DNA from: a virus | Reading direction: 5' to 3' (one strand) | DNA length: 64,000 bases | IMG/VR virus record: IMGVR_UViG_3300044641_006011 | Span: 1 to 64,000 of that record | Shown here: positions 1 through 64,000 of the stretch, in pieces | Position numbering within the stretch: the stretch's first letter is position 1 | Layout: each line of letters opens with the position of its first letter | Notes under the pieces: model-generated | What the model was told of the DNA's origin: nothing | Seen by the model: only the letters and a program-made list of their open reading frames with translations | The model's database searches: none | Position numbers and translations under genes: made by a program

Positions 1-98
1 CAGCCAACAAAAACGAAACGATCTCTCTTAAGCCAATCATCCAGGACATCGAACCACCCCCTTTGTGAAATAGGTCGTGAAAGTGTAGAAGAAGTCAT
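1..98 (-). CDS. psbD: photosystem II D2 protein, 5' part only
   Basis: This is the N-terminal 32 residues of D2; the gene runs off the left edge. The visible protein starts [10 protein letters not shown] and continues through [20 protein letters not shown], the conserved N-terminal block of D2 before its first membrane helix. D2 pairs with D1 in the photosystem II reaction centre; phage copies are thought to keep photosynthesis going during infection. An AGGAGG Shine-Dalgarno at 100-105 fixes the start, and a T4-type late promoter lies at 121-128. It is third in the order psbA, homing nuclease, psbD on the minus strand. Identity is firm; the rest of the gene is unseen. Confidence 0.93.
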
Positions 99-120
99 AG
101 CCTCCTTTTGTTATTTCTCA

Positions 121-128
121 TATTTATC
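121..128 (-). promoter_or_regulatory. T4-type late promoter for psbD
   Basis: The minus strand reads GATAAATA 23 nt before the psbD start, one base from the T4 late consensus TATAAATA. It would be read with phage late sigma and clamp factors. A weak TTGACC / TAAGAT pair just upstream could also act as a sigma70 promoter. Confidence 0.55.
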
Positions 129-150
129 TTAACATTTTTTAACAAAGAGG

Positions 151-522
151 TCAATGAGTATTAGTGCTTAAATATTCAATCATTGCTTGGAGAGTGCTTA
201 CATTATCTCCGACAAGACCAAGAGCAGTGTTGCAATTATTACAAAGAACACCACGAACCTTATTTGTAGAGTGGCAGTGGTCTATACATTTCTTTGTTAG
301 TTCTACATTACATATCTGACAGTTCTCATTCTTCATCAAGTCATTATATTGGTCCTCCGTGAGTTTAAACTTGCGTCTGGCATATTCGTGAGTTTTATAA
401 TACTGTCTGCGAACTTCTCTTTCGCAGTCCTTACATTTTGATTGAACACCAGAAGGTCTACTGCTTCTTTTAGAGAACCCATCAAGTTCTTTTATTTGTC
501 CGCATCTGCTACAAGTTTTCAT
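151..522 (-). CDS. free-standing HNH / endonuclease VII-like homing nuclease (F-CphI type)
   Basis: A 123-residue zinc-binding nuclease. An N-terminal CSRCG...CKDC pair precedes a C-terminal core with CQIC, DHCHST, VRGVLCNNCN and a following ALG, the recombination endonuclease VII pattern. It sits between psbA and psbD, directly downstream of an intron-bearing psbA. This is the arrangement described for the cyanophage S-PM2 homing enzyme F-CphI, which cuts intronless psbA near the intron site. By analogy it drives spread of the psbA intron and nearby DNA; the substrate is inferred. It has its own late promoter at 549-556 and lies behind the psbA terminator, so it is probably expressed separately from psbA. 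Confidence 0.88.
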   Translation of the reverse strand: MKTCSRCGQIKELDGFSKRSSRPSGVQSKCKDCEREVRRQYYKTHEYARRKFKLTEDQYNDLMKNENCQICNVELTKKCIDHCHSTNKVRGVLCNNCNTALGLVGDNVSTLQAMIEYLSTNTH

Positions 523-548
523 TATGGTATGGAAGTTTGGTATGGAAA

Positions 549-556
549 TATTTATA
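549..556 (-). promoter_or_regulatory. T4-type late promoter of the psbA-linked nuclease
   Basis: A perfect TATAAATA on the minus strand, 27 nt before the nuclease ATG. A TATAAT hexamer on the same strand at 558-563 could serve as a -10 box, but no good -35 is visible. Confidence 0.65.
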
Positions 557-567
557 CATTATAGCAT

Positions 568-593
568 AAAAAAAGAGACCCGTGAGGGTCTCT
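568..593 (-). terminator. Rho-independent terminator of psbA
   Basis: An 8-bp perfect stem (AGAGACCC with GGGTCTCT) and a 4-nt loop is followed on the minus strand by six or more T. It starts just after the psbA stop codon at 601. Confidence 0.88.
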
Positions 594-600
594 AATTTTA

Positions 601-1892
601 TTAACCGATTGCGGGAGCAGTAAGAGCAACTGGGGTTGCTTCTGCTGCTGCAAGGTCAAGTGGGAAGTTGTGCTTCCAGTTTGGACTATATCTTCACCAT
701 ACTCTTTATGAGGTTAGGTGTCGGACGCTATTGGTGTATTACATCCCACGCTTGGGAAACCACCTAGTCTCTGAACCTTCCCTAGAAGCGTCTAGGGCTT
801 GGCTGCTGATTGCCCGTTAGGGTTTCCAGCAATTCATCCGAAGTTTACCTTGTCTTTTCAGGCAAGGGCGCCCACAAATCGAGCGTTGCGTTCGTGCATC
901 ACCTCTAATCCGAGTCCAGCACGGTTCAGAACATCAGCCCAAGTGTTGAGCACACGACCTTGTGAGTCGATAATGGACTGGTTGAAGTTGAAACCGTTGA
1001 GGTTGAATGCCATGGTGCTAACACCAAGAGCAGTGAACCAGATACCAACTACAGGCCAAGCAGCAAGGAAGAAGTGAAGTGAACGAGAGTTGTTGAACGA
1101 GGCATATTGGAAAATAAGGCGTCCGAAATAACCATGAGCAGCAACGATGTTATAAGTCTCTTCTTCTTGACCGAACTTGTAGCCGTAGTTCTGGGACTCG
1201 CTCTCGGTGGTTTCACGCACCAGGGAGGAGGTCACTAGCGAGCCGTGCATGGCGGAGAACAGGCTGCCGCCGAACACACCAGCCACACCAAGCATGTGGA
1301 AGGGGTGCATCAGGATGTTGTGCTCTGCCTGGAACACAAGCATGTAGTTGAAAGTACCAGAGATGCCAAGAGGCATAGCGTCAGAGAAAGAACCTTGACC
1401 GAAAGGATAGACCAGGAATACGGCAGAAGCAGCAGCAACAGGTGCAGAATATGCAACGCAGATCCAAGGACGCATACCTAGACGGTAAGAAAGTTCCCAC
1501 TCACGACCCATATAAGCGTAGATACCAATCAGGAAGTGGAAGACAACCAGTTGGAAAGGACCACCGTTGTACAGCCACTCATCTAGGGAAGCAGCTTCCC
1601 AGATTGGATAAAAGTGCAGTCCAATTGCGTTGGACGAAGGAATCACAGCACCAGAGATGATGTTGTTTCCGTACATGAGTGAACCAGCAACGGGTTCACG
1701 GATACCATCAATGTCCACAGGGGGAGCACCGATGAATGCGATGATGAAACAAGTCGTAGCAGCAAGAAGGCAAGGAATCATGAGGACTCCGAACCAGCCG
1801 ACATAAAGACGATTATCAGTTGAAGTTACCCACTGGCAAAATTGTTCCCAGAGGTTTTCGCCAGAACGGCGTGAAGCGATTGAAGCAGTCAT
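601..1892 (-). CDS. psbA: photosystem II D1 protein, gene split by a group I intron
   Basis: The coding sequence is complement(join(601..672,882..1892)): exon 1 of 337 codons, exon 2 of 23 codons plus stop, 360 residues in all, the normal D1 length. Reading through without splicing stops at 858 with a false tail (RFVGALA). The splice joins ...MHERNA to HNFPLDLA..., restoring the conserved lumenal tail. The Mn-cluster ligands equivalent to H332 and E333 are in exon 1; those equivalent to H337, D342 and A344 are in exon 2, so an unspliced product could not be functional. GREWEL carries Glu at the residue-130 equivalent, as in high-light D1 forms. D1 is the fast-turnover photosystem II core subunit, and the phage copy probably replaces it during infection. 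A sigma70-like promoter lies at 2062-2090. Confidence 0.97.
673..881 (-). ncRNA. group I self-splicing intron in psbA
   Basis: This 209-nt insertion interrupts psbA between codons for Ala and His near the 3' end. Exon 1 ends in T and the intron ends in G, as expected for group I. Core elements are visible: a P7 5' strand with GACTA (complement of 764-776), its partner TAGTC within AAGATATAGTCC (complement of 683-694), a Q-like AATCAGCAGCC (complement of about 802-812), and a hairpin CCTAGA/TCTAGG at 781-796. No ORF lies inside; the presumed homing nuclease is free-standing downstream. The exact boundaries are my reading from exon restoration and could shift by a base or two. A similar short psbA intron is known in cyanophage S-PM2. 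Confidence 0.92.
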
Positions 1893-2019
1893 TTGTTTTA
1901 AAAGAGTAGTAAGACCATCAGGGAAATGGTGGAGTTACTATTCCCCAGTCACCCTCAGACTGGGTATGAGAGACGTAATTTATACACCCATAGGTCTCGG
2001 TTAACGGGTGCTTAACATT

Positions 2020-2045
2020 GTTACGAATTGTTAGAGATTCGTAAC
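2020..2045. repeat. perfect 9-bp inverted repeat in the psbA leader
   Basis: GTTACGAAT (2020-2028) and ATTCGTAAC (2037-2045) form a perfect inverted repeat with an 8-nt spacer, between the psbA promoter and start codon. It could be an RNA hairpin stabilising the leader or a protein site; there is no T-run, so it is not a normal terminator. Confidence 0.6.
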
Positions 2046-2061
2046 ATTTGTTTACCTATTT

Positions 2062-2090
2062 ATCATAGCACTACCCGATTTTCCTGTCAA
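2062..2090 (-). promoter_or_regulatory. sigma70-like promoter of psbA with overlapping late box
   Basis: The minus strand has TTGACA (2085-2090), a 17-nt spacer and TATGAT (2062-2067). The -10 runs into GATAAATA (2057-2064), a late-promoter-like box. psbA could therefore be read by host sigma70 early and by the phage late apparatus later. The -35 overlaps the stop of the small ORF upstream. Confidence 0.75.
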
Positions 2091-2251
2091 GCCCTGTACT
2101 CTTCAATCTTATCCAAGACTTTGTTGAGATACTGGTGAGCAAGATGCTTTGGATCATAACCAGATTTATTCATCCACTCTTTATCCAAGTCTCTTTTTAT
2201 TTTAAGAACCTCACACTTTATAATTTCCTTACTCAAATATCCTTTGGACAT
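2087..2251 (-). CDS. small conserved phage protein, unknown
   Basis: A 54-residue ORF starting MSKGYLSKEI and ending KIEEYRA; charged and probably helical (KCEVLKIKRDLDKEW, then YLNKVLDKIEE). It has no Cys motif or membrane segment. It lies between peroxiredoxin and psbA, just behind the terminator at 2257-2290. I do not recognise a function. Confidence 0.65.
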   Translation of the reverse strand: MSKGYLSKEIIKCEVLKIKRDLDKEWMNKSGYDPKHLAHQYLNKVLDKIEEYRA

Positions 2252-2256
2252 ATACT

Positions 2257-2290
2257 AAAAAAACTCTGCCCCTTATTTAGAAGCAGAGTT
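2257..2290 (-). terminator. Rho-independent terminator after peroxiredoxin
   Basis: An 8-bp stem (AACTCTGC with GCAGAGTT) is followed on the minus strand by a T-run, 20 nt past the peroxiredoxin stop. It ends the hli to peroxiredoxin transcript. Confidence 0.85.
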
Positions 2291-2310
2291 TCATATTATA
2301 TTTTATTGTA

Positions 2311-2853
2311 TCAGACTAGTGTGATTTCCTTCACAGTTGTTTTCAGATAGTCCAGAACAACTTCTGGAGTAGACGCTTGATAGGGATCCGTATCGGCGTT
2401 GTCACGCATACCCTCTTCAAGGAAAAGTTTACTGATGATTCCGTTATCCACAACCATAGCATAACGCCAAGAGCGATCTCCGAAACCAAGGTTAGACTTG
2501 CTGACGAGCATACCCATAGAACGTGTAAAGTAAGCATTGCCGTCTGGAATGAGTTTGACTTTCTCAATGTTCTGGTCCTGTGCCCAGGCATTCATCACAA
2601 ACCCATCATTAACAGAGAGGCAGTAAATATCGTCGATGCCACTACCAATAAAGTCGTCGTATTTCTCTTCGAATCCAGGAAGCTGATAGGCACTGCAAGT
2701 AGGAGTGAAAGCACCAGGCAGACTAAACAGGACCACACGCTTTCCATCGAAAAGTTCTGCAGATGTACGAGTTACAAACTCACCAGACTCACGAAATACA
2801 AATTCAACTTGAGGAATTTGATATTGTTCTTTACGTATTTTAACCTCAATCAA
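2311..2853 (-). CDS. peroxiredoxin (AhpC/TSA, Prx5-like)
   Basis: A 180-residue thioredoxin-fold peroxidase. SLPGAFTPTCS near residues 44-54 carries the Pxxx(T/S)xxC signature with the peroxidatic Cys; later blocks (FGDRSWRYAMVVDNG) match the Prx5-type core. It would reduce hydrogen or organic peroxides with a thiol donor in the cytoplasm. It closes the photosynthesis cassette, where reactive oxygen is an expected problem. The start is TTG at 2853, overlapping the stop of the upstream hli gene; no ATG lies close enough to keep the full domain, so translational coupling is likely. Confidence 0.85.
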   Translation of the reverse strand: MIEVKIRKEQYQIPQVEFVFRESGEFVTRTSAELFDGKRVVLFSLPGAFTPTCSAYQLPGFEEKYDDFIGSGIDDIYCLSVNDGFVMNAWAQDQNIEKVKLIPDGNAYFTRSMGMLVSKSNLGFGDRSWRYAMVVDNGIISKLFLEEGMRDNADTDPYQASTPEVVLDYLKTTVKEITLV

Positions 2854-2969
2854 AATACACCGGGAATAATTTGCCCAGTAGTGAGATAAGTGCCAACGGC
2901 AATCACAAAACCAAGCATTGCCAAACGAGCGTTGAGGATCTCTGCCTCAGGGGTCCATCCGAATTTCAT
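2850..2969 (-). CDS. hli: high-light-inducible protein, very short
   Basis: This 39-residue protein ([20 protein letters not shown]...) has the ExxNxRxAMxG chlorophyll-binding helix motif (EILNARLAMLG) and then a hydrophobic helix. Hli proteins sit in thylakoid membranes and help protect or assemble photosystems under strong light. Its ATG overlaps the stop of the upstream 91-residue gene (ATGA), and its stop overlaps the TTG start of the peroxiredoxin. Confidence 0.9.
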   Translation of the reverse strand: MKFGWTPEAEILNARLAMLGFVIAVGTYLTTGQIIPGVF

Positions 2970-3241
2970 TTTGTTTCTCCTTGATAAGAGTGATGTTGTT
3001 TAAGTTCAGGATTTGGTTGTGAAGGAACAACAGGGTTCCTTGACTTATTTTTAATCACGATAAAAGCATCGTTTTGATAAGATACTGTTCCAAATGGTTT
3101 TGCCCATTTTGGATTTGCATCTGGGTGAGTAGCAGTTCCTGTTACTGCCACACCACCAATTTCGACTGAGATTTCATCATCACAATCCCAGTTCAGTTCT
3201 TGGAGGGCAACTGCAAGTTGTCCAAGCATTCCAGCACTCAC
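2966..3241 (-). CDS. conserved protein in the photosynthesis cassette, unknown
   Basis: A 91-residue protein with an N-terminal helix ([19 protein letters not shown]), then a beta-rich part with [21 protein letters not shown] and a polar tail. No signal peptide or membrane segment. It overlaps petF upstream (4 nt) and hli downstream (ATGA), so it is co-translated with them. Function not recognised; co-location suggests a role linked to ferredoxin or the Hli protein. Confidence 0.75.
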
Positions 3242-3534
3242 AGGTTTTCTTCCTGCTCAGTCAGAATTACACAGTCGCTGGTGGGATATGCTACACAAGT
3301 TAGGATAAAACCATTAGCGATTTGGTCATCATCAAGAAATGATTGATCCTCATTATCCACAGTGCCGCTAATTAATTTACCAGCACAAGCAGAACAAGCA
3401 CCTGCTTTACAAGAAAAAGGAAGATCTAGTCCTGCTTCTTCTGCTGCTTCAAGAATGTATTGGTCTGGAGAGCATTCAATAGTGGGACTAATTTTAGATC
3501 CACTAGGCCAATGAAAAGTAATGTTAAATGTCAT
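3238..3534 (-). CDS. petF: plant-type [2Fe-2S] ferredoxin
   Basis: A 98-residue ferredoxin. Cysteines in [11 protein letters not shown] (about residues 42-52) and the later FILTCVAYP supply the four ligands of a plant-type 2Fe-2S cluster. It would carry electrons from photosystem I to reductases, possibly including phage or host bilin reductases or RNR partners. It lies 1 nt behind a small membrane-peptide gene and overlaps the next gene by 4 nt. Confidence 0.95.
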
Positions 3535-3535
3535 T

Positions 3536-3622
3536 TCAATAAGTTTCTGAAAGTTTTTCTACAGATGCTGCCAACAGTACGAAGAAGGCAACTGAAGTTA
3601 GTGTAAATAAAAGTTCCGTCAT
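3536..3622 (-). CDS. single-helix membrane peptide
   Basis: A 28-residue ORF ([20 protein letters not shown]...EKLSETY): one hydrophobic helix with a short polar tail, like the tiny subunits of photosystems, cytochrome b6f or NDH. It lies between hli and petF with 1-nt spacing to petF. I cannot assign it to a named subunit. Confidence 0.6.
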
Positions 3623-3635
3623 TGTCAATCAATTG

Positions 3636-3845
3636 TCAGAAGATGCCGAAGAAGAGTTTGCCAGTGCTAAGATAAGAAATGAGCCCAGCAACAATACCGA
3701 CCATAGCCCAGCGTCCATTTGCTTTCTCCGCTTTCTCAGCATAGGGTTCGAATCCATAACGCTCAATATCTTCCTCAGACATCCACATTGTAGGTTCTTT
3801 GGCAAACATATTCATTTGCCCAAATTCATTTTTAGTTACAGTCAT
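3636..3845 (-). CDS. hli: high-light-inducible protein
   Basis: A 69-residue Hli protein using the ATG at 3845 (MTVTKNEFGQ); an upstream in-frame ATG at 3884 would lie in the promoter -10 region and is rejected. EKANGRWAMVG is the chlorophyll-binding motif, followed by a membrane helix (IVAGLISYLSTGKLFFGIF). It is the first gene of the cassette and is preceded by a TTGACC-17-TATAAT promoter at 3873-3901. Confidence 0.92.
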   Translation of the reverse strand: MTVTKNEFGQMNMFAKEPTMWMSEEDIERYGFEPYAEKAEKANGRWAMVGIVAGLISYLSTGKLFFGIF

Positions 3846-3872
3846 TGTAGTTTTGTAAAGAACTGTTACAGA

Positions 3873-3901
3873 ATTATATAGCAAAAATAAAGAGGGGTCA
3901 A
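3873..3901 (-). promoter_or_regulatory. sigma70-like promoter of the photosynthesis cassette
   Basis: TTGACC (3896-3901), 17-nt spacer, TATAAT (3873-3878) on the minus strand, 28 nt before the hli start. The -35 lies in the hairpin of the terminator at 3889-3911. Confidence 0.78.
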
Positions 3902-3911
3902 GCCCCTCTTT
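3889..3911 (-). terminator. terminator of the glycan polycistron
   Basis: A perfect 9-bp stem (AAAGAGGGG with CCCCTCTTT) and a 5-nt loop, with T-rich sequence after it on the minus strand. It separates the glycan cluster from the photosynthesis cassette. The loop and 3' stem also carry the -35 of the next promoter. Confidence 0.85.
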
Positions 3912-3944
3912 GTTCGGATATCATAACTTGAGTATAAATGCTTA

Positions 3945-4736
3945 TTATTTTCCTTCCCATCCAGGCGGAAGTCTTCCAAAGTATGGATCATACTCAAATA
4001 AAGAATTCCAATTTTCAATGTCTGCAGATTGATTTCTCCAAAATTGCCACAATCCCTCATAACTGCTGCGATGAAACACATCAATATGAATATCGTGAAT
4101 TGAAGATCCCAATTCGATTTTATACAAAAATAAAGGAATAGAAAAAGTATTACCAGAGTTATAAATTAAATCGTCAGCAACAGCTCTTGGTTTAACACCA
4201 TTATCCAATTTATACTTATCATCACGACAGTGAAGATTGACAAGTTTTTGTGCATGGTGCCTAGTGATCATATAACATGCAGTTGAAAAATCATTTACAA
4301 AACGACGATGAATCTGTAAATGAACCTGTGCAGGGTTAATAATAGCAAGTTGAACTACATCATAGTCATATGGAACTTTTGAATAAAAGTCTTTCCAAGT
4401 AAATCCCCAATGAGACACAGTAGATAAATCACAATCATCTTCCATTACTATAATGTAAGGATAATCAGTTTCTTCAACAAAATGTTTGAGAGTTTTTAAA
4501 TGAGTCGTTACACAACCAACTTCACCAGAATTCATCATATCTGGATATTTTCCTTTAATAATATCACTCAAATCGTCTGAACGACCGTCATATGCAGAAA
4601 TGCGAGTATAGTTTTCAATCCCCCAGTATTTAAACTGGTCTTCCATATATTGTGCTCTTTCTGGTTGACCATCTAAATTCAAATAATAAATTGGTGGTAT
4701 ATTCTTAAGTTTGTATAATGATTTGTTTTTGTCCAT
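3945..4736 (-). CDS. glycosyltransferase family 25 (LPS type)
   Basis: A 263-residue GT25-type enzyme. PIYYLNLD (residues 15-22), VGCVTTHLK (about 73-81) and IVMEDDCD (about 96-103) are family blocks; the acidic MEDDCD would bind metal and nucleotide sugar. These enzymes add galactose or glucose to LPS-type glycans at the inner membrane face. It is the last gene of the glycan run, 1 nt after the GT11 gene. Confidence 0.85.
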   Translation of the reverse strand: MDKNKSLYKLKNIPPIYYLNLDGQPERAQYMEDQFKYWGIENYTRISAYDGRSDDLSDIIKGKYPDMMNSGEVGCVTTHLKTLKHFVEETDYPYIIVMEDDCDLSTVSHWGFTWKDFYSKVPYDYDVVQLAIINPAQVHLQIHRRFVNDFSTACYMITRHHAQKLVNLHCRDDKYKLDNGVKPRAVADDLIYNSGNTFSIPLFLYKIELGSSIHDIHIDVFHRSSYEGLWQFWRNQSADIENWNSLFEYDPYFGRLPPGWEGK

Positions 4737-4737
4737 G

Positions 4738-5544
4738 TCAAATAACTTCCCACGTTTCTGGAATTAAATCCTTTAAATTTTTATCAGAATTATCAGGTCC
4801 AAACCACTTAGAAGGAGATACAACTTTTTTGCTTTCTGCTAACCATGCTCCCCACCAACTAAAAGAACTATTAGCAATAATATGATGCTTACATAAACTC
4901 ATCAAACACATATCAACATAATGATCATTGGATTCGGAAATCATAAAACGCTCTCCTGAAAACATTTTTTGTTTTTTACACCATTCAACATCATCAGTAA
5001 AGATAATTACTGGTAAATTAGAATCCATCCGATTAAGTGCTTCGGTATAATAATACAAATCCAAAGGAGTATGATTTGGATTTTGGAGATAATCAGTTCG
5101 TCTAACGTGCAAACTAATTGCATCTCCTACAGATTTTATCATTTCTTTACAAGGATCTAAAATCTCATTCTTAAAAGTAAAGTCTTCTCTGATTTCATTT
5201 TCAATATTCTTAAAATATTTTTCCGACTGAAAAAATCCAGCAAGAGAAATCTCATCTGGACACATATTAAAAAGTATTTCATCAAAATGAAAATATTTTT
5301 CTTCCGCTACAGGTGCATATCCACGATCAAGAAGTTTAATATTATGAGGACGAACATTAACCATCTTAAATGGATAAAAGAGTTCAATCTTCATATCAAA
5401 CCCATATGGATCTTTAACTACTTGATTATGATTTGGAATACAAAAATCATATCCACGATTTCGAGCAATACCTCTCAATGAGGCATATTGAAACATTTGA
5501 TTTCCCAAACGTCCCAATTTTCCAAGATGATTAAATGCCAGCAT
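4738..5544 (-). CDS. alpha-1,2-fucosyltransferase, GT11
   Basis: 268 residues with all GT11 marks: GRLGNQMFQYASLRG at 11-25, LHVRRTDY near 145-152 (GDP-fucose binding HxRRxDY) and NSSFSWWGAWL near 225-235. It would move fucose from GDP-fucose to galactose-type acceptors. GDP-fucose can come from Gmd and Fcl upstream in the same run. It overlaps its upstream neighbour by 14 nt. Confidence 0.92.
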   Translation of the reverse strand: MLAFNHLGKLGRLGNQMFQYASLRGIARNRGYDFCIPNHNQVVKDPYGFDMKIELFYPFKMVNVRPHNIKLLDRGYAPVAEEKYFHFDEILFNMCPDEISLAGFFQSEKYFKNIENEIREDFTFKNEILDPCKEMIKSVGDAISLHVRRTDYLQNPNHTPLDLYYYTEALNRMDSNLPVIIFTDDVEWCKKQKMFSGERFMISESNDHYVDMCLMSLCKHHIIANSSFSWWGAWLAESKKVVSPSKWFGPDNSDKNLKDLIPETWEVI

Positions 5545-6358
5545 TTGATTGACCCCTTCTCTTTTTTACATAGGTTTGTTGCTCATAATAATTAGTCAAT
5601 CTTTCTTTATCCCATGTTCTTATAGTATTCCATAAGTTATAATTATTTTGCCATTTAGGATTAGTATAATGCGAATTAAATGTTCTAGAATGTTCAAAGT
5701 GATAACCATAATCATTTATTCTACCAACATTAAGTCCCATAACTTGAATTCTATATAAAAATTCACAATCTTCGGGACCCCAAGATATAAAATTTTCATT
5801 CCACATATAAGAATCTATTTCAGATTGTTTTTTAATCATTTGACCCCATCCCATTACGGACATTCCCAAATGAGAATTTTGATTTAAAACTTCTAAATTA
5901 AATTTTGATTCTATAAATTTATCACGCAAATCATCGGTATAATTTACGTGTAACTGATATGCACCAACTCCATATGTATAAACAGCATCATAATTTTGAT
6001 TTACTATCATATCATAAGATTTATGATAACTTGATAATGGAAATACAATATCAACATCATAATTATATACTATATCAGTTTTTGAATTAATTAATAATTC
6101 ATTTAAAACTTTTGTTTTATGAAAAAATAAATTTTCATCATAATTAAATATATGGGAAAGATTGTCAATATTATTATAAAAATGTTTTTTTAAATATGGC
6201 AATACTTTATCGGAAAATATAGATTTTTTATCAGATTCATAAACTATTATTTTTGACTCGGGAAAATTATATAAAAGATAAGAAACTGATGTGATTATAT
6301 TCCTTAATCTATCATTAGACTCTATTCTACATGGCATCAAAAAAGTTAAATTTTTCAT
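5531..6358 (-). CDS. glycosyltransferase, galactosyltransferase C-terminal type
   Basis: 275 residues. After an N-terminal GT-A-like half with DVDIVFP (a DxD motif), the block containing GWGQMIKK and ISWGPEDCEFLYRIQVMG resembles the acceptor region of GT7-type galactosyl or polypeptide GalNAc transferases (WGxEDxEF/L). The gene is very AT-rich. Family call is good; donor and acceptor are unknown. Confidence 0.72.
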   Translation of the reverse strand: MKNLTFLMPCRIESNDRLRNIITSVSYLLYNFPESKIIVYESDKKSIFSDKVLPYLKKHFYNNIDNLSHIFNYDENLFFHKTKVLNELLINSKTDIVYNYDVDIVFPLSSYHKSYDMIVNQNYDAVYTYGVGAYQLHVNYTDDLRDKFIESKFNLEVLNQNSHLGMSVMGWGQMIKKQSEIDSYMWNENFISWGPEDCEFLYRIQVMGLNVGRINDYGYHFEHSRTFNSHYTNPKWQNNYNLWNTIRTWDKERLTNYYEQQTYVKKRRGQSNAGI

Positions 6359-6370
6359 TTTATTAATAAA

Positions 6371-7213
6371 TTAAAAAGTTATTTTATTCCAATTATTAGG
6401 GATAAGATCTTTGGTATTCAGAGAAGATTGATTTTTACCAAACCAAACTTCAGGAGCAAATACAGTTTTATTTTTATTTTTACTTAACCAAGCACCCCAC
6501 CAACTAAAAGAAGAATTCGCAATTATATGATCTTTACAACTTGATATTAAACAAAGATCAAAATGCCCTTTCATAATATTTTTAGAATCAAAATCATTTA
6601 TAATAAAATTATCTCTCTTAAAAATGGTTTGTTCTTTACACCATTCTACATCATTAGAACAAATTATATAAGTTCTATCTTTTCCCAGCATACTAATAGA
6701 TTTTTCATAATATGCTAAAGGTAAATTATAATGATTATTTTCTACACCATAATAGTCATAACTATCAGAAAATCTACGAACAACGATAGAAACAGGATCT
6801 TTTTTTAAATGCTCTGAAAAAATATCGTTAACTTCATCTATAATTGTTGTTTTAAAAGTAAAATCTTTTCTAATTTCTTTTTCTGCATTTTGAAAATATT
6901 TTTCAGTTTCAAAATATCCTTTAAGTGTTACATTATCTGGACATTCATTAAAAAGTTCTTCACAAAATTCATATTGATGCAATTCAACTTCATCACCATC
7001 AATATACCCAAATCTATTGTTATGATGAATCATTTCAAAACAATGATGTAATTGATGATGAGTAGAAAGAGCAGATCCAAAATTAATAGCATTTGAATGA
7101 TTTGGAATACAGTAATCATATCCCATATTTTTTGATATTCCAACCAAAGCAGAATATTGGAACATTTGATTTCCAAGTCTTCCATTTTGACCCAATATGT
7201 TCATACCAATCAT
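6371..7213 (-). CDS. GT11-family fucosyltransferase, second copy
   Basis: 280 residues, paralogous to the GT11 gene at 4738-5544. It keeps GRLGNQMFQYSALVG at 11-25 and NSSFSWWGAWL. The usual HxRRxDY site reads VVRRFSDSY, so the His and spacing differ, which could change donor use or lower activity. The two copies flank the gene at 5531-6358 and may have arisen by duplication or separate acquisition. Confidence 0.85.
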   Translation of the reverse strand: MIGMNILGQNGRLGNQMFQYSALVGISKNMGYDYCIPNHSNAINFGSALSTHHQLHHCFEMIHHNNRFGYIDGDEVELHQYEFCEELFNECPDNVTLKGYFETEKYFQNAEKEIRKDFTFKTTIIDEVNDIFSEHLKKDPVSIVVRRFSDSYDYYGVENNHYNLPLAYYEKSISMLGKDRTYIICSNDVEWCKEQTIFKRDNFIINDFDSKNIMKGHFDLCLISSCKDHIIANSSFSWWGAWLSKNKNKTVFAPEVWFGKNQSSLNTKDLIPNNWNKITF

Positions 7214-7228
7214 AATTTTTCAATCCTA

Positions 7229-7810
7229 TTAAATTTCTGGTTTTGAATAGACAAAACAATTTTTAAAGCATGTTTGAAAATCTGTCAGTGCTTCATTTAC
7301 TGCTCGTTTAACTCCAGGAAAATAATCTTCACCCTCATAAAAATAATCATGACCAGCAAAAACTCCTCCAGGTTTTACTTTTGGAAGCCATACTTTAATA
7401 TCATTTTTAACATCTTCATATTCATGTGATGCATCAATAAAAACAAAATCTAAAGAATTATCTTCAAATTGTTTTGAAGCTTCAACTGATGTAGATTTAA
7501 TAGGTTTAATATAATCCTTTACTGGAGAAATATTTTGCAAAAATACTTCATATAAAGTTTCGAGTTCTTTAGAAAAAATTTTACTGTTTTTATGATCTTC
7601 CCCACCTTCCCATGTATCTACACAATAAAAATCAATATTTTTTTCAGAATTAACAATTTCGACTGCCATATATGCTGAAGATCTTCCTTTCCAAGATCCG
7701 ACTTCAACAAATTTACTACCAGATGGAAAATATTCAACTATTTGTGAATATAATTCACCATAATTAAACCAGTTTTCACCAAACTGAGGACCTTCATAAA
7801 AATGCTTCAT
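7229..7810 (-). CDS. class I SAM-dependent methyltransferase
   Basis: 193 residues. FVEVGSWKGRSSA near 34-46 is the SAM-binding motif I; FYCVDTWEG gives the acidic ribose contact; DFVFIDASHEYEDV and PGGVFAGHDYF fit the Methyltransf_24 family. It probably methylates a sugar hydroxyl on the glycan made here. An AT-rich spacer of 31 nt separates it from the upstream gene. Confidence 0.82.
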   Translation of the reverse strand: MKHFYEGPQFGENWFNYGELYSQIVEYFPSGSKFVEVGSWKGRSSAYMAVEIVNSEKNIDFYCVDTWEGGEDHKNSKIFSKELETLYEVFLQNISPVKDYIKPIKSTSVEASKQFEDNSLDFVFIDASHEYEDVKNDIKVWLPKVKPGGVFAGHDYFYEGEDYFPGVKRAVNEALTDFQTCFKNCFVYSKPEI

Positions 7811-7841
7811 TTTTTTAATCTAAATAAGTTACTTTTTTGTT

Positions 7842-8660
7842 TTAATATTTATGTAAATATGTAAGATATAGATAATCATCTATAATATTACTATTTTTAA
7901 TAATTTCAAAATTTTCTTTAACTGCATCTAATTTATCATAATATAACTCTGGTGTCAAGATTGATATATCAAAATCATCAGTCAAAGTAATAATACCATC
8001 CGAATTAAATATTTTTCCAATATCTGGAGCACCATGATAAATTGGTATTGTTCCTGTTGCAAAACAATCTTGTATTTTTTCTGAAAAATAAGTTTCATAA
8101 CTACAGTTTTCAATAGCAACAGAAAACATGTAATCTTTTAATCCATCTTCCTTATATGAAATTTGATTAAATCCAATTCCATATAAATCAACTTTATCCT
8201 TTAATTTTTCAACCCATTTTAGTCTATATAAATGCCCCTGACACATAATCTTATTGGAAGAAATCATAGAAACTAATTTAGTTTTTTGATATATTTTTGG
8301 TTGAATTATCCAAGTTCCAAATTGATAAACAGATTTAAATTTTTCATGAAGTTCTAACAATTCTTTATTAAAAGTAAAAATTGCATCATAATTTTCTACA
8401 TATTTTAGATAATTGTTTTTAACATCTTGAAAAATATTTGGATAAATTTCAGTTGGTTCATATATCCATCCATATTTTTTTAAACTTTTTTTATCATTAA
8501 TTCCAAAAGACAATGCTTGATCAACATAAAATGTTTCTTCAGCAGATCCGTCAGTAACCCATTCTACATATTTTGTCGCATTATTTAAGATAGATGAATT
8601 TTTAACTCCATTTTCATAATGATTCCAACATGCACCTACAATATTGTATCTTTTTTTCAT
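7842..8660 (-). CDS. GT10-like fucosyltransferase
   Basis: 272 residues. The C-terminal half has FSEKIQDCFATGTIPIYHGAPDI, the GT10 (alpha-1,3/1,4-fucosyltransferase) donor-binding signature, followed by the NSDGIITL block. With the two GT11 enzymes it makes a third candidate user of GDP-fucose. The N-terminal half is divergent and AT-rich. Fucose as donor is family-based inference. Confidence 0.75.
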   Translation of the reverse strand: MKKRYNIVGACWNHYENGVKNSSILNNATKYVEWVTDGSAEETFYVDQALSFGINDKKSLKKYGWIYEPTEIYPNIFQDVKNNYLKYVENYDAIFTFNKELLELHEKFKSVYQFGTWIIQPKIYQKTKLVSMISSNKIMCQGHLYRLKWVEKLKDKVDLYGIGFNQISYKEDGLKDYMFSVAIENCSYETYFSEKIQDCFATGTIPIYHGAPDIGKIFNSDGIITLTDDFDISILTPELYYDKLDAVKENFEIIKNSNIIDDYLYLTYLHKY

Positions 8661-9616
8661 AATCCTAACTTTTGACAGATTTTTTCAACGAGTTTTATTT
8701 CATAATCTTTACCATCCTGCATACCAATTCCCCACACATTATGATTAATATTATGTATTGTATTATAAGTTAAATGCAATGAGAAACCATTATCTACATA
8801 AAATGTTTTTTTATTAAATTGTTCTTTAAACATATTAAATTGAACTTCGTCAAATGCATCATATGCAGGCATTTCTAAAACCTTTTTCCAATCACTAGTC
8901 TTAATAAAAAATACACTATTTGTATAGTATGGGCAAGTAAATTCTTTGATAGAATAATCTTGTATGCTCAACATTTTATCAAAATTATCCATTATATAAT
9001 CATTTAAAATAACCTGAGCATCTGCACAAATTCTAATAGGATGAATTCCTTTGTAGTGGTGATTTATTTTTTCTACGCCATTATAAAATGCCACAGAATC
9101 CCAAAGGTTAGTATTAATTGTATGCTCATTTAAAGAAGAATAATCTGCACCCCAAAGACCGTTAGGCATATTTCTTGCCAAAAAATCTTTAAAAATTTTT
9201 TCTTTAACATCTTCATCACCAATGAATGAATCAATAAATTGATCAACTAAAGGAATATTATTTGATAATAAAGGTGCTAAAGCAAAGTTTTCATCGGAGT
9301 CAAGAATATCAATATTTTCAATAATATAATCCCAAACATGATTATTGATAAAACAATCTTCATCAAGTTTCACAGAATATTTTGTATCTTCAGATATTGC
9401 ATAATTAATTTTTTCCATATAATTCATTCCTCCGTGAGGAAATGAAATTAAATTAGTTTCAATATCATCTAATGCTTGCCATTCTGGAGTCTCCGATGCA
9501 AGGATGTTTACTCTAATTTTATATTTATTTTCTGGTTTAATTTTGTTTAAAAAATATTCAGTTATTTTCCAAAATTCTATTGGTCTATTATGAGACAAAT
9601 AATTGATAGTAATCAT
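8657..9616 (-). CDS. putative GT-A glycosyltransferase
   Basis: 319 residues, starting MITINYLSHNRPIEFWKI, like the first strand of GT2-type enzymes, with YSVKLDEDCFI (DxD-like) near residue 110-120. The middle part (NGLWGADYSSLN) fits no family I can name. It overlaps both neighbours by 4 nt. Confidence 0.6.
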   Translation of the reverse strand: MITINYLSHNRPIEFWKITEYFLNKIKPENKYKIRVNILASETPEWQALDDIETNLISFPHGGMNYMEKINYAISEDTKYSVKLDEDCFINNHVWDYIIENIDILDSDENFALAPLLSNNIPLVDQFIDSFIGDEDVKEKIFKDFLARNMPNGLWGADYSSLNEHTINTNLWDSVAFYNGVEKINHHYKGIHPIRICADAQVILNDYIMDNFDKMLSIQDYSIKEFTCPYYTNSVFFIKTSDWKKVLEMPAYDAFDEVQFNMFKEQFNKKTFYVDNGFSLHLTYNTIHNINHNVWGIGMQDGKDYEIKLVEKICQKLGL

Positions 9617-10404
9617 TTCATGTATTCTCTTCTAATATAATTTTTGAGCGGACAATCTTTACTATAGTTAGTTCTTTTTACACTATAATATCCATCTTTA
9701 TATTTTTTATCAATTTGGGATTCAGTAAGAAAATGAGTTCTTTCATAATTTGAAGGATCATAAGATCCAAAGTGTTTTGGAAATTCCCATGGTTGACCAG
9801 AAAGAAGAGCCATATATCCAGGAAAAACACTTATCATATCTTCATTTGGATATAAATTAACACATGTATCAATATGTTCTTTAGCAAGTATCATTGCTTC
9901 ATTTGTCAAAGCAAGACACTCCCAATTAGAAGCCATAGGAGTTATTTGAATATTATATAATTTATACAAATCATTTCTATCCCATCTTCCATGATATTGA
10001 TTTAATGGGAATCCAATAACATCTTTACTAAATTTATATCCATTATAAAATTCATGCCAATTATTTTCCACATTATAGAAAGTAACATAATTAACTCCCT
10101 TTTCAAATTCTATTTTATTAATAAAATATTGATTGGCAGATACTAAACAAAAATGATCAAACGAATTAATTTCTTCATTTGTCAATGATCTCAAAATTTG
10201 TTCATAAGCACCAAAAATAAAACTAGAATGATTAAGAACTCCAGGCATATGACGAGTTCTTACCTTTAGATGATCAATAGTTGGATGATTAACAATAAAA
10301 TCACAATTATCATGAAAATAATTAATATTTTCAATCATATCATTTAAATCATCTACAGTTTGCACTAAAGAATGTGCAAAGATAATAAAGCAACACCTAT
10401 TCAT
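9613..10404 (-). CDS. putative glycosyltransferase, unclassified
   Basis: 263 residues, starting MNRCCFIIFAHSLVQTV. The short FIIFAHS-type start, the DNLNDMI helix and a later NEAM region faintly recall GT14-like enzymes, but no catalytic motif is clear. It sits in the middle of the glycan run with 4-nt overlaps, so a role in the same glycan is likely. Confidence 0.5.
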   Translation of the reverse strand: MNRCCFIIFAHSLVQTVDDLNDMIENINYFHDNCDFIVNHPTIDHLKVRTRHMPGVLNHSSFIFGAYEQILRSLTNEEINSFDHFCLVSANQYFINKIEFEKGVNYVTFYNVENNWHEFYNGYKFSKDVIGFPLNQYHGRWDRNDLYKLYNIQITPMASNWECLALTNEAMILAKEHIDTCVNLYPNEDMISVFPGYMALLSGQPWEFPKHFGSYDPSNYERTHFLTESQIDKKYKDGYYSVKRTNYSKDCPLKNYIRREYMK

Positions 10405-10739
10405 CTCTTATATGCAGTAATTGATAAAATTTTATTTTCTTCAGAAAATTCAATAAAGTCTACAACATTAAGATGTTCTATTTTACCATTAACAATTACT
10501 TCTATATTAATTTCAGATGCTGTTGTATTTCCATCTGAACAAATTTTAATTGGAGTTACGGTAATCTTATCTACAGAATCAAAAATATTTTGATTTGCTT
10601 TAATGACTTCTTCTTTTCCAAACTTTTCAATATCCCAGTCTTTTAAAACTATATTATTATCAAATAATTGAGAAAGTTTATTAATATCTTTATTAGAAAA
10701 AATTTTAAAATATTCAGTTGTAATTTGACATAGATTCAT
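10401..10739 (-). CDS. NTF2/SnoaL-like small protein
   Basis: A 112-residue protein using the ATG at 10739 (MNLCQITTEY); a TTG 12 nt upstream is also possible. The pattern YFKIFSNKDINKLSQLFDNNIVLKDWD followed by beta strands ending in VVDFIEFSEENKILSITAYK is typical of NTF2-like cone folds. Members are isomerases, cyclases or binding domains; here a sugar-ring or lipid-linked substrate is possible but unproven. Confidence 0.65.
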   Translation of the reverse strand: MNLCQITTEYFKIFSNKDINKLSQLFDNNIVLKDWDIEKFGKEEVIKANQNIFDSVDKITVTPIKICSDGNTTASEINIEVIVNGKIEHLNVVDFIEFSEENKILSITAYKR

Positions 10740-10741
10740 AA

Positions 10742-11524
10742 TTATTGCCAATTAAGTTCCCACCATGTATGTATACCTCTACTATTAGTATCAATTCCAT
10801 AACTATCCAACAATTCTTTTAATGTAGGATACTTTCCAAAATTCCAAAGACCTTCGGAAAGAGCGTGCATATGAGGAAAAAATAATGAGGTTGTTGTTCT
10901 TTTATTTACAATATCTTTTTCACCTTGAATACTATATGCATTTTTACGTCTCATAAATTCTAAGCAATCAACGTCTTCATTTTGATTTTTTCTTTTTTTC
11001 AGTTTCTCAGTAAATTCTTCAAAAACTTTTTTATTCCATATAGCAGGTTGAAATATATGACTATCTTCTCTATAAAAGTAAAATCCTTCGTATTTACTTT
11101 CTATTCCAAATTCTTTTGGGTTAGTTGTGTCATAGAGTCTCCTAGTCACTCTGGTATGATCAGAATTGATATAACTTAAGAGAAATCCACAGTTAACTTC
11201 ATCCATAAATTCAGTCATATCGTCAATGATATTACCATATACGTAATTAGTTGGCAACCAATCTTCATGAATAAAAAGAACATACTTACTTTCAAATTGT
11301 TTTAAAAGTTGATTAACTTTTTCTGTCCAAATCAAATTATCATCATAAGTATGAAGAATCCAGTCACTTGGAATATTGTAATTTGTTATATCAACCAAAG
11401 TATCATTGTATCCAAAATGAACTTCCACATCCACTACATATTTTTGAACTTGACCTATTAATGCTGGCCAAATAAAATCACAATCAGAATGTGTATAGAT
11501 TAGCAAAGGTGTTTTTGATTTCAT
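10742..11524 (-). CDS. putative glycosyltransferase-like protein
   Basis: 260 residues, starting with a LLIYTHSDCDFIWPALIGQ strand and helix. VLFIHEDWLPT near residue 100 looks like a GT-A acidic site. No known family can be named with confidence. It is 2 nt after its upstream neighbour in the run. Confidence 0.5.
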   Translation of the reverse strand: MKSKTPLLIYTHSDCDFIWPALIGQVQKYVVDVEVHFGYNDTLVDITNYNIPSDWILHTYDDNLIWTEKVNQLLKQFESKYVLFIHEDWLPTNYVYGNIIDDMTEFMDEVNCGFLLSYINSDHTRVTRRLYDTTNPKEFGIESKYEGFYFYREDSHIFQPAIWNKKVFEEFTEKLKKRKNQNEDVDCLEFMRRKNAYSIQGEKDIVNKRTTTSLFFPHMHALSEGLWNFGKYPTLKELLDSYGIDTNSRGIHTWWELNWQ

Positions 11525-11526
11525 GG

Positions 11527-12174
11527 TTAAATATAATTATCTTTAGAATAATTGTGTAAATGTCTTTCATATACATTTATATTGGAATTCCAAAGGCTTT
11601 TTAATTTCCCATTTCCCATTCCAATCCAAAATTCGCAGTTGTGACGTATAGAAAGTATAGGAGGAGTTTTGGGAAATTTAATTTCATTAATGGTGGGAAG
11701 TTTTTTAATATAAGAAGAATTTGCCCACCAAAAATTTCCAGAATAATGTAGTGCTGGATCATTTACTAAATCTACTCCGCAGGAATCATATTCATCTAAT
11801 AAATCAAAACACTTTTGATATTGACAGACGTTAAAGTAAGTCATATACTTTCTCCAATCAATAATACATTGATTATCTGGGGTCGTAACACCCTTTGTAT
11901 GAATATAAAGTATCTTATAATTTTCTTCAGAATAATCAGAAAAAAATTTTATTTTGTCTAATGTAAAAAATTCACCAGAATTTATATCCGAATCCTGATA
12001 AATTCTAATCTTATCATTTAGTTGAACGTTCAAATCTCCTTGACCAACTATACATAAATTAATAGTTTCCACATTATCTATAAGATTTGACTCTACAAAT
12101 TGAGTATAGATCTCATCAAATATTTCTTGATATTCTCCAATTGTTGCTATATGGAAATAAATTATATTTTTCAT
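11527..12174 (-). CDS. putative polysaccharide glycosyltransferase-like protein
   Basis: 215 residues. ILYIHTKGV and the later HYSGNFWWANSSYI are blocks common in uncharacterised proteins beside glycan glycosyltransferases. It overlaps no neighbour but is separated by only 1-2 nt on each side. Donor and acceptor unknown. Confidence 0.55.
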   Translation of the reverse strand: MKNIIYFHIATIGEYQEIFDEIYTQFVESNLIDNVETINLCIVGQGDLNVQLNDKIRIYQDSDINSGEFFTLDKIKFFSDYSEENYKILYIHTKGVTTPDNQCIIDWRKYMTYFNVCQYQKCFDLLDEYDSCGVDLVNDPALHYSGNFWWANSSYIKKLPTINEIKFPKTPPILSIRHNCEFWIGMGNGKLKSLWNSNINVYERHLHNYSKDNYI

Positions 12175-12175
12175 A

Positions 12176-12865
12176 TCAAGTTAAAACTATACTCAATTTT
12201 TGAATTGTTTCTTGATCAGCAATACCATAAGCAACTTCTTTTTGCCTAAGTAATTTAACTTCAGAATCTTCATTCATTTTAAATTCATACTCATGTCGAA
12301 CCTGAGATGACCACAATACATCCTCACCCTGACCCCAAATAAGTTGCTCATTTAAAGGATATTTTAGCATAACTTGTTTCTTTGCTACCCAGTATGCTCC
12401 AGAAAAGTACATATGCTTTTTAAATCTTTTCTCATCATATGGAAGAATACATTTTTTATCCGGACCAACAATTTGCATAATTGTAGGATTATCCCACATA
12501 CAAATGCACCAATCACGATAGCGAGTTCCATCATGATTTGTAATACGACTCATACACAAATCAAAATCATTTCCAAATTCTAAAAATGACTTATACCAAT
12601 CATCAGTAAGAACCACATAATCATGAAGGTAAACAACGTTTTCAAACTTAGCAACATTTGTAATTATATTTTTCTTTCTGGTAATCCATTTAGGAATATG
12701 TTCATCATTAAACTGAACTACTCTAGTTTTTTTTCTAGAAACTTTCGAATTTCCAACTATTATAATTTCATAAGTAGGAATATTTTGCTTTTCAATACTA
12801 TCAATAATAATGTTGATATTTTCATCCTCTGTTCCAGAAGTAATAATGCCAAAAGTAAATTCCAT
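12176..12865 (-). CDS. GT2-type glycosyltransferase
   Basis: 229 residues. It begins FTFGIITSGTEDENINIIID, then IPTYEIIIVGNS, NIITNVAKFENVVYLHDYVVLTDDW, the standard GT2 order of donor strand, Asp and DxD-like acidic site. SGAYWVAKKQV and the following QLIWGQGEDVLWSSQ resemble the ED acceptor site. Likely adds one sugar to the phage-encoded glycan. Confidence 0.72.
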   Translation of the reverse strand: MEFTFGIITSGTEDENINIIIDSIEKQNIPTYEIIIVGNSKVSRKKTRVVQFNDEHIPKWITRKKNIITNVAKFENVVYLHDYVVLTDDWYKSFLEFGNDFDLCMSRITNHDGTRYRDWCICMWDNPTIMQIVGPDKKCILPYDEKRFKKHMYFSGAYWVAKKQVMLKYPLNEQLIWGQGEDVLWSSQVRHEYEFKMNEDSEVKLLRQKEVAYGIADQETIQKLSIVLT

Positions 12866-12870
12866 TTTAT

Positions 12871-13668
12871 TTACCGATATCCTTTTTTAAACGTGTCGTT
12901 TGAGCGTCCATCAGATCTTATTAAGTAATATAAAAAATCAATCCTTTTAACATAATTTTCTATTTCTTTCGCATCTTTTTCGTAAGATTCATTATACTCA
13001 GGATTTATTTTCAAATCCACAAAATCATCAAAACTGAGTCCATGTTTAATTTTTTTAAGATACAATAATAAAAGATGATGTTGGTCTACAGAATATTTTC
13101 CATAACATCCATATTTTAAATTTTCATCAACTAAAGATTCCAAATTTAAAATTAAATCAGAATAATAATCAATAAGTTTTGATGATGATATACAAAACCA
13201 ATCCGCAAATCCAAATGCGTCGTTGGTAATATTGAAGCAAGATGTATCAATAATTGATAAATCCAATGGTTCGCAAATTTTCAGATCACATCTAGTTCTA
13301 ATAGAAATATCAAAACTAAAATTTTTATTTTCAAATTCTTTTTTTAATTTATTACATTCATTCACAGAAGTATATTGTCCGTGCGTTCTATCATCATTAT
13401 TGACCAATATTGGATTTTTATTTTTAGTAATAGATAATTTTTCTAAATTAATAATATCTAATATTTTTTGACTTTCTGTATTATGAGTATGATAAACAGT
13501 TCCATCATGATTCCAATCCAAAAAATTCCAAGTGTGCATAAAAAACTTGAAATCATATTCAGGATTTATTTTTATTAAATTTTCCTCCATACCTTCAACA
13601 ACTTGTTGAAGAGATTCATAAGATCTAACATGCCCACTTAAAAGAACCGCAACTTTATTTTTATTCAT
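12871..13668 (-). CDS. putative LPS-synthesis protein, WavE-like
   Basis: 265 residues. The start (NKVAVLLSGHVRSYES) and FKFFMHTWNF are seen in WavE-like and related sugar transferases of LPS clusters. FDISIRTRCDLKI may be the acidic site. Four-nt overlap with the gene downstream. Assignment is by faint pattern only. Confidence 0.5.
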   Translation of the reverse strand: MNKNKVAVLLSGHVRSYESLQQVVEGMEENLIKINPEYDFKFFMHTWNFLDWNHDGTVYHTHNTESQKILDIINLEKLSITKNKNPILVNNDDRTHGQYTSVNECNKLKKEFENKNFSFDISIRTRCDLKICEPLDLSIIDTSCFNITNDAFGFADWFCISSSKLIDYYSDLILNLESLVDENLKYGCYGKYSVDQHHLLLLYLKKIKHGLSFDDFVDLKINPEYNESYEKDAKEIENYVKRIDFLYYLIRSDGRSNDTFKKGYR

Positions 13669-14144
13669 TCATATACCTCAGATTTTAAATAAAAAGAATA
13701 ATCACTACAAATACCATGACAATTAAATGCTCGCAAATCGCTAAAAGTTTCAACTGGCATATTCCATTCTGGCATAACAATTACTGATCTGGGTGTATAT
13801 GATTTTCCGGGATAAGTCCAAATATAATTTTTACTTGTCAAAGTAAAATCATCCTCTTGATGCCAAAAATAATTATAACCACCAGTTTTACTTACAAAAT
13901 GATTGAGAGCATCAATATTTTTACAATGAATCCATAAATTATCCATATGTTGTGCTAACCAATATGGAGTAACAATATACTGAGGTTCATCATGACCAAG
14001 ATAAAAATTATTATCAAAAGTATCATAACGAATATCAATCTCTACATCATATCCTTCGGAAATTGCTGCCTCAATATATTCTGGACGATTTTCTTGTAAT
14101 GGATTTGGTCCATCAATATTTCCACGATGAGCGATCAGTTTCAT
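13665..14144 (-). CDS. glycerophosphodiester phosphodiesterase-like protein
   Basis: 159 residues. LIAHRGN (3-9), ENRPEYIEAAISEGYDVEIDIR and YLGHDEPQ are the GDPD core: the two His, and the ExD metal ligands. At about 160 residues it is shorter than usual GDPDs (about 240), so the barrel is incomplete or minimal. Family members split glycerophosphodiesters such as glycerophosphocholine. Beside nucleotidyltransferase and kinase domains it may help make an activated phospho-decoration. Confidence 0.72.
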   Translation of the reverse strand: MKLIAHRGNIDGPNPLQENRPEYIEAAISEGYDVEIDIRYDTFDNNFYLGHDEPQYIVTPYWLAQHMDNLWIHCKNIDALNHFVSKTGGYNYFWHQEDDFTLTSKNYIWTYPGKSYTPRSVIVMPEWNMPVETFSDLRAFNCHGICSDYSFYLKSEVYE

Positions 14145-15511
14145 CCTTTATAGTGCTCCAAGAAATAGTTTAAATCTTCTGGTGTACCAATTCCCCACAT
14201 TTTATCAATATCTTTGATCCGAACTTTCTTACCATCTTGGATTGCCTCATTGAAGACTGGGCAGACATAGAACTCATTATTAGTCCTGATGTCCTTCTCA
14301 ATCATTTGCTCGGCATACTTTACATAATCAGAACCCTTCTTCCAGAAATAGATACCGACTGTTGCATTGTTACTAATTGGTTTCTTTTCGGCAACCTCAG
14401 ATACAAAACCATCCTCACCAACTTTAGCATAAGACCATTTAGGATGAGTTGCCTCGAAACTAACGATACCACCATCAATACCATCAGCATTAAAGGCGTA
14501 AAGGCACTCGTTACTATTCCATTCAACAAACTGATCAGAGTTTGCCATTACTAATGGATGGTCATTATTGATTAATTCTTTGGCAAGGAGAGTGGTACAA
14601 GCAGCACCTTCTGTAATTCCATCTACCTGAACAATATTGCAGTTAGGAGCAATTAGATTAAGTAAATATTGAAGACTATACTTTTCATAGTGTTCTTTCT
14701 GAACAATAAAAATATAATTTGCTTCAATATTCAAGTTCTCAACCACTACTTGAATCATAGGTTTGCCATTAACTTCAATTAATGGTTTGGGAAACGTATA
14801 TCCAGCACTGGCGAATCTACTACCAGCACCTGCCATAGGAATAAGAACATTCATTTTATCAGATTTCCAAGGTACAATAGTGTGTTTTTTAGATGCAAAT
14901 ATTTCAAATACTTTATTAATTTTTTCTTGGTTTAAATCATCTCTATTTTCAATAGCAATCAAATGCGATTTACTGTCTAAAGCACCTTGTCTACCAATGT
15001 GACTATCTTCAAAAATTACAGTATCTTTTGGAAGTGCATTGCAGGCAATCATACACTTCCAATACATCTCTGGAAATGGTTTATTGCGAGTAACATCTTC
15101 ATTACTTACATAATAATCAACAAACTCTAATACTCCCAACTTAAGTAGAACAAGTTTAACAGTATTACGAATACTATTACTAGCAACCGCAACTTGATAT
15201 CCTCGTTGCTTAAGTTGTTGGAAGTAATGCATTAATTCATAATCATACTCTAAATCGGAAAAGATTTCAAGAGTTTCTTTTTGTTTATCTTCCCATATTT
15301 TTTGTTGTTTATCTGTTGGAAGTCCTTTCTTCTCAGTAAGAATCGCAAGTTTTCTTGAAGTAGGAAGACCATCATAAAGACTTAAATGTTCTTCTCTACT
15401 AATCACATAATCCCAAGAAACATTTCCTAAAGCACGATTAAGTGCTTCATAATGCATTTCTCTACTATCAATAAGAACTCCATCGAGATCAAAAATTACT
15501 AACTTATTCAT
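14141..15511 (-). CDS. fusion: HAD phosphatase + sugar/small-molecule nucleotidyltransferase
   Basis: 456 residues in two parts. Residues 1 to about 215 are a HAD-family phosphatase or mutase (IFDLDGVLIDS with the DxD nucleophile, then VASNS, and FEDSHIGRQGA). Residues from about 220 are an NTP-transferase (VLIPMAGAGSRFAS, then FPKPLIEVNGKPMI), the Rossmann-like core that makes NDP-sugars. Joining the two suggests one pathway: removal or transfer of a phosphate, then nucleotide activation. It overlaps the next HAD gene by 8 nt. Confidence 0.85.
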   Translation of the reverse strand: MNKLVIFDLDGVLIDSREMHYEALNRALGNVSWDYVISREEHLSLYDGLPTSRKLAILTEKKGLPTDKQQKIWEDKQKETLEIFSDLEYDYELMHYFQQLKQRGYQVAVASNSIRNTVKLVLLKLGVLEFVDYYVSNEDVTRNKPFPEMYWKCMIACNALPKDTVIFEDSHIGRQGALDSKSHLIAIENRDDLNQEKINKVFEIFASKKHTIVPWKSDKMNVLIPMAGAGSRFASAGYTFPKPLIEVNGKPMIQVVVENLNIEANYIFIVQKEHYEKYSLQYLLNLIAPNCNIVQVDGITEGAACTTLLAKELINNDHPLVMANSDQFVEWNSNECLYAFNADGIDGGIVSFEATHPKWSYAKVGEDGFVSEVAEKKPISNNATVGIYFWKKGSDYVKYAEQMIEKDIRTNNEFYVCPVFNEAIQDGKKVRIKDIDKMWGIGTPEDLNYFLEHYKG

Positions 15512-15881
15512 ATAAAAATTTTATAATAGTTTCTTTTGTAATGTTAGAAGAATTTAATGCTTTATCATCGACCAATAAATCATAATGAATTTTTCCCATT
15601 ACAAGTTGATCGTACTTCAAACCCCAATCATTTAATTGTTGAATTGTTTTGGAATATAACTCACTATAGATAAGAGATACATTTCCTTTATATTGAGACA
15701 TTCCTCTTGCAGTATATATAACTATTTTATTACCCTGCTCATATAGAAAATTAACCAGATCAATTATAGATTGATCTGGTTCACAATAGTTATATTTGTT
15801 TGGACCTAAATTCTCATATCTATTAGAACGAGAACAAATGACATCATCCAAATCAAATGCAATAGTTTTTAGTTTGCTCAT
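15504..15881 (-). CDS. HAD-superfamily phosphatase, capsule type
   Basis: 125 residues. IAFDLDDVICS (6-16) is the HAD nucleophile motif, KIVIYTARG the second motif with Thr, and GKIHYDLLVDDKA the Asp pair. Size and sequence fit the small capsule-biosynthesis phosphatases. It overlaps its upstream neighbour by 29 nt. Confidence 0.78.
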   Translation of the reverse strand: MSKLKTIAFDLDDVICSRSNRYENLGPNKYNYCEPDQSIIDLVNFLYEQGNKIVIYTARGMSQYKGNVSLIYSELYSKTIQQLNDWGLKYDQLVMGKIHYDLLVDDKALNSSNITKETIIKFLYE

Positions 15882-16851
15882 GTAATAATTTTAATTGAGA
15901 AGAAATTCTTTTTTGAATTTTTTTGTCGGCATTGGGAAAATGAACTTTAATTTTTTCTATAAATTCATTGTCTGAGAGTACATAGTGGCAACAGGTCATA
16001 ATTAATTGTTCTTTAGATATCCTATTAATATCAACAATCCATTTTTTCCACTTACCAGAATTATAACATATTTGATATAGAATTTCAAATAAACCAGAAT
16101 CTTGTTTACAAGAATCAAGATAAAATTCAGATTCAATCTGTCCATATTCTGGAGCAATATTAATAGCGTCTAATCCCGATTGAAATCTAGTTTCAACATC
16201 AAAAGACTCCGTTAGATAATCTCCATTATGTTCTTTACTCATTAAATCAAAACTTTTAACTACTTCAATAAAATTTTTTAATCTATTATTATTAAAGTTA
16301 CCAATATTAGTTCTAGTAGAAAGATCTAATCTCGTTCCAGATTGAACAACAGCATATTTAATTTGACCAAATTGTTCAGCAGTTAAAGATAATTTTAAAA
16401 ACTCTAGAAACCAAAAAAGTTCATCTGGTTCATATTTAAAAATTGCTTCCTCAGTCCCAACTTCATAAATCATATGTGGATTTTGATTCCACATCTTTAC
16501 TACCATTAATCTTGTTTTTTCTGCAGATTGCTCTATTGATTCAGAATCTCTGAAAGGATCAATGTGAATTAAATCAAAATATTTGGCATCATTTTCAAAA
16601 GACTCAATTCCGTCATCAATCAGTTGCCCTTGTTTTGCTCCACCATGATCTCTACAAAGGAAAATATTTGAATTTTTATTTTTCACATATTCGGAAAAAG
16701 TTTTGCTATTCCACCCATTTACATATCCCCCAGAAAAATCAACTTGTCTTCTGGAGGGTATTAATCCAATAGTATATTTTTGACTGTGTTTAATTACACA
16801 GTCAACAACATTTTTACTCATTGGACCAATATAATACTTGGGAAAATTCAT
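15853..16851 (-). CDS. GatZ/KbaZ-like aldolase family protein
   Basis: 332 residues. Several blocks match the tagatose-bisphosphate aldolase subunit family in order: FLCRDHGG (as DHLGP), LIHIDPF (as HLDAS), MIYEVGTEE, YAVVQSGTRLD, EHNGDYLT and DAINIAPEYG. Family members are TIM-barrel proteins acting on ketose bisphosphates, or partners of such aldolases. In this run it may supply or cut a sugar-phosphate precursor. The call rests on motif order, not on a search. Confidence 0.65.
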   Translation of the reverse strand: MNFPKYYIGPMSKNVVDCVIKHSQKYTIGLIPSRRQVDFSGGYVNGWNSKTFSEYVKNKNSNIFLCRDHGGAKQGQLIDDGIESFENDAKYFDLIHIDPFRDSESIEQSAEKTRLMVVKMWNQNPHMIYEVGTEEAIFKYEPDELFWFLEFLKLSLTAEQFGQIKYAVVQSGTRLDLSTRTNIGNFNNNRLKNFIEVVKSFDLMSKEHNGDYLTESFDVETRFQSGLDAINIAPEYGQIESEFYLDSCKQDSGLFEILYQICYNSGKWKKWIVDINRISKEQLIMTCCHYVLSDNEFIEKIKVHFPNADKKIQKRISSQLKLLHEQTKNYCI

Positions 16852-17390
16852 AAAATTTTAACTATTCTTCTTTCACAACCTTTTTCTGGATCAGAAAAAG
16901 GTATAAATTCATATTTTACATCATGCTCTTCAACATATTCATAAAAAGCTTTCTGCTCGTGATCATTGAAAGATTCATTAAAATTATAGCACCATTCATC
17001 AAAAACGATTATAGTCCCAGATTTTATATAAGGATGTAAATATTTAAAAATAGTTTTAGTAGAAGAATAAAGATCACAATCAACATGAAGAAGTCCTATC
17101 GTACTAGCTTCTTTTAAATACTCTGGAATTGTATCTTCAAACCAACCTTTAAAAAATTTAACATTTTCTATTTCTGGAACCACACCATTTGTACTAAAAT
17201 CTCCTTTAACTTGATGAGTTCCTACCCAGTCTTCAGGTAATCCAAAGAAAGAATCAAAACCAAAAACTTTATAATTTTCATTCAATGATTCTCTCATCAT
17301 TTTTATAGTTCTTCCTTCAGCAACACCAAATTCAATGGCATGATTATATTCGGGATTAACTAGAGTTGAAGCATATTGAATACTAATCAT
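16848..17390 (-). CDS. TylF-like SAM methyltransferase
   Basis: 180 residues. AIEFGVAEGRTIKMM is motif I, FGFDSFFGLPEDW matches the TylF/macrocin O-methyltransferase family, and LLHVDCDLYSSTKTIF with TIIVFDEW gives the metal-binding acidic residues. It probably O-methylates a deoxysugar of the glycan. Overlaps neighbours by 4 nt on both sides. Confidence 0.82.
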   Translation of the reverse strand: MISIQYASTLVNPEYNHAIEFGVAEGRTIKMMRESLNENYKVFGFDSFFGLPEDWVGTHQVKGDFSTNGVVPEIENVKFFKGWFEDTIPEYLKEASTIGLLHVDCDLYSSTKTIFKYLHPYIKSGTIIVFDEWCYNFNESFNDHEQKAFYEYVEEHDVKYEFIPFSDPEKGCERRIVKIL

Positions 17391-18952
17391 TTTTCATCTC
17401 CTTTTAAATTTAAAAATAAATTGTATTTACCAAAATAATATAAAAACATATCAAGAGGATGTTCATGAAGTGGTGCCATATTTACCCATATTAATGACGT
17501 AAGTATTTTAATTTTTTCATAATCAATCTCATTAATAATACAAAATTGTCTTAACAATTTCCTACAATCAGAAAAAGTCTTTTTAATATAAACATCACAA
17601 TATATTTCAGAATCACCAATATTAATTATATACATTTGATCCGAAAGAATTTTATGATTAAGAGTCAAACTATGGTTTAATTTTGCAATATCATAATGCA
17701 TATCTCCACATTCCAAATTACCATTAAAATCTTGCCTCCAATCAATAAGAGTAAAAGACTTTTCATTATTGTAGATAATATTATCTAAAATAAAATCTCC
17801 ATGAAATTTTGTAGGTGTTTCTCCAATAATAGAATTAAAATTAACCTCGGATATTAATTCTTTCATGGGAGGAATTTCTATTCCATTAATATTATCAATT
17901 TTATCTTCTAAGTTATATTTTTCTAAAAATTTATTAATTCTTATTAAAGTTTTATCTTTATAAAATGAAAGAGCATTGTTTTTATAATTAGAATCTTCAC
18001 TCTCAATCCAAAGATTATCAACAGACCAATTTAATAGTTCTCTAAATTTAATAATATCTAATGCTTCAGAAAATAAATTTCCTCGAACATATTCATATGA
18101 ATAAAAATTTTCAGTTGATTTAATTATTGATGGGACAACACCAAACAATTTAGAAGATCTTAAAACTCTATCTGAACATACTTTTTTATTATGGAAAAAT
18201 TTAATTACTAAATTATCTAATAAAAATATATTTTCATCTTCTTTGTCCAAAACATTAATAGATGATAAATGATTTTCTCTCGCAATTTTTAGAGAATCAA
18301 TATTTCCAATATCATACCATTCACCCACTTTAATTAAAGAAAAATCAGACATTTTTCTAATAATATCACAATCACTTAAATCTTGACTGTTTGATTTTTG
18401 TAATGTTGATTTACAAACATTCCAAAAAATTTCATGTTGAAGTATTCCAGATACTCCAACATAAACATAATCAAAATTTTGTTCTCCTTTTTCATTTATT
18501 GATATGATCTTACCATTAATAGAATTAATAGTTCTATAAGATTGACTATTAGTTCCTATTCCACCAACAGACCAATTAGTTGAAAAATCAATTTTTGATA
18601 TGTAATCTTTCGATAATAAAGTATCACATGCATGAAAAATAAATGGGCAGTTCAAATATTCTTCACACAAAGATATGGAATAAAGTAAACTACTACCTTC
18701 TCCCATATAATTATCAACTTCAACAAAATCTATTTTAGTATTTGGATGTGCTAAAGATAGATATTGTTTAACATGAGATCCATAGTATCCCAAGGTTATA
18801 ACAAACTCAGTGTCTGAAGGATATAAATTTATAATATGAGAAATAGAAGGAATATCCCCAATTCTAACTAAACTTTTATTTGTGTATTTTGTAATATTGC
18901 CAAGTCTAGATCCTAACCCACTCGTTGGTATTAAAACTTTAAATTCTTCCAT
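17387..18952 (-). CDS. fusion: nucleotidyltransferase + choline/aminoglycoside kinase-like domain
   Basis: 521 residues. The first 230 or so form an NTP-transferase (LIPTSGLGSRLGNIT, then NKSLVRIGDIP). The second half is a protein-kinase-like phosphotransferase (KFHGDFILDNIIY with the catalytic HGDxxxxN and FTLIDWRQDF with the metal Asp). This pairing recalls LicC plus LicA for CDP-choline, fused in one protein. A CDP-linked small alcohol is a fair guess; the substrate is unknown. Confidence 0.82.
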   Translation of the reverse strand: MEEFKVLIPTSGLGSRLGNITKYTNKSLVRIGDIPSISHIINLYPSDTEFVITLGYYGSHVKQYLSLAHPNTKIDFVEVDNYMGEGSSLLYSISLCEEYLNCPFIFHACDTLLSKDYISKIDFSTNWSVGGIGTNSQSYRTINSINGKIISINEKGEQNFDYVYVGVSGILQHEIFWNVCKSTLQKSNSQDLSDCDIIRKMSDFSLIKVGEWYDIGNIDSLKIARENHLSSINVLDKEDENIFLLDNLVIKFFHNKKVCSDRVLRSSKLFGVVPSIIKSTENFYSYEYVRGNLFSEALDIIKFRELLNWSVDNLWIESEDSNYKNNALSFYKDKTLIRINKFLEKYNLEDKIDNINGIEIPPMKELISEVNFNSIIGETPTKFHGDFILDNIIYNNEKSFTLIDWRQDFNGNLECGDMHYDIAKLNHSLTLNHKILSDQMYIINIGDSEIYCDVYIKKTFSDCRKLLRQFCIINEIDYEKIKILTSLIWVNMAPLHEHPLDMFLYYFGKYNLFLNLKGDEK

Positions 18953-19283
18953 AATTATCCTCCAATCTTACAATATCGTCTTCTCCAAAATATTCACCCA
19001 TTTGAATCTCAATAAAAATTAATTCTTCAGAACCGCTATTAGTTATTTGATGTTTTGTTTCTTTGGGTATAAAAAGAATATCACCAGACTTATAATCATA
19101 AAATAAATCATTTATTTTAACTTTAGCAGTGCCTTTAACTAACACCCAAACTTCACTTCTTTTAAAGTGATACTGGTAACTTGGTGATTCTCCAGGATTA
19201 ATAACTATTTTTTTTACTTTGGTATAATCTTCTTCTAAAATATTAGTATAAGATCCCCATGGTTTTTTTACTAATTCATACAT
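18939..19283 (-). CDS. cupin, mannose-6-phosphate isomerase type II-like
   Basis: 114 residues. KPWGSYTNILEE (7-18), YQYHFKRSEVWVLVKG and FIPKETKHQITN are the conserved cupin blocks of the C-terminal half of ManA/ManC type II proteins. The usual second His near YQYH is present. It may isomerise a hexose phosphate towards mannose, feeding GDP-mannose. It overlaps both neighbours (8-14 nt). Confidence 0.82.
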   Translation of the reverse strand: MYELVKKPWGSYTNILEEDYTKVKKIVINPGESPSYQYHFKRSEVWVLVKGTAKVKINDLFYDYKSGDILFIPKETKHQITNSGSEELIFIEIQMGEYFGEDDIVRLEDNYGRI

Positions 19284-20247
19284 TTTCTTTATACCAATCG
19301 TAAGTTTTTACTATACCTTCATACAGACCGATTTTTGGTTCCCAACCAAGTTCTTTTATTTTGTTTACGTTTAACACTTTACGGGGTGTTCCATTTGGTT
19401 TTGTAATGTCCCACTCAATTTCACCCATAAATCCAACAACTTTCGAAATAGTTTCCGCAAGTTCCTTAATAGTTATATCCTCACCAGTACCAACATTAAT
19501 ATGCTCAGAACTGTCATAGTGTTGCATACAAATATAACACGCCTCTGCAAGATCATCAACATACAAAAACTCGCGCATTGCAGAACCATCACCCCATAGG
19601 TTTACACTACCGTACCAAGGACCACCCATATCAATAGTATATCCATGCTCTTTCATATAATGAAACTTAGCAATCATTGCAGGAAGGACGTGAGATGTCT
19701 CCAAATCAAAATTATCATTGGGTCCGTAAAGATTAGTAGGCATCAATGAAATAGCATTAAAACCATGCTGTTGCCGATATGCCTGACACAACATGATGCC
19801 AGCGATCTTAGCAATCGCATAGGCATCATTAGTTGGTTCCAAAGCACCAGTCATCAATTGATCTTCCACAATTGGTTGAGTGGCAAACTTAGGATAGATG
19901 CAAGAAGAACCAAGAAACAAAAGTTTTTTAACATTCCAACGATTAGCAGACTCAATAATATTAGTCTGAATGCGAAGATTCTCAGTTAGGAAATCTGCCT
20001 TGTAAGTATTGTTTGCCATAATGCCACCAACCTTAGCGGCAGCAACAAAAACATATTCTGGTTTATTTTTTTTAAAGAAATTTTCAGTTTCTTCCTCATA
20101 AGAGAAATCTACAACTTGACGAGTTCCTTTAATGATATTATTATAACCTTTACTCTCAAGGTTTCTCACGATTGCTGATCCAACCATCCCGTTGGCACCA
20201 GCAACTAATACTCTAGAATCACTGTCCATAAATGCACATATCCTCAA
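19276..20247 (-). CDS. fcl: GDP-L-fucose synthase
   Basis: 323 residues. An extended [18 protein letters not shown] near 13-27 binds [15 protein letters not shown] carries the catalytic Ser/Cys, and [11 protein letters not shown] has the YxxxK. PNGTPRK near the end is typical of the family. It epimerises and reduces GDP-4-keto-6-deoxymannose to GDP-fucose, using the product of Gmd directly upstream. The genes overlap by 29 nt. Confidence 0.95.
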
Positions 20248-21244
20248 CTAATTGTTCAAATGAAATTTTAGGTTCCCAACCTAATTTTTCTTTTGCCTTT
20301 GTGGCATCACCTAATAAGGTTTCTACTTCAGCAGGTCTAAAATATTTAGGACTTACTTTAATAACAGTTCTTTTGGTAAGTCTATCAATACCAACCTCAT
20401 CAAGACCTTCACCTTCCCAAGCAATCTTCATTCCAAAATAAGGTGCTGCCTCCTCAACAAACTCACGCACCGAGTATTGCTCCCCTGTGGCGATTACATA
20501 GTCATCTGCTTCATCTTGCTGCAGCATTAACCACATCGCCTCCACAAAGTCCTTAGCGTGTCCCCAATCGCGCTTTGCATTCAGATTCCCGAGATATAAT
20601 ACATCTTGTTGCCCAGTTGAAATAGATGATAATCCGCGAGTGATTTTTCTTGTGACAAAAGTTTCTCCTCTTCTAGGGGATTCGTGATTGAAAAGAATTC
20701 CAGAACTTGCATGTAATCCGTAAGACTCTCTGTAATTTTTGACGATCCAGTATCCATAAACTTTTGCAACTCCATAAGGTGAACGTGGGTAAAATGGTGT
20801 TGTTTCTTTCTGTGGAATTTCTTGAACCTTACCAAACATCTCTGAAGTAGATGCCTGATAGATTCTAGTTTTATTCTCCATACCCAGAAGACGAACTGCC
20901 TCAAGAATACGAAGAGTTCCCAATCCATCAGTTTGACCAGTATACTCTGGTACTTCAAAAGACACTTTTACATGACTTTGAGCACCAAGATTGTAAATCT
21001 CATCAGGTTGAACTTGCTGAATCACTCTTACAAGATTAGTAGAGTCTGTAAGATCTCCATAGTGAAGTTTAATCTGATCGTAAATATGATCAATTCTATG
21101 AGTATTGATTAATGAAGCACGACGAATTATGCCGTGAACTTCATATCCTTTCTCTAATAGGAGTTCAGCAAGATACGATCCATCTTGTCCTGTTATTCCA
21201 GTTATCAATGCAGTTTTCATATTTTTTACATTAAAGTATTTCAA
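20219..21244 (-). CDS. gmd: GDP-mannose 4,6-dehydratase
   Basis: 341 residues. [18 protein letters not shown] (12-29), [17 protein letters not shown] with the catalytic Thr/Glu, and [10 protein letters not shown] with YxxxK are all intact. It makes GDP-4-keto-6-deoxymannose, the entry point to fucose, rhamnose or perosamine. Start ATG at 21244 gives 8 extra residues before the usual MKTALITG; the inner ATG is also possible. Confidence 0.96.
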
Positions 21245-21909
21245 TCACTATAATTTGATCTAGTCATTAATATTATTTTATCATTATCATAATCAATTAA
21301 ATTTCTATTATTATGATTAAATTCAATAAAAGAAATTTCGTCATAATATTTGTCATACCCATAATTTTTTATTTCATTAATATACGATTCTTCCAAATTG
21401 CCTTTATCAATATCTTCAATTATTAAAATTGAAGAAGGCAATAAGTATTTTACACATCCACGAATCAACCTAATTTGATCCCAAAATAAATGACTAGCAT
21501 CATCAATTAAAATATCAAACTTTACTTTACACTTTGAAAGCGATTGTTCTATGGATTCTTCAAAAGAAGTATGCATATAATCATAAACTACATTTTGCAA
21601 TTTACACTTCTTAGCATTTTCTATGTGTTCATGATGTCCGTCCCAGGCATATATATTTGCATTTAGAAAATATTCTCTCCACATTTTAATTGAAGAGTTG
21701 TGCAATATTCCAATTTCGCCAAAATTTATTTTTTGATGTCTATATCTAGACAATAAAATGGAATAAAAAGGTGTATACGAATGTCTATAATAATCTTCAT
21801 TTACATAACTATATGGAGATTTGTCAGTACCATATTTTGCTCCTATTTCACAAAGATCTGTTTTATTGTCAAAGCAGTTTATATAAAATCTATTAATATT
21901 CATATCCAA
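21241..21909 (-). CDS. SAM methyltransferase-like, first gene of the glycan run
   Basis: 222 residues. [28 protein letters not shown] is followed by [17 protein letters not shown] (motif I), IYAWDGH and [16 protein letters not shown] with IIEDID, as in sugar methyltransferases of the rhamnan or CmcI-like group. An ATG at 21903 is an alternative start. A sigma70-like promoter at 21925-21953 lies just ahead, so this is where the 18-kb run probably begins. Confidence 0.72.
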
Positions 21910-21924
21910 AGAATACCTAGTAAT

Positions 21925-21953
21925 ATTATACTAAAAAAGGTGAGTTTATGCAA
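21925..21953 (-). promoter_or_regulatory. sigma70-like promoter of the glycan run
   Basis: TTGCAT (21948-21953), 17-nt spacer and TATAAT (21925-21930) on the minus strand, 16 nt before the first glycan gene. The -35 is inside the loop of the terminator at 21933-21962. Confidence 0.6.
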
Positions 21954-21962
21954 CCCACCTTT
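21933..21962 (-). terminator. terminator upstream of the glycan run
   Basis: A 7-bp stem (AAAGGTG with CACCTTT) and a 13-nt loop are followed on the minus strand by a T-run. It would stop transcripts coming from the HNH gene and beyond. Confidence 0.75.
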
Positions 21963-21998
21963 ATAACTCAGGCTCGCCACCAATTCTTTGACTGGAAA

Positions 21999-22112
21999 TT
22001 AGAAACCAGGCGGAGAAAGAATTCCCCATCCGCACCAGCAAGAATTTTTATTGTGCCTTATCTTGCGGGCACCAAGAAGGTAAAGTAGAACCTTCTCTTT
22101 TAAATTTCTCCA
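21999..22112 (-). other. open frame with Cys/Trp-rich end, no start codon (possible gene remnant)
   Basis: Behind the HNH gene one frame is open for 37 codons and ends NSCWCGWGILSPPGF then stop, with no ATG, GTG or TTG. The tail looks protein-like. It may be the 3' end of a gene cut by insertion of the HNH gene, or chance. The stretch 21963-22047 holds nothing else I can name. Confidence 0.3.
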
Positions 22113-22482
22113 TTAGATTATTTTGTTCTTCTAAAGAAAGATTTTTAAAATAAAACCATGAAGCATCTTTTTGCAACTGAGATCTTTCTTGGTGGCAGGA
22201 ACTACAGAGAAGTTGGAGATTATCCATTTCACTTTTTATCCTATCCCAAGAACAAACATAAAGACATCTTTGATCTTTTTTAAGTCCAGGATTGATGTGA
22301 TCTATTTCTAGACAATCAGTAGTTCCACACTTACAACACTTGGATCCAAGATTTTCTATGATAAAGTTTTTCTTTTCATATCTCAATCTGGTATTGAGTT
22401 CTCTTGATTCCTCATTTAATCTGTTTTTATGCTTTTGATAGTAGCGTCTTTTCGCTTCTAACTTTTGTTCTCTTGTCGCCAT
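22048..22482 (-). CDS. HNH endonuclease, probable homing nuclease
   Basis: 144 residues. The N-terminal half is Arg/Lys-rich and helical (KRRYYQKHKNRLNEES). The nuclease core has CCKCGTTDCLEIDHINPG and LLCSSCHQERS: two CxxC pairs of a zinc site and the DH...H of HNH. It has a perfect late promoter (22504-22511) 22 nt before ATG, like the other nucleases in this window, and no evident operon partner. Confidence 0.88.
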   Translation of the reverse strand: MATREQKLEAKRRYYQKHKNRLNEESRELNTRLRYEKKNFIIENLGSKCCKCGTTDCLEIDHINPGLKKDQRCLYVCSWDRIKSEMDNLQLLCSSCHQERSQLQKDASWFYFKNLSLEEQNNLMEKFKREGSTLPSWCPQDKAQ

Positions 22483-22503
22483 TATATCCCATACAACTAT
22501 ATT

Positions 22504-22511
22504 TATTTATA
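22504..22511 (-). promoter_or_regulatory. T4-type late promoter of HNH gene
   Basis: A perfect TATAAATA on the minus strand, 22 nt from the HNH start codon. Confidence 0.68.
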
Positions 22512-22534
22512 TAGGATATTTTTTAATTACAAAC

Positions 22535-22747
22535 CTATTTTGTTTCAGAAACAAAGTCATTAATAACTTGTGCTTGCTGAAGAACTTGTTTTAGAGTTGG
22601 AAATTCTGGAAGATCCATCTTTACACTATTCATAGAATTTTCATTCCATGCTCTTGCAAAGTCATATTCAACACAGAAATTATCATTAAGCATATTGTAT
22701 GCTTGTTTGAAAATTTCAAACCGAAGTTCATAAGGTGTTTTGGACAT
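22535..22747 (-). CDS. conserved small cyanophage protein, unknown
   Basis: 70 residues, acidic to neutral and mostly helical (MSKTPYELRFEIFKQAYNML). No metal or membrane motif. Proteins starting (T/S)KTPYELRFEI are widespread in T4-like cyanophages; function unknown. No clear promoter; it probably belongs with the gene at 22813-23049. Confidence 0.75.
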   Translation of the reverse strand: MSKTPYELRFEIFKQAYNMLNDNFCVEYDFARAWNENSMNSVKMDLPEFPTLKQVLQQAQVINDFVSETK

Positions 22748-22812
22748 AATTAATCTCCATATGTGTGTTTGTGTGTAACAATAGGGTCATATTGACTCCA
22801 CCAGTTTAAGTT

Positions 22813-23049
22813 TTAAGTCATTCCAGGACTAAGAGAAAGTTGGGTTAACTTTGATATTTCGGTGATACCAAAGAATGCAATTAAAAATAACACATCCCAA
22901 AGTTTGAGTTTGATAGCAAAAGGAATACCAAGCAGTCCCCCGATAAACTTAATAATCAAACCATTTTTAAAATCTCCCCATAACATGATTTGATAACCAA
23001 GTAGAAGGAGAAAGTTCCCGATATATCTCAGGACACTTGTTTTAGACAT
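22813..23049 (-). CDS. small membrane protein, unknown
   Basis: 78 residues with two or three hydrophobic stretches (YIGNFLLLLGYQIMLWG, LIIKFIGGLLGIPFAI, LWDVLFLIAFFGI). It is likely in the inner or thylakoid membrane. No family recognised. It lies between the aminotransferase and the 70-residue gene. Confidence 0.7.
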   Translation of the reverse strand: MSKTSVLRYIGNFLLLLGYQIMLWGDFKNGLIIKFIGGLLGIPFAIKLKLWDVLFLIAFFGITEISKLTQLSLSPGMT

Positions 23050-23100
23050 AAGGGGTTTGCTCCCGACCAGTGCTGTTAAAGTCCATCCGTGACTATTTAA

Positions 23101-24186
23101 TTATAAAAAAGAATCGTAATTTTTTATTGCAGTTATAATGTGGTTTAGATCCCGATTAGATAACCACCAACCAACAGGAATGCTAACTTGTTTTTTATAA
23201 AATTCACTAACACCTTCAAGTTCACCTTCTTCAAATTGAGTAACGCATTCATACATATCATTTCTATGGTGAACTGGACTTGAACTGATTCCATTTTCTT
23301 TTAGATACTCAATAAACTCTTCTTTAGTTCCTTTTTCCACTAAAAGAGAATAAATCCAATAGGAACAATATTTGTCATATTCGGGAGCACTTACAAAAGA
23401 ACATTCTTTTAAATTTTCAGAATAAAATTTTGCATTATTTTTATGCTTGAATACAGAGTCTCTTGCTTCGGGAATATTACAGATTCCAATAGCAGCACAA
23501 ACATCATTCATATGATATTTAAAACCAGCTTCTTTTATATTTTGAGTACATCTAAAAGACTCATTTTTGGTTCTATCTAAACCATACCATCTTAACAAAC
23601 GAGCGTCTTCTTCTTTATTCTTTGGAGTAATCAAAATTCCACCGTCAGAAGATGTAAGAAATTTAATCGCTTGAAGACTATAGCAAATATAGTCACCTCT
23701 TTCATTAGAAGTCTCTAAAAATGAATCCCAAGTGTGTGCGGCATCTTCAATTACAGGAACTCCAAAGGATTTAAGTTTTAAATAATCACAAGGTTTTCCT
23801 GCCCAATTAACAGCAATAATTGCTTTAGTTTTATTTGTAATTAATTTAGACACACTATCAGGAGATATTAATCCAGTTTGAGGATCAATATCTCCCCATC
23901 TAATAGTTGCATGTCTATGAATAATTCCAACTTGACTTGCAAAGCATGTTTGTGGAGTTGAAATTACCTCATCTCCAGGTCCAACACCACAAAGATGAAG
24001 TGCTAAATCAATCGCACTAGTACAAGAATTTACAGTAATTGGTTTTACTTTTGTTTTTAATTCCTTCCATAAAAGATTTTCAAACTCTTCTACTTTATTT
24101 CCTTGACCAATAAATCCAGATTCAAGAACTTCCTTAACTAAAGAAGGAGCTTGATCTGACATTCTGACTTTAAACAATGGTATCAT
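23101..24186 (-). CDS. DegT/DnrJ/EryC1-type sugar aminotransferase
   Basis: 361 residues. A PLP-dependent fold type I enzyme: NSCTSAIDLALHLCG (cofactor phosphate), GDEVISTPQTCFAS, PVIEDAAHTW (Asp to the pyridine nitrogen) and SLQAIKFLTSSDGGIL with the Schiff-base Lys. It would transaminate an NDP-4-keto sugar; the GDP-4-keto-6-deoxymannose made by Gmd is a possible substrate, giving a perosamine-like sugar. Overlaps the GT2 gene by 4 nt. Confidence 0.88.
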   Translation of the reverse strand: MIPLFKVRMSDQAPSLVKEVLESGFIGQGNKVEEFENLLWKELKTKVKPITVNSCTSAIDLALHLCGVGPGDEVISTPQTCFASQVGIIHRHATIRWGDIDPQTGLISPDSVSKLITNKTKAIIAVNWAGKPCDYLKLKSFGVPVIEDAAHTWDSFLETSNERGDYICYSLQAIKFLTSSDGGILITPKNKEEDARLLRWYGLDRTKNESFRCTQNIKEAGFKYHMNDVCAAIGICNIPEARDSVFKHKNNAKFYSENLKECSFVSAPEYDKYCSYWIYSLLVEKGTKEEFIEYLKENGISSSPVHHRNDMYECVTQFEEGELEGVSEFYKKQVSIPVGWWLSNRDLNHIITAIKNYDSFL

Positions 24187-24911
24187 AGTGGTATAAAAGA
24201 TAAATCATTAACAGTATAAACTTTATTTTCTTCAAATAATCTCAAGCCTAATTGATCACAATGAATTCCTTTATATTGTCCAACAATTCCATTAAAGTAA
24301 CATTCTCCATAAATTTCAAATAATTGTTTATAAAAATCAGCGTCTAAACTGGAAGTTTGTGGAAAAGGAAATCTTACATTATTCATACGGACGGCATCTG
24401 TTCTCCAAGAGACTTGGCTGGCGTCTAACATACAGTATGGATTTATAGGTACTTTATGATTTAAACCATAATTAAGATTAATTTTAATTTCATCTAAAGA
24501 TCTTACTTCATAAGGATTAAATGTACTTAAATGACAATAAGAATAGTTTTGATTTGGATTATTTTCATACCACTTCGATAATTCTTGAAGATAATTTGGT
24601 GTTAATGCATCATCATCACAAAGCATAATAGAAATATCAGAGTCACTATTTAAAGAAGCAATATTCCAATATTTTCCAAAAATGCTTTCTCCATTACCTT
24701 CTTTTTTTTCTGGATCATTTGTATGATAAAATTTTACTTTGTTAAGATAATCTCCTAATATTTCTTCTACAATTGGTTTTCCTGGAAATTTACTTGAGTC
24801 GTCTACAAAAATTAATTCCCAATTATCATATGACTGATTTTTTATAGAATTTAAAGCAAATCTGACCATATTAGGTCTATCATAATAGCAACAAAGAATT
24901 AATATTTTCAT
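24183..24911 (-). CDS. GT2 glycosyltransferase
   Basis: 242 residues. ILILCCYYDRPNMVRFALNSIKNQ, WELIFVDDSS and ISIMLCDDDALTP show the GT2 order with the DDD metal site near residue 120. It sits between the aminotransferase and a GNAT gene, a group that could make, acylate and attach an amino sugar. Confidence 0.85.
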   Translation of the reverse strand: MKILILCCYYDRPNMVRFALNSIKNQSYDNWELIFVDDSSKFPGKPIVEEILGDYLNKVKFYHTNDPEKKEGNGESIFGKYWNIASLNSDSDISIMLCDDDALTPNYLQELSKWYENNPNQNYSYCHLSTFNPYEVRSLDEIKINLNYGLNHKVPINPYCMLDASQVSWRTDAVRMNNVRFPFPQTSSLDADFYKQLFEIYGECYFNGIVGQYKGIHCDQLGLRLFEENKVYTVNDLSFIPL

Positions 24912-25390
24912 TTTAAATCAATCAATTCCATAAAATATTTACTATTATCTTCAGAAAAAACTTTAAAGTTTAATTTATTATATAGATTAAAAGCTCTTTT
25001 ATTAGTTTTTAAAACTTGTAATTGTATAGATTTACAATTTATTTTATAACACTCACTTATTAATGCTTCAAATAAAAATTTACCTATACCAAATCCTCTG
25101 TATTCTTCCAATAATCCAGCACTCAAATAGCATGTATCAAGTTCACACTTTATTAATCCATATCCTACAGATGTTTTAGTATCATTTTTAATGAATAGAA
25201 AAGGAATATTTTTGTTTTTATCTAAAGAAGAGAACCATTTTTGTTGTTGATCTTTTGATATCTCTCCAGTATATCCAGTCATGTATTCTCTACATTTATT
25301 TCTAATAATTCTTAGAATTTCTAATTTTGTTAGGTCATTTACAATAGAAAGTGAATAACTCATTTTTTGATAATTTTCTTTTTTTTTCAA
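24908..25390 (-). CDS. GNAT-family N-acetyltransferase
   Basis: 160 residues from an ATG at 25390; the ATG at 25363 (MSYSLSIVND) is the likelier start by domain fit. SAGLLEEYRGFGIGKFLFEALISEC is the acetyl-CoA-binding motif A (Q/RxxGxG/A), and VLKTNKRAFNLYNKLNF is motif B. It could acetylate an amino sugar made by the neighbouring aminotransferase. Confidence 0.83.
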   Translation of the reverse strand: MKKKENYQKMSYSLSIVNDLTKLEILRIIRNKCREYMTGYTGEISKDQQQKWFSSLDKNKNIPFLFIKNDTKTSVGYGLIKCELDTCYLSAGLLEEYRGFGIGKFLFEALISECYKINCKSIQLQVLKTNKRAFNLYNKLNFKVFSEDNSKYFMELIDLK

Positions 25391-25407
25391 AGAAAAAATA
25401 TTTAATT

Positions 25408-25623
25408 TTAAGCAACTTCAACAGACTCAAGATCTTGAGCAACATACTCCATGAGCATTTCATAGTCATCAAGGGGGTCACCAGAAAATACGACTCCTTC
25501 ATTTTCGTAGAAGCGACGAACCTTTTTATAAAGTTTCGGATTCTTTACATCAAGGTAGATTTCCCCGTTAGCAGCAAGTTGAAGAGTGCTAACATCTTTT
25601 TTGAACTTTTGAATCAGAGACAT
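25408..25623 (-). CDS. conserved small phage protein, unknown
   Basis: 71 residues (MSLIQKFKKDVSTLQLAANG...). A helix, two strands (GEIYLDVKNPKLYKKVRRFYENEG) and an acidic tail. No known domain. It has a perfect-consensus sigma70 promoter at 25647-25675, so strong early expression is likely. Confidence 0.75.
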   Translation of the reverse strand: MSLIQKFKKDVSTLQLAANGEIYLDVKNPKLYKKVRRFYENEGVVFSGDPLDDYEMLMEYVAQDLESVEVA

Positions 25624-25646
25624 TGTTTTGCTTTGTTTACAGGAAA

Positions 25647-25675
25647 ATTATAGCATGGTGAATTGTGGTTGTCAA
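25647..25675 (-). promoter_or_regulatory. perfect-consensus sigma70 promoter
   Basis: TTGACA (25670-25675), exactly 17 nt, TATAAT (25647-25652) on the minus strand, 24 nt before the 71-residue gene. Matching both hexamers fully, it should be strong in the host. Confidence 0.88.
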
Positions 25676-25707
25676 TGGGTTGAAAGGATCAAATAGATTA
25701 GTTTTTA

Positions 25708-26256
25708 TTATATAGAAATATTAAATGAAATAGTTACTCTTCTTGTTTTAGAAGGACGAACATAATGAAGTAAACTTGAAGGAAATAATAAAACTTCTCC
25801 TTCTTTTGCATAATCAGATTCATGTGTTTGAAAAGCGCACTCGTTTTTAGTCATAAAAACTGTAGTATTTTTTTCATTTAAATTTAACAAATAAACTCCT
25901 GATACTTTTTCTGGTCCATGATTATGAACATCTGCATAATCATTTTTATGATATACATTCCACCATATTTGCTCTAATGAACATTCCGAACTTACTTTTA
26001 AATTAATCTGATTAACCAAATCATTAAAAGGTTTAAAGACTACATTTTCATAAAAAAAATCGTCATAAAAATCAGGTGAAGTGTTATGATAACTAGTTAT
26101 CATTTTGGTTTCGGAAGTTTTACTCCAAAGATAATCTTCTTTATTTTTATTATGATTGTATTCTTCAATTATTTTTGGCAATAATTGATTTTTTATTTGA
26201 GTATGGTTTTCAACTTTCTGTGAAAATACAAATGGAGAATTGAAAAAGTGTAACAT
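25708..26256 (-). CDS. 2OG-Fe(II) oxygenase
   Basis: 182 residues. The jelly-roll core shows WWNVYHKNDYADVHNHGPEKVSGVYLL (HxD-like first iron ligands as H..H), then GEVLLFPSSLLHYVRPS with the distal His and an Arg (SKTRRVTISFN) that binds 2-oxoglutarate. This is the short phage 2OG oxygenase type common in cyanophages. It may hydroxylate proteins or nucleic acids; the substrate is unknown. Confidence 0.85.
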   Translation of the reverse strand: MLHFFNSPFVFSQKVENHTQIKNQLLPKIIEEYNHNKNKEDYLWSKTSETKMITSYHNTSPDFYDDFFYENVVFKPFNDLVNQINLKVSSECSLEQIWWNVYHKNDYADVHNHGPEKVSGVYLLNLNEKNTTVFMTKNECAFQTHESDYAKEGEVLLFPSSLLHYVRPSKTRRVTISFNISI

Positions 26257-26272
26257 TACTAGTGATTAATAA

Positions 26273-26346
26273 TCGGAATGACAGGATTCGAACCTGCGAC
26301 ATCTCGCTCCCAAAGCGAGTGCTCTACCAAACTGAGCTACATTCCG
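26273..26346 (-). tRNA. tRNA-Pro(TGG)
   Basis: A full cloverleaf: CGGAATG pairs with CATTCCG, discriminator A; anticodon loop TTTGGGA between CTCGC and GCGAG gives TGG. CCA is not encoded. It reads CCA (and by wobble CCG). Confidence 0.96.
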
Positions 26347-26357
26347 TAATTTATAAT

Positions 26358-26386
26358 ATAGTAACATAAGTAATAAATTTTGTCAA
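26358..26386 (-). promoter_or_regulatory. sigma70-like promoter of tRNA-Pro
   Basis: TTGACA (26381-26386), 17 nt, TACTAT (26358-26363) on the minus strand. The -35 overlaps the stop of the 144-residue gene. Confidence 0.7.
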
Positions 26387-26817
26387 GTAACTGTTACTGT
26401 CAATGTGCCACCTTTCGTAAATACTGGAGCATATAAACTACCATAATTATAAATTAAACTCCACTTATTAGGATTTAAACTATAAGTTACTCCATTCACA
26501 TCAGACCATACTTTACCAACATTACCATTATAAGTAATAATGTCTTCATAAAAAGCTTGATTCCAAATGTCCATACTCCATCCAGAAGTTGGATGCTGAC
26601 CAGCTGGACTTGTAGATCTCCAAGTTACATACTGAACTCCACTTCCGTCATATCCATTTACAGAAGACACTGAAAATAAACTTGGTAAACTAGGAGTTGT
26701 GGCACTAATTGAAAACCCAGTTATAGTTTTAATTGTTGTTGAAGAGTCCGCAGTAAATTGAACAGTCCATTCACTACCAATAGAAGGTGCTGTAACTGCT
26801 AACGTAATTGTCGCCAT
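26383..26817 (-). CDS. beta-rich protein, possibly virion-associated
   Basis: 144 residues, Ser/Thr/Gly/Tyr-rich and beta-strand-like throughout (MATITLAVTAPSIGSEWTVQ, KWSLIYNYGSLY, GGTLTVTVT), starting and ending in strands as an Ig-like or jelly-roll domain would. No signal peptide. It could decorate the virion surface; no family recognised. Confidence 0.65.
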   Translation of the reverse strand: MATITLAVTAPSIGSEWTVQFTADSSTTIKTITGFSISATTPSLPSLFSVSSVNGYDGSGVQYVTWRSTSPAGQHPTSGWSMDIWNQAFYEDIITYNGNVGKVWSDVNGVTYSLNPNKWSLIYNYGSLYAPVFTKGGTLTVTVT

Positions 26818-26826
26818 ATCTTTACT

Positions 26827-26946
26827 TTACTTTATGTTATTATGTATAAAAGCAATTCCCATAATAGGAACCACAACTATTCCAAATCCACAAAGTCCTA
26901 ACCAAATTGGACTATTTGCAAGTGTTTCTACTACGTGAAAAATCAT
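26827..26946 (-). CDS. single-helix membrane peptide
   Basis: 39 residues (MIFHVVETLANSPIWLG...), one hydrophobic helix (LGLCGFGIVVVPIMGIAFI) and a short basic end. ATG overlaps the stop of the upstream 75-residue gene. Function unknown. Confidence 0.62.
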   Translation of the reverse strand: MIFHVVETLANSPIWLGLCGFGIVVVPIMGIAFIHNNIK

Positions 26947-27170
26947 CTTCCTCTCCAATTCTTATATTCATAATAAAAATACTGATCAACCTCATTAAGA
27001 CCTGACAAAGGAGCACTCACATCCCAGTATGACCATTCAATACAGAACTGCTTAATATGCATGTCATTAGAAGCGGATCTTATCCCAAGCATTCTTGAAA
27101 ATGCAGACATTGCAAAATTATATCTTTGCTTAATGTGCGGTTCCATTTCCCTTATAGTCTTTGGAGTCAT
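26943..27170 (-). CDS. conserved small protein, unknown
   Basis: 75 residues from the ATG at 27170 (MTPKTIREME), chosen because GAGGAGG lies 6-9 nt upstream; an ATG at 27191 lacks such a site. Aromatic-rich C-terminal half (FCIEWSYWD, YFYYEYKNWRGR). Overlaps both small membrane genes around it. Confidence 0.7.
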   Translation of the reverse strand: MTPKTIREMEPHIKQRYNFAMSAFSRMLGIRSASNDMHIKQFCIEWSYWDVSAPLSGLNEVDQYFYYEYKNWRGR

Positions 27171-27249
27171 AGTATCCTCCTCGTGTTCCAAAATACAGTG
27201 TAGTCAGTACAAAAGGAATAGAAATAAAAATAAGTGCTTTACCTAACAT
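27130..27249 (-). CDS. single-helix membrane peptide with Gly/Tyr tail
   Basis: 39 residues: a helix (LIFISIPFVLTTLYFG) followed by TRGGYYDSKDYKGNG. Its ATG overlaps the stop of gnd, and its 3' end overlaps the next gene by 41 nt. It resembles the tiny photosystem-type subunits in build, but I cannot name it. Confidence 0.62.
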   Translation of the reverse strand: MLGKALIFISIPFVLTTLYFGTRGGYYDSKDYKGNGTAH

Positions 27250-28273
27250 GATGTCCCCCAAACATATAACGCATACCATTTAAGATCTTTGCTCCAAATG
27301 ATCCGAGATTGCGTGAGTTAAATCTTTCAAATAAGGCAGTAGTAATAACAGGAGCGGGAACCCCCAGATCCACAGCGGCAGAAACAGTCCAACGACCCTC
27401 ACCACTGTCGGATACGCCTCCAGAGAACTGTTTAAGGCTACCATCCCTGCGTAGCACATCAGCAGTAAGATCGAGTAACCAAGACCCAACCACACTACCA
27501 CGACGCCATAACTCAGCAACCTCAGCAACGTCAATATCATAACAATAACTTTCTGGGTCTGCCATTGGAGCAACCTCAGCATCTCCTTCTTTAACATACT
27601 GAGAACCTGCGTTAGCGTTCTTTAAAATATCGAAACCTTCAGCATATGCTTGCATTATACCGTATTCAATACCATTATGAACCATTTTTACAAAGTGTCC
27701 GGCACCAGGTCCACCACAATGTAACCAACCAAACTCTGCAGAAGTTACGTCCGAGTTAAATTGAGTCCTGGGGGCAGCGTTGATTCCTGGAGCGAGGGCA
27801 TCAAAAATGCGCGAACAAGTGGCGACTGCAGTATTTCCACCACCAACCATAAGACAGTATCCACGATCCAAACCATAAACACCACCGCTAGTGCCACAAT
27901 CAATATATTGGATACCCAACTTTGCCAGGCGTTCTGCTCTCTTCCGACTGTCTTTAAAATTGCTATTGCCATGATCAATAATAATATCTCCTTCACCACA
28001 ATATCGTAGTAACTCATTGATCGTCTCCTCTACGGTTTCGGCAGGTACAACCATCTGAAAGATTCCTGGTTGTGTTCCTCCATTTTTATTTTGCTTAACT
28101 ACTTTAACAAGATTTTCAATAGTAGTTGTAACGCCGTTAACATACCCACTTTCGTATGCTTCGTTTGCTTTTTCATAATTCCTCCGATAACCCCAGACTT
28201 CTATTCCTGCCTTCATCATGCGGCGAGACATACCTTCGCCCATTCTACCTAATCCAATCAATCCTACTTTCAT
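27239..28273 (-). CDS. gnd: 6-phosphogluconate dehydrogenase, short decarboxylating type
   Basis: 344 residues from the ATG at 28273 (MKVGLIGLGRMGEGM), preceded by AGAGG; the longer in-frame form to 28306 would run through the upstream gene. GLGRMG binds NADP, DHGNSNFKDS and GTSGGVYG are family blocks, HCGGPGAGHFVKMVHNGIEYG holds the catalytic Lys and substrate site. It turns 6-phosphogluconate into ribulose-5-phosphate, CO2 and NADPH. In cyanophages this supports the pentose phosphate route to nucleotides alongside RNR. It overlaps a small membrane gene upstream (ATGA). Confidence 0.95.
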   Translation of the reverse strand: MKVGLIGLGRMGEGMSRRMMKAGIEVWGYRRNYEKANEAYESGYVNGVTTTIENLVKVVKQNKNGGTQPGIFQMVVPAETVEETINELLRYCGEGDIIIDHGNSNFKDSRKRAERLAKLGIQYIDCGTSGGVYGLDRGYCLMVGGGNTAVATCSRIFDALAPGINAAPRTQFNSDVTSAEFGWLHCGGPGAGHFVKMVHNGIEYGIMQAYAEGFDILKNANAGSQYVKEGDAEVAPMADPESYCYDIDVAEVAELWRRGSVVGSWLLDLTADVLRRDGSLKQFSGGVSDSGEGRWTVSAAVDLGVPAPVITTALFERFNSRNLGSFGAKILNGMRYMFGGHHVR

Positions 28274-28365
28274 AAAACCTCTGGATATGCGTGTGTAAGT
28301 CCCCAATGTATAAAAAGTCCAATAGAAGAAAAAAGAATAATTGTTGATATTATTGCTTTAATCAT
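28270..28365 (-). CDS. single-helix membrane peptide upstream of gnd
   Basis: 31 residues (MIKAIISTIILFSSIGLFIH...), a helix and a short tail ending AYPEVL. Its stop overlaps the gnd ATG and its start overlaps the stop of the 96-residue gene, so it is translationally coupled to both. Confidence 0.6.
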   Translation of the reverse strand: MIKAIISTIILFSSIGLFIHWGLTHAYPEVL

Positions 28366-28648
28366 CTTCCTCGTCCTCGTAAGTTGATGGTTCTTCAAAT
28401 AGTTCTTCTATTTTTTGTTGTAAAACTCTTCTTTGAAGTTGTTCAATATCTTCGTCTGTAAATCTCACCACTAGTAACGGATCTCCTACCTTAACATCGT
28501 TCATTTCTGGGTGCTTCACTTTTGGACTTTTTGAGTATCCATGGTGAGCGTTCATAATCATCCAACCTTGTGCAATCATAGAAATTGCAATACCCATAAG
28601 CACAAACCAAGGAACTAAAAATATTATTGGAGAGTAATTTTGAGCCAT
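28358..28648 (-). CDS. membrane-anchored acidic protein, unknown
   Basis: 96 residues. A helix (IIFLVPWFVLMGIAISMIAQGW) near the N-terminus, then a soluble part with DPLLVVRFTDEDIEQLQRRV and an acidic tail (YEDEEDD). Overlaps the 67-residue gene by 25 nt. Conserved build, function unknown. Confidence 0.7.
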   Translation of the reverse strand: MAQNYSPIIFLVPWFVLMGIAISMIAQGWMIMNAHHGYSKSPKVKHPEMNDVKVGDPLLVVRFTDEDIEQLQRRVLQQKIEELFEEPSTYEDEEDD

Positions 28649-28827
28649 GGAAGTAGTGGAGGAATTACCCCTACAAGTCTTAAAAGTCCCTCAGCAAATA
28701 AAGCAAGAACCACCCAACCAACACACATACTAATAATGGAAGCATTACGATTATGCCTTCGGATAGCGGCATCAATCATCTCCTGTACTTCTGTACGAGT
28801 TACATAATCAACATCAAAAGGTTCCAT
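28624..28827 (-). CDS. small membrane protein, unknown
   Basis: 67 residues from the ATG at 28827 (MEPFDVDYVTRTEVQEMIDAA), then a helix (ASIISMCVGWVVLALFAEGLL). ATG overlaps the upstream stop (ATGA). A GGAG lies 8-9 nt upstream. Function unknown. Confidence 0.7.
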   Translation of the reverse strand: MEPFDVDYVTRTEVQEMIDAAIRRHNRNASIISMCVGWVVLALFAEGLLRLVGVIPPLLPWLKITLQ

Positions 28828-28976
28828 CACTTTTCATCTCCAAGAAACTTTGCAAGAGGGTCTTTTCGTGTTTTTACGATTTCAACTGCTCTCTTATAAA
28901 ACATATTATCTGTATTACCAGACGTTTCAAAAGTTTCTTTGATCTTCACCCAATTAAGATAGGTGTGCTGATCCAT
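28827..28976 (-). CDS. small soluble protein heading the gnd group
   Basis: 49 residues, charged and helical (MDQHTYLNWVKIKETFETSG...). First gene of a six-gene run to gnd and beyond, behind the promoter at 29004-29031. No known domain. Confidence 0.68.
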   Translation of the reverse strand: MDQHTYLNWVKIKETFETSGNTDNMFYKRAVEIVKTRKDPLAKFLGDEK

Positions 28977-29003
28977 AAGGTTTTAGGTTGAATATTACTA
29001 ATT

Positions 29004-29031
29004 ATATTAGTCAGTAATTCTACTTTGTCAA
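29004..29031 (-). promoter_or_regulatory. sigma70-like promoter of the gnd group
   Basis: TTGACA (29026-29031), 16 nt, TAATAT (29004-29009) on the minus strand, 28 nt before the first gene. Confidence 0.65.
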
Positions 29032-29089
29032 GTTTGTGTTGATACAAAAATATAGATTAAAAAAATCTAAAATTTTGTAATATTTGTAA

Positions 29090-29176
29090 CGGAAGCGGTT
29101 AGATTTGAACTAACGGAGGTGTTACCCTCACTTGTTTTCAAGACAAGCGCAATAAACCGGACTCTGCCACGCTTCC
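29090..29176 (-). tRNA. tRNA-Ser(TGA)
   Basis: 87 nt with a long class II variable arm (GTGAGGGTAACACCTC). Acceptor GGAAGCG pairs with CGCTTCC, discriminator G. Anticodon loop CTTGAAA between CTTGT and ACAAG gives TGA. Confidence 0.96.
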
Positions 29177-29187
29177 AAAATAAGTCC

Positions 29188-29445
29188 TCAGCGGACTTCA
29201 AAATCTAAACGTCTTACCTTACGTTGTCTTCTTGCCTCTTGAAAGGCAAGGTCTTCGTTAGTGAGAACACCAGACTTTGATTTATTATTTACAAAGTTTA
29301 GCATAACAACAGAGGATAAGTCAACAGCTGAAATAACTCCTCCACGAATTGTTGCCATATTTGGACAACCACAAGTTATAGTTTTCGTAGAATGTCCCTC
29401 TAACTCCTTACCACAGGATCGACATCTGATTCTTAAATTTTCCAT
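29188..29445 (-). CDS. small zinc-ribbon-like protein
   Basis: 85 residues. CRSCG near residue 8-12 and CGC near 26-28 suggest a small zinc site; the rest (ATIRGGVISAVDLSSVVML) is strand-rich with a basic helix at the end (EARRQRKVRR). Possibly nucleic-acid-binding. A perfect late promoter lies at 29483-29490. Confidence 0.7.
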   Translation of the reverse strand: MENLRIRCRSCGKELEGHSTKTITCGCPNMATIRGGVISAVDLSSVVMLNFVNNKSKSGVLTNEDLAFQEARRQRKVRRLDFEVR

Positions 29446-29482
29446 TGTTATAATCAGTTATACTTCTTCAATCTTTTTTGAA

Positions 29483-29490
29483 TATTTATA
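29483..29490 (-). promoter_or_regulatory. T4-type late promoter
   Basis: A perfect TATAAATA on the minus strand, 37 nt before the zinc-ribbon gene and right after tRNA-Val. Confidence 0.6.
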
Positions 29491-29491
29491 A

Positions 29492-29564
29492 TGGGCAATC
29501 GCAGATTCGAACTGCGGACTTTCTGCGTGTAAAGCAGACACTCTAACCGCTGAGTTAATCGCCC
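29492..29564 (-). tRNA. tRNA-Val(TAC)
   Basis: 73 nt. Acceptor GGGCGAT pairs with ATTGCCC (one G-T), discriminator A. Anticodon loop TTTACAC between TCTGC and GCAGA gives TAC. Confidence 0.95.
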
Positions 29565-29571
29565 AATAAAG

Positions 29572-29736
29572 TCAATATTGACTCATCATATATTCTACAG
29601 TATTTGCTACATCATTCATAGCATCACGTAGATTTTCTCTTTGACCTGATTCTTGTTTAATGATTGGACGGTGATCATCAGTCAAAGTCCAACGCCACTG
29701 ATTCATATCCTTACAAAACCATAGATTAATTTTCAT
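29572..29736 (-). CDS. small conserved protein, unknown
   Basis: 54 residues (MKINLWFCKDMNQWRWTLTD...), two short strands rich in Trp then a helix (ENLRDAMNDVANTVEYMM). Overlaps the upstream 51-residue gene by 11 nt. Unknown. Confidence 0.68.
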   Translation of the reverse strand: MKINLWFCKDMNQWRWTLTDDHRPIIKQESGQRENLRDAMNDVANTVEYMMSQY

Positions 29737-29881
29737 TCTTTGTGTATTCTAGTTTGATCCAATTAATCAAAGCATTTAGTTCCATTCTTTTTTCTTCAGT
29801 AAAATCAAATTTTTTATTGAAGAGATAAAAATCAAGTGCTTCAAGAGCAACTTCTCTATCGCGTTGGGAAATAAGAGACAT
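29726..29881 (-). CDS. small helical protein, unknown
   Basis: 51 residues (MSLISQRDREVALEALDFYL...), helical and charged. First gene after the promoter at 29903-29931. Unknown. Confidence 0.65.
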   Translation of the reverse strand: MSLISQRDREVALEALDFYLFNKKFDFTEEKRMELNALINWIKLEYTKNEN

Positions 29882-29902
29882 AAAACTTTTAACTTGTTAC
29901 TT

Positions 29903-29931
29903 ATAATACACTAAAAAGGGGGTTTTGTCAA
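29903..29931 (-). promoter_or_regulatory. sigma70-like promoter inside the porin terminator
   Basis: TTGACA (29926-29931), 17 nt, TATTAT (29903-29908) on the minus strand. The -35 is the loop and start of the 3' arm of the terminator at 29913-29936. Confidence 0.72.
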
Positions 29932-29936
29932 CCCCC
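29913..29936 (-). terminator. terminator of the porin gene
   Basis: A GGGGGTT / AACCCCC stem with a 5-nt loop, followed by five T on the minus strand, 23 nt after the porin stop. Confidence 0.85.
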
Positions 29937-29959
29937 CAGTTTACACTATGTAGTTATTA

Positions 29960-31453
29960 TCAGAAACGGAAAGTCGTCTGAATTACACCACCATAGTTGG
30001 AAGAAGTATCTGCAAGTGCTTGATTGTTAGACACATAGAACACAGCAGGAGTAACAGTAATATTATCGCTTACACGATACTTATAGAACAGTTCCCACAT
30101 TGTTGCATCCTTTTCAAGACCTTCTGCATTTCCAGGTTGACCGATAGCGAAACCAGCAGAATTACCCTTGGCGAATACATCAGACCACTGAAGACCAGCA
30201 TACCAAGTTTGAGAATCGGTAGCACCAGTAGGAGTTGCTGCACCTTCAGCATTCAAGCTTACGGTGTTCCAACCATATCCACCACTCACAGAAGGAATAA
30301 TACCAGACTTCTTAGGTTGCCAGTAAGCACTCAGAGCATAACCATTAGAGGTTTGTCCAGGAGCAAGAGCACCAGAACTACCCAGAACACCATTAAAGGT
30401 GCGAACACGGGTGCCTTCAGTACCGTAACGATAACCGAAAGCAGCACCCCACTGAGGAGTACGATAACCAATCTGAGCAAGAGTGTTCAGAGCACCCTTT
30501 TCATTAAACTCACCTTTGGTAGAATCAGCACCACTCTGAGCAACATAGTTCAGACCAGCAACGAAACCTTTCTTACCTTGTGACCACTGAGCACCGAAAC
30601 CAGCACCAGTTGCCTTGTTATAGACACCAGGAGCACCAGCAAGTTGGAAGAAGTCCAGAACATCCGACTTATAAGCAGAAGGAATCCAGGTCATCTCAGT
30701 ATTACGAACCAGAGCACCAGCAGTCAGAGTTACACCCTTAGCAAGAGCAGGGAAGCTGTAGTACAGACGGTCAATCTTTACAGAATCAGAAGTGCCTTCT
30801 GCTTTGTCCAGTTTAAAGAGTGAAGAACTGGAACCAAAAGGTTGACTGGAGAAGTTACCAGAACGAAGACGAGTACGAAGAAGATCCTTTCCAGTGAAAG
30901 AAGTATCAAGATTGATACGAAGATCGTAGTTGAAGGCAGTATTGCCTACATTGGTACTGGAATCCTTACCAGGAACCCAAGCATTATCAACACCACCAAG
31001 AACGAAAGATGCTTCACCTTTCAGTTTAGTTGTGGTAGAGAATTGAGTTGCTTCCAGAGCACCAACTTTGGTTTCCAGACTTGCAACTTTACCTTGAATT
31101 ACAGTCAGTTCATCACGGAACTCATTTGCAAGACGACCGAGTTCATCAGTAACTTCGGTTACACGGTCAAGGCAAGCATTCAGAAGTGCTGCTGCTTCAT
31201 AACGGGTCATTGCTTTACCACCACCAAAGGTGCCGTTTGCATAACCAGCAACACAACCATAACGCTCTACAAGATTGCTGAGTGCCTGATATGCCCAGTC
31301 AGTGGGTTGCACATCAGAAAGTTGCGAAACGCTTGTAACCTGCTCAGTGGAGTATTGGTTGACTGCTGCCATGTTAAGGTCTGCGGCATTCGCAGCAACA
31401 GGAGCAACCATTCCCAGAGCAACAGGTGCAAGCATCAGTTGTTTGAGTTTCAT
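29960..31453 (-). CDS. cyanobacterial-type SLH-domain porin
   Basis: 497 residues in the order of cyanobacterial SomA-like porins: signal peptide (MKLKQLMLAPVALGMVAPVAANA), an SLH domain (VQPTDWAYQALSNLVERYGCVAG and GTFGGGKAMTRYEAAALLNAC), a coiled coil (about 95-135, ELGRLANEFRDEL) and a long outer-membrane beta barrel ending in Phe (TTFRF). The SLH part anchors to peptidoglycan. A host-derived origin is likely. It may replace or alter outer-membrane permeability during infection. It is a monocistron with its own promoter and terminator. Confidence 0.9.
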   Translation of the reverse strand: MKLKQLMLAPVALGMVAPVAANAADLNMAAVNQYSTEQVTSVSQLSDVQPTDWAYQALSNLVERYGCVAGYANGTFGGGKAMTRYEAAALLNACLDRVTEVTDELGRLANEFRDELTVIQGKVASLETKVGALEATQFSTTTKLKGEASFVLGGVDNAWVPGKDSSTNVGNTAFNYDLRINLDTSFTGKDLLRTRLRSGNFSSQPFGSSSSLFKLDKAEGTSDSVKIDRLYYSFPALAKGVTLTAGALVRNTEMTWIPSAYKSDVLDFFQLAGAPGVYNKATGAGFGAQWSQGKKGFVAGLNYVAQSGADSTKGEFNEKGALNTLAQIGYRTPQWGAAFGYRYGTEGTRVRTFNGVLGSSGALAPGQTSNGYALSAYWQPKKSGIIPSVSGGYGWNTVSLNAEGAATPTGATDSQTWYAGLQWSDVFAKGNSAGFAIGQPGNAEGLEKDATMWELFYKYRVSDNITVTPAVFYVSNNQALADTSSNYGGVIQTTFRF

Positions 31454-31524
31454 AAAAATTTGTTTTTGTTCTATAGGACATAATGTGTGACTATGCGAGT
31501 AGTTGAGGCACTATCACTTCACGG

Positions 31525-31532
31525 TATTTATC
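31525..31532 (-). promoter_or_regulatory. late-type promoter of porin
   Basis: GATAAATA on the minus strand, 72 nt before the porin start; same form as at psbA and psbD. Confidence 0.5.
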
Positions 31533-31583
31533 TTAACAGTTCCTTTGGGATCAGTCAAGCCTTTTCGGTTTTTACGGTTTATA

Positions 31584-31654
31584 AGCGAATGACGGGGATC
31601 GAACCCGTGACACCAACTTGGAAGGATGGGATGTTACCGCTACACCACATTCGC
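31584..31654 (-). tRNA. tRNA-Gly(TCC)
   Basis: 71 nt. GCGAATG pairs with CATTCGC. Anticodon loop CTTCCAA gives TCC; the anticodon stem has one T-T mismatch (CCATC with GTTGG). Confidence 0.92.
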
Positions 31655-31704
31655 AAAAGTGGGAGATTTCTCTCCCAGCACATTTCCTTCACACGGATAG
31701 GAAA

Positions 31705-31733
31705 AGTATAAGACATAATGAGTATTATGTCAA
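31705..31733 (-). promoter_or_regulatory. sigma70-like promoter of tRNA-Gly
   Basis: TTGACA (31728-31733), 17 nt, TATACT (31705-31710) on the minus strand, touching the 3' end of tRNA-Thr. Confidence 0.75.
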
Positions 31734-31804
31734 GCCCCCGACTGGATTTGAACCAGCGACCAACGGTTTACAAAACCGTTGCTCTACCACTGAGCTACAA
31801 GGGC
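31733..31804 (-). tRNA. tRNA-Thr(TGT)
   Basis: 72 nt. GCCCTTG pairs with CGGGGGC through two G-T pairs. Anticodon loop TTTGTAA between ACGGT and ACCGT gives TGT. Confidence 0.95.
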
Positions 31805-31808
31805 GAAA

Positions 31809-31846
31809 CAGGGGAGGCCATCCCCCTGACCTAGAAATATTCTAGG
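31809..31846. repeat. two hairpins in a tRNA spacer
   Basis: CAGGGG/CCCCTG (31809-31828) and CCTAGAA/TTCTAGG (31830-31846) lie between tRNA-Asn and tRNA-Thr. Neither has a T-run on the minus strand; they may guide tRNA processing. Nothing else is seen in 31805-31894. Confidence 0.5.
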
Positions 31847-31894
31847 TTTTAGTTGGAAGGAGTGCTCTTGAGGTTATCGCAGGATCACTTCCAA

Positions 31895-31967
31895 CTCCCC
31901 CACCTGGACTCGAACCAGGAACCCCAGAGTTAACAGCTCCGTGCTCTGCCAATTGAGCTATAAGGGA
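31895..31967 (-). tRNA. tRNA-Asn(GTT)
   Basis: 73 nt. TCCCTTA pairs with TGGGGGA (two T-G pairs). Anticodon loop CTGTTAA gives GTT. Confidence 0.95.
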
Positions 31968-31986
31968 ATAATGGTAGGAGGGATTT

Positions 31987-32115
31987 CTATGTGCGGACAG
32001 AATCACCTTTCACATCATCCAGTCTAAACCAGCGAGAGGTGTTGCACTTCCTACATTTGATGGAGTAAGTGTGATATACCTCATAAGGATATAACAGTGA
32101 CTTACCCTCTATCAG
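31987..32115 (-). CDS. possible small CxxC protein without a standard start
   Basis: A frame open for 42 codons ahead of tRNA-Asn: LIEGKSLLYPYEVYHTYS, IKCRKCNTSRWFRLDDV, ending SVRT. One CRKC pair and a Trp/Arg-rich stretch look protein-like. No ATG, GTG or TTG is in frame; a CTG at 32115 is the only candidate. It may be a rare CTG start, a remnant, or chance. Confidence 0.3.
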   Translation of the reverse strand: MIEGKSLLYPYEVYHTYSIKCRKCNTSRWFRLDDVKGDSVRT

Positions 32116-32120
32116 TTTAT

Positions 32121-32149
32121 ATATTACACTAGTTCTGAGATTATGTCAA
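32121..32149 (-). promoter_or_regulatory. sigma70-like promoter of tRNA-Asn
   Basis: TTGACA (32144-32149), 17 nt, TAATAT (32121-32126) on the minus strand. Confidence 0.7.
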
Positions 32150-32604
32150 GTCCAAAGGTTATGGTCGTATTCCCAGTGGCAATTTGGGCACAAAGGCATT
32201 ATGTTTTCTTTGGAATTAATAATACTTATCATAACCTCTTCACTAAAAGAAGAAATTGGTTTAATGTGGGCAACTTCTATATGTTTATCATACCCACATT
32301 TGCAACATTTGGTAAATCCAAGTTTTTTTCCTTCTGCTCTTGCTCTTGTCCTAATTAAAGCAAAAGCAGAAGACTTGTGATGTTTTTCATAAATTGCTTC
32401 TTTTAATGTCATATCACCCAAAGAACCACAACATTTTATACATCTTTTACTTCTATAATCAATTTCTACACCACACATTTCGCATTTATTTGGAAAATTA
32501 ATTTTTTTCCTTTTAGGGTGTTGAACATTAGTCCATTTAGCGGCACAACTTCTACTACAAAATTTTGGATTATTATGTTGTTTTCCGCAGGTTACACATT
32601 CCAT
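32146..32604 (-). CDS. HNH endonuclease in the tRNA array
   Basis: 152 residues. Three Cys pairs in the N-terminal half (CVTCGK, CSRSC, CEMCGVEI, CIKCC) look like zinc ribbons, then CCKCGYDKHIEVAHIKPIS and MPLCPNCHWEYDH form the HNH core. Probably a homing nuclease lodged between tRNA genes. A late-type promoter lies at 32628-32635. Confidence 0.87.
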   Translation of the reverse strand: MECVTCGKQHNNPKFCSRSCAAKWTNVQHPKRKKINFPNKCEMCGVEIDYRSKRCIKCCGSLGDMTLKEAIYEKHHKSSAFALIRTRARAEGKKLGFTKCCKCGYDKHIEVAHIKPISSFSEEVMISIINSKENIMPLCPNCHWEYDHNLWT

Positions 32605-32627
32605 ATTATTAATGGATATTACATTAT

Positions 32628-32635
32628 TATTTATG
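32628..32635 (-). promoter_or_regulatory. late-type promoter of HNH gene
   Basis: CATAAATA on the minus strand, 24 nt before the ATG at 32604; one base from TATAAATA. Confidence 0.5.
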
Positions 32636-32658
32636 TTTTTAAGTTGTTTTATTCAAAA

Positions 32659-32733
32659 CAGGCACGGTAGGATTTGAACCTACGGCTAACCGATTAGAAG
32701 TCGGATACTCTGTCCAGGCTGAGTTACGTGCCC
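32659..32733 (-). tRNA. tRNA-Arg(TCT)
   Basis: 75 nt. GGGCACG pairs with CGTGCCT (terminal G-T). Anticodon loop CTTCTAA gives TCT, reading AGA. Confidence 0.94.
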
Positions 32734-32739
32734 ATAAGA

Positions 32740-32765
32740 CCTCCTATAAGTTCTCTTAGAGGAGG
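32740..32765. repeat. hairpin upstream of tRNA-Arg
   Basis: CCTCCTATAAG and CTTAGAGGAGG form an 11-bp stem with one mismatch, just 5' of the tRNA on the minus strand. It lies between the promoter at 32813-32841 and the tRNA, so it is likely a processed leader rather than a terminator. The rest of 32766-32812 shows nothing. Confidence 0.5.
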
Positions 32766-32812
32766 TGTGTGAGGATTACACAAGGTTTAGACCCTCTGTT
32801 ACTCACGAGACA

Positions 32813-32841
32813 ATCATAAAGTATTTAACTTAGATTGTCAA
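32813..32841 (-). promoter_or_regulatory. sigma70-like promoter of tRNA-Arg
   Basis: TTGACA (32836-32841), 17 nt, TATGAT (32813-32818) on the minus strand, touching the end of tRNA-Ile. Confidence 0.75.
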
Positions 32842-32913
32842 TAGGACTGCGGAGAATTGAACTCCGTTCACACCGTTATAAGCAGTGGGCCTTAACCAAT
32901 AGGCGACAGTCCC
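32842..32913 (-). tRNA. tRNA-Ile(TAT)
   Basis: 72 nt. GGGACTG pairs with CAGTCCT (terminal G-T), discriminator A. Anticodon loop CTTATAA between CACTG and CGGTG gives TAT, reading the rare AUA. Confidence 0.95.
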
Positions 32914-32999
32914 ATAACCCTTCCTGTTTGTGCTTCTATGATAGGCATGGAAGGGGCGGGTCTTAAAGGAGGGTTGGAACCTCGCCTGCCCATGAGAGT

Positions 33000-33028
33000 A
33001 TTATAGGGTATTAAACCCAACCCGTCAA
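33000..33028 (-). promoter_or_regulatory. sigma70-like promoter of tRNA-Ile
   Basis: TTGACG (33023-33028), 17 nt, TATAAT (33000-33005) on the minus strand; about 85 nt of GC-rich leader follows before the tRNA. Confidence 0.75.
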
Positions 33029-33213
33029 GCCTTTACTGCCTTACGAGCGTTTTTCTCTTCAGTAATTTCTGTTCTACGTGTCTTGACAAGTTTAGAAATT
33101 TCCTGAAGTGCCTTGCGAGCACGAGTTCCTGCGGCGTTATTTCCGCCAACAAACTTTTCGTCTTCTACTTTCCAAGCTTCAACAGCATTAAGTAGTTCTT
33201 CTGATACGGACAT
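33025..33213 (-). CDS. small basic Hc1/histone-like protein
   Basis: 62 residues from the ATG at 33213 (MSVSEELLNAVEAWKVEDEK), picked because GGAG lies about 7 nt upstream; the ATG at 33225 has none. The second half, NNAAGTRARKALQEISKLVKT, RRTEI..., matches the pattern of chlamydial Hc1-like DNA-binding proteins. It may bind phage or host DNA. Family call is by pattern. Confidence 0.65.
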   Translation of the reverse strand: MSVSEELLNAVEAWKVEDEKFVGGNNAAGTRARKALQEISKLVKTRRTEITEEKNARKAVKA

Positions 33214-33256
33214 AATAATCTCCAATAAAAAATTTACTTCTATATGTATACAAGAA

Positions 33257-33279
33257 GGGGAGAGATAATAATTCTCCCC
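33257..33279 (-). terminator. probable terminator after tail lysozyme gene
   Basis: GGGGAGA and TCTCCCC form a 7-bp perfect stem with a 9-nt loop, 18 nt past the stop at 33297. The minus-strand tail (TTCTTG) is only partly T-rich. Confidence 0.55.
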
Positions 33280-33296
33280 AACTTTATTCTATTATA

Positions 33297-33950
33297 TCAA
33301 ACTTCTACCGTGATCAGTTTGGAAGCATATTCATGTGCATATGATGTGCGGGCACCATGAATGCCCCAACCAATCCAACTATACGCATAGTCCATGTAAC
33401 GATTGATAGATTTTCCAGGAGTTTTCATCCTATCTTCAATTCGTTTCCACTGAACCTCAGTCGTTAGATAACGAAGTTGCGTTGGAAGTGCTGATGGAGA
33501 ACCACCAAACTTCTTAGCGAAATCACCCAATCCATAATAACGATCGGCAGATGTCCATTGGATCAGACCATAACCGCGACCGCAGTGATGGTACTGAGTC
33601 CTGCTACCACCTTCACAAATATTAGGCACGAACATAGATTCTTGCTTAATATTGCCCATGATAGTAGCAAGGGCGTTTCTGTCTTTAATTCCTTGATCTT
33701 GGAAATAATCCAGAGCAAGTTGTTCATGTTCTGAACACCCTTTACAAATTAACCTTTTCTCTTTTAACTTTGGAATTGCAACCTCGCGGATTGCTGTCGT
33801 CTCTGGTTCAAACTCTTTAATAATAGTGTAAGGTTTTACATCCACTGGGGGAGGCGGACCTTGCAGTTTATAACTAGAGAATGGCAGTGTTGCCGTACTG
33901 GTTGTAACCATCGCTACAAGAGGAACGGTTACAGTAAAGAAGTTTAGCAT
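33297..33950 (-). CDS. phage tail lysozyme-domain protein
   Basis: 217 residues from the ATG at 33950 (MLNFFTVTVPLVAM, a signal-like helix); a GTG at 34034 would add 28 residues. The C-terminal domain (about 90-210) matches the Phage_lysozyme2/tail-lysozyme family: ALATIMGNIKQESMFVP with the catalytic Glu, then GYGLIQWTSADRYYGL. It likely cuts peptidoglycan at entry or exit. It is divergent from the plus-strand fibre genes, with its own sigma70-like promoter at 34075-34103. Confidence 0.8.
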   Translation of the reverse strand: MLNFFTVTVPLVAMVTTSTATLPFSSYKLQGPPPPVDVKPYTIIKEFEPETTAIREVAIPKLKEKRLICKGCSEHEQLALDYFQDQGIKDRNALATIMGNIKQESMFVPNICEGGSRTQYHHCGRGYGLIQWTSADRYYGLGDFAKKFGGSPSALPTQLRYLTTEVQWKRIEDRMKTPGKSINRYMDYAYSWIGWGIHGARTSYAHEYASKLITVEV

Positions 33951-34074
33951 TAAAATTAATTGAACTCTACATCCGTATAGAAGGGGGGTACACCACCTCT
34001 CTCGAAGGGCACCTTCCACGGCTCTAATTGTCACATCACAGACTCATGATGTAATCCCTGTAAGGGGATTTTCC

Positions 34075-34103
34075 ATATTAAGTTTTTATTTAGGATTTGT
34101 CAA
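34075..34103 (-). promoter_or_regulatory. sigma70-like promoter of tail lysozyme gene
   Basis: TTGACA (34098-34103), 17 nt, TAATAT (34075-34080) on the minus strand. It also overlaps CTAAATAA, a weak late box. On the plus strand AATAAATA at 34112-34119 may be the late box of the fibre genes. A small AATCCC/GGGATT hairpin lies in 34050-34068; nothing else is seen in 33951-34144. Confidence 0.68.
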
Positions 34104-34144
34104 GTATCTGAAATAAATAAAATTAAGAAGTTAAAAAAAATATA

Positions 34145-34642
34145 ATGCCTACATTATCTGGTTTATTAGGAAGTAGTTTTATTGGTCTTCAAGGTGCTCA
34201 AGGTCTTCAAGGTACTCAAGGTCTTCAAGGTGTTCAGGGACTACAAGGACTTCAAGGAAATCAAGGTCTCCAAGGAACTCAAGGACTTCAAGGAACTCAA
34301 GGAGCAATTTTAGGTAATGTCCCACAAAATTCTAAAACTACTTCATATACGTTATTGGCATCGGATGTAGGAAAGCATGTGTCTACAAATTCCACAGTAA
34401 TTGTTCCAGTTTCAGTATTTTCTCCCGGAGACACGATTACAATTTATAATAATTCTGCATTAGACATAACAATATCTAAAGAATCTGATCAAGAAGCAAA
34501 TATCACAATGTACTTGGCGGGAACTTCTTCAAACTCAACAAGTAGAACATTAGCACAAAGAGGTCTTTGCACATTACTTTGTATTGTGGGTGGTTCTACA
34601 CCTACTTTCGTAATCGCTGGTTCTGGTCTAAGTTTAACTTAA
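34145..34642 (+). CDS. collagen-like tail/fibre protein
   Basis: 165 residues. After a short N-terminal cap, residues 17-56 are Gly-x-x repeats (GLQGTQ, GVQGLQ, GNQGLQ), a collagen-like triple-helix stalk. Then comes a strand-rich C-terminal domain (SVFSPGDTITIYNN...), as in trimeric fibre tips. It begins the plus-strand host-contact group and lies 4 nt before the glycine-rich adhesin. Confidence 0.85.
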   Translation: MPTLSGLLGSSFIGLQGAQGLQGTQGLQGVQGLQGLQGNQGLQGTQGLQGTQGAILGNVPQNSKTTSYTLLASDVGKHVSTNSTVIVPVSVFSPGDTITIYNNSALDITISKESDQEANITMYLAGTSSNSTSRTLAQRGLCTLLCIVGGSTPTFVIAGSGLSLT

Positions 34643-34646
34643 AAAT

Positions 34647-36572
34647 ATGACCGTCATTCAAAGTTTTCTTACGCTCGACAATAGCACACAAACTTCCAAC
34701 ACAACAGAAACTGGTCAACAACTTTTTAAAGTTGATGACTTAGAAATCACTAAGATTCCAAAAGTAAGTATTCCAACTGGAAATAACTCAAATTTATATG
34801 TCAGCAGTTCTACTAATGGTTATATAACTGACAGTTCATTTGCTGCGACTATAAATCTTGGATTTAATGTTTGGTTTAATGGAACTCAATATAGCAACGT
34901 TATTATAGGTGTAGACAGTTATATTGTATTTTATCCTGGTTCTTACACTCATGATACCAGTCCTAACTTTAGTAATCCAGGAGAAATTCCATATGATAAA
35001 ATTTTTATATGTGCAAATACTGCAAATAATTCATATAACAGTTCGGATAGCATAGTAACATATGGATATAATGGACCAGTAAAAATAACTTCAGGGACAA
35101 GTCCAAATAGAACAACAACCATAATATATGCCGGATGGCAATCTAACAGGGTAAATCCATTAGTTTGGTCAATTACTTTTTATGAAGGTGGTTCTTCAAC
35201 AAATCCAAGTAGAATAGATCTTCATATAAACACAATAAGATCTGGTGTTTCTGGTTTTTATGATAGAGATTCCTTATTTAAAGCGTTTACACCAGAATCC
35301 AACAGTGGATACACATTAAATACATTTCCACAAACACGCACTTGGACTTGTCCAGAAAATGTATATGAAGTTTCTTCGGTATGTATTGGTGGTGGTGGTG
35401 GAAGTGCTTCAAACTCAAATTCTGCATCAGGTGCTGGTGGTGGTGGATTGGGATGGAAAAATATAATACCGGTAACACCAGGAAATACATATACGATTCA
35501 AGTTGGAAAAGGAGGAACTAGAATTATTAATAGTACAACTAGAGCTGGTTCTGGTGGTCAAAGTTACTTTATAAACTCTTCAACAGTTGCAGGTAATGGA
35601 GGACAAGGTGCAATAGGTGCTAATAATACATCTGGTCTTGGTGGATCATTTGTTGGAGAAGGAGGTGGAAATGGCGGAAACGGAGGTACAAGGGGAGGAT
35701 CTGCTGACGATTCTGGAGGAGGCGGCGGTGCCGGTGGATATTCTGGAAATGGAGGAAAGGGTGGAGATGTTGTGTCTAATGTAGGTACGTCTGGATCTTC
35801 CGGGTCTGGTGGAGGAGCAGGTGGTGGTGGTGGAAGTGGTGGAGTTGATACCGCTGGATCTGGAGGAGGAGTAGGAGTATATGGAGAAGGTTCTAGTGGT
35901 TTAGGTGGTTCTGGTTCTACTGGTGATGGATCTGGGGGAAAAGGCGGATCTGGAGGAGAAGATGCAACATTGCCACTTTATGATGACAGTCCATATAATC
36001 CCTCAAAACCGGGAAATTTTGGAGGAGGAGGTGCTGGATCAGATAATACTCTTGTAGAATACGAAGATGGAGGGAATGGGGCAGTAAGACTTATCTGGGG
36101 TCCAAGATTAAGTCGCAAATTTCCAACTAGAAACACACAAGATCTTTACCTCACCTACCAATATATAAAATGGCAAATAACAGAATCTAGAAGTTCACCC
36201 ACGTCAACACAAGCATCAGAATTTAAATTATATTATAATCAATCAGAAATTTTATATTCAAGTTCAACATCAGTAACCAGTTCAGCAGGATCAAATCCAG
36301 AAAATCTAATAGATTTAAATACCGCAACTAAATTTACAAGTTCTTCATTAAGTGTAGACGTAATATTTAATTTAGGAGTTTCAACAAATATAACTAGTTA
36401 CAAGTGGTCTACAGCAGATAATGACAATACCCAAGATCCAAAATCATGGATAATTTATGGTTCAAACGATAATAGTAATTGGACAGAAATAGATAGAATA
36501 GCAAACTATACAGCACCTACCACAAGACAAACACAGTCAAGAGTGTTTTATTTGCCAGTTATTCCAAGATAA
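34647..36572 (+). CDS. glycine-rich adhesin with C-terminal discoidin-like domain
   Basis: 641 residues in four parts: strand-rich N-terminal region (1-215), a TWTCPENVYEVSSVCIGGGG entry, a very Gly-rich region (about 245-470) with GGGG runs separated by S/N/A, and a C-terminal F5/8 type C-like domain (EFKLYYNQSEILY, LIDLNTATKF, WIIYGSNDNSNWTEI). Gly-rich runs of this kind form polyglycine II sandwiches in T-even adhesins such as gp38 of S16. It likely binds the host surface; sugar binding by the discoidin domain is inferred. Confidence 0.82.
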   Translation: MTVIQSFLTLDNSTQTSNTTETGQQLFKVDDLEITKIPKVSIPTGNNSNLYVSSSTNGYITDSSFAATINLGFNVWFNGTQYSNVIIGVDSYIVFYPGSYTHDTSPNFSNPGEIPYDKIFICANTANNSYNSSDSIVTYGYNGPVKITSGTSPNRTTTIIYAGWQSNRVNPLVWSITFYEGGSSTNPSRIDLHINTIRSGVSGFYDRDSLFKAFTPESNSGYTLNTFPQTRTWTCPENVYEVSSVCIGGGGGSASNSNSASGAGGGGLGWKNIIPVTPGNTYTIQVGKGGTRIINSTTRAGSGGQSYFINSSTVAGNGGQGAIGANNTSGLGGSFVGEGGGNGGNGGTRGGSADDSGGGGGAGGYSGNGGKGGDVVSNVGTSGSSGSGGGAGGGGGSGGVDTAGSGGGVGVYGEGSSGLGGSGSTGDGSGGKGGSGGEDATLPLYDDSPYNPSKPGNFGGGGAGSDNTLVEYEDGGNGAVRLIWGPRLSRKFPTRNTQDLYLTYQYIKWQITESRSSPTSTQASEFKLYYNQSEILYSSSTSVTSSAGSNPENLIDLNTATKFTSSSLSVDVIFNLGVSTNITSYKWSTADNDNTQDPKSWIIYGSNDNSNWTEIDRIANYTAPTTRQTQSRVFYLPVIPR

Positions 36573-36573
36573 A

Positions 36574-36597
36574 AACACTAAATACTTGTAGTGTTTA
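36574..36597 (+). terminator. hairpin after the adhesin gene
   Basis: A perfect 8-bp stem (AAACACTA with TAGTGTTT) 1 nt after the adhesin stop. The T-run is short and is part of the stem, so termination may be weak. Confidence 0.5.
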
Positions 36598-36612
36598 TCA
36601 CAAAATAAGAAA

Positions 36613-37074
36613 ATGAAAAGACTTCTATTAGCCTTTTCGTTATTCTTCGCAATCCCAGTTAATGCTGCTGAAATTACATCAAAAATTACTGATTCCGTTC
36701 AATTGAAAGTTGATGGTGCCGCAGTTCAATCAACCCGAATTGGTGCTTCGTATTCCGCATCAGGAACCAATATCCAATCCACATCCTTTGGTGGTGTAGG
36801 TGGTGCTGGAACCTATGATATCAATACTCCAGGTCAAGCATTTAGTTTCTCAGAAAGTATCAATGCTGCTGATACTCCTGTTACTACTCAAACTGTAACC
36901 ACTGGTGTTATTGGTTCTCCCAATCTCTATGGAGATAGTGTAACTCAAGTTGGTGGTGAGAAAGGAACTCTTGCAGGTACTCTTTCCCCAACTGGTGTTC
37001 CTACTGTTACTGCTGGTGGCGCAGGAACTTCTGCTACTGCTCAACGTAGTATTGAATTGAGCGTATTCAAATGA
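36613..37074 (+). CDS. exported virion/infection protein, paralogue 1
   Basis: 153 residues with a clear signal peptide (MKRLLLAFSLFFAIPVNA, cut before AEI). The mature part is strand-rich and Gly/Thr/Ser-rich, with SYSASGTNIQ, TPGQAFSFSESI and a C-terminal IELSVFK. The gene at 37071 repeats these blocks. No family known. Overlaps the next gene by 4 nt. Confidence 0.78.
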   Translation: MKRLLLAFSLFFAIPVNAAEITSKITDSVQLKVDGAAVQSTRIGASYSASGTNIQSTSFGGVGGAGTYDINTPGQAFSFSESINAADTPVTTQTVTTGVIGSPNLYGDSVTQVGGEKGTLAGTLSPTGVPTVTAGGAGTSATAQRSIELSVFK

Positions 37075-37430
37075 GACATATCCTAGCAGGTTTATTCCTG
37101 ATAGGGTTTTCTTGCCCTGCCCTAGCAGAATCTGTTGTGCCTAATTTCACCAGAGGCACAATCAATGCAACTACAGAATCTACTACAAAAGTAATAGAAA
37201 CAATTCGCCAAGTTGAATATACAACTGGCACATCATATACTGTGACTGGAACTAATATTAACATTCCTGGCACTCCTCAACAGGGAGCAAACTACAGTAT
37301 TATGACTCAAGGTGCTCCATTCCAGTTCAGTGAAACCTATCTCGGCCCTGGAGTGGCAAAAGAAACATGGATAGATCGCACCACAGAAACACAATCCACC
37401 ACTACATCAATTTCTGTCTTTACGCAATAA
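37071..37430 (+). CDS. exported protein, paralogue 2
   Basis: 119 residues. Signal peptide MRHILAGLFLIGFSCPALA, then SYTVTGTNI, GAPFQFSETYLG and SISVFTQ align in order with the preceding protein, so the two are tandem duplicates. Probably secreted to the periplasm. Unknown role. Confidence 0.76.
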   Translation: MRHILAGLFLIGFSCPALAESVVPNFTRGTINATTESTTKVIETIRQVEYTTGTSYTVTGTNINIPGTPQQGANYSIMTQGAPFQFSETYLGPGVAKETWIDRTTETQSTTTSISVFTQ

Positions 37431-37963
37431 TTTCAACTGGAACTGCATTTGCACAAAGCACTCCAGCACCAAGTAATACGAATATTGCAGGACCTTCAGC
37501 ATCTGCAACTGGTAACGTAACAAACCAAGCAGTTCAGGTGTTACAAGGTCCATATGCATTGAACACTTATGGTGGTGGTGTAAGTTGCCAAGGAGCAACT
37601 TTTTCAGTATCTCCATTTTTAATGAGTAGTAATAATGCAAGTGATGACCCAGAAACATTTGCATCACGCAATGGAAACTGGGGCATTTCTGCTGGTCTGA
37701 ATATTCCATTAGATGGTGATCTAATGAGTTTGTGCAAAAAAAGAGCGGCAACTGAAATTGCTAGGCAGCAAAGTGAATATGAAAAAAGTCGTTTAGATTT
37801 TGAGCTTGTAAGAATTTTGAAGTGCTTAGAAGTAATTAAATCTGGTGGATTCTTTCATCCAGAAAGTCCTTATGGAAAAGTATGTGCTGATATAGTTGGA
37901 CCATCACCAAATGGATATTTAATGACTGGTGATGGCAAAGTTATTTCTAAAATTACAAAATAG
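37367..37963 (+). CDS. exported protein, third of the group
   Basis: 198 residues from the only usable ATG (37367), which overlaps the previous gene by 64 nt in another frame. A hydrophobic stretch (INFCLYAIISTGTAFA) ahead of QSTPAPS is a signal peptide. The mature part has ASATGNVTNQAVQVLQGPYALN and a later helix (ATEIARQQSEYEKSR). Ends inside the opposite GIY-YIG gene by 11 nt. Unknown. Confidence 0.7.
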   Translation: MDRSHHRNTIHHYINFCLYAIISTGTAFAQSTPAPSNTNIAGPSASATGNVTNQAVQVLQGPYALNTYGGGVSCQGATFSVSPFLMSSNNASDDPETFASRNGNWGISAGLNIPLDGDLMSLCKKRAATEIARQQSEYEKSRLDFELVRILKCLEVIKSGGFFHPESPYGKVCADIVGPSPNGYLMTGDGKVISKITK

Positions 37964-38618
37964 TTTCTACTTTTAATATATTTTTTGCTTTACCATAAAA
38001 TTTTCCAGTTCTACTATCTGGTTTTGGCAAATATCCGTATTGCCTTTCAAATTCTCTAATACCCCAACATTCAATAATAGAACCATCAACAAAATAAACT
38101 TTTATTTTTCTGCAATTTGTCAATGGTTTAATGTCTCTATTATGTTTTTTTCCAGTATTTGATAATGAAATTTTTTTCTTATGTTCTTCAGTGAAAGGTT
38201 TATCTCTTTTTAATCCCTTCATTTTTGATCCTGGATTATCTTCACCTTTCCATTTTCCCATTCTTTTACTTCTTTCACTTAATTTTTTTCGTCCTTCATC
38301 ACTTATCTTGCGATTTTTAGCAGCAATACTCATTCTTTCAATAGTTTCTTTTGATAATTTTCTTCCAGAACTTCCTTCGCCACCATCAGTAAGATTTCTC
38401 AAAATTCCAGTTCCATTATTTTTTCTACCAAATATTGAAATCATATAAACTTCGTGTTTAATTGCATCTTCTTCAGAAATATTTTTCTTCAAAAATAAAA
38501 TTCTATCCTCTGTGGGAATTGGAACAATATGTTTTTTGTATATTCTATTTTCTTTTCCTTTGCCAATATAATAAGGTGTTCCATCTTCACGCAAATATGC
38601 ATAAGTATAATATTTCAT
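37953..38618 (-). CDS. GIY-YIG homing endonuclease
   Basis: 221 residues. YTYAYLREDGTPYYIGKGKENR is the GIY-YIG core with the catalytic Arg region, DGGEGSSGRKLSKETIERM the NUMOD3 pattern, and a second basic helix set with KPFTEEHKKKISLSNTGKK. The C-terminal part (GIREFERQYG) is a DNA-binding helix-turn-helix. It is inserted in the opposite direction to the plus-strand fibre genes; late promoter at 38645-38652. Confidence 0.9.
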   Translation of the reverse strand: MKYYTYAYLREDGTPYYIGKGKENRIYKKHIVPIPTEDRILFLKKNISEEDAIKHEVYMISIFGRKNNGTGILRNLTDGGEGSSGRKLSKETIERMSIAAKNRKISDEGRKKLSERSKRMGKWKGEDNPGSKMKGLKRDKPFTEEHKKKISLSNTGKKHNRDIKPLTNCRKIKVYFVDGSIIECWGIREFERQYGYLPKPDSRTGKFYGKAKNILKVETIL

Positions 38619-38644
38619 AATTATCTTAAATATATTATCAGTAT

Positions 38645-38652
38645 TATTTATA
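38645..38652 (-). promoter_or_regulatory. T4-type late promoter of GIY-YIG gene
   Basis: A perfect TATAAATA on the minus strand, 27 nt before the ATG. Confidence 0.65.
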
Positions 38653-38680
38653 ATAAGTATTAATTAGAATACTAAAACGT

Positions 38681-39517
38681 ATGGAAATAAACCCAATTGA
38701 GATACAAAGCACTAACATAAGAATTACTGGTCCTAGTATCATTCCAACAATAAATCCCCCAGTTGTTAGATCAACAGAAGCACCAGTAGTTCGTGGATTA
38801 GAAGTTCCTGTTGTTGATGTACCAAATATTACAATCAAGTATCCAGTTATTAATGTACCGACTCAAGCAGAGTTTGATGCTGCAGTAAATGCAGAACGTC
38901 AAAAACAAGCACAAGAAGAGAAACCAAAAGAGAGAGGATTACCTGATACTACCCCCCCTCCTCAACTGCCTCAGGTTGCTCAAACCCCTCCTACTCAAAC
39001 TCCTGTTCCCACTCCAGTTACAGAAGTCCCAGCAAATAAACCTCAACCTAGTTTCACTGCTTATGGAGTCGATATTAATTTACCTGATCCTTCTCTTGTT
39101 GCTACGGCTGGTGCTGTCGCAGTAGTTACAACTGCTGCTACTATTGCATCCACAACAGTTCTTAATGCATTAAAAAATGCTGCGGAACCATTGATTAAAG
39201 AAGCAACAAAGAACAAGTTTAAAATTAAAATCAAACATGTTAAACCTGTTCTTCACTATGTAATGGCAGAAGGTGGACACATCGATATCTTTGAATATTC
39301 GGCAGAAGGAACTCGTCTTGTAGAGCAAGTTGATAATGTAGAACAATATATTCGTGACCAAGTGGAAATTAATGCTCTTTATGAAATCGATAATAAAATT
39401 ATTATCGACGACGTAATATCAGACAAATTTACAAAAGAAGGCAAAGAAAGATTCAAGTCTCTCTTTGCCCCCGCTAAAAAAATTGCTAAAAAACTATCTG
39501 CTCGATTATCCTTTTAA
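38681..39517 (+). CDS. Pro-rich structural-type protein
   Basis: 278 residues. An N-terminal strand-like region (ITGPSIIPTINPPVVRSTEAP), a Pro-rich linker (LPDTTPPPQLPQVAQTPP), a membrane-like stretch (LVATAGAVAVVTTAATIASTTV) and a basic C-terminal domain (KNKFKIKIKHVKPV). Likely virion-associated or membrane-tethered; no family named. Its stop overlaps that of the opposite gene. Confidence 0.7.
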   Translation: MEINPIEIQSTNIRITGPSIIPTINPPVVRSTEAPVVRGLEVPVVDVPNITIKYPVINVPTQAEFDAAVNAERQKQAQEEKPKERGLPDTTPPPQLPQVAQTPPTQTPVPTPVTEVPANKPQPSFTAYGVDINLPDPSLVATAGAVAVVTTAATIASTTVLNALKNAAEPLIKEATKNKFKIKIKHVKPVLHYVMAEGGHIDIFEYSAEGTRLVEQVDNVEQYIRDQVEINALYEIDNKIIIDDVISDKFTKEGKERFKSLFAPAKKIAKKLSARLSF

Positions 39518-39651
39518 TCCCAATCAAATTTTGATATTATCCAAGTAACTACAATAATGGGAAGTTGAACTAAAAGACTATAGAATATTTCAAGAAAAAT
39601 ATTATCTTTTTCCCTCTTTTCTTCCTTATCTTTTGCTGGTGCTTGTGTCAT
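39514..39651 (-). CDS. small membrane protein, unknown
   Basis: 45 residues: a charged start (MTQAPAKDKEEKREKDN) and a helix (IFYSLLVQLPIIVVTWII). Convergent with the plus-strand gene, sharing stop codons; it overlaps the next gene by 26 nt. Unknown. Confidence 0.62.
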   Translation of the reverse strand: MTQAPAKDKEEKREKDNIFLEIFYSLLVQLPIIVVTWIISKFDWD

Positions 39652-39859
39652 TATGCAACACCTTAAACAAATCTTTACTATTTAACAAAGTAGTACCAAA
39701 CTGTAACGATTTTTTACGACCTCTTTTTGCGGGTCTCCTAACAAAACGAATCACTTCTGGTGGTTGTCTTTTAGGAATAGGTCTTCTATTTTCAAGCATT
39801 ATACCATCATTAGTGAGCAATCTTAAGACGATTAAGAAATCAAGAATCGCTAGTTTCAT
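39626..39859 (-). CDS. small basic protein, unknown
   Basis: 77 residues. A hydrophobic start, then a strongly basic, Pro/Arg-rich middle (RRPIPKRQPPEVIRFVRRPAKRGRKK). Probably nucleic-acid- or membrane-binding. Overlaps both neighbours. Confidence 0.65.
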   Translation of the reverse strand: MKLAILDFLIVLRLLTNDGIMLENRRPIPKRQPPEVIRFVRRPAKRGRKKSLQFGTTLLNSKDLFKVLHNDTSTSKR

Positions 39860-40055
39860 TTTTCTTCTTTAGTTTGAAAGCAGCATCACCAAGAAAAGAA
39901 CCAACAGCAAGCACAAGAACTTTTGCATATGCATCTCTGCTTGTAGTTTCAAGTTCTACCTGCCCTTCTGTACGAATCGCAACAGATTCTACAGCAGAAA
40001 TCATAAGTGCTGCCCAAATAATAATAAACAATCTAACAATATTAAAGTAAATCAT
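39840..40055 (-). CDS. small membrane protein, unknown
   Basis: 71 residues with two hydrophobic stretches (NIVRLFIIIWAALMISAV and AYAKVLVLAVGSFLGDAA). Overlaps neighbours by 4-20 nt. Unknown. Confidence 0.66.
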   Translation of the reverse strand: MIYFNIVRLFIIIWAALMISAVESVAIRTEGQVELETTSRDAYAKVLVLAVGSFLGDAAFKLKKKNETSDS

Positions 40056-40462
40056 TTATTTCTGATTTGTTTGAGAACATCAAAGTTTTTATCTTTTGTT
40101 CCCCCGTCATATGCGAGAGCATAACCTTCGATAATCATTTGGTTATTCAATGAAGTTTCTTGTCCGTTAATAAACAAATGTCCAATAATACGTCCATACT
40201 TCTCTGTACTATCTGGAAGTTCTGTCTTGATGATAATATCTTTAGCACCTTCAAGTTTTTTCTTCAACCATTCTTTTGATTCAAGACCCATTGCCTTCTC
40301 TTTGAGGTCGGTTGTTCTACTTTCTGGAGTATCAACCCCAGCAAGACGAATTCTTTTTTCCAATGCAATATCAAATCCTAAGTCTATTGACGCATCAATA
40401 GTATCACCATCTACTACTCTTCCTACAGACTTAATTCTGTAAATGTAAGGATCCTTATCCAT
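40052..40462 (-). CDS. thermonuclease (SNase-like)
   Basis: 136 residues. VGRVVDGDTIDASIDLGFDIALEKRIRLAGVDTPESR matches staphylococcal nuclease, with Asp, Arg and Glu (the catalytic set R35/E43/R87 equivalents) in RIRLAGVDTPE and KYGRIIG. No signal peptide, so it acts inside the cell or in the virion. It could degrade host or competing DNA or RNA. Confidence 0.87.
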   Translation of the reverse strand: MDKDPYIYRIKSVGRVVDGDTIDASIDLGFDIALEKRIRLAGVDTPESRTTDLKEKAMGLESKEWLKKKLEGAKDIIIKTELPDSTEKYGRIIGHLFINGQETSLNNQMIIEGYALAYDGGTKDKNFDVLKQIRNK

Positions 40463-40674
40463 CAGAAAGGTAACTTAAACTTCTCAGTATTTAGTTTAGG
40501 AATAGGCAACTTTTCAAATGCCTTATTAACTTGATTTTCTACAACCTTTCCAACAAACTCTTCTGGATTCTCAAGAATCTTCTGTGCTTTTTGATAAGTC
40601 ACATAAGCACCATAACAAAGTGCTCCACTAATTGCCAGACTCGTCGCTGACAGAATGATTGCTAAATTCTTCAT
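40462..40674 (-). CDS. small anchored protein, unknown
   Basis: 70 residues with an N-terminal membrane helix or signal (NLAIILSATSLAISGALCYGAY) and a charged C-terminal part. Overlaps the upstream gene by 47 nt. Unknown. Confidence 0.68.
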   Translation of the reverse strand: MKNLAIILSATSLAISGALCYGAYVTYQKAQKILENPEEFVGKVVENQVNKAFEKLPIPKLNTEKFKLPF

Positions 40675-40780
40675 CTTTCATCTCCTCGTGTGCTAACTTT
40701 AATATGTAGTAAATGATATATGCAGTAAAACTAAGACCACATCCTAATATTATAACAACACCCCAAGGGAACTGGTCCAT
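40628..40780 (-). CDS. small membrane protein, unknown
   Basis: 50 residues (MDQFPWGVVIILGCGLSFTA...), one membrane helix then a charged tail (HEEMKDEEFSNH). Starts at the stop of the HExxH gene. Conserved build among cyanophages, unknown role. Confidence 0.66.
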   Translation of the reverse strand: MDQFPWGVVIILGCGLSFTAYIIYYILKLAHEEMKDEEFSNHSVSDESGN

Positions 40781-41526
40781 CAATACTTACCTTCAGTACA
40801 ATACTCTACTCTTTTATTTGGATAGTATGGATACTTTCCTTCCTGTGGTTTCATATATCCACACCCAATCAACCAATCCATAGTCATTGGTGTTGGGCGA
40901 ATTTGATCCCATAAAGGACCCTTGGCGCACATTTCTATCTTTTCAGCAGTTACATTCGATTGTTCTTCTGCCCAGTTTGCGTCTGCCTCCCAAGGAATAG
41001 CACGACTTTGCATCATTGACTCATAAGTTAATCTAGTATTTTTCATAATCCAAGCAGGAATTTCACTATCCTGATGCACTTGAGCCATAAAGGATGTTTG
41101 CAATCCACCACCCATACAATCCTGAACAACATGCCATCCTTCGTGTCTCAGTGTTCCTAAAAACTCTCTTGGATCTTTAAGAAGAGTTTCATTAACAAAG
41201 AAACGGTTGTAGTTTGGTTTATACAATCCTACTGTCCTTGGAGTAAAATATCTTTCTGGTGCAACATAAACTGGAACATTTACACTATCAAGAGCGATAA
41301 TAATCCTTTTCAATTCCTCTCTGAATGGATCAAAGTCTGGTTTTTTTAGTAATTCAGAATCCACTGAAAGTTTTTCTACACCTTCAGTACATTCCAAAAG
41401 AATCATACAACCCATTGCCTCTGCACTATAAGGTCTTACTGTTGGTTGTGTTCTTAACAACTTATCAGCATATACTGGACCAACTAAAGTTAATGATAAA
41501 CCAATTGTTGCTAGGATTTTTTTCAT
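40780..41526 (-). CDS. secreted zinc-protease-like protein with HExxH
   Basis: 248 residues. A signal peptide (MKKILATIGLSLTLVGPVYA) and a gluzincin-type HEGWH at 128-132, followed by a possible third ligand in the helix with EADANWAEEQ near 199-208. Several Cys could form disulfides in the periplasm. It may cut host envelope proteins. The protease call rests on the motif and secretion only. Confidence 0.7.
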   Translation of the reverse strand: MKKILATIGLSLTLVGPVYADKLLRTQPTVRPYSAEAMGCMILLECTEGVEKLSVDSELLKKPDFDPFREELKRIIIALDSVNVPVYVAPERYFTPRTVGLYKPNYNRFFVNETLLKDPREFLGTLRHEGWHVVQDCMGGGLQTSFMAQVHQDSEIPAWIMKNTRLTYESMMQSRAIPWEADANWAEEQSNVTAEKIEMCAKGPLWDQIRPTPMTMDWLIGCGYMKPQEGKYPYYPNKRVEYCTEGKY

Positions 41527-41723
41527 TCATCCCACCATCCTTCTTGTTTATGAATCCAGACTTTCAAATCTTTTACATACTTTCTCAAGATCTGGGCCTG
41601 TTCTTCATGCCAAAAATCACCCGTCTCCATAAAAAGACGGGTGTGATTATCTATAGCTTTCAATATTTGGTGGATTGGAGCGTTCCAACACTCCCTCTTT
41701 GGAGTGTTCCATTCTCTTGGCAT
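41523..41723 (-). CDS. small conserved protein, unknown
   Basis: 66 residues, Trp- and charge-rich (MPREWNTPKRECWNAPIHQI, then DLKVWIHKQEGWWDE), helical. Overlaps both neighbours. Unknown. Confidence 0.68.
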   Translation of the reverse strand: MPREWNTPKRECWNAPIHQILKAIDNHTRLFMETGDFWHEEQAQILRKYVKDLKVWIHKQEGWWDE

Positions 41724-41824
41724 TTGTATTCAACTGTATAAAGTTGTCCTTTATGTATAAAATCAACCGCACATAAATTAGGTCCAATTATAATATTACC
41801 AGCAATTAAAATTTCTAGTAACAT
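41660..41824 (-). CDS. small protein, unknown
   Basis: 54 residues (MLLEILIAGNIIIGPNLCAV, then DFIHKGQLYTVEYKCQENG). A hydrophobic start and strand-like middle. Overlaps the next gene by 64 nt in another frame, and its ATG overlaps the stop of the gene before it, which supports translation. Confidence 0.58.
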   Translation of the reverse strand: MLLEILIAGNIIIGPNLCAVDFIHKGQLYTVEYKCQENGTLQRGSVGTLQSTKY

Positions 41825-41940
41825 TATTTTTTCTTGCCTCCATTTTTTGCTTTATTGGCATTGGCGTTTCCAGAGTTCTGCTTTTTATTATTAGCAGAAC
41901 CTGCTCCACCTTTCTTAGCTTTGTTTGCTGACTTTGCCAT
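41824..41940 (-). CDS. tiny basic low-complexity protein
   Basis: 38 residues made almost only of K, N, A, G and S (MAKSANKAKKGGAGSANNKK). Disordered; could bind nucleic acid. Fits between the TM gene and the 54-residue gene with touching ends. Confidence 0.55.
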   Translation of the reverse strand: MAKSANKAKKGGAGSANNKKQNSGNANANKAKNGGKKK

Positions 41941-42281
41941 TATGCTCCTGTACGTGGTTGAACTTGACCTTCAAGAACTTCTACTCTTTCTTCAAGAGAT
42001 TGCTCTGAAGTGGTTACTTCAGGTGCTGGTGGTTCTGGAGGTGCTTCTACAAACTCTTCTCTTTTTGGTTCTCCTTTCTTTTCGTCTTCTTCATCTCCAC
42101 CTTTCTTCATAGTATTAATACCAAAAGTGGCGGCAGATGCAGTGAAAACTGTTGCAATAAATGTTGGGTCCATCTTAGATAGAGTACCAGCATAACTTGC
42201 AGTCAGAAGAGCAGCAGACCAACCCAAAATACATATACGAATTAATTGTCCCATAGCATTTTCGTTTTTCTTGTTAGTCAT
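41940..42281 (-). CDS. holin-like membrane protein
   Basis: 113 residues with two membrane helices (QLIRICILGWSAALLTASYAG and FIATVFTASAATFGINTM) and a charged, Pro-rich soluble tail (EEDEKKGEPKREE...). It lies 19 nt after the GH24 lysozyme gene. Two helices beside a lysozyme fit a holin, which would pierce the inner membrane at lysis; this is inference. Confidence 0.6.
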   Translation of the reverse strand: MTNKKNENAMGQLIRICILGWSAALLTASYAGTLSKMDPTFIATVFTASAATFGINTMKKGGDEEDEKKGEPKREEFVEAPPEPPAPEVTTSEQSLEERVEVLEGQVQPRTGA

Positions 42282-42300
42282 TGTAGTTTAGTGTGTGAAG

Positions 42301-42972
42301 TTAACTTTTTTTCCAAGCTTCACCTTCTGCTTTTCTTCTACGAGCAAGACCTGCTTCTACATTTGAACCAGGATTTCTGTAAAGATAAAGCGCATCAGGA
42401 ACCATATCCCACTCTTTATTCTTCAGGCGTTTAGTAATAGTATTAAAGTTATCACCACCGTAAAAACCGGCACCAAGATTATAAGCAAAGCTGAGCAGAG
42501 CGCCTCTTTTTCCATCAGACATTTCATTCCAGTGTGGGATTTTGCGAAGTGCAGGAAGAAATTCATTCTTACACTGTTCAATAAGAAGTGAATCTGCTTC
42601 TTGTTGAGTCAAAGTATCACCAAGTTTAAAGTGAGATCCATCCTTCTTACGGGTTGAACCCCAACCAATTGTGATTGGAAGTCCACCTGTGAGAGGATCA
42701 GGATATGCATTTAAATGACATCCTTCAAACTCTTTGATGAGTTTTAGACCCATCATAGGCATATCATCACCACCTGCTACAGTAGCGGCAGCAGTTGGTG
42801 CTGATGCTGGTGCCGCATTACCCTTTTTTCCCCTATAAATCTCCGCCCAATCAATATTATCTTCTAGATACTTGACTGGGAGGTTATCTTCCAACCACTG
42901 AACTGCTTTGACGTGGTTAGGGTTCTTCTCGTCATAAAACTTGAAGAAGTTATGTAGATCGATTCTTGCCAT
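42301..42972 (-). CDS. GH24 lysozyme (T4 lysozyme type) with N-terminal domain
   Basis: 223 residues. Residues 1-45 (LHNFFKFYDEKNPNHVKAVQW...) form a domain shared with the gene at 43071. From about 75 is the lysozyme: LIKEFEGCHLNAYPD with catalytic Glu, TIGWGSTRKKDGS, and SFAYNLGAGF with ARRRKAEGEAW. It cleaves peptidoglycan glycan strands. No signal peptide, so export needs a holin, as for T4 gpe. Confidence 0.93.
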   Translation of the reverse strand: MARIDLHNFFKFYDEKNPNHVKAVQWLEDNLPVKYLEDNIDWAEIYRGKKGNAAPASAPTAAATVAGGDDMPMMGLKLIKEFEGCHLNAYPDPLTGGLPITIGWGSTRKKDGSHFKLGDTLTQQEADSLLIEQCKNEFLPALRKIPHWNEMSDGKRGALLSFAYNLGAGFYGGDNFNTITKRLKNKEWDMVPDALYLYRNPGSNVEAGLARRRKAEGEAWKKS

Positions 42973-43057
42973 TGTTGTCTCCGAAATACCGTTGATAAAG
43001 TTCGTTTGCTTCTAGGTGCCTACCATTATTTGTAAGATCTTTGATCACTTTAAGCAT
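42950..43057 (-). CDS. possible small helical protein
   Basis: 35 residues (MLKVIKDLTNNGRHLEANEL...), overlapping the lysozyme start by 23 nt. A GAAAG lies upstream. The order fits a real small gene, but evidence is thin. Confidence 0.45.
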   Translation of the reverse strand: MLKVIKDLTNNGRHLEANELYQRYFGDNNGKNRST

Positions 43058-43070
43058 CTTTCTTTTAAAA

Positions 43071-43742
43071 TTAATCGAAGATTCTGCCCCATCCATCGTT
43101 ACCTCCTGGGCACCAACGATGCTTAAGAACTGCTTTTGTGTAAATAGTCTTCTTACCGTTTGTAACTGGACCAGTATAGTTATCGTTCAATGAACCATAG
43201 GGGTCATTGATATAATATCCTTTACCATCTGGAGTCTTACCAATTACAACACACATGTGCCCACCAGTAGGTGCAGATAAAGAACCCCTGTGCAAGATAC
43301 CAATAACAACAGGTTTCCCAGCATCAAGACTCTTATCAATGTCAGCAAAAGAAAGATTGTAACTAAAGTGTGACTTAATTCCATAACCTGCGAGAACTTT
43401 CGTTTGTACCGCATGGTCAGTAGTATCGCCAATTGCAAATACTTTCTTAACATACTCGTCATCACCTTTAATGCTTCCTGGCTTGAGGAAAGCAAGGCAC
43501 ATAGCACATGACGAACTGTTACAAGTTCTTTGTGCATCTCTGTAATTGTCTACTTGATTGAAGTAAGGAACATTCAGAACTGCTGGTGTAGGTGGCTTAG
43601 TTCTAAAAATTCCAATCCAATCTGCTTCTGAATCATCAAGGAATTGAGCAGGAAGATTGTCTTCTAACCACTGAACTGCTGCTACATGATTTGAATTATT
43701 ATCGTCGTAAAATTTGAAAAAGTTATGAAGATCTAAGGTCAT
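43071..43742 (-). CDS. C39-like cysteine peptidase with shared N-terminal domain
   Basis: 223 residues (ATG at 43742, MTLDLHNFFK; an ATG at 43745 is equally possible). Residues 1-45 repeat the N-terminal domain of the lysozyme gene. From about 55 a C39_2-type papain-like fold follows: NSSSCAMCLAFL with a catalytic Cys, GGHMCVVIGK with His, and YINDPYGSL with Asp. It could cut peptide bonds in peptidoglycan or proteins. The shared domain suggests a common target. Confidence 0.85.
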   Translation of the reverse strand: MTLDLHNFFKFYDDNNSNHVAAVQWLEDNLPAQFLDDSEADWIGIFRTKPPTPAVLNVPYFNQVDNYRDAQRTCNSSSCAMCLAFLKPGSIKGDDEYVKKVFAIGDTTDHAVQTKVLAGYGIKSHFSYNLSFADIDKSLDAGKPVVIGILHRGSLSAPTGGHMCVVIGKTPDGKGYYINDPYGSLNDNYTGPVTNGKKTIYTKAVLKHRWCPGGNDGWGRIFD

Positions 43743-43920
43743 CATTCTCTCCTAAGTACTCTAATGAATAGATATCATGATCTGAAATATTCGGATTCAA
43801 CCATTCACTAAACTCAGATTGAATCGCATGGGCATTTTCAATATCTTTTTCAGATAAAGTATGAATACGATCAATTGCCCAATCATGTGTATTCCGAAGA
43901 GTTTGTTCCAAAGTTGCCAT
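43723..43920 (-). CDS. small helical protein, unknown
   Basis: 65 residues (MATLEQTLRNTHDWAIDRIH...), acidic and helical. Overlaps the peptidase gene by 20 nt and the GIY-YIG-like gene by 38 nt. Unknown. Confidence 0.66.
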   Translation of the reverse strand: MATLEQTLRNTHDWAIDRIHTLSEKDIENAHAIQSEFSEWLNPNISDHDIYSLEYLGENDDLRSS

Positions 43921-44332
43921 AATCTTTTCGCATGTAGCGACCTAGAATATTGCTATTGTAGTACGCTGGTCCCCCATCGTCAAGAGACTCTTTCAACACA
44001 TTATTTAGGAAAAGTTGTTTTGTTTCTTCATAGTTACAGTCACCTTTTGTGTTATGAAGACTTAATATTTCTCTACTGAAGATCTCTTTTCCATACTTTT
44101 TAATATCTTCTTTTAATTCCGGACAAGAACCATAATACTTTTTCCAATCTGATTCTTGTTTTATTCTTCTCTTTTTTCCTGGAGGAGTTCTATAAGACCA
44201 CAGATACTTTCTTCCAATATATTTTTTACCGGTGGTCTTATTGGTAATCAAATAAACAAAACCAAAGTAATCCCCAATATTATCAGTCTCAAAAACTTGG
44301 CTTTTATACAACCAAGGATTCTCATAGCTCAT
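43883..44332 (-). CDS. GIY-YIG-type nuclease, Seg-like
   Basis: 149 residues. FGFVYLITNKTTGKKYIGRKYL is a GIY-YIG core (YLI...KKYIGRK) with the Arg, then a basic middle (RTPPGKKRRIKQESDWKKYYG). Shorter than typical homing GIY-YIG proteins, so either a Seg-like free nuclease or a repair-type one. Late box at 44354-44361 and a sigma70-like promoter at 44380-44409. Confidence 0.8.
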   Translation of the reverse strand: MSYENPWLYKSQVFETDNIGDYFGFVYLITNKTTGKKYIGRKYLWSYRTPPGKKRRIKQESDWKKYYGSCPELKEDIKKYGKEIFSREILSLHNTKGDCNYEETKQLFLNNVLKESLDDGGPAYYNSNILGRYMRKDYGNFGTNSSEYT

Positions 44333-44353
44333 ATCATAATCTTATAGAGCTAT

Positions 44354-44361
44354 TATTTATC
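44354..44361 (-). promoter_or_regulatory. late-type promoter of GIY-YIG-like gene
   Basis: GATAAATA on the minus strand, 22 nt before the ATG. Confidence 0.5.
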
Positions 44362-44379
44362 TTCAAAGGAGACAAACCT

Positions 44380-44409
44380 ATTCTAGGTATATTCCAATGG
44401 TTTTGTCAA
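44380..44409 (-). promoter_or_regulatory. sigma70-like promoter of GIY-YIG-like gene
   Basis: TTGACA (44404-44409), 18 nt, TAGAAT (44380-44385) on the minus strand. Confidence 0.6.
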
Positions 44410-44415
44410 GCCCTT

Positions 44416-44423
44416 GATAAATA
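44416..44423 (+). promoter_or_regulatory. late-type promoter of the paired structural genes
   Basis: GATAAATA on the plus strand, 20 nt before the 44444 start; divergent from the GIY-YIG-like gene. Confidence 0.55.
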
Positions 44424-44443
44424 TCTAATAAAGACTTATAATA

Positions 44444-44785
44444 ATGACAGTTTACGTCAGAAATTTTGTAATTAATCAAGGTGTTGATTTTTCACAAAAT
44501 TTGAATTTTGAATCAACTTCAGATGTGCCAATAGTTTTGTCTGGATATGCAGCTTCTTCATATATTAGAAAACATCCGGAATCTAGAAATATTGTCGCTG
44601 GGTTTGGAATAAGTTTTAGCAACCCATCCGCTGGAGAGTTAACATTATCTTTGGGATCTACTATAACAACAAATATTAAAGAAGGAAGATATGTCTATGA
44701 TGTTGTCCTCAAAAATAATACAACTGGAAAAAAATCTGTAATTATGGAAGGTATGATTTTTGTAAGATCTGGAATCACCGCATAA
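44444..44785 (+). CDS. beta-rich virion-type protein, paralogue A
   Basis: 113 residues of strands: NFVINQGVDFSQNLNF, SGYAASSYIRKHPES, SAGELTLSLGSTITTNI, GRYVYDVVL. The order is repeated in the next gene, so they are tandem duplicates. Resembles small baseplate or head-decoration domains; no family named. Late-type promoter just upstream. Confidence 0.72.
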   Translation: MTVYVRNFVINQGVDFSQNLNFESTSDVPIVLSGYAASSYIRKHPESRNIVAGFGISFSNPSAGELTLSLGSTITTNIKEGRYVYDVVLKNNTTGKKSVIMEGMIFVRSGITA

Positions 44786-44791
44786 GAAAAA

Positions 44792-45124
44792 ATGGCAATT
44801 TACATATCAAATCTTGTAGTATACACCGACGTAGATTTTGAACAAACATTTGAACTAACAAATGTTGATAATTCCCCTCTTAATCTTGTTGGATATACTG
44901 CTTCATCAAAAATAAAGAAGAATAGCGATTCCGATTCTTCTGTATCATTTACTGTTTCTTTTCCGAATCAAGAAACTGGAGAAGTTAAAGTAGCATTGGC
45001 AGCAACACAAACATCACAAATAAAACCTGGAGTCTATCAATACGACTTAGTATTGATAAAATCAGGTATTAAAACGAGAGCAGTTGAAGGGGAAGTATTT
45101 GTTAAAAAGGCAATAACTAGATAA
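44792..45124 (+). CDS. beta-rich virion-type protein, paralogue B
   Basis: 110 residues; NLVVYTDVDFEQTFEL, VGYTASSKIKKN, TGEVKVALAATQTSQI and GVYQYDLVLI align with the preceding protein in order. It lies 6 nt behind it. Likely same fold and role. Confidence 0.72.
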   Translation: MAIYISNLVVYTDVDFEQTFELTNVDNSPLNLVGYTASSKIKKNSDSDSSVSFTVSFPNQETGEVKVALAATQTSQIKPGVYQYDLVLIKSGIKTRAVEGEVFVKKAITR

Positions 45125-45125
45125 T

Positions 45126-45150
45126 AAAAAAGGGAGAAATTGCCCTCCCT
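45126..45150 (-). terminator. terminator of the Ala/Lys-rich gene
   Basis: AGGGAG and CTCCCT stem with an 8-nt loop, followed on the minus strand by a T-run. It can also act weakly on the plus strand. Confidence 0.8.
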
Positions 45151-45166
45151 AATATGCAAATTAAAA

Positions 45167-46651
45167 TCAATTTTTTGGTTTTCTATTTGGATTTGGCATA
45201 TTTGCAGTTCCTGGTCTATCAGTTTTAGACCCTCTACCAGCCCTTCCACCACGTCTTGGTTGCTCACTATGTTGAGGAGTTCCCTCACCATATTGTGAAT
45301 CTACACCGTGCTCTGTTCTAGATTTTGCTCTTCCTGCAATTTGATTCATGATTGATGCTTTTGATCTTGGATTTTTGAATCCAGGACCTTGAGGCTTATA
45401 AGTTGTTTTTGCCCCTGGTTCTTCTGCTTTTTCACTTGCTCTTCTTGCAAGTTTTTCAGTCGTTGTTTCTTCTACGATATTAGTAATCATTTCGACATCC
45501 ATTTGTGACATAATATATTGAGCTTCGGAAATTGTTTCAGCCTGCTCAGTATCAAGCAAGTATTCCATAACTAAATCATAGATATCATTTTCACTATATT
45601 CATAATGTGCATTTTGAAGACTTGGCAATTTGGCGCCAGTTGCTTTTGGTTCTTGTCCTTTTGGATAAACTGGAGTTCCGCCACCCAGTCCAGAACCTGG
45701 TTTCATTTTTACTGACCCACCAACATTTTCATCAACATTTTCACCTTCTGGTTCATAAGACATTGTAAGCCCACCCTTTACAACTGATTTTAATGGTTTA
45801 GTGCCATGAGAGAACTCTCTGCTTCTTGGTTGAGTTACAGCAGAACCTGATGTTGCAGATCCTGCTGCTTTTGGAGATCCAGTAGATGCTGGTTTTGCAC
45901 CATGAGTTAATTCAGGTCCTCTCATCCCTGCGGCATTTTGTGCAGATCTCTGTGTCGCCATCGTTGCTTTTATATTACCAAGAGATGGCTCTTCATTAAT
46001 TGAAGATTCACCAAGTCTTTCAGCAGCTCTACCAGCAGCAGCACCTGCTTTACGTGCCTTCTGGGCAACTACACCAGCAGCGCCTGCTGCCTTACGGAGA
46101 CCCCTTCCAAGCAGGCTCTTAACACCCTGCTTAACTTCTGCCTTCTTCGCTCTAGCAGCGTCTGTGACCGCTGTAACTGCCTTGCCAGGAGCACTTGCAA
46201 CAGCACTAGCAGCTTTGCCAACTGCATGAAGAGCGCCACGTCCTGCTCTTCTTGCCTCATCCTTGGCGATTGAACCTGCAATTTCAACACCTGCCTTAAT
46301 GCCCTTTGCCTTTGTTTTAACACGCTCTACAGCGCCTTTTACCGCTGCCTTACGTGCTGTTGCTTTTCTTCCACCAAGTCTTTCTTTTGCTCTTGCAGTT
46401 CTTTCTTCTGGACTCTCAGTATCGCTACCGTAAGTTACTTTTGCTTCTTCAAGTTCTTCGGCATCAAAATAGATTTCTGCCGCTTCTTGAATGGCATTAG
46501 TTGCTTCATCGAGAGTATATCCAAACTCTAAACATTCTTCTACTAGTTCTTCAACAATCTCTTCAATCATTTCAGAAGAAATATCATCGTCTTCTTGCTG
46601 ATAAATTGATTGATATGATTTGTACAAATCTTTGATATCAGATGGGAGCAT
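45167..46651 (-). CDS. large Ala/Lys-rich virion-type protein
   Basis: 494 residues. An acidic helical start (MLPSDIKDLYKSYQSIYQQE and then EMIEEIVEELVEE), an Ala/Lys/Arg-rich amphipathic region (about 85-215; KATARKAAVKGAVERVKTKA) like histone H1 or apolipoprotein helices, then a disordered Gly/Pro/Ser part with HYEYSENDIYDLVMEYLL near 345-365. The motif MSYEPEGE also occurs in the gene at 53326. Likely an internal head or structural protein. Its late promoter (46682-46689) is perfect. Confidence 0.75.
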   Translation of the reverse strand: MLPSDIKDLYKSYQSIYQQEDDDISSEMIEEIVEELVEECLEFGYTLDEATNAIQEAAEIYFDAEELEEAKVTYGSDTESPEERTARAKERLGGRKATARKAAVKGAVERVKTKAKGIKAGVEIAGSIAKDEARRAGRGALHAVGKAASAVASAPGKAVTAVTDAARAKKAEVKQGVKSLLGRGLRKAAGAAGVVAQKARKAGAAAGRAAERLGESSINEEPSLGNIKATMATQRSAQNAAGMRGPELTHGAKPASTGSPKAAGSATSGSAVTQPRSREFSHGTKPLKSVVKGGLTMSYEPEGENVDENVGGSVKMKPGSGLGGGTPVYPKGQEPKATGAKLPSLQNAHYEYSENDIYDLVMEYLLDTEQAETISEAQYIMSQMDVEMITNIVEETTTEKLARRASEKAEEPGAKTTYKPQGPGFKNPRSKASIMNQIAGRAKSRTEHGVDSQYGEGTPQHSEQPRRGGRAGRGSKTDRPGTANMPNPNRKPKN

Positions 46652-46681
46652 TTTCTTTATACTTATAGAGATTCCTACGAA

Positions 46682-46689
46682 TATTTATA
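46682..46689 (-). promoter_or_regulatory. T4-type late promoter of the Ala/Lys-rich gene
   Basis: A perfect TATAAATA on the minus strand, 31 nt before the ATG. It touches the T-run of the terminator at 46689-46713. Confidence 0.75.
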
Positions 46690-46713
46690 AAAAAAGAGGG
46701 TCCGAAGACCCTC
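46689..46713 (-). terminator. terminator after the nrd group with TTCG loop
   Basis: GAGGGTC and GACCCTC with a TTCG tetraloop, followed by seven T on the minus strand. The stem takes in the stop codon of the small gene at 46712. Confidence 0.92.
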
Positions 46714-46873
46714 AGTTTACATCATCAGTTTTTTTACCTAACCATTCTGTCTCATAGTCATAATCACCAAACAGAAATTCATCTGCTTCTGCTGCATTCT
46801 TATATGCGTTTATGATATCTTGTTCCACCCATTCATCATAATTGGAATCCTGAGAAAGTATCTTTGGTAACAT
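46712..46873 (-). CDS. small acidic protein behind nrdB
   Basis: 53 residues (MLPKILSQDSNYDEWVEQDI...), acidic (EADEFLFGDYDYETEW). It overlaps the end of nrdB by 38 nt and shares its stop with the terminator stem. Unknown; linkage suggests RNR-related expression. Confidence 0.65.
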   Translation of the reverse strand: MLPKILSQDSNYDEWVEQDIINAYKNAAEADEFLFGDYDYETEWLGKKTDDVN

Positions 46874-48017
46874 CTTGTTTAATCCCACCTACTATGTATG
46901 ATTCAACTTCCGTTTCCTGGGGTGCCACTTGAAGTCCCTTAGAAGAAATCCAATGCTCAGTCCAAGGAAGTGGATTATTCTTAGCAGGAATATCATAAAG
47001 TGGGCGAAGACCAATCGCCTTCATTCTACGATTAGCAATCCATTCAACATACTGCTGTAACAGTTTGTCATTCAAACCAATCATAGATCCATCCTTGAAC
47101 AGATACTCTGCCCAAAGTTTTTCTTGATTGACAGCGTTCTCAAAGGTCTTGTAGACCCATTGCTCTTCTTCTTGTGAGATTTTCTTCATATCAGGATCAT
47201 CACCTTCCTTCCACTTGTTAAGAATGTTTTGAGTGATGACAAGGTGCTGATTTTCATCTCTAGCAATTAGTGAGATGATTTTTGCACTTCCTTCCATAAG
47301 TTTGAGTTCGCCAAATGCAAAACTGCAAGCGAAACTGACATAAAAGCGAATACCTTCAAGAATATTAACGTTTGCAACTGCTCTGAAAAGTTTTCGTTTG
47401 AGTTCATACCTTTCTGCCTGGGCGTAGGGAACTTGTTCTTGGGCATGTTTCCAAAGTTCAGAAGTCCCATAATGTTGAGCACTATTAATGAAGTCATTAT
47501 ATGCCTCAGTTACACTGACAGCACGTTCCATAATACGATCCTCTTTTAAAATCGTATCAAAAACTTCAGATGGATCTGAATAGACATTCTTGATAATATA
47601 GGTGTATGAGCGGGAGTGGATCATCTCCATAAACTCCCAAACCTTCATACACGCCTCCAGTTCGGGAAGTGAACAGTATGGTGCAAATGCCATACCAGGT
47701 CCGCGACCCTGAACAGAGTCCAGCATCACCTGATACTTCAGGTTGCTGGTAAAAATGTGTTTTTGTTCGGGGCGAAGGGATTGATAATCTCCACGATCCT
47801 TTTGGAGGGAGACCTCCTCAGGTCTCCAGAAATATCCTAATTGCTGTGTTGTGAGTTTATCAAAGATTGGATACTTATAAGAATCATATCTCTGAATTCC
47901 AAGCGGTTGACCAAAAAACATTGGTTGTTTCTTAGTATCAACTTCTTCGGAGTTGAAAACTGTCATTTGATTGATCACTTTTCTATCCTCTAAACTTGTT
48001 TTAAAACTAAAAGTCAT
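46836..48017 (-). CDS. nrdB: ribonucleotide reductase, class Ia small subunit
   Basis: 393 residues. Ferritin-like diiron fold with ligands in FMEMIHSRSYTYII and RDENQHLVITQNIL, and VNILEGIRFYVSFACSFAFGE. It makes the tyrosyl radical used by NrdA. A 45-nt gap lies between it and nrdA upstream. Confidence 0.95.
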   Translation of the reverse strand: MTFSFKTSLEDRKVINQMTVFNSEEVDTKKQPMFFGQPLGIQRYDSYKYPIFDKLTTQQLGYFWRPEEVSLQKDRGDYQSLRPEQKHIFTSNLKYQVMLDSVQGRGPGMAFAPYCSLPELEACMKVWEFMEMIHSRSYTYIIKNVYSDPSEVFDTILKEDRIMERAVSVTEAYNDFINSAQHYGTSELWKHAQEQVPYAQAERYELKRKLFRAVANVNILEGIRFYVSFACSFAFGELKLMEGSAKIISLIARDENQHLVITQNILNKWKEGDDPDMKKISQEEEQWVYKTFENAVNQEKLWAEYLFKDGSMIGLNDKLLQQYVEWIANRRMKAIGLRPLYDIPAKNNPLPWTEHWISSKGLQVAPQETEVESYIVGGIKQDVTKDTFSGFQL

Positions 48018-48062
48018 AATTTTTCTCTTCTAAACTAACCAACACTGTTATATTTAATAAAC

Positions 48063-50363
48063 TTAGATTGTACAACTTTCACAACTTTCTTCGTCAGAAC
48101 TCATAATATCATCAAGAAGAGATTGTAGTTCTTGTTTTGGTTCTTCAACTACTTCATCAGTTTTATGGTCATAAGTATTTTGATAATATGCTGTTTTGTG
48201 TCCCAGACGATAAGTTTCAAGCATATCGTGTGCCATTACACTAACAGGAACTTCATTATCTGGGTAATTTTCTGGATTATAGGACCAGTTTCCAGAAATC
48301 GCTTGATCGAAGAATTTTTGCATAACAGCAACAATATGAATATACCCACGATTGCTAGGCATATCCCACAGAAGCGTATAATTGTTCTTAAGCGTTTGAT
48401 ACTGTGGAACAATCTGCTTGAGTGGACCCTTCTTCGACTTCTTAATGGACAAGTATCCGCGAGGTGGTTCGATTCCGTTGGTTGCATTTGACACAACGGA
48501 ACTGCTCTCCGAAGGCATCTGTGCGGACAACGTGCTGTTCCGTACTCCGTACTGCTTGACCCGCTCACGAAGCGATTCCCAATCATACTTAAGTTCGTTA
48601 GGTACAATTTCGTCCACATCTCTCTTGTAAGTATCTATAGGGAGAATGCCATTACCGTATTTGGTTCTATGTGAATATTCACATGCACCCTTTTCTTTGG
48701 CAAGATCAACAGTTGCTTGAATCAGATAATATTGAAATGCCTCAGTCAGATCATGAACCAGTTTCCATGCACCAGGATCATCATAATGCTCCCCGTGCTT
48801 GGCGAGATAGTGTGCCAGACCAATAAAACCTACCCCAAGTGAACGACGTGCCCTCGTGGCGATTTCTGCTGCTTTGACGGGATATCCTTGAAAATCAATG
48901 AGTTCATCAAGACTCCTAACAGCAAGATCGCAAAGAACTTCAAGATCTTCGTGATCCCTAATTTTTCCAACGTTAATAGCACTAAGAATACAGAGAGCAA
49001 TTTCCCCATCAGTATCATCAATATGTTGAAGTGGTTTGGTTGGCAGAGTAATTTCTTGACAAAGATTACTCATCTCAACCTTATCCAAGAAGGAAGAGTG
49101 GGAATTACAGTGGTCAATATTCATAATGTAAATACGACCAGTTTCCGCACGTTCTTTCAGGAGGTCCAGAAAGAGTTCTTGAGCTCCGATAGTTTTTCTA
49201 GGAATAGACTCATTTCGTTCTGCATCAACATACAAATCGTCAAATCTATCAGTCCCAAAAGCATCATACAGACCAGGAACGTCGTGTGGAGAGAAGAGAG
49301 AGACTTCTCCGTTTTGAATGAATCGTTCATAGAATAGTTTGGAGATTTGAATACTGTAGTCTAACTTACGAACACGGTTATCTTCGGTTCCTTTGTTATT
49401 TTTTAATACTAGGATATCTTCTATCTCTTGGTGCCAGATTGGAAAGTGGACAGTTGCTGATCCACCTCTGATGCCATTCTGAGTGCAGCATCGGACAGTT
49501 GCTTCAAACTTCTTGAGGAAAGGGACAACGCCCGTATGCTGTACTTCTCCGCCTCTGATTTTAGCGTTGATGCCACGGATTCTACCTGCGTTGATACCGA
49601 TACCCGCCCTTTGTGCAACATATCTGCCAATAGCCATATCGCTAGTAAAGATACTATCGAGGGTGTCATCAACGTCAACAAGAACACAACTAGCATATTG
49701 TCTAAGTGGTGTTCGCACTCCCGCCATGATGGGGGTTGGAATGTTGATTCGGTGTCTTGAGATTGCGTCATAGTACTTTTTAACGTAGTCTAAACGTGTT
49801 TCCTTTGGATATTTGGAGAAGATAGTCGCTGCAATCAAAAGGTACATAAACTGTGGAGTTTCGTAAAGTACTCCAGTGCTTCTGTCTTGCACTAGGTACT
49901 TATCAACGACTTGACGTAACCCTGCATAAGTGAACAGATAGTCACGACTATGATCAATAAACGATTGAAGTTTATCAAACTCTTCATCAGAATACAATGA
50001 GATAATTTCTGAGTCATATACACCCCTACCCACACAACGCTCTACGTGCTTCTTTACGGTAGGGCATTCATACATTCCACCAAACAGTTGCTTGCGAAGG
50101 GCAAACAACAAAAGACGGGCGGCAACGAACTGATAATTGGGATGCTCCAGATCAATCAGGTCAGAAGCAGAACGAATCAGAATCTCTTGAATCTCTGCGG
50201 TTGTAATGCCGTCATAAAATTGAATACCAGACTGCATCTCAACCTGTGATGCAGAAACATTTGCGAGGTCCTTACACGCCTCTTCTACCATGATATGAAG
50301 TTTATTTAAATCAAGAGGTTCAGTTTTACCGTTCCTTTTGACGACTTTCGTTCCGTTGCTCAT
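48063..50363 (-). CDS. nrdA: ribonucleotide reductase, class Ia large subunit
   Basis: 766 residues. ATP-cone at the N-terminus (VVKRNGKTEPLDLNKLHIMVEEACKD), active-site EMSNLCQEITLP with the catalytic Cys, GIGINAGRIRGI, and the C-terminal swinging pair ESCESCTI. It reduces NDPs to dNDPs for phage DNA, together with NrdB. Overlaps primase by 4 nt. Confidence 0.97.
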   Translation of the reverse strand: MSNGTKVVKRNGKTEPLDLNKLHIMVEEACKDLANVSASQVEMQSGIQFYDGITTAEIQEILIRSASDLIDLEHPNYQFVAARLLLFALRKQLFGGMYECPTVKKHVERCVGRGVYDSEIISLYSDEEFDKLQSFIDHSRDYLFTYAGLRQVVDKYLVQDRSTGVLYETPQFMYLLIAATIFSKYPKETRLDYVKKYYDAISRHRINIPTPIMAGVRTPLRQYASCVLVDVDDTLDSIFTSDMAIGRYVAQRAGIGINAGRIRGINAKIRGGEVQHTGVVPFLKKFEATVRCCTQNGIRGGSATVHFPIWHQEIEDILVLKNNKGTEDNRVRKLDYSIQISKLFYERFIQNGEVSLFSPHDVPGLYDAFGTDRFDDLYVDAERNESIPRKTIGAQELFLDLLKERAETGRIYIMNIDHCNSHSSFLDKVEMSNLCQEITLPTKPLQHIDDTDGEIALCILSAINVGKIRDHEDLEVLCDLAVRSLDELIDFQGYPVKAAEIATRARRSLGVGFIGLAHYLAKHGEHYDDPGAWKLVHDLTEAFQYYLIQATVDLAKEKGACEYSHRTKYGNGILPIDTYKRDVDEIVPNELKYDWESLRERVKQYGVRNSTLSAQMPSESSSVVSNATNGIEPPRGYLSIKKSKKGPLKQIVPQYQTLKNNYTLLWDMPSNRGYIHIVAVMQKFFDQAISGNWSYNPENYPDNEVPVSVMAHDMLETYRLGHKTAYYQNTYDHKTDEVVEEPKQELQSLLDDIMSSDEESCESCTI

Positions 50364-51331
50364 ATTTTTTTCCAGTTGTTAAACTTAATTTTTGCTTCTA
50401 AACCTGTGTATGTATTTGATTTTAACACATTCATAACATTAAGTCCAGCGAGCACCATATCATTAATATCTTTTTGCTCGATGGTTGTTGGCCAAATAAT
50501 TACCTTTTCACCTCTATTGATGGTTTTTTCGATTCTGATGACGATTTCTCGATTACGTGGTTCGTTATCAAAAACGTAAATATAATCGCCCCAACCAAAC
50601 GACCCAATATCAACGTCGGACCCACACATAGCAACAGCATTTTGTACAAACGTGGAGTCGAAGGGTCCTTCAACGATGTAAATGGGTTTCGAAGAATCCA
50701 CTTGATCAAGACCATAAATTTTTGGTGCATCATCAGAAAGCATCACGGTAATATATTTAACAGGGTTAGGACCGAGTGCTCTTCCCTGAAAACCAATCAA
50801 GTTATTTTCAGTATCATACATTGGTATAATAATGCGACTCTCATCTCTACCAACAGTACTGAATGTAATCTTTTGAGTATTTGTCCACTCTTTAAATTTG
50901 TGAGCAAAATAAAACTTTTCAGGATTAAGTTTTCTATTTTCTAGATATTGTTTAGAAATAGGATTCTCAGATGCTTTGGGAAGATCTAACTTTTTTTTAA
51001 AAGATGGTTTTGTAAACTCAAACTTCGGTTCTTCAACCACAAAATTTTTGCCAGTATGTCCTTCTTTAAACTTCTCCAAAGTATATTGTTTATGAAGATT
51101 CAGATCTATTTCTTTGAGAAAGTTATTGAATGATAAACTGGCACCACAGTTATGACACTTGAAATTGGTATTATTTTTTACGGTGTAAATATAACCTCTT
51201 GTCTTATTTTTGTTTTTTTGAGAATCGCCACAAATAGGACAACGAAAATTGTAGAGATCCGATTTGACCCTTTTAAATTTTTGTAGACGCGAAGATACTA
51301 ATCCAATGTACTTAGAATCAACAAAATCCAT
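50360..51331 (-). CDS. 61: DNA primase (T4 gp61 type)
   Basis: 323 residues. A zinc ribbon with C31, C34, C59 and C62 (CPICGD, CHNCGA), and a TOPRIM domain with IYIVEGPFDS near 217-226 and YIYVFDNEPRN. It makes RNA primers on the lagging strand with gp41. The distance to gp41 (58.9 kb) means the primosome pair is split by virion genes. Confidence 0.93.
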   Translation of the reverse strand: MDFVDSKYIGLVSSRLQKFKRVKSDLYNFRCPICGDSQKNKNKTRGYIYTVKNNTNFKCHNCGASLSFNNFLKEIDLNLHKQYTLEKFKEGHTGKNFVVEEPKFEFTKPSFKKKLDLPKASENPISKQYLENRKLNPEKFYFAHKFKEWTNTQKITFSTVGRDESRIIIPMYDTENNLIGFQGRALGPNPVKYITVMLSDDAPKIYGLDQVDSSKPIYIVEGPFDSTFVQNAVAMCGSDVDIGSFGWGDYIYVFDNEPRNREIVIRIEKTINRGEKVIIWPTTIEQKDINDMVLAGLNVMNVLKSNTYTGLEAKIKFNNWKKI

Positions 51332-51343
51332 TATGAAGGGTGC

Positions 51344-51763
51344 TTATTTCAGTCTTTCTACTGTAGCAGGTGAAATACGAGGTGTCAAGAGATTAAGTGC
51401 AGGTGGAGCAAATTTAATAAAAATGGCAAGTACTGCTAAACCACCCAGTACTTGCCATCTGAATTTTGAAATACTTTCTACTTTTTCTTCTACCTTTTCT
51501 ATTCTTTCACTTAATTTTTCACTTATTTGATCATGCTGCTCTTTTGATGATACTTTGATATCTTCAATCATCTTTACAATAATATTGTCTGTTCGATTAC
51601 ACTGCTCAATCTTTTCATTATGAATGGCAAGCATTTGACTAATATTTTGACTTGTCTCTCCTATCTTCTGAATTGCAGTATCAATGCGTTCCATCATCTG
51701 CTCATAAACATTGATACGCTCTTCAAGTAGTGCTATTTTTGTTTCGGTGGATGATGGGAACAT
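51344..51763 (-). CDS. coiled-coil membrane protein, unknown
   Basis: 139 residues from the ATG at 51763 (MFPSSTETKIALLEERINVY); a TTG at 51802 would extend it over the neighbour. A long coiled coil (10-100) and a C-terminal helix (WQVLGGLAVLAIFIKFA). Might be a tail-length, spanin-like or membrane tether protein. Unknown. Confidence 0.7.
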   Translation of the reverse strand: MFPSSTETKIALLEERINVYEQMMERIDTAIQKIGETSQNISQMLAIHNEKIEQCNRTDNIIVKMIEDIKVSSKEQHDQISEKLSERIEKVEEKVESISKFRWQVLGGLAVLAIFIKFAPPALNLLTPRISPATVERLK

Positions 51764-51767
51764 TGTT

Positions 51768-51965
51768 TTATTGTCGTGGTTTTCTTCTTTGCATTTTAGC
51801 AAGATCTTTAAAGAAAGGATTCCAATTTCTTCTTCTTCCTCTTCTCAAATCAACTGGGGGGTCATCCCCTGCTTCTTGTGTTCCAGCAATTTGTCCAGAA
51901 CCCAAGGTCATTCCACCTTCTTCTTTTAAAATTTTAATAATAGAAATTACTTTATCAATATCCAT
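51768..51965 (-). CDS. small basic protein, unknown
   Basis: 65 residues from the ATG at 51965 (MDIDKVISIIKILKEEG), then a Gly/Pro and Arg-rich tail (VDLRRGRRRNWNPFFKDLAK). ATG overlaps the stop of the upstream gene. Unknown. Confidence 0.7.
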   Translation of the reverse strand: MDIDKVISIIKILKEEGGMTLGSGQIAGTQEAGDDPPVDLRRGRRRNWNPFFKDLAKMQRRKPRQ

Positions 51966-52339
51966 TAAATTTCTTGTAGTTGTTTTAAACAATTTTCATC
52001 ATATTCAATATTATTAATATCTCGACTAATAGGATATTCTGGAATCCTATTTAAAAATATTAAAAAACTTTTTATGATTGACCACAAATCTTTTTCTAAA
52101 TTATAAAACAGTAATGGAATAGTAGCTTCATTAAAAACATTAAATAAAACAATTAAATGGTTAAGAATTAAATGGGACTTTAGAACGCCAGTATTTTTAT
52201 ATCTTTTTATCAATCTTTTTACATACTTAATTCTTTTCAAGTCGTCTTCAAAATCTTCCCTAGTAACAGACTGAGGATTATCATAGAATTTTATCGCAAA
52301 GAGCATATAATTGCTCTCATTCAATTCATCAAATCTCAT
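51965..52339 (-). CDS. conserved helical protein, unknown
   Basis: 124 residues (MRFDELNESNYMLFAIKFYD...), all helical with basic stretches (RIKYVKRLIKRYKN). Conserved build in T4-like cyanophages beside virion genes. Unknown. Confidence 0.72.
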   Translation of the reverse strand: MRFDELNESNYMLFAIKFYDNPQSVTREDFEDDLKRIKYVKRLIKRYKNTGVLKSHLILNHLIVLFNVFNEATIPLLFYNLEKDLWSIIKSFLIFLNRIPEYPISRDINNIEYDENCLKQLQEI

Positions 52340-52345
52340 ATATTA

Positions 52346-52906
52346 TCAACTATCTGGATATCTAGAGTCGTCAGCAGCGTCACCAGTAATCATACTTCCA
52401 GCAACAAGAGTTTCTGTCTTAACTCTCAGATTTCCGTGCATATCATTATAAGTTGTAACTCCAACCCATCCAGCATGAGCAGGTGCATACTTACGTGCAT
52501 TACCTGCTGCTGCATTTGCAACTGCTTGCTCGGTGGTATCTACACCAAATACCGCAGAAAATCTATTTGATTTTACATCTGGTGCAAAATACTGACCATC
52601 TTCTAAAGTATATTTTGGTTTTTGAGTTATAGTGTAAGCAACTCCAACAGTTGCTCCAAAACCAACGGTTCCTATTCCGGTGATGAATTGGGTTGAACCA
52701 ATTGATAGTATAGTAGCAGAAGTTATTCCACTAATTACTGCTTGACCGTAAGTAGCTCCAATACCAATTACAAGAATATCTCCGGTAGAAATACCAGCGG
52801 TTACAAAAGTTGTGCCACTACCGGTTACCGTTTCCGTAGCAAGATTGATTGTTATAGTTCCAGTAAGACCCGTGCTTAAAGAATCTTTATTGCCCCAAAG
52901 AGACAT
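52346..52906 (-). CDS. beta-rich virion structural protein
   Basis: 186 residues. A start MSLWGNKDSLSTGLTGTITI, Gly/Thr/Ile-rich strands (about 10-100), then NARKYAPAHAGWVGV and a charged end. Such MSLWG-type proteins are common in cyanophage virions. Perfect late promoter at 52936-52943. Confidence 0.78.
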   Translation of the reverse strand: MSLWGNKDSLSTGLTGTITINLATETVTGSGTTFVTAGISTGDILVIGIGATYGQAVISGITSATILSIGSTQFITGIGTVGFGATVGVAYTITQKPKYTLEDGQYFAPDVKSNRFSAVFGVDTTEQAVANAAAGNARKYAPAHAGWVGVTTYNDMHGNLRVKTETLVAGSMITGDAADDSRYPDS

Positions 52907-52935
52907 GTTTTCTACCTATAATTTCTTTATATTGA

Positions 52936-52943
52936 TATTTATA
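52936..52943 (-). promoter_or_regulatory. T4-type late promoter of the structural gene
   Basis: A perfect TATAAATA on the minus strand, 30 nt before the ATG, directly after the T-run of the terminator at 52943-52975. Confidence 0.75.
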
Positions 52944-52975
52944 AAAAAAGGAGACCTTTACTTTTTGTCTCCTTT
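52943..52975 (-). terminator. terminator of the small membrane genes
   Basis: AAAGGAGAC and GTCTCCTTT form a perfect 9-bp stem, with seven T after it on the minus strand. It takes in the stop of the gene at 52958. Confidence 0.88.
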
Positions 52976-53122
52976 GCGTAAAACAACTCTTAAAAAATGT
53001 GTTGTTAAATCTAGTAATCCATTTTCTTCAAATCTTTTTGTTTTTGCCAACCACTCAGAGGCAGTTAGTAATAGACCGAGAACAATGGTTACTCCCCAAT
53101 TAGTTACAAAACAAGTAATCAT
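52958..53122 (-). CDS. small membrane protein, unknown
   Basis: 54 residues: a helix (TNWGVTIVLGLLLTASEWLA) and a basic tail ending LRKGDKK. ATG overlaps the stop of the upstream gene (ATGA). Unknown. Confidence 0.66.
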   Translation of the reverse strand: MITCFVTNWGVTIVLGLLLTASEWLAKTKRFEENGLLDLTTHFLRVVLRKGDKK

Positions 53123-53292
53123 GTTTGTGGTTTAAAGAGGTTATCCTTAACCAATTCATAAACAACATCATCAATGCTATTGTCCGTTGACTTAACATAC
53201 TTGGCAAGCAACTCAAGAACTAAGTTCTTAACCGCCGGATGTGTTGCAATTTGAATAAGAAGTGGTTTTACCACTGCTACTACTGCGCCCAT
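53119..53292 (-). CDS. small helical protein, unknown
   Basis: 57 residues (MGAVVAVVKPLLIQIATHPA...), helical, acidic second half. Paired with the next membrane gene by a 4-nt overlap; preceded by GGAGG close to the ATG. Unknown. Confidence 0.66.
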   Translation of the reverse strand: MGAVVAVVKPLLIQIATHPAVKNLVLELLAKYVKSTDNSIDDVVYELVKDNLFKPQT

Positions 53293-53325
53293 GATGACCT
53301 CCGTATAGAGAGTATCCTGTCCTAT

Positions 53326-54675
53326 TTATCTGTATCTACGTCTTTTGTTTGCTGGATTGTGTGATGATCTTGCCCAGTCTGAATCAGACATAGATCCATA
53401 TCTTGGATCATCTGACACTGAAGGTCTACGTCTTACTGGCCTTTGACTTCTTGATCTCCAATCACCTGCTTCTCTTGCTCTATTATTATTAGTGTCCTCA
53501 TCACCTTCATAAACTAATTCACCTTCCGGTTCATAAGACATGTTAAGACCTCTTGCCCTTAAAGCATTTTTTACAAGATTAATTTTTGTTTTCAAAGGTC
53601 TTGTATCTTCTTTTTTCTGATCATCACATCCACATTCTGCGGATTCTTTTTGAACCTTTTCTGGAAGACCTTCATGTGATGTTGATGCAAAATCACGAAG
53701 TTGTTTTTCTGTCATGGAATCATACATTTCACGGGCAGCGCCTTTTAATTTTGAAGGGTCTGTTTTACCTCTTTTTGCAGAAAGAGCTGCACCAGCTGCT
53801 TGCTGTTGATTAACGCTTACTGACATTTCAAGAACAGTTTCTTCACTTACTTCTGGACCAACAGTAACACAACTTTTATTATCTTTTTTTATATCAATTA
53901 TTCTATCTTTTTTAGTTTTTCCCTCTACTTCAAAGAGATATTCAAATGCTTCTTTACGAACTTTTTTTTTACCACCCATTTGATCATTACCAGTGGCTCC
54001 AGCAATAACATCACCACGAGTTACTCTGTTATATGGGGGATAATTATTGGCAAGATTTCCGTCATTCTTCAATCCTTTACCAGACTTAACTTTTGCAGTA
54101 TTTTCACCTTTTGTCTTTTCTTCATCAGAATCCCTATCATATTCTGTCATTTCAACAGAAGAAATATTTGGATTTGCACGAAGTTCTGAAATTTTCGAAC
54201 GAGTTGCATCGCGAGTATAGGTATTTCCAGTTTTCTTATCAGTTACTCTAATATGATACAGTCTTTCACCTTCCTTATTTACTTTAGTGTAAAGTTCTTG
54301 TAGATATTCATTCTCAACGTCAACCTCTTCATTAGTAACACCTTCAACAAAAACTTTATTGAGAGCCACAAGTAATGATTCCTTTACAATATCGCTGACT
54401 TCAAACTGTTCTGCAGATACTGTTGGTTGAGGCATAAGTTTTTTTATTGCAATTGCCTTAACTGCAGAAGGTGCAGGAGATGACTTAAGTTTTTGCTGAT
54501 ATTTTTGAGCAACTTGAGCAGGATTTAAATTGGTGTTTGGACCTAATTCCTTTTTAACTTTATATTTTACATCAGAAACAAGTTGTGATGCTGCCTTTTC
54601 AATATCACTGTCGCCAGCGGCATGACCGCGATGAGGAGCAACTCTTTCATTTTCCTCAAAAAATTTCTTATTCAT
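53326..54675 (-). CDS. large virion-type protein with DUF3008-like segment
   Basis: 449 residues. Disordered and charged, with a core around 290-345 (LSAKRGKTDPSKLKGAAREM then SMTEKQLRDFASTSHEGLPEK) that matches the DUF3008 pattern. A CGCDD near 350 and MSYEPEGE near 382 (as in the gene at 45167) are other marks. The C-terminus is Arg-rich (RRRPSVSDDPRYGS..., KRRRYR). Probably virion-packaged. A late-type promoter lies at 54712-54719. Confidence 0.72.
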   Translation of the reverse strand: MNKKFFEENERVAPHRGHAAGDSDIEKAASQLVSDVKYKVKKELGPNTNLNPAQVAQKYQQKLKSSPAPSAVKAIAIKKLMPQPTVSAEQFEVSDIVKESLLVALNKVFVEGVTNEEVDVENEYLQELYTKVNKEGERLYHIRVTDKKTGNTYTRDATRSKISELRANPNISSVEMTEYDRDSDEEKTKGENTAKVKSGKGLKNDGNLANNYPPYNRVTRGDVIAGATGNDQMGGKKKVRKEAFEYLFEVEGKTKKDRIIDIKKDNKSCVTVGPEVSEETVLEMSVSVNQQQAAGAALSAKRGKTDPSKLKGAAREMYDSMTEKQLRDFASTSHEGLPEKVQKESAECGCDDQKKEDTRPLKTKINLVKNALRARGLNMSYEPEGELVYEGDEDTNNNRAREAGDWRSRSQRPVRRRPSVSDDPRYGSMSDSDWARSSHNPANKRRRYR

Positions 54676-54691
54676 TGGGAGATTTTTTTAA

Positions 54692-55996
54692 TTACTTACT
54701 TTTCCTATACTTATTTATGAAATTCAATCCAAAATTCTTTTGACCAAAAGCTAAATTTTCTTTATCAAGTTCTGAACCAGGTGTTTGTTGTGCGACGTAT
54801 TTTAAATATCCAACTGTACCAACTAATGTATTTGGTTTTCCAGGAAGTCTCATTTTACTATTTACAGATTTTTCTTGATAAGATTCCTTTACATCTTTAA
54901 TCCAAGACTTAAACATAATGTTATCTTCAGTTACACAAATAAGATAATTAGTTCCTCTGCGAATAATTTTTCCAACCAATCCCGTATTTAAATTTTCAAC
55001 TAATTCACCTACTTGATATATTCTTTCATGAATATAATTTTCTCTAAGATTTTTCCAGTCAAGTTTTGGTGCTATTTTCCAAACTTCAACAACCTCGTCT
55101 TGAATTCCCATTGATTGACGAACAGTATTAAAAATATCACGAATTTCTTTTGGTCTCATTTCTGCAGGCATTCCAGAGCGAAAAGTTTTAAAGTCATTTT
55201 CTGCAGCAGCAAGTCTCATTCTTGAAGCAGAAAAGTCTTCAGCTTTATCAGAATCTGCGTCCTTTTCACCAATTGGCATTACTTCTATAGTATCAAATTG
55301 ATAAAGATTACCATTATAACCATTAGTCAATTTTTCAAATTCTTTTACTCTATTAGGTCCACCAATAATTCTTACATTTGCATATCCGTCATTATGTGCT
55401 TTTTTAAGAACATCAAAAATAGTACTTGTATTTGAATCATTTACTATTCTCTCACTATGCTGTGGAAACATTTTTCTCATTATTGATACTTTTGTATCCA
55501 CATCCAATGGATCTTTATTTTTGTCCTGAGTTCTTGAAGGAACAATTACATAATCACTACCCTCAGATTCTGCCGAACTAGCAGCAGTATCCATTAATTG
55601 AAGATGACCAGCATGAGGAGGATTAAATCTTCCGTATGCAATGGTTAGAGTTCCTTTTGTTTTTTCTACAGGAAGATAATTTGTTGGAGTTGTCTCTTGA
55701 GGAACTGTTGTTTGTTCTGGAGAGGATCCCTGAGTAGATTGTTGCTGAACTTGAGAGTTAGACGAATCGGTTGAAAAATAAGAAAGATTTTTTTCTTTTT
55801 CTGATTGTGGAGAATCTTTCTCTCCTACTTTCTGGCGTTTGTTATAAAACTTTAATTCGCCATTTACCGTTTTTGCTACGAATTCTCCATTTTTATACCA
55901 ACCACCATGTTGGTCTGTATCCAAACCCATACGTTTAGCCTGTTGAATCGCTTTAGATTCTTGTGCTTCGGATAAAAATTGAAAAAATTTTTTCAT
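54692..55996 (-). CDS. nucleotidyltransferase-domain virion protein
   Basis: 434 residues. After a disordered first 110, a HIGH-superfamily nucleotidyltransferase: LTIAYGRFNPPHAGHLQLM (motif at 122-131), VIVPSRTQDKNKDPL, VRIIGGPNRV and FSASRMRLAA (the ISSTxxR-like end). The NMN/phosphopantetheine adenylyltransferase group is closest by pattern. A strand-rich C-terminal domain (VGELVENLNTGLVGKIIRRG) follows, like KOW-type folds. It could remake NAD or act on nucleotides in the virion; activity is inferred. Confidence 0.78.
   Translation of the reverse strand: MKKFFQFLSEAQESKAIQQAKRMGLDTDQHGGWYKNGEFVAKTVNGELKFYNKRQKVGEKDSPQSEKEKNLSYFSTDSSNSQVQQQSTQGSSPEQTTVPQETTPTNYLPVEKTKGTLTIAYGRFNPPHAGHLQLMDTAASSAESEGSDYVIVPSRTQDKNKDPLDVDTKVSIMRKMFPQHSERIVNDSNTSTIFDVLKKAHNDGYANVRIIGGPNRVKEFEKLTNGYNGNLYQFDTIEVMPIGEKDADSDKAEDFSASRMRLAAAENDFKTFRSGMPAEMRPKEIRDIFNTVRQSMGIQDEVVEVWKIAPKLDWKNLRENYIHERIYQVGELVENLNTGLVGKIIRRGTNYLICVTEDNIMFKSWIKDVKESYQEKSVNSKMRLPGKPNTLVGTVGYLKYVAQQTPGSELDKENLAFGQKNFGLNFINKYRKSK
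54712..54719 (-). promoter_or_regulatory. late-type promoter of gene 53326-54675
   Basis: CATAAATA on the minus strand, 37 nt before the ATG, inside the end of the upstream gene. Confidence 0.45.
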
Positions 55997-56226
55997 TACT
56001 TATTTTTACAGATTTTAGAGATTATTTCCTTTTCGTTTACTGCTATGTATCTCAGAACATTTAATTTGATCTTTTTATATTTATTCTTTGACTTTTCTAT
56101 CCTACAAGAATTAATTTTATCTTCAAAAGTATCATTAACATATAATAAAAAGTCTTTATATCTAGAGTTTGTATTTTTTGATTTACTCTCAAATGTTTTG
56201 ATAATATCTAAAATAATAGAGTTCAT
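55996..56226 (-). CDS. small basic protein, unknown
   Basis: 76 residues (MNSIILDIIKTFESKSKNTN...), Lys/Ile-rich and helical. Lies between the two large genes with 1-2 nt spacing. Unknown. Confidence 0.68.
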   Translation of the reverse strand: MNSIILDIIKTFESKSKNTNSRYKDFLLYVNDTFEDKINSCRIEKSKNKYKKIKLNVLRYIAVNEKEIISKICKNK

Positions 56227-56228
56227 AA

Positions 56229-57470
56229 TTAACTAATCTGAAATCCCATTTTATCACCAGTTCTTGTCGGAGAACTATTTGATGATCTTAAATAAAGTCT
56301 CCTTACAGCAGAAGATCCTCCACCAGAAGATGCGGTAATAGTTGGAATTCCTGTTCTGGCATTTATAGTAGTCTTAACATAAATTATTCTCGATTCATTC
56401 AAATACACATTAAATATTTTTCTAAGATTTTGATTTAACATACCAACTTTAGATTCACTTTCAATTAACTGTTCACATTTATACCTAACTTGTCCATATG
56501 TAACTCTTTTTCTTCCAGAAAAATATCTTTTTAAAAATGGTTTCCAAGATTCATAATCGACTATTATACTCGATCCTTTTTTATTTCTAGGAGCATAATT
56601 TGTTTCCATATCTGAAATTGCAGCATTAGTCAATTCAACTCTAGTTTGTAGAAGTTGCCATCCATAAAAAGGACCTTGCTTAATACTATAATTTGATAAT
56701 ATTTTCAATAATTTATAAGATTCAGACATTAATAAAGCACTTGATAAATTATCTTGAACTACAGGAATTACATACTGCGGTTTAACTTGATTAGAAACTC
56801 CTTTTCCCGATTTAGCGGATATTAAATGTTCTGTTGTTCCAATTATGAGTTTATAATCATAAACTGATTGTCCAGAAGACGGAATATAAATTTTAGGTGA
56901 AGTAAGTCCTACTGTTGGTACTATTTGATTTAATATTCCTCTTTTCACACAAGCTATAGGTCCGAGTACCTCTCCAAAATCTTTCATTAACGGTCCCCAA
57001 GGGAATCCAGTCATCTTAATGCCTTCATAATCATGAGATCCTGTTTTTACATAGTTTAAAAGTTGGTGTAGATAATCAAACAACTCTCCGTCAATATCAT
57101 TTCTCAAATTCAACGAATTTATAACTGAATTGTAATAAGTTGTGGCAGAAGCATAAGTTTGACTTTCTAATCCAAAAGAACCTGGATTTAAAGAAATATA
57201 AGACCTATCAGTTTTCTTAGGTTTTATTAAATTATCAATATTAATATAATAAATGTCGTCTCTATTAGGTAACTTAATTGCCGCTCTAGTATGAGATTTA
57301 GTTTCAGAATCAATATAAGTTATTTGAGTTCCTTCATTTAAATTGCCAATTCTAGAAAAAGTATTATTTTTATTTTTTCTATAGTAAGCAGAAGATGATT
57401 TTTTCACAGTAGATTGGTGATCACTACCTTTCCAATTTCTATTCCAATTATCAACTCCGTAACTTGCCAT
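56229..57470 (-). CDS. large protein with PD-(D/E)xK-like nuclease pattern
   Basis: 413 residues. E168 in KDFGEVLGPIAC, D205 in YDYKLIIG, then HLISAKSGKG with K220, give the spacing of a PD-(D/E)xK nuclease core (helix Glu, strand Asp, strand xxK). The C-terminal end has VRRLYLRSSNSSPTRTGDKM. Such folds occur in restriction enzymes and some packaged phage proteins. It heads the virion gene run, upstream of the nucleotidyltransferase gene. Nuclease activity is a proposal. Confidence 0.6.
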   Translation of the reverse strand: MASYGVDNWNRNWKGSDHQSTVKKSSSAYYRKNKNNTFSRIGNLNEGTQITYIDSETKSHTRAAIKLPNRDDIYYINIDNLIKPKKTDRSYISLNPGSFGLESQTYASATTYYNSVINSLNLRNDIDGELFDYLHQLLNYVKTGSHDYEGIKMTGFPWGPLMKDFGEVLGPIACVKRGILNQIVPTVGLTSPKIYIPSSGQSVYDYKLIIGTTEHLISAKSGKGVSNQVKPQYVIPVVQDNLSSALLMSESYKLLKILSNYSIKQGPFYGWQLLQTRVELTNAAISDMETNYAPRNKKGSSIIVDYESWKPFLKRYFSGRKRVTYGQVRYKCEQLIESESKVGMLNQNLRKIFNVYLNESRIIYVKTTINARTGIPTITASSGGGSSAVRRLYLRSSNSSPTRTGDKMGFQIS

Positions 57471-57486
57471 TTTTATTTTTATTTAG

Positions 57487-57559
57487 TGCCCGTGAGAAGA
57501 TTTGAACTTCCACTGTATGGATTCTAAGTCCACCCTCTCTACCGTTGGAGTACACGGGC
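57487..57559 (-). tRNA. tRNA with Leu anticodon TAG, short variable arm
   Basis: 73 nt. GCCCGTG pairs with CACGGGC, discriminator A. Anticodon loop CTTAGAA between GTGGA and TCCAT gives TAG, reading CUA (Leu). The variable region is only about 5 nt, unlike the long arm of normal tRNA-Leu. Confidence 0.88.
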
Positions 57560-57562
57560 AAA

Positions 57563-57633
57563 TGGAGAATAGGAGAATCGAACTCCTAATAAGTGCTTGC
57601 AAAGCACCCGTTATACCGTTTAACTAATTCCCC
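57563..57633 (-). tRNA. tRNA-Ala(TGC)
   Basis: 71 nt. GGGGAAT pairs with ATTCTCC (one G-T), discriminator A. Anticodon loop TTTGCAA between GGTGC and GCACT gives TGC. Confidence 0.95.
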
Positions 57634-57650
57634 AGTAAAACCCCGAAGGG

Positions 57651-57836
57651 TCACACATCAACACCCATAATATGAGCAAAATTGCAATCAATTTCCGCAA
57701 TTACTGTGCGAATATTTAAAATTCTTTCTGGGGTATACTCGTCACTATATCCTTTTTGAGAATCAAAAAGAACTTGACGTACTGCTCCAGCAGTAGAAAG
57801 ATCCATTTTAATTGTCACTTGTTTTTGTTTAGTCAT
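57651..57836 (-). CDS. small conserved protein, unknown
   Basis: 61 residues (MTKQKQVTIKMDLSTAGAVR...), one strand and two helices. Its ATG overlaps the end of mazG. Conserved build in phages; unknown role. Confidence 0.7.
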   Translation of the reverse strand: MTKQKQVTIKMDLSTAGAVRQVLFDSQKGYSDEYTPERILNIRTVIAEIDCNFAHIMGVDV

Positions 57837-58249
57837 CGATCATCAGCAGCACGGTTTTCGGAGAAATAAACATCAAACGCACCTTCAGGATAACGCTTGA
57901 GAAGTTTTTGTACATTACGAGCAACTACATCATCAATACTAACACCAAGTGCCATACATGCCTGAGCAACGTACCACATAATATCACCCAGTTCAATAAT
58001 CAGGTGCTCGCGGTTGTCTTCGTTATAGGGTTTACCTTGGAAGATCATTTTCTTCACAATCTCCATAAACTCACCACCTTCAGCATTAATGCCAACAGAG
58101 GCAGTCAGAAGTCGTTCAATATTTGCACCCTTTTCATCCAGTTCAACCAAACGGTCAGAAAGAGCAAGAAAGTCTTTGGATGCGTCAGAAGTTACGGCAT
58201 CCACAAACTCAGCATACTTATCAAAATTAACGTGTTTAGCAGTTTCCAT
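57833..58249 (-). CDS. mazG: MazG-like NTP pyrophosphohydrolase
   Basis: 138 residues. GGEFMEIVKKMIFQ and LIIELGDIMWYVAQACM carry the ExxE and ExxD metal sites of MazG. It hydrolyses NTPs or (p)ppGpp-like alarmones, a function linked to phage DNA synthesis and host control. A promoter-like TTGACA-17-TATAAT lies at 58300-58328 inside the upstream gene. Confidence 0.88.
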   Translation of the reverse strand: METAKHVNFDKYAEFVDAVTSDASKDFLALSDRLVELDEKGANIERLLTASVGINAEGGEFMEIVKKMIFQGKPYNEDNREHLIIELGDIMWYVAQACMALGVSIDDVVARNVQKLLKRYPEGAFDVYFSENRAADDR

Positions 58250-58968
58250 TAAAATTTAAATCCTTCAAACGATTTTTTAGGTTTCTTGTCTTCATAATCA
58301 TTATACTCATCATCCTGCCCACTGTCAAGTATCTTGATAGTCCATCCCTTATAAGTTTTTCTTTCTCCTCTCAAAATACGACTAAAATAACTTTGGGAAA
58401 AATTGTTATCTCTACAAAATTTTGCTAGATTTTTAATTACCAAAATAGTTCCATCTTCTTTTTTTAATTCGTAAGTATTTTTTGAATGTGATTGAGAAAT
58501 TTTTTCTTTACAACTTTTAGTAAGTTTTCTACCAGTTCTATATGCGATCATTTTATCAACTGTTTCTCTTGATAAAACTTTTCCTTTATGTGCTTTACTT
58601 AACTTTTGCTTATGCTCCTCGCTCAAAGGTCTTCCAATTAATTTTTTTCTTCTTTTTTCTATAGAACTTTTAGATTGTTTAAATCCTCTTGCACATTTAC
58701 CACCTTCTTTAATATTAAATCCATTATCTATAGAATCATAATATTTTATCCAATATTGTTCTCTTTCATCTAATAAATTTTTATCTTCTATTTCTTCAAC
58801 TACACCATAAACAAAATCATATTTACTATATTTTTGAATTTCCCTGCTAATTTTAGTTTCATTTATAGTTCTAAAATGACGCAAAACTCTTCTCTGCATT
58901 TTTTCAATAGTTTGCCCTATGTATTTTTTACCAGTAGATAAACTATGAATACAGTAAATAATTGCCAT
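58249..58968 (-). CDS. GIY-YIG homing endonuclease with gp41-like tail
   Basis: 239 residues. IIYCIHSLSTGKKYIGQT is the GIY-YIG core, followed by NUMOD3-type blocks (GKCARGFKQSKSSIEKRRK, LSEEHKQKLSKAHKG) and a NUMOD1-like end (LAKFCRDNNFSQSYFSRILRG). The last 27 residues (ILDSGQDD... to KKSFEGFKF) match the last 27 of gp41 upstream at 15 positions with no gap. Both ends run into TAATGG. It looks inserted in the 3' end of gp41, keeping the old tail fused to itself. Confidence 0.92.
   Translation of the reverse strand: MAIIYCIHSLSTGKKYIGQTIEKMQRRVLRHFRTINETKISREIQKYSKYDFVYGVVEEIEDKNLLDEREQYWIKYYDSIDNGFNIKEGGKCARGFKQSKSSIEKRRKKLIGRPLSEEHKQKLSKAHKGKVLSRETVDKMIAYRTGRKLTKSCKEKISQSHSKNTYELKKEDGTILVIKNLAKFCRDNNFSQSYFSRILRGERKTYKGWTIKILDSGQDDEYNDYEDKKPKKSFEGFKF
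58300..58328 (-). promoter_or_regulatory. sigma70-consensus sequence inside the gp41-like tail, ahead of mazG
   Basis: TTGACA (58323-58328), 17 nt, TATAAT (58300-58305) on the minus strand, within the gp41-derived tail of the nuclease gene and 51 nt before mazG. The replaced gp41 3' end lacks it. Confidence 0.6.
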
Positions 58969-60347
58969 TAGAATTTAAATCCATCAAATGATTTTTTTAT
59001 TTTTGGTTCATCGTCATAAACAAAATCTTTATCTTTACCAGAATCTAAAATATCCTTCTGAGCGGTTTGCTCACAATCATAAAGACGCATTTTTGCTCTA
59101 TCAATTCCTAACACGAACCTCTTATATTTATCAGTTGAAGAATATCGGTTTTTCAGTTGTTTCACCATAATCTGTCCCAATTGCTCCAACTCTTCGGTGC
59201 TAATAAGAGCAAACATAAGATCAGCAGTGGCAGGGAGACCGAATGACTCACTTGTATCAGTTAATTCTGGATCAGATGAACCAAATCCACTCCTAGTGGT
59301 CTGGGTAGCAGAGACAATGGGAACATTGAATTCCACTGCCAATCCACGTAACTCTTCTGCAATTGACTTAATGTACGAATAAGAATTGATAGAACTATTT
59401 GCCTTATGCCTACTGGAAGCACAAATATTGAGGTAATCAATGAAAATAATATCAGGTTGAAATGATTTCTTAAGAGCAAGTTCATTGAGAAGTGCCTTGA
59501 AGTGACCAGAATGTGCAGAAGCGGTTGGATATTCCTTAATAATTAAAGATCCCTGTGTCTTTTTTACAATACCATTTACTTTATTTTCAAATGTTGAACG
59601 CGGAAGATCAATTAATTGTTGAATTGGCACATTCAAAAGGTTTGCGTCAATTCTTTCAGCAATGCGTTCTTCTGCCATTTCCAACGTAATGTACAGAACG
59701 TTCCGTCCTTGGAGCAAGACGGAGCTAGCCACATGGCACATGAATAAACTTTTCCCGACGCCCGTACCAGCAAGAGCGATGTTAAGAGTTTTGTTAGGGA
59801 GACCACCTTTTGTGATTTTGTTAAAGTATTCGAGATCAAATTCAATTTTGTCTTCTTTTCTGTGGTAAAACTCATATCGTTCCTCATAGTTATTTAAATA
59901 ATCGTGCCCAATATTATTATCAAAAGATACTGCAAGAGCATCGGAAAGAATGTTTGGAATCGCATCACGATTCTTTTTATCATTATTTCCATCGGCAATA
60001 TGGATAGATTCCATAAGTGCCAGGTAAATAGCACGATCACGACACCACTTTTCGGTAGTATCAAGTAACCATTGCTTATCAACTAGATTATCATTTAAAG
60101 AACCATTAATATCTCTGATTTCTTTAATCTGATCTTCGGTTAAATCAGTTCGATTTTCTACCTCAATATTGAGTGCTTCAATGGTGATTGCCGAACCATA
60201 CTTAACAATGAATTGAACAATCTCTTCAAAAATGACCTTTTCGGTCTTTTGCTCAAAATAATCTGGTTGTATGAAAGGAATAACTTTGCGTGAGTAATCT
60301 TCATTAAATACTAAATTTCTGAGAATAGTTGTCTCAATTCGTTCCAT
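58968..60347 (-). CDS. 41: replicative DNA helicase (T4 gp41, DnaB type)
   Basis: 459 residues. An N-terminal helical domain, then ALAGTGVGKS (Walker A, 193-200), ILYITLEMAEERIAER, IIFIDYLNICAS (Walker B) and VSATQTTRSGF (motif H4-like). It unwinds DNA at the fork with gp61. Overlaps the GT17 gene by 14 nt. Its last 27 codons have a relative in the next gene (see findings). Confidence 0.96.
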   Translation of the reverse strand: MERIETTILRNLVFNEDYSRKVIPFIQPDYFEQKTEKVIFEEIVQFIVKYGSAITIEALNIEVENRTDLTEDQIKEIRDINGSLNDNLVDKQWLLDTTEKWCRDRAIYLALMESIHIADGNNDKKNRDAIPNILSDALAVSFDNNIGHDYLNNYEERYEFYHRKEDKIEFDLEYFNKITKGGLPNKTLNIALAGTGVGKSLFMCHVASSVLLQGRNVLYITLEMAEERIAERIDANLLNVPIQQLIDLPRSTFENKVNGIVKKTQGSLIIKEYPTASAHSGHFKALLNELALKKSFQPDIIFIDYLNICASSRHKANSSINSYSYIKSIAEELRGLAVEFNVPIVSATQTTRSGFGSSDPELTDTSESFGLPATADLMFALISTEELEQLGQIMVKQLKNRYSSTDKYKRFVLGIDRAKMRLYDCEQTAQKDILDSGKDKDFVYDDEPKIKKSFDGFKF

Positions 60348-61281
60348 TATATGCTAGTTGGGGTAAGAGAAATTGTTTAACTCTGGGAAGATCAAATATA
60401 ATCTGAGGTAAATTTTCTAGTGGATATTGTTTGATAATCATACCAATATTTCCACTAGGGCATATTTCACCTTCACTAAAATTATATTCTAACAAAAAGT
60501 TTTCCATTTCAACGTTTGAATAGTTACTATATTTTAAAGTATCGATTTCCTGATTATAATGGCAAAAAGATTTTGACTTTAATATTCTATTTTGATTTGA
60601 TCCCATCCAAGAAAAATGCCAACCAACGTCTTTAATTCTATCATCACCAGAATAAACCCACCTAATAAGATAATCGTATACACCACCACGAATCGCACTT
60701 AAACTCATATTTTTAAGTTGATTCTTATTGCAGAAAAATAATGAATATCTCCACTCAGCGGGAATATCCGGAGAATCTGAACAATATAACCTGCAATTAC
60801 ACTTACCTTCCAAATATACTAAATCTGCTTTAAAAATGAACTGAGGATTATCATAACATGCTTTTTTGTAAGTATCAATATATTTTGGATTTATAATTTC
60901 ATCACAATCACTAATTATAAAAATAGTTTCTTCTGAAAAATTATTTGTATCTAAACATTTAGATATTACGTCTCTTTGAAATCTTTCTCTTGAAGTTTTT
61001 TGACTTGTATTTAAAAAATGTTCATCGTAAAAATCACAATCTGGCAAACATTCTTCAGATAAGTCTACTTCTATTACTTCTATTTTTTCAGATGGTAATT
61101 TTAATTCTGATATTGTTTTTTTTAAAGTATACTCTTTTTTATTACCACTATGAGTATAATTAGCGTCAACTATGACAAATTTATCTACATAATCTTTTAA
61201 GAGATTAATTCTCAATTCTAATAATTCCTTTTCATTAAAGTATGGAAAGCAATCTACTATATTATGCACTTTATGTCCCAT
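60334..61281 (-). CDS. GT17-type glycosyltransferase between uvsX and gp41
   Basis: 315 residues from the ATG at 61281 (MGHKVHNIVDCFPYFNEKEL); an ATG at 61311 is also in frame. FPYFNEKELLELRINLL, FVIVDANYTHSG and TIFIISDCDEIINPK (acidic DxD site) with VGWHFSWMG follow the GT17 pattern (bisecting GlcNAc-type). It overlaps uvsX by 11 nt and gp41 by 14 nt. A sugar enzyme in the replication module is odd. Donor unknown. Confidence 0.82.
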   Translation of the reverse strand: MGHKVHNIVDCFPYFNEKELLELRINLLKDYVDKFVIVDANYTHSGNKKEYTLKKTISELKLPSEKIEVIEVDLSEECLPDCDFYDEHFLNTSQKTSRERFQRDVISKCLDTNNFSEETIFIISDCDEIINPKYIDTYKKACYDNPQFIFKADLVYLEGKCNCRLYCSDSPDIPAEWRYSLFFCNKNQLKNMSLSAIRGGVYDYLIRWVYSGDDRIKDVGWHFSWMGSNQNRILKSKSFCHYNQEIDTLKYSNYSNVEMENFLLEYNFSEGEICPSGNIGMIIKQYPLENLPQIIFDLPRVKQFLLPQLAYNGTN

Positions 61282-62275
61282 AAGAAAATTGTAGTTTAGC
61301 GGCAGCATCAAGTTGCTGCATTACTTCTTCGGTAAAATACTGATCAGGATTCTTTAAAATTTCTTTACCATAAATTTTCTTGCCGTTGATCTCATATCGA
61401 CCAGCGACATTTTTCCACATTCCTGCGATTTCACCAAGTTCAAGTAATCCATAATATCGATCAAGACCTCGTTCATCATAAAATAATCGAACTTCTACAT
61501 CTTTGTTTTCTTTGCTCAAACGCGACTTAGCAGTCTTTGCCTTAATAATGTTTCCAATAACTTCAGTTCCATCTTTTTCTTTTTTCTTACTAAGATATAT
61601 GATAGTAGAAGCGGCATACTTAAGACCACTACCACCCCCCATCTCCTTAGTAGGAACATAAGCACCGATAACATCATAAGTGTGATTGGTTACAATCATT
61701 GGAATTTTCGCTTGACCAAGTTTCAAGGTAAGCATACGGAATGCACCTTTAATCAGTTGTGATTTGGTCATGTCCCGAACTTCTTTATCATTCAGAGCAT
61801 CATTAATCTCCTTACTCGTTGAAAGCATTCCCAAAGAGTCTAGCACAAAAATGCAGGGTTTTCGTTCTGCTTCTGGTTTTTTCATATACATATCTACTGC
61901 TTTGAGCGCAGTTCCACGAAACTCTTCAACAGTAACCACATTAACAACCACAAGACGAGAAGTATCAATTCCACGGGATTCTAAGAGAGATTTGGTAATA
62001 GCAGCTTCAGTATCAAAGTAGAGGCAATAACCATCGGGATTGGTATCAAGAAAATTCTTAACAACGGCGAGGCTGAAGAAAGTTTTTCCAGTACTAGACT
62101 CTCCAGCAATAGCAGTAATCTTGTTGCCAGATACACCGCCAAATATGCTACCTGAAACCAGTGCATTAAAAATGTACGAACCTGTGTCAACATAAGTTTC
62201 AGTCTCATCAATGTCGGAAGCAAGTTGTGTATACTCACCACCAATTTCTTTTACGATATCTTTAAGAAAATCCAT
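61271..62275 (-). CDS. uvsX: UvsX RecA-like recombinase
   Basis: 334 residues. GESSTGKT (58-65) is Walker A, CIFVLDSLGML Walker B, and NHTYDVIGAYVPTKEMGGG the DNA-binding L-loop area. It drives strand exchange in phage recombination-dependent replication. Starts at the stop of the 41-residue gene (TAATG). Confidence 0.96.
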   Translation of the reverse strand: MDFLKDIVKEIGGEYTQLASDIDETETYVDTGSYIFNALVSGSIFGGVSGNKITAIAGESSTGKTFFSLAVVKNFLDTNPDGYCLYFDTEAAITKSLLESRGIDTSRLVVVNVVTVEEFRGTALKAVDMYMKKPEAERKPCIFVLDSLGMLSTSKEINDALNDKEVRDMTKSQLIKGAFRMLTLKLGQAKIPMIVTNHTYDVIGAYVPTKEMGGGSGLKYAASTIIYLSKKKEKDGTEVIGNIIKAKTAKSRLSKENKDVEVRLFYDERGLDRYYGLLELGEIAGMWKNVAGRYEINGKKIYGKEILKNPDQYFTEEVMQQLDAAAKLQFSYGT

Positions 62276-62400
62276 TAATTTTTTTCCCCCTTTAATTTAT
62301 TTAATTTATGTGACCACAACTTGGCATAAAGTGGTGGATTACGAGTTTCCAATATTTTAATTATATCATCCAACTCTTTTTCATTTATAGGCAAATTCAT
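62275..62400 (-). CDS. small protein between gp43 and uvsX
   Basis: 41 residues (MNLPINEKELDDIIKILETR...), helical, basic end (HKLNKLKGEKN). TAATG overlaps at both ends couple it to gp43 and uvsX. Unknown. Confidence 0.7.
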   Translation of the reverse strand: MNLPINEKELDDIIKILETRNPPLYAKLWSHKLNKLKGEKN

Positions 62401-64000
62401 TAAGAAAAAAATGATTCAAGGTTTACAGTTTTTTCTTCTTTCCACCCAATAATATTGAGAATTGTTTTAAGTGGATCCAAGAATGCTTTCTCAAATTGTA
62501 GTTCATAGTCAATATATTTGTCAAGACCAAGTTCGGTAGGAAACTGTTGAATAAAAGAGATCACATTTTCCCGAATAATATTTGGTTTTTTCAAAAATAA
62601 AAACTTAACTTTTTCACCATTATTAATCAGAGAATACTTATTGGTAAGATTTTTCTGTTTTATATAATGATTGAACAGTAATGCACCACGAACTTGAATC
62701 GGAGTTTTAGGTGCGTAAATATTGGAAGAAGAATGATACTTACGAACATCAGATGCAGTTCTAGGAAATGCAATTTGTTCTGGGGGAAGGGATTTAAACT
62801 CCTCACGACACTGATCAATAAACTTAATCATATCATCTTCAGTACCACTCATTAAGATATTAAAAGATTCTTTCAACATCTTACGACAAGGGGCAGGTGT
62901 AGAAGATTTAATTGCTTCAATCCCTTTGATCTTGAGTTTGGATTCTTCATAACGAACACCTTCACTATCCCAAACACTCAAAATATATCGTTTCTTTGCA
63001 GTCCAGATTCCACGTTCAGCGATACATTCCCGCTTCATGATCATTTTCTGCTCATAAGCATTTACGTATTCCGCCAATTCTTGGTAAGAACTTTCAATAT
63101 ACTTTTCAAATTCCACTTGACAGACCTTATCAAGGAACGAAACAACGCTTTGAGTAGTTTTCTTTCTTCCTTTGTATACACTCTCAACCAAAGGACCCAT
63201 ATTAACGTAAAGAGAATCAGTATCCGAAGCAATAACGTAATCAACATCTGTACTCTTAAGAATTTTGTTTAGATAAGCATTTACCTTATTCATGATCCAG
63301 TTAATTGAAACTTGACCAGACAAAGTAATTGCTTCGGCATTTGCAAGCTTAAAATAACGAAAATACTGATTACCAATAGCACCATAGGCAGAGTTCAATT
63401 GAATCTTTCGTGCCATCTGAATGTTATTGCAACGAGCAATCTCCTTAACTAACTCCTTGTTCTTGGTCTTTTCGTATTCTTGCTCTGCCGCAAGCATTTT
63501 CTTTTTAAAAATTACACGTTCATTATAGATCTTTTCCATCAATTCTGGAAGAAATCCACGAACATCCTTACGATACATCGCACCGTTGGCACATACGGCA
63601 TAATCCTTGTACATCTCAAAATTGATAGTTTGATTGAGGATTTTATCCACATTAACTGATGGATGTTTTTCTTCAACCAAAGTTTCAGGACTAATGTTGT
63701 ATTGCATAATCAAGTGTGGATATAGTGAGTTAAGGTCAAAACTCACTACCCAATCATACATTCCAGGAATTGGTTCTTTTACATAAGCACCTTCATACTT
63801 GGTGTCTTTATCAGAACGCTCTTTAGGAGGAATAACAATATTCCTTTTCTTCAGATAGTTGTAAATGATTGTATCCCACATGCGAACTTGAGAAAATACA
63901 TCCTCATAGTTTGCCTTGGCGTCATATGCCATGGTAAGCGCAAGTTCAATCAGTTTCATCTTGTCTTCCAAACGGTCAACAAGTTCCACGTCCTTGATGT
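62400..64000 (-). CDS. 43: DNA polymerase (T4 gp43, family B), C-terminal part
   Basis: The 533 C-terminal residues; the gene continues past the right edge (the frame is open to 64000, with IKDVELVDRLEDKM...). FDLNSLYPHLIMQYNISP is motif A, KIQLNSAYGAIGNQYFRYF motif B and VIASDTDSLYVNM motif C with the catalytic Asp pair. The exonuclease domain is outside the window. The C-terminal end (NLESFFS) fits the clamp-binding tail. Confidence 0.97.
   Translation of the reverse strand, partial: IKDVELVDRLEDKMKLIELALTMAYDAKANYEDVFSQVRMWDTIIYNYLKKRNIVIPPKERSDKDTKYEGAYVKEPIPGMYDWVVSFDLNSLYPHLIMQYNISPETLVEEKHPSVNVDKILNQTINFEMYKDYAVCANGAMYRKDVRGFLPELMEKIYNERVIFKKKMLAAEQEYEKTKNKELVKEIARCNNIQMARKIQLNSAYGAIGNQYFRYFKLANAEAITLSGQVSINWIMNKVNAYLNKILKSTDVDYVIASDTDSLYVNMGPLVESVYKGRKKTTQSVVSFLDKVCQVEFEKYIESSYQELAEYVNAYEQKMIMKRECIAERGIWTAKKRYILSVWDSEGVRYEESKLKIKGIEAIKSSTPAPCRKMLKESFNILMSGTEDDMIKFIDQCREEFKSLPPEQIAFPRTASDVRKYHSSSNIYAPKTPIQVRGALLFNHYIKQKNLTNKYSLINNGEKVKFLFLKKPNIIRENVISFIQQFPTELGLDKYIDYELQFEKAFLDPLKTILNIIGWKEEKTVNLESFFS

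Follow-up and report, generated by a model that had tools for sequence, protein, structure and literature searches.

Putative nested terminator-promoter elements between co-directional transcription units of a T4-like cyanophage

Introduction

Composite elements that join a strong sigma-70-type early promoter to a stem-loop terminator are known from T4-like phages as PeSLs (promoter-early stem-loops) and, in the part of PMC4503421 that relays the work of Arbiol et al. 2010 (10.1093/gbe/evq006) and Comeau et al. 2014 (10.1093/gbe/evu129), are described as bordering the variable modules of T4-like myoviruses. They were judged to be sparse in the cyanophage S-PM2 (PMC4503421). Two further systems are pertinent, the 'morons' of lambdoid phages, in which a gene is flanked by a promoter and a terminator (PMC1524935), and the finding, made with E. 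coli in vitro, that a polymerase retained after termination can reinitiate at a promoter close by (Kang et al. 2020, PMC6978380). In addition, the wcaG RNA has been published as a regulator of the glycan or high-light genes that follow it (Weinberg et al. 2010, PMC2864571).

In this study, we analyzed a 64-kb stretch of viral DNA (the window), which is the first part of a 98.6-kb IMG/VR record of a T4-like cyanophage; its nearest relatives with an annotation are also T4-like cyanophages, among them S-SRM01, S-H9-1 and S-RSM4. A preliminary description had claimed that a promoter of this marine-cyanobacterial virus is built into a terminator hairpin. We consider it probable (at about 0.86) that each such site is a nested terminator-promoter element punctuating two co-directional transcription units. 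Nested elements were also found in hundreds of relatives.

Results

The border between the glycan operon and hli

The first element (site 1) lies between the last gene of a glycan operon and hli, with the following features:

3945..4736, minus strand: glycosyltransferase-like gene, last in the glycan operon (from the ORF list), with its stop codon about 34 nt 5' of the site 1 hairpin
3889..3911, minus strand: terminator hairpin AAAGAGGGG-CTTGA-CCCCTCTTT, 9 bp of which 5 are GC, loop CTTGA, stem pairs compensated in relatives
3896..3901, minus strand: -35 TTGACC in the loop and 3' arm, kept in hli relatives as TTGACA/C/G/T
3883..3888, minus strand: U-tract ATTTTT, within the promoter spacer
3873..3878, minus strand: -10 TATAAT, spacer 17, kept in relatives
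3636..3845, minus strand: hli (high-light-inducible protein), predicted to be driven by site 1, with an expected transcript start near 3866 as judged from the -10

The claim that TTGACC occupies the loop and 3' arm, with the -10 following 17 nt later, was borne out exactly. Read on the minus strand from 3911 to 3873, the layout is AAAGAGGGG-CTTGA-CCCCTCTTT-ATTTTTGCTA-TATAAT, in which four bases of TTGACC are in the loop and the last two are the first of the 3' arm. The remainder of that arm and the U-tract make up the 17-nt spacer, and the hli start codon (3845) is about 28 nt 3' of the -10. The RNA fold has a predicted energy of -14.1 kcal/mol (z -3.8), which none of 200 shuffles equaled, and the promoter scores 11/12 against TTGACA, a spacer of 17 +/- 1 and TATAAT.

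Further elements in the window

Similar units had been proposed at 21962-21925 and 29936-29903, and both proved to have these exact coordinates and the same plan; a fourth follows psbA. All of them are on the minus strand:

21966..22074, minus strand: wcaG RNA (RF01761; cmscan 73.4 bits, E 9e-12), ending 4 nt 5' of site 2
21936..21962, minus strand: site 2 terminator hairpin AAAGGTGGGTT-GCATA-AACTCACCTTT, 11 bp, z -4.2, with covariation in wcaG relatives
21948..21953, minus strand: site 2 -35-like TTGCAT (TTGCAT, TTGACA or TTTACA in relatives)
21925..21930, minus strand: site 2 -10 TATAAT, spacer 17, 5' of the first glycan-operon gene (21241-21909)
29918..29936, minus strand: site 3 terminator hairpin, 3' of a porin gene (29960-31453, annotation from S-SRM01)
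29926..29931, minus strand: site 3 -35 TTGACA, kept in relatives
29903..29908, minus strand: site 3 -10 TATTAT, spacer 17, 5' of a gene for 51 aa that starts at 29881
574..593, minus strand: site 4, the psbA terminator (after exon 2) with its U-tract, in an element spanning 593-558

The four hairpins have the features of intrinsic terminators, namely a GC-rich stem, a short loop, a U-tract and a location right after a co-directional stop codon, and their predicted folds range from -13.6 to -14.7 kcal/mol (z -2.0 to -5.6). The accompanying promoters conform to the sigma-70 type (TTGACA-like, 17 +/- 1, TATAAT) to differing degrees. That of site 2 is the weakest, matching 3/6 of the -35 consensus and 9/12 overall, while the promoter of site 3 scores 11/12 beside a modest fold control (z -2.0). 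Site 4 has TATAAT at 563-558 preceded by TG at 566-565 (a TG-extended -10), and a weak -35 in the loop. Across the sites of the window the -35 starts 12-17 nt before the hairpin end. The hybrid units thus recur and separate co-directional transcription units, as had been suggested.

Several other features of the window were recorded. The psbA gene (596-1892, minus strand) contains a group I intron (661-891, RF00028); exon 2 stops just 5' of the terminator at 593, beyond which there is a gene for an HNH endonuclease (151-522). A PhotoRC-II RNA (RF01717, 86 bits) is immediately 5' of psbA at 1930-2023 (minus strand). Ten tRNA genes were detected at the gathering threshold in two clusters, at 26273-32913 and 57487-57633 (minus strand).

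Enrichment over chance

Simple consensus scans for hairpins and promoters identified 22 nested composites in nine phage genomes and none in 36 dinucleotide shuffles. A strict pattern, GGGG-TTGAC-CCCCTNTTT-N6-TATAAT with two short gaps permitted, was found in at least 120 IMG/VR stretches, versus five matches for a control with a complemented -10 and one for a control with the loop pentamer reversed; among the matches listed, 109 of 120 were nearest to cyanomyovirus references. Bacterial and archaeal genomes totaling 257 Gb had no match to the strict pattern; the gapped pattern was run there without a positive control, and the result suggests that the strict nested form is a phage feature. Genome scans of Syn9, T4 and the Pelagibacter phage HTVC008M did not detect the nested sigma-70 form. 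S-SKS1 has about eight nested sites, one of which matches site 1 at 96% over 48 nt.

The terminators of cyanophages provided a further view of this enrichment. A -10-like hexamer was present 3-13 nt past 150 of 598 distinct terminators, compared to 41 at 44-54 nt (p 2e-18). When spacers of 10 to 26 were scanned in those 150 for a -35 matching at least 5/6, 27 cases had a spacer of 17, four of 16, two of 18, and every other length none or one. TTGACA-like loops occurred in 32 of the 150 terminators with a downstream -10 versus 19 of the 448 without (p 2e-9). The shuffles, the scrambled IMG/VR patterns and the spike at spacer 17 agree that the frequency exceeds chance, as the preliminary description had anticipated, and together rule out a fortuitous overlap of terminator and promoter.

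Conservation of both signals

Three unrelated loci (5' of hli, after the wcaG RNA and after the porin gene) have compensatory changes in the stem and a constant loop, spacer and -10. Upstream of hli, we compared 78 distinct regions in which a promoter had been scored. Nearly all of them keep TTGACN-17-TATANT and 47 have the hairpin, with stems as different as AAAGAGGGG/CCCCTCTTT, AGGGGTG/CACCCCT, AGGAGGTG/CACCTCCT and GGGTCT/AGACCC. At the porin junction, the element is present in about a dozen relatives, with stem changes such as that from GGGGGTT/AACCCCC to GGGGAGTT/AACTCCC, and the whole element is absent 5' of the same downstream gene in six loci with a tRNA upstream.

The most extensive record comes from wcaG, for which 99 distinct loci were compared. 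In 75 of them (74 found by the detector and one, L558, by eye) the RNA is directly followed by a terminator that holds a nested promoter. The -35 types TTGCAT, TTGACA and TTTACA interchange among these loci, and the spacer is 17 in 68 of 74. An alignment of 28 of the terminators, whose rows were picked for one common register, a choice that favors structure, has nine stem pairs with 99.6% of cells paired and 46 two-sided changes. None of 500 shuffles matched this covariation, every slid control was far lower, and the promoter hexamers were constant. In the full set of 69 promoter-anchored wcaG sequences, the hairpin center is at 4 or 4.5 in 67.

An inverted repeat centered on a -35 is at the usual position of an operator, and the stem might accordingly be a DNA site for a repressor or activator. 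The stem sequences vary freely among relatives while the pairing persists, a U-tract comes next, and stems are generally absent without a co-directional protein gene upstream. An operator is therefore highly improbable, and we discarded it on the basis of the free stem variation with pairing kept.

Stems are mostly found where a co-directional gene is upstream. Among 67 hli loci with such a neighbor, 24 are without a strong hairpin in this register, and in a few the hairpin is shifted upstream. In S-RSM4, whose hli has a divergent neighbor, the corresponding sequence is AGAGGGGCTTGACACATCTTTACAATTGCTATATACT, with the stem broken and the promoter intact. The distribution of stems by neighbor orientation supports a terminator role for the hairpin, but is not conclusive because only five divergent cases were seen, one of which (L109, ambiguous) retains the hairpin. 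Overall, the evolutionary pattern across these genomes indicates that both the terminator and the promoter signals are kept by selection.

The wcaG RNA upstream of site 2

Of 14 T4-like cyanophage records searched for the wcaG RNA, 13 contain exactly one copy (in one of these it scores below the Rfam cut-off). In 85 of 93 loci a co-directional gene ends upstream of the RNA, its stop codon being mostly within about 90 nt, and most loci have a terminator that closes the RNA. This terminator carries a nested promoter if a protein gene is next, and usually none if a tRNA or late box is next.

Site 2 could alternatively be the expression platform of a riboswitch, the role proposed for wcaG (PMC2864571), and govern read-through into the glycan operon, as the frequent position of the RNA immediately 5' of the terminator would allow. 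A search for co-evolved anti-terminator helices, in which wcaG would bind the terminator arms, gave no signal, however, with 7.62 nt for a terminator's own wcaG versus 7.55 nt for swapped ones, so that mutually exclusive aptamer and terminator pairing was rejected for site 2. Moreover, a nested promoter would bypass the switch, and in some loci a tRNA comes after the terminator that closes wcaG. We regard the riboswitch reading as unlikely. In contrast to the published view, at site 2 a terminator and a new promoter separate wcaG from the downstream gene. Together, these observations favor the prediction that wcaG is a 3'-UTR or a separate RNA rather than a riboswitch leader. That wcaG acts in cis on the downstream gene, as annotated, appears doubtful.

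Registers and origins of the nested plan

The distance from the hairpin center to the first base of the -35 is 1-3 nt in the hli family and 4-4.5 nt in the wcaG family, and in KVP40 the -35 is located in the 5' arm. The -35 occupies different places in the hairpin in different families, so the nested plan probably arose more than once instead of descending from a single sequence. When 16 genomes were compared, the offset from the -35 start to the hairpin end was bimodal, with a nested class (about -20 to -11) and a tandem class (+5 to +20), of which RB49 is the clearest case.

KVP40 (AY283928) has three near-identical nested copies at 85853, 100188 and 121371 (plus strand), of the form AAAGGGTTGAC-NNNN-GTCARCCCTTT-CTTG-TATTAT. 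Near-identical nested copies were seen only in this phage.

Such copies would fit a mainly recombinational role, in which the elements are PeSL-like cassettes for module swapping at transcription-unit borders. The neighbors of hli point the same way, with 14 families upstream (20% of pairs alike) and seven downstream (50%). The copies within the window's phage and within S-SKS1 are nevertheless too unlike to recombine readily, and strict promoter spacing demands a transcriptional role regardless; recombination as the main role thus seems a rather poor prospect, somewhat less probable even than the riboswitch.

Discussion

Our comparisons demonstrate, at the level of sequence, the anatomy of the nested elements, their enrichment and the simultaneous selection on their two signals, from which we infer that both signals work in the infected cell. 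The preliminary description had attributed coupling to a polymerase that reads through and may melt the -35 or the hairpin. Our analysis lends no support to that mechanism in this form, as a terminator hairpin forms in RNA and not in promoter DNA. The RNA hairpin and U-tract would end the upstream transcript, and the same DNA would hold a promoter of the host sigma-70 type for the next unit. In this arrangement the -35 lies in the hairpin loop and extends into one arm, the 17-nt spacer consists of the 3' arm and U-tract, and the -10 follows. Nesting works because a terminator is indifferent to its loop sequence and a promoter to its spacer sequence. The dimensions agree, as a 3' arm of 7-9 nt and a U-tract of 7-8 nt come to about 17 nt, the spacer that the promoter requires.

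The predicted termination point would fall some 15 nt short of the new start and within the footprint of the promoter. Terminating and initiating polymerases could therefore not share the element, and neighboring units may be coupled, through either occlusion or hand-off of the terminated polymerase. We place low confidence in this coupling, which follows from the layout.

A related arrangement in the window has a late promoter in place of the sigma-70 type:

46682..46713, minus strand: terminator hairpin with its U-tract merging into a T4-type late box TATAAATA

The same merging of a U-tract into TATAAATA was noted at 66254 and 80773 (minus strand) of the genome G000. In T4-like phages, late boxes (ATAAATA) were found 6-10 nt past 30 terminators, versus one for the reverse complement. 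The presence of late boxes directly 3' of terminators means that border compaction is not limited to the sigma-70 form. Because late promoters need no -35, this is also what would be expected if two independent signals were packed solely to save space, with termination and initiation uncoupled. Packing as such predicts neither coupling nor its absence, however, and a shared footprint makes some interference unavoidable; we give economy alone even odds.

More broadly, the nested elements could be general, repeatedly evolved border marks of cyanomyoviruses that hand polymerase onward, with wcaG forming the tail of the upstream transcript or a small RNA in its own right, and not a riboswitch leader. 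We advance this wider proposal tentatively, holding it a little less probable than its negation. The elements illustrate that two regulatory signals can fit into 40 bp without conflict, both being evolutionarily kept, and they provide a sequence rule for recognizing operon borders in a large ocean-virus family that carries photosynthesis genes, with start and end positions predicted to within a few bases. Polymerase hand-off at terminators thereby becomes testable in a natural system, and the cis-regulatory annotation of the wcaG RNA is called into question.

Comparison with known systems

The window's elements resemble the published polymerase recycling in pairing a terminator with a promoter (PMC6978380), although in that system the two are separate, whereas here they overlap and are known from sequence. 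Like morons, the units they delimit are self-contained, with their own start and stop signals (PMC1524935); morons are single inserted genes, whereas here the borders belong to long units and are common to both neighbors.

The closest likeness is to PeSLs. As in these, a strong sigma-70-like promoter and a stem-loop (a predicted terminator) form one short cassette, and the host genome is that of a T4-like myovirus. In our scan, however, the PeSLs of RB49 are tandem, with the promoter starting 13-18 nt past the hairpin, whereas at the window's sites the -35 is inside the hairpin; and PeSLs occur as near-identical recombining copies, whereas the copies in the window differ in stem and loop. On these two grounds, we do not call the window's elements plain members of the PeSL class. 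The nested form of KVP40 may already appear in Comeau et al. 2014 (cited in PMC4503421). We call the general kind already known and the nested form new here.
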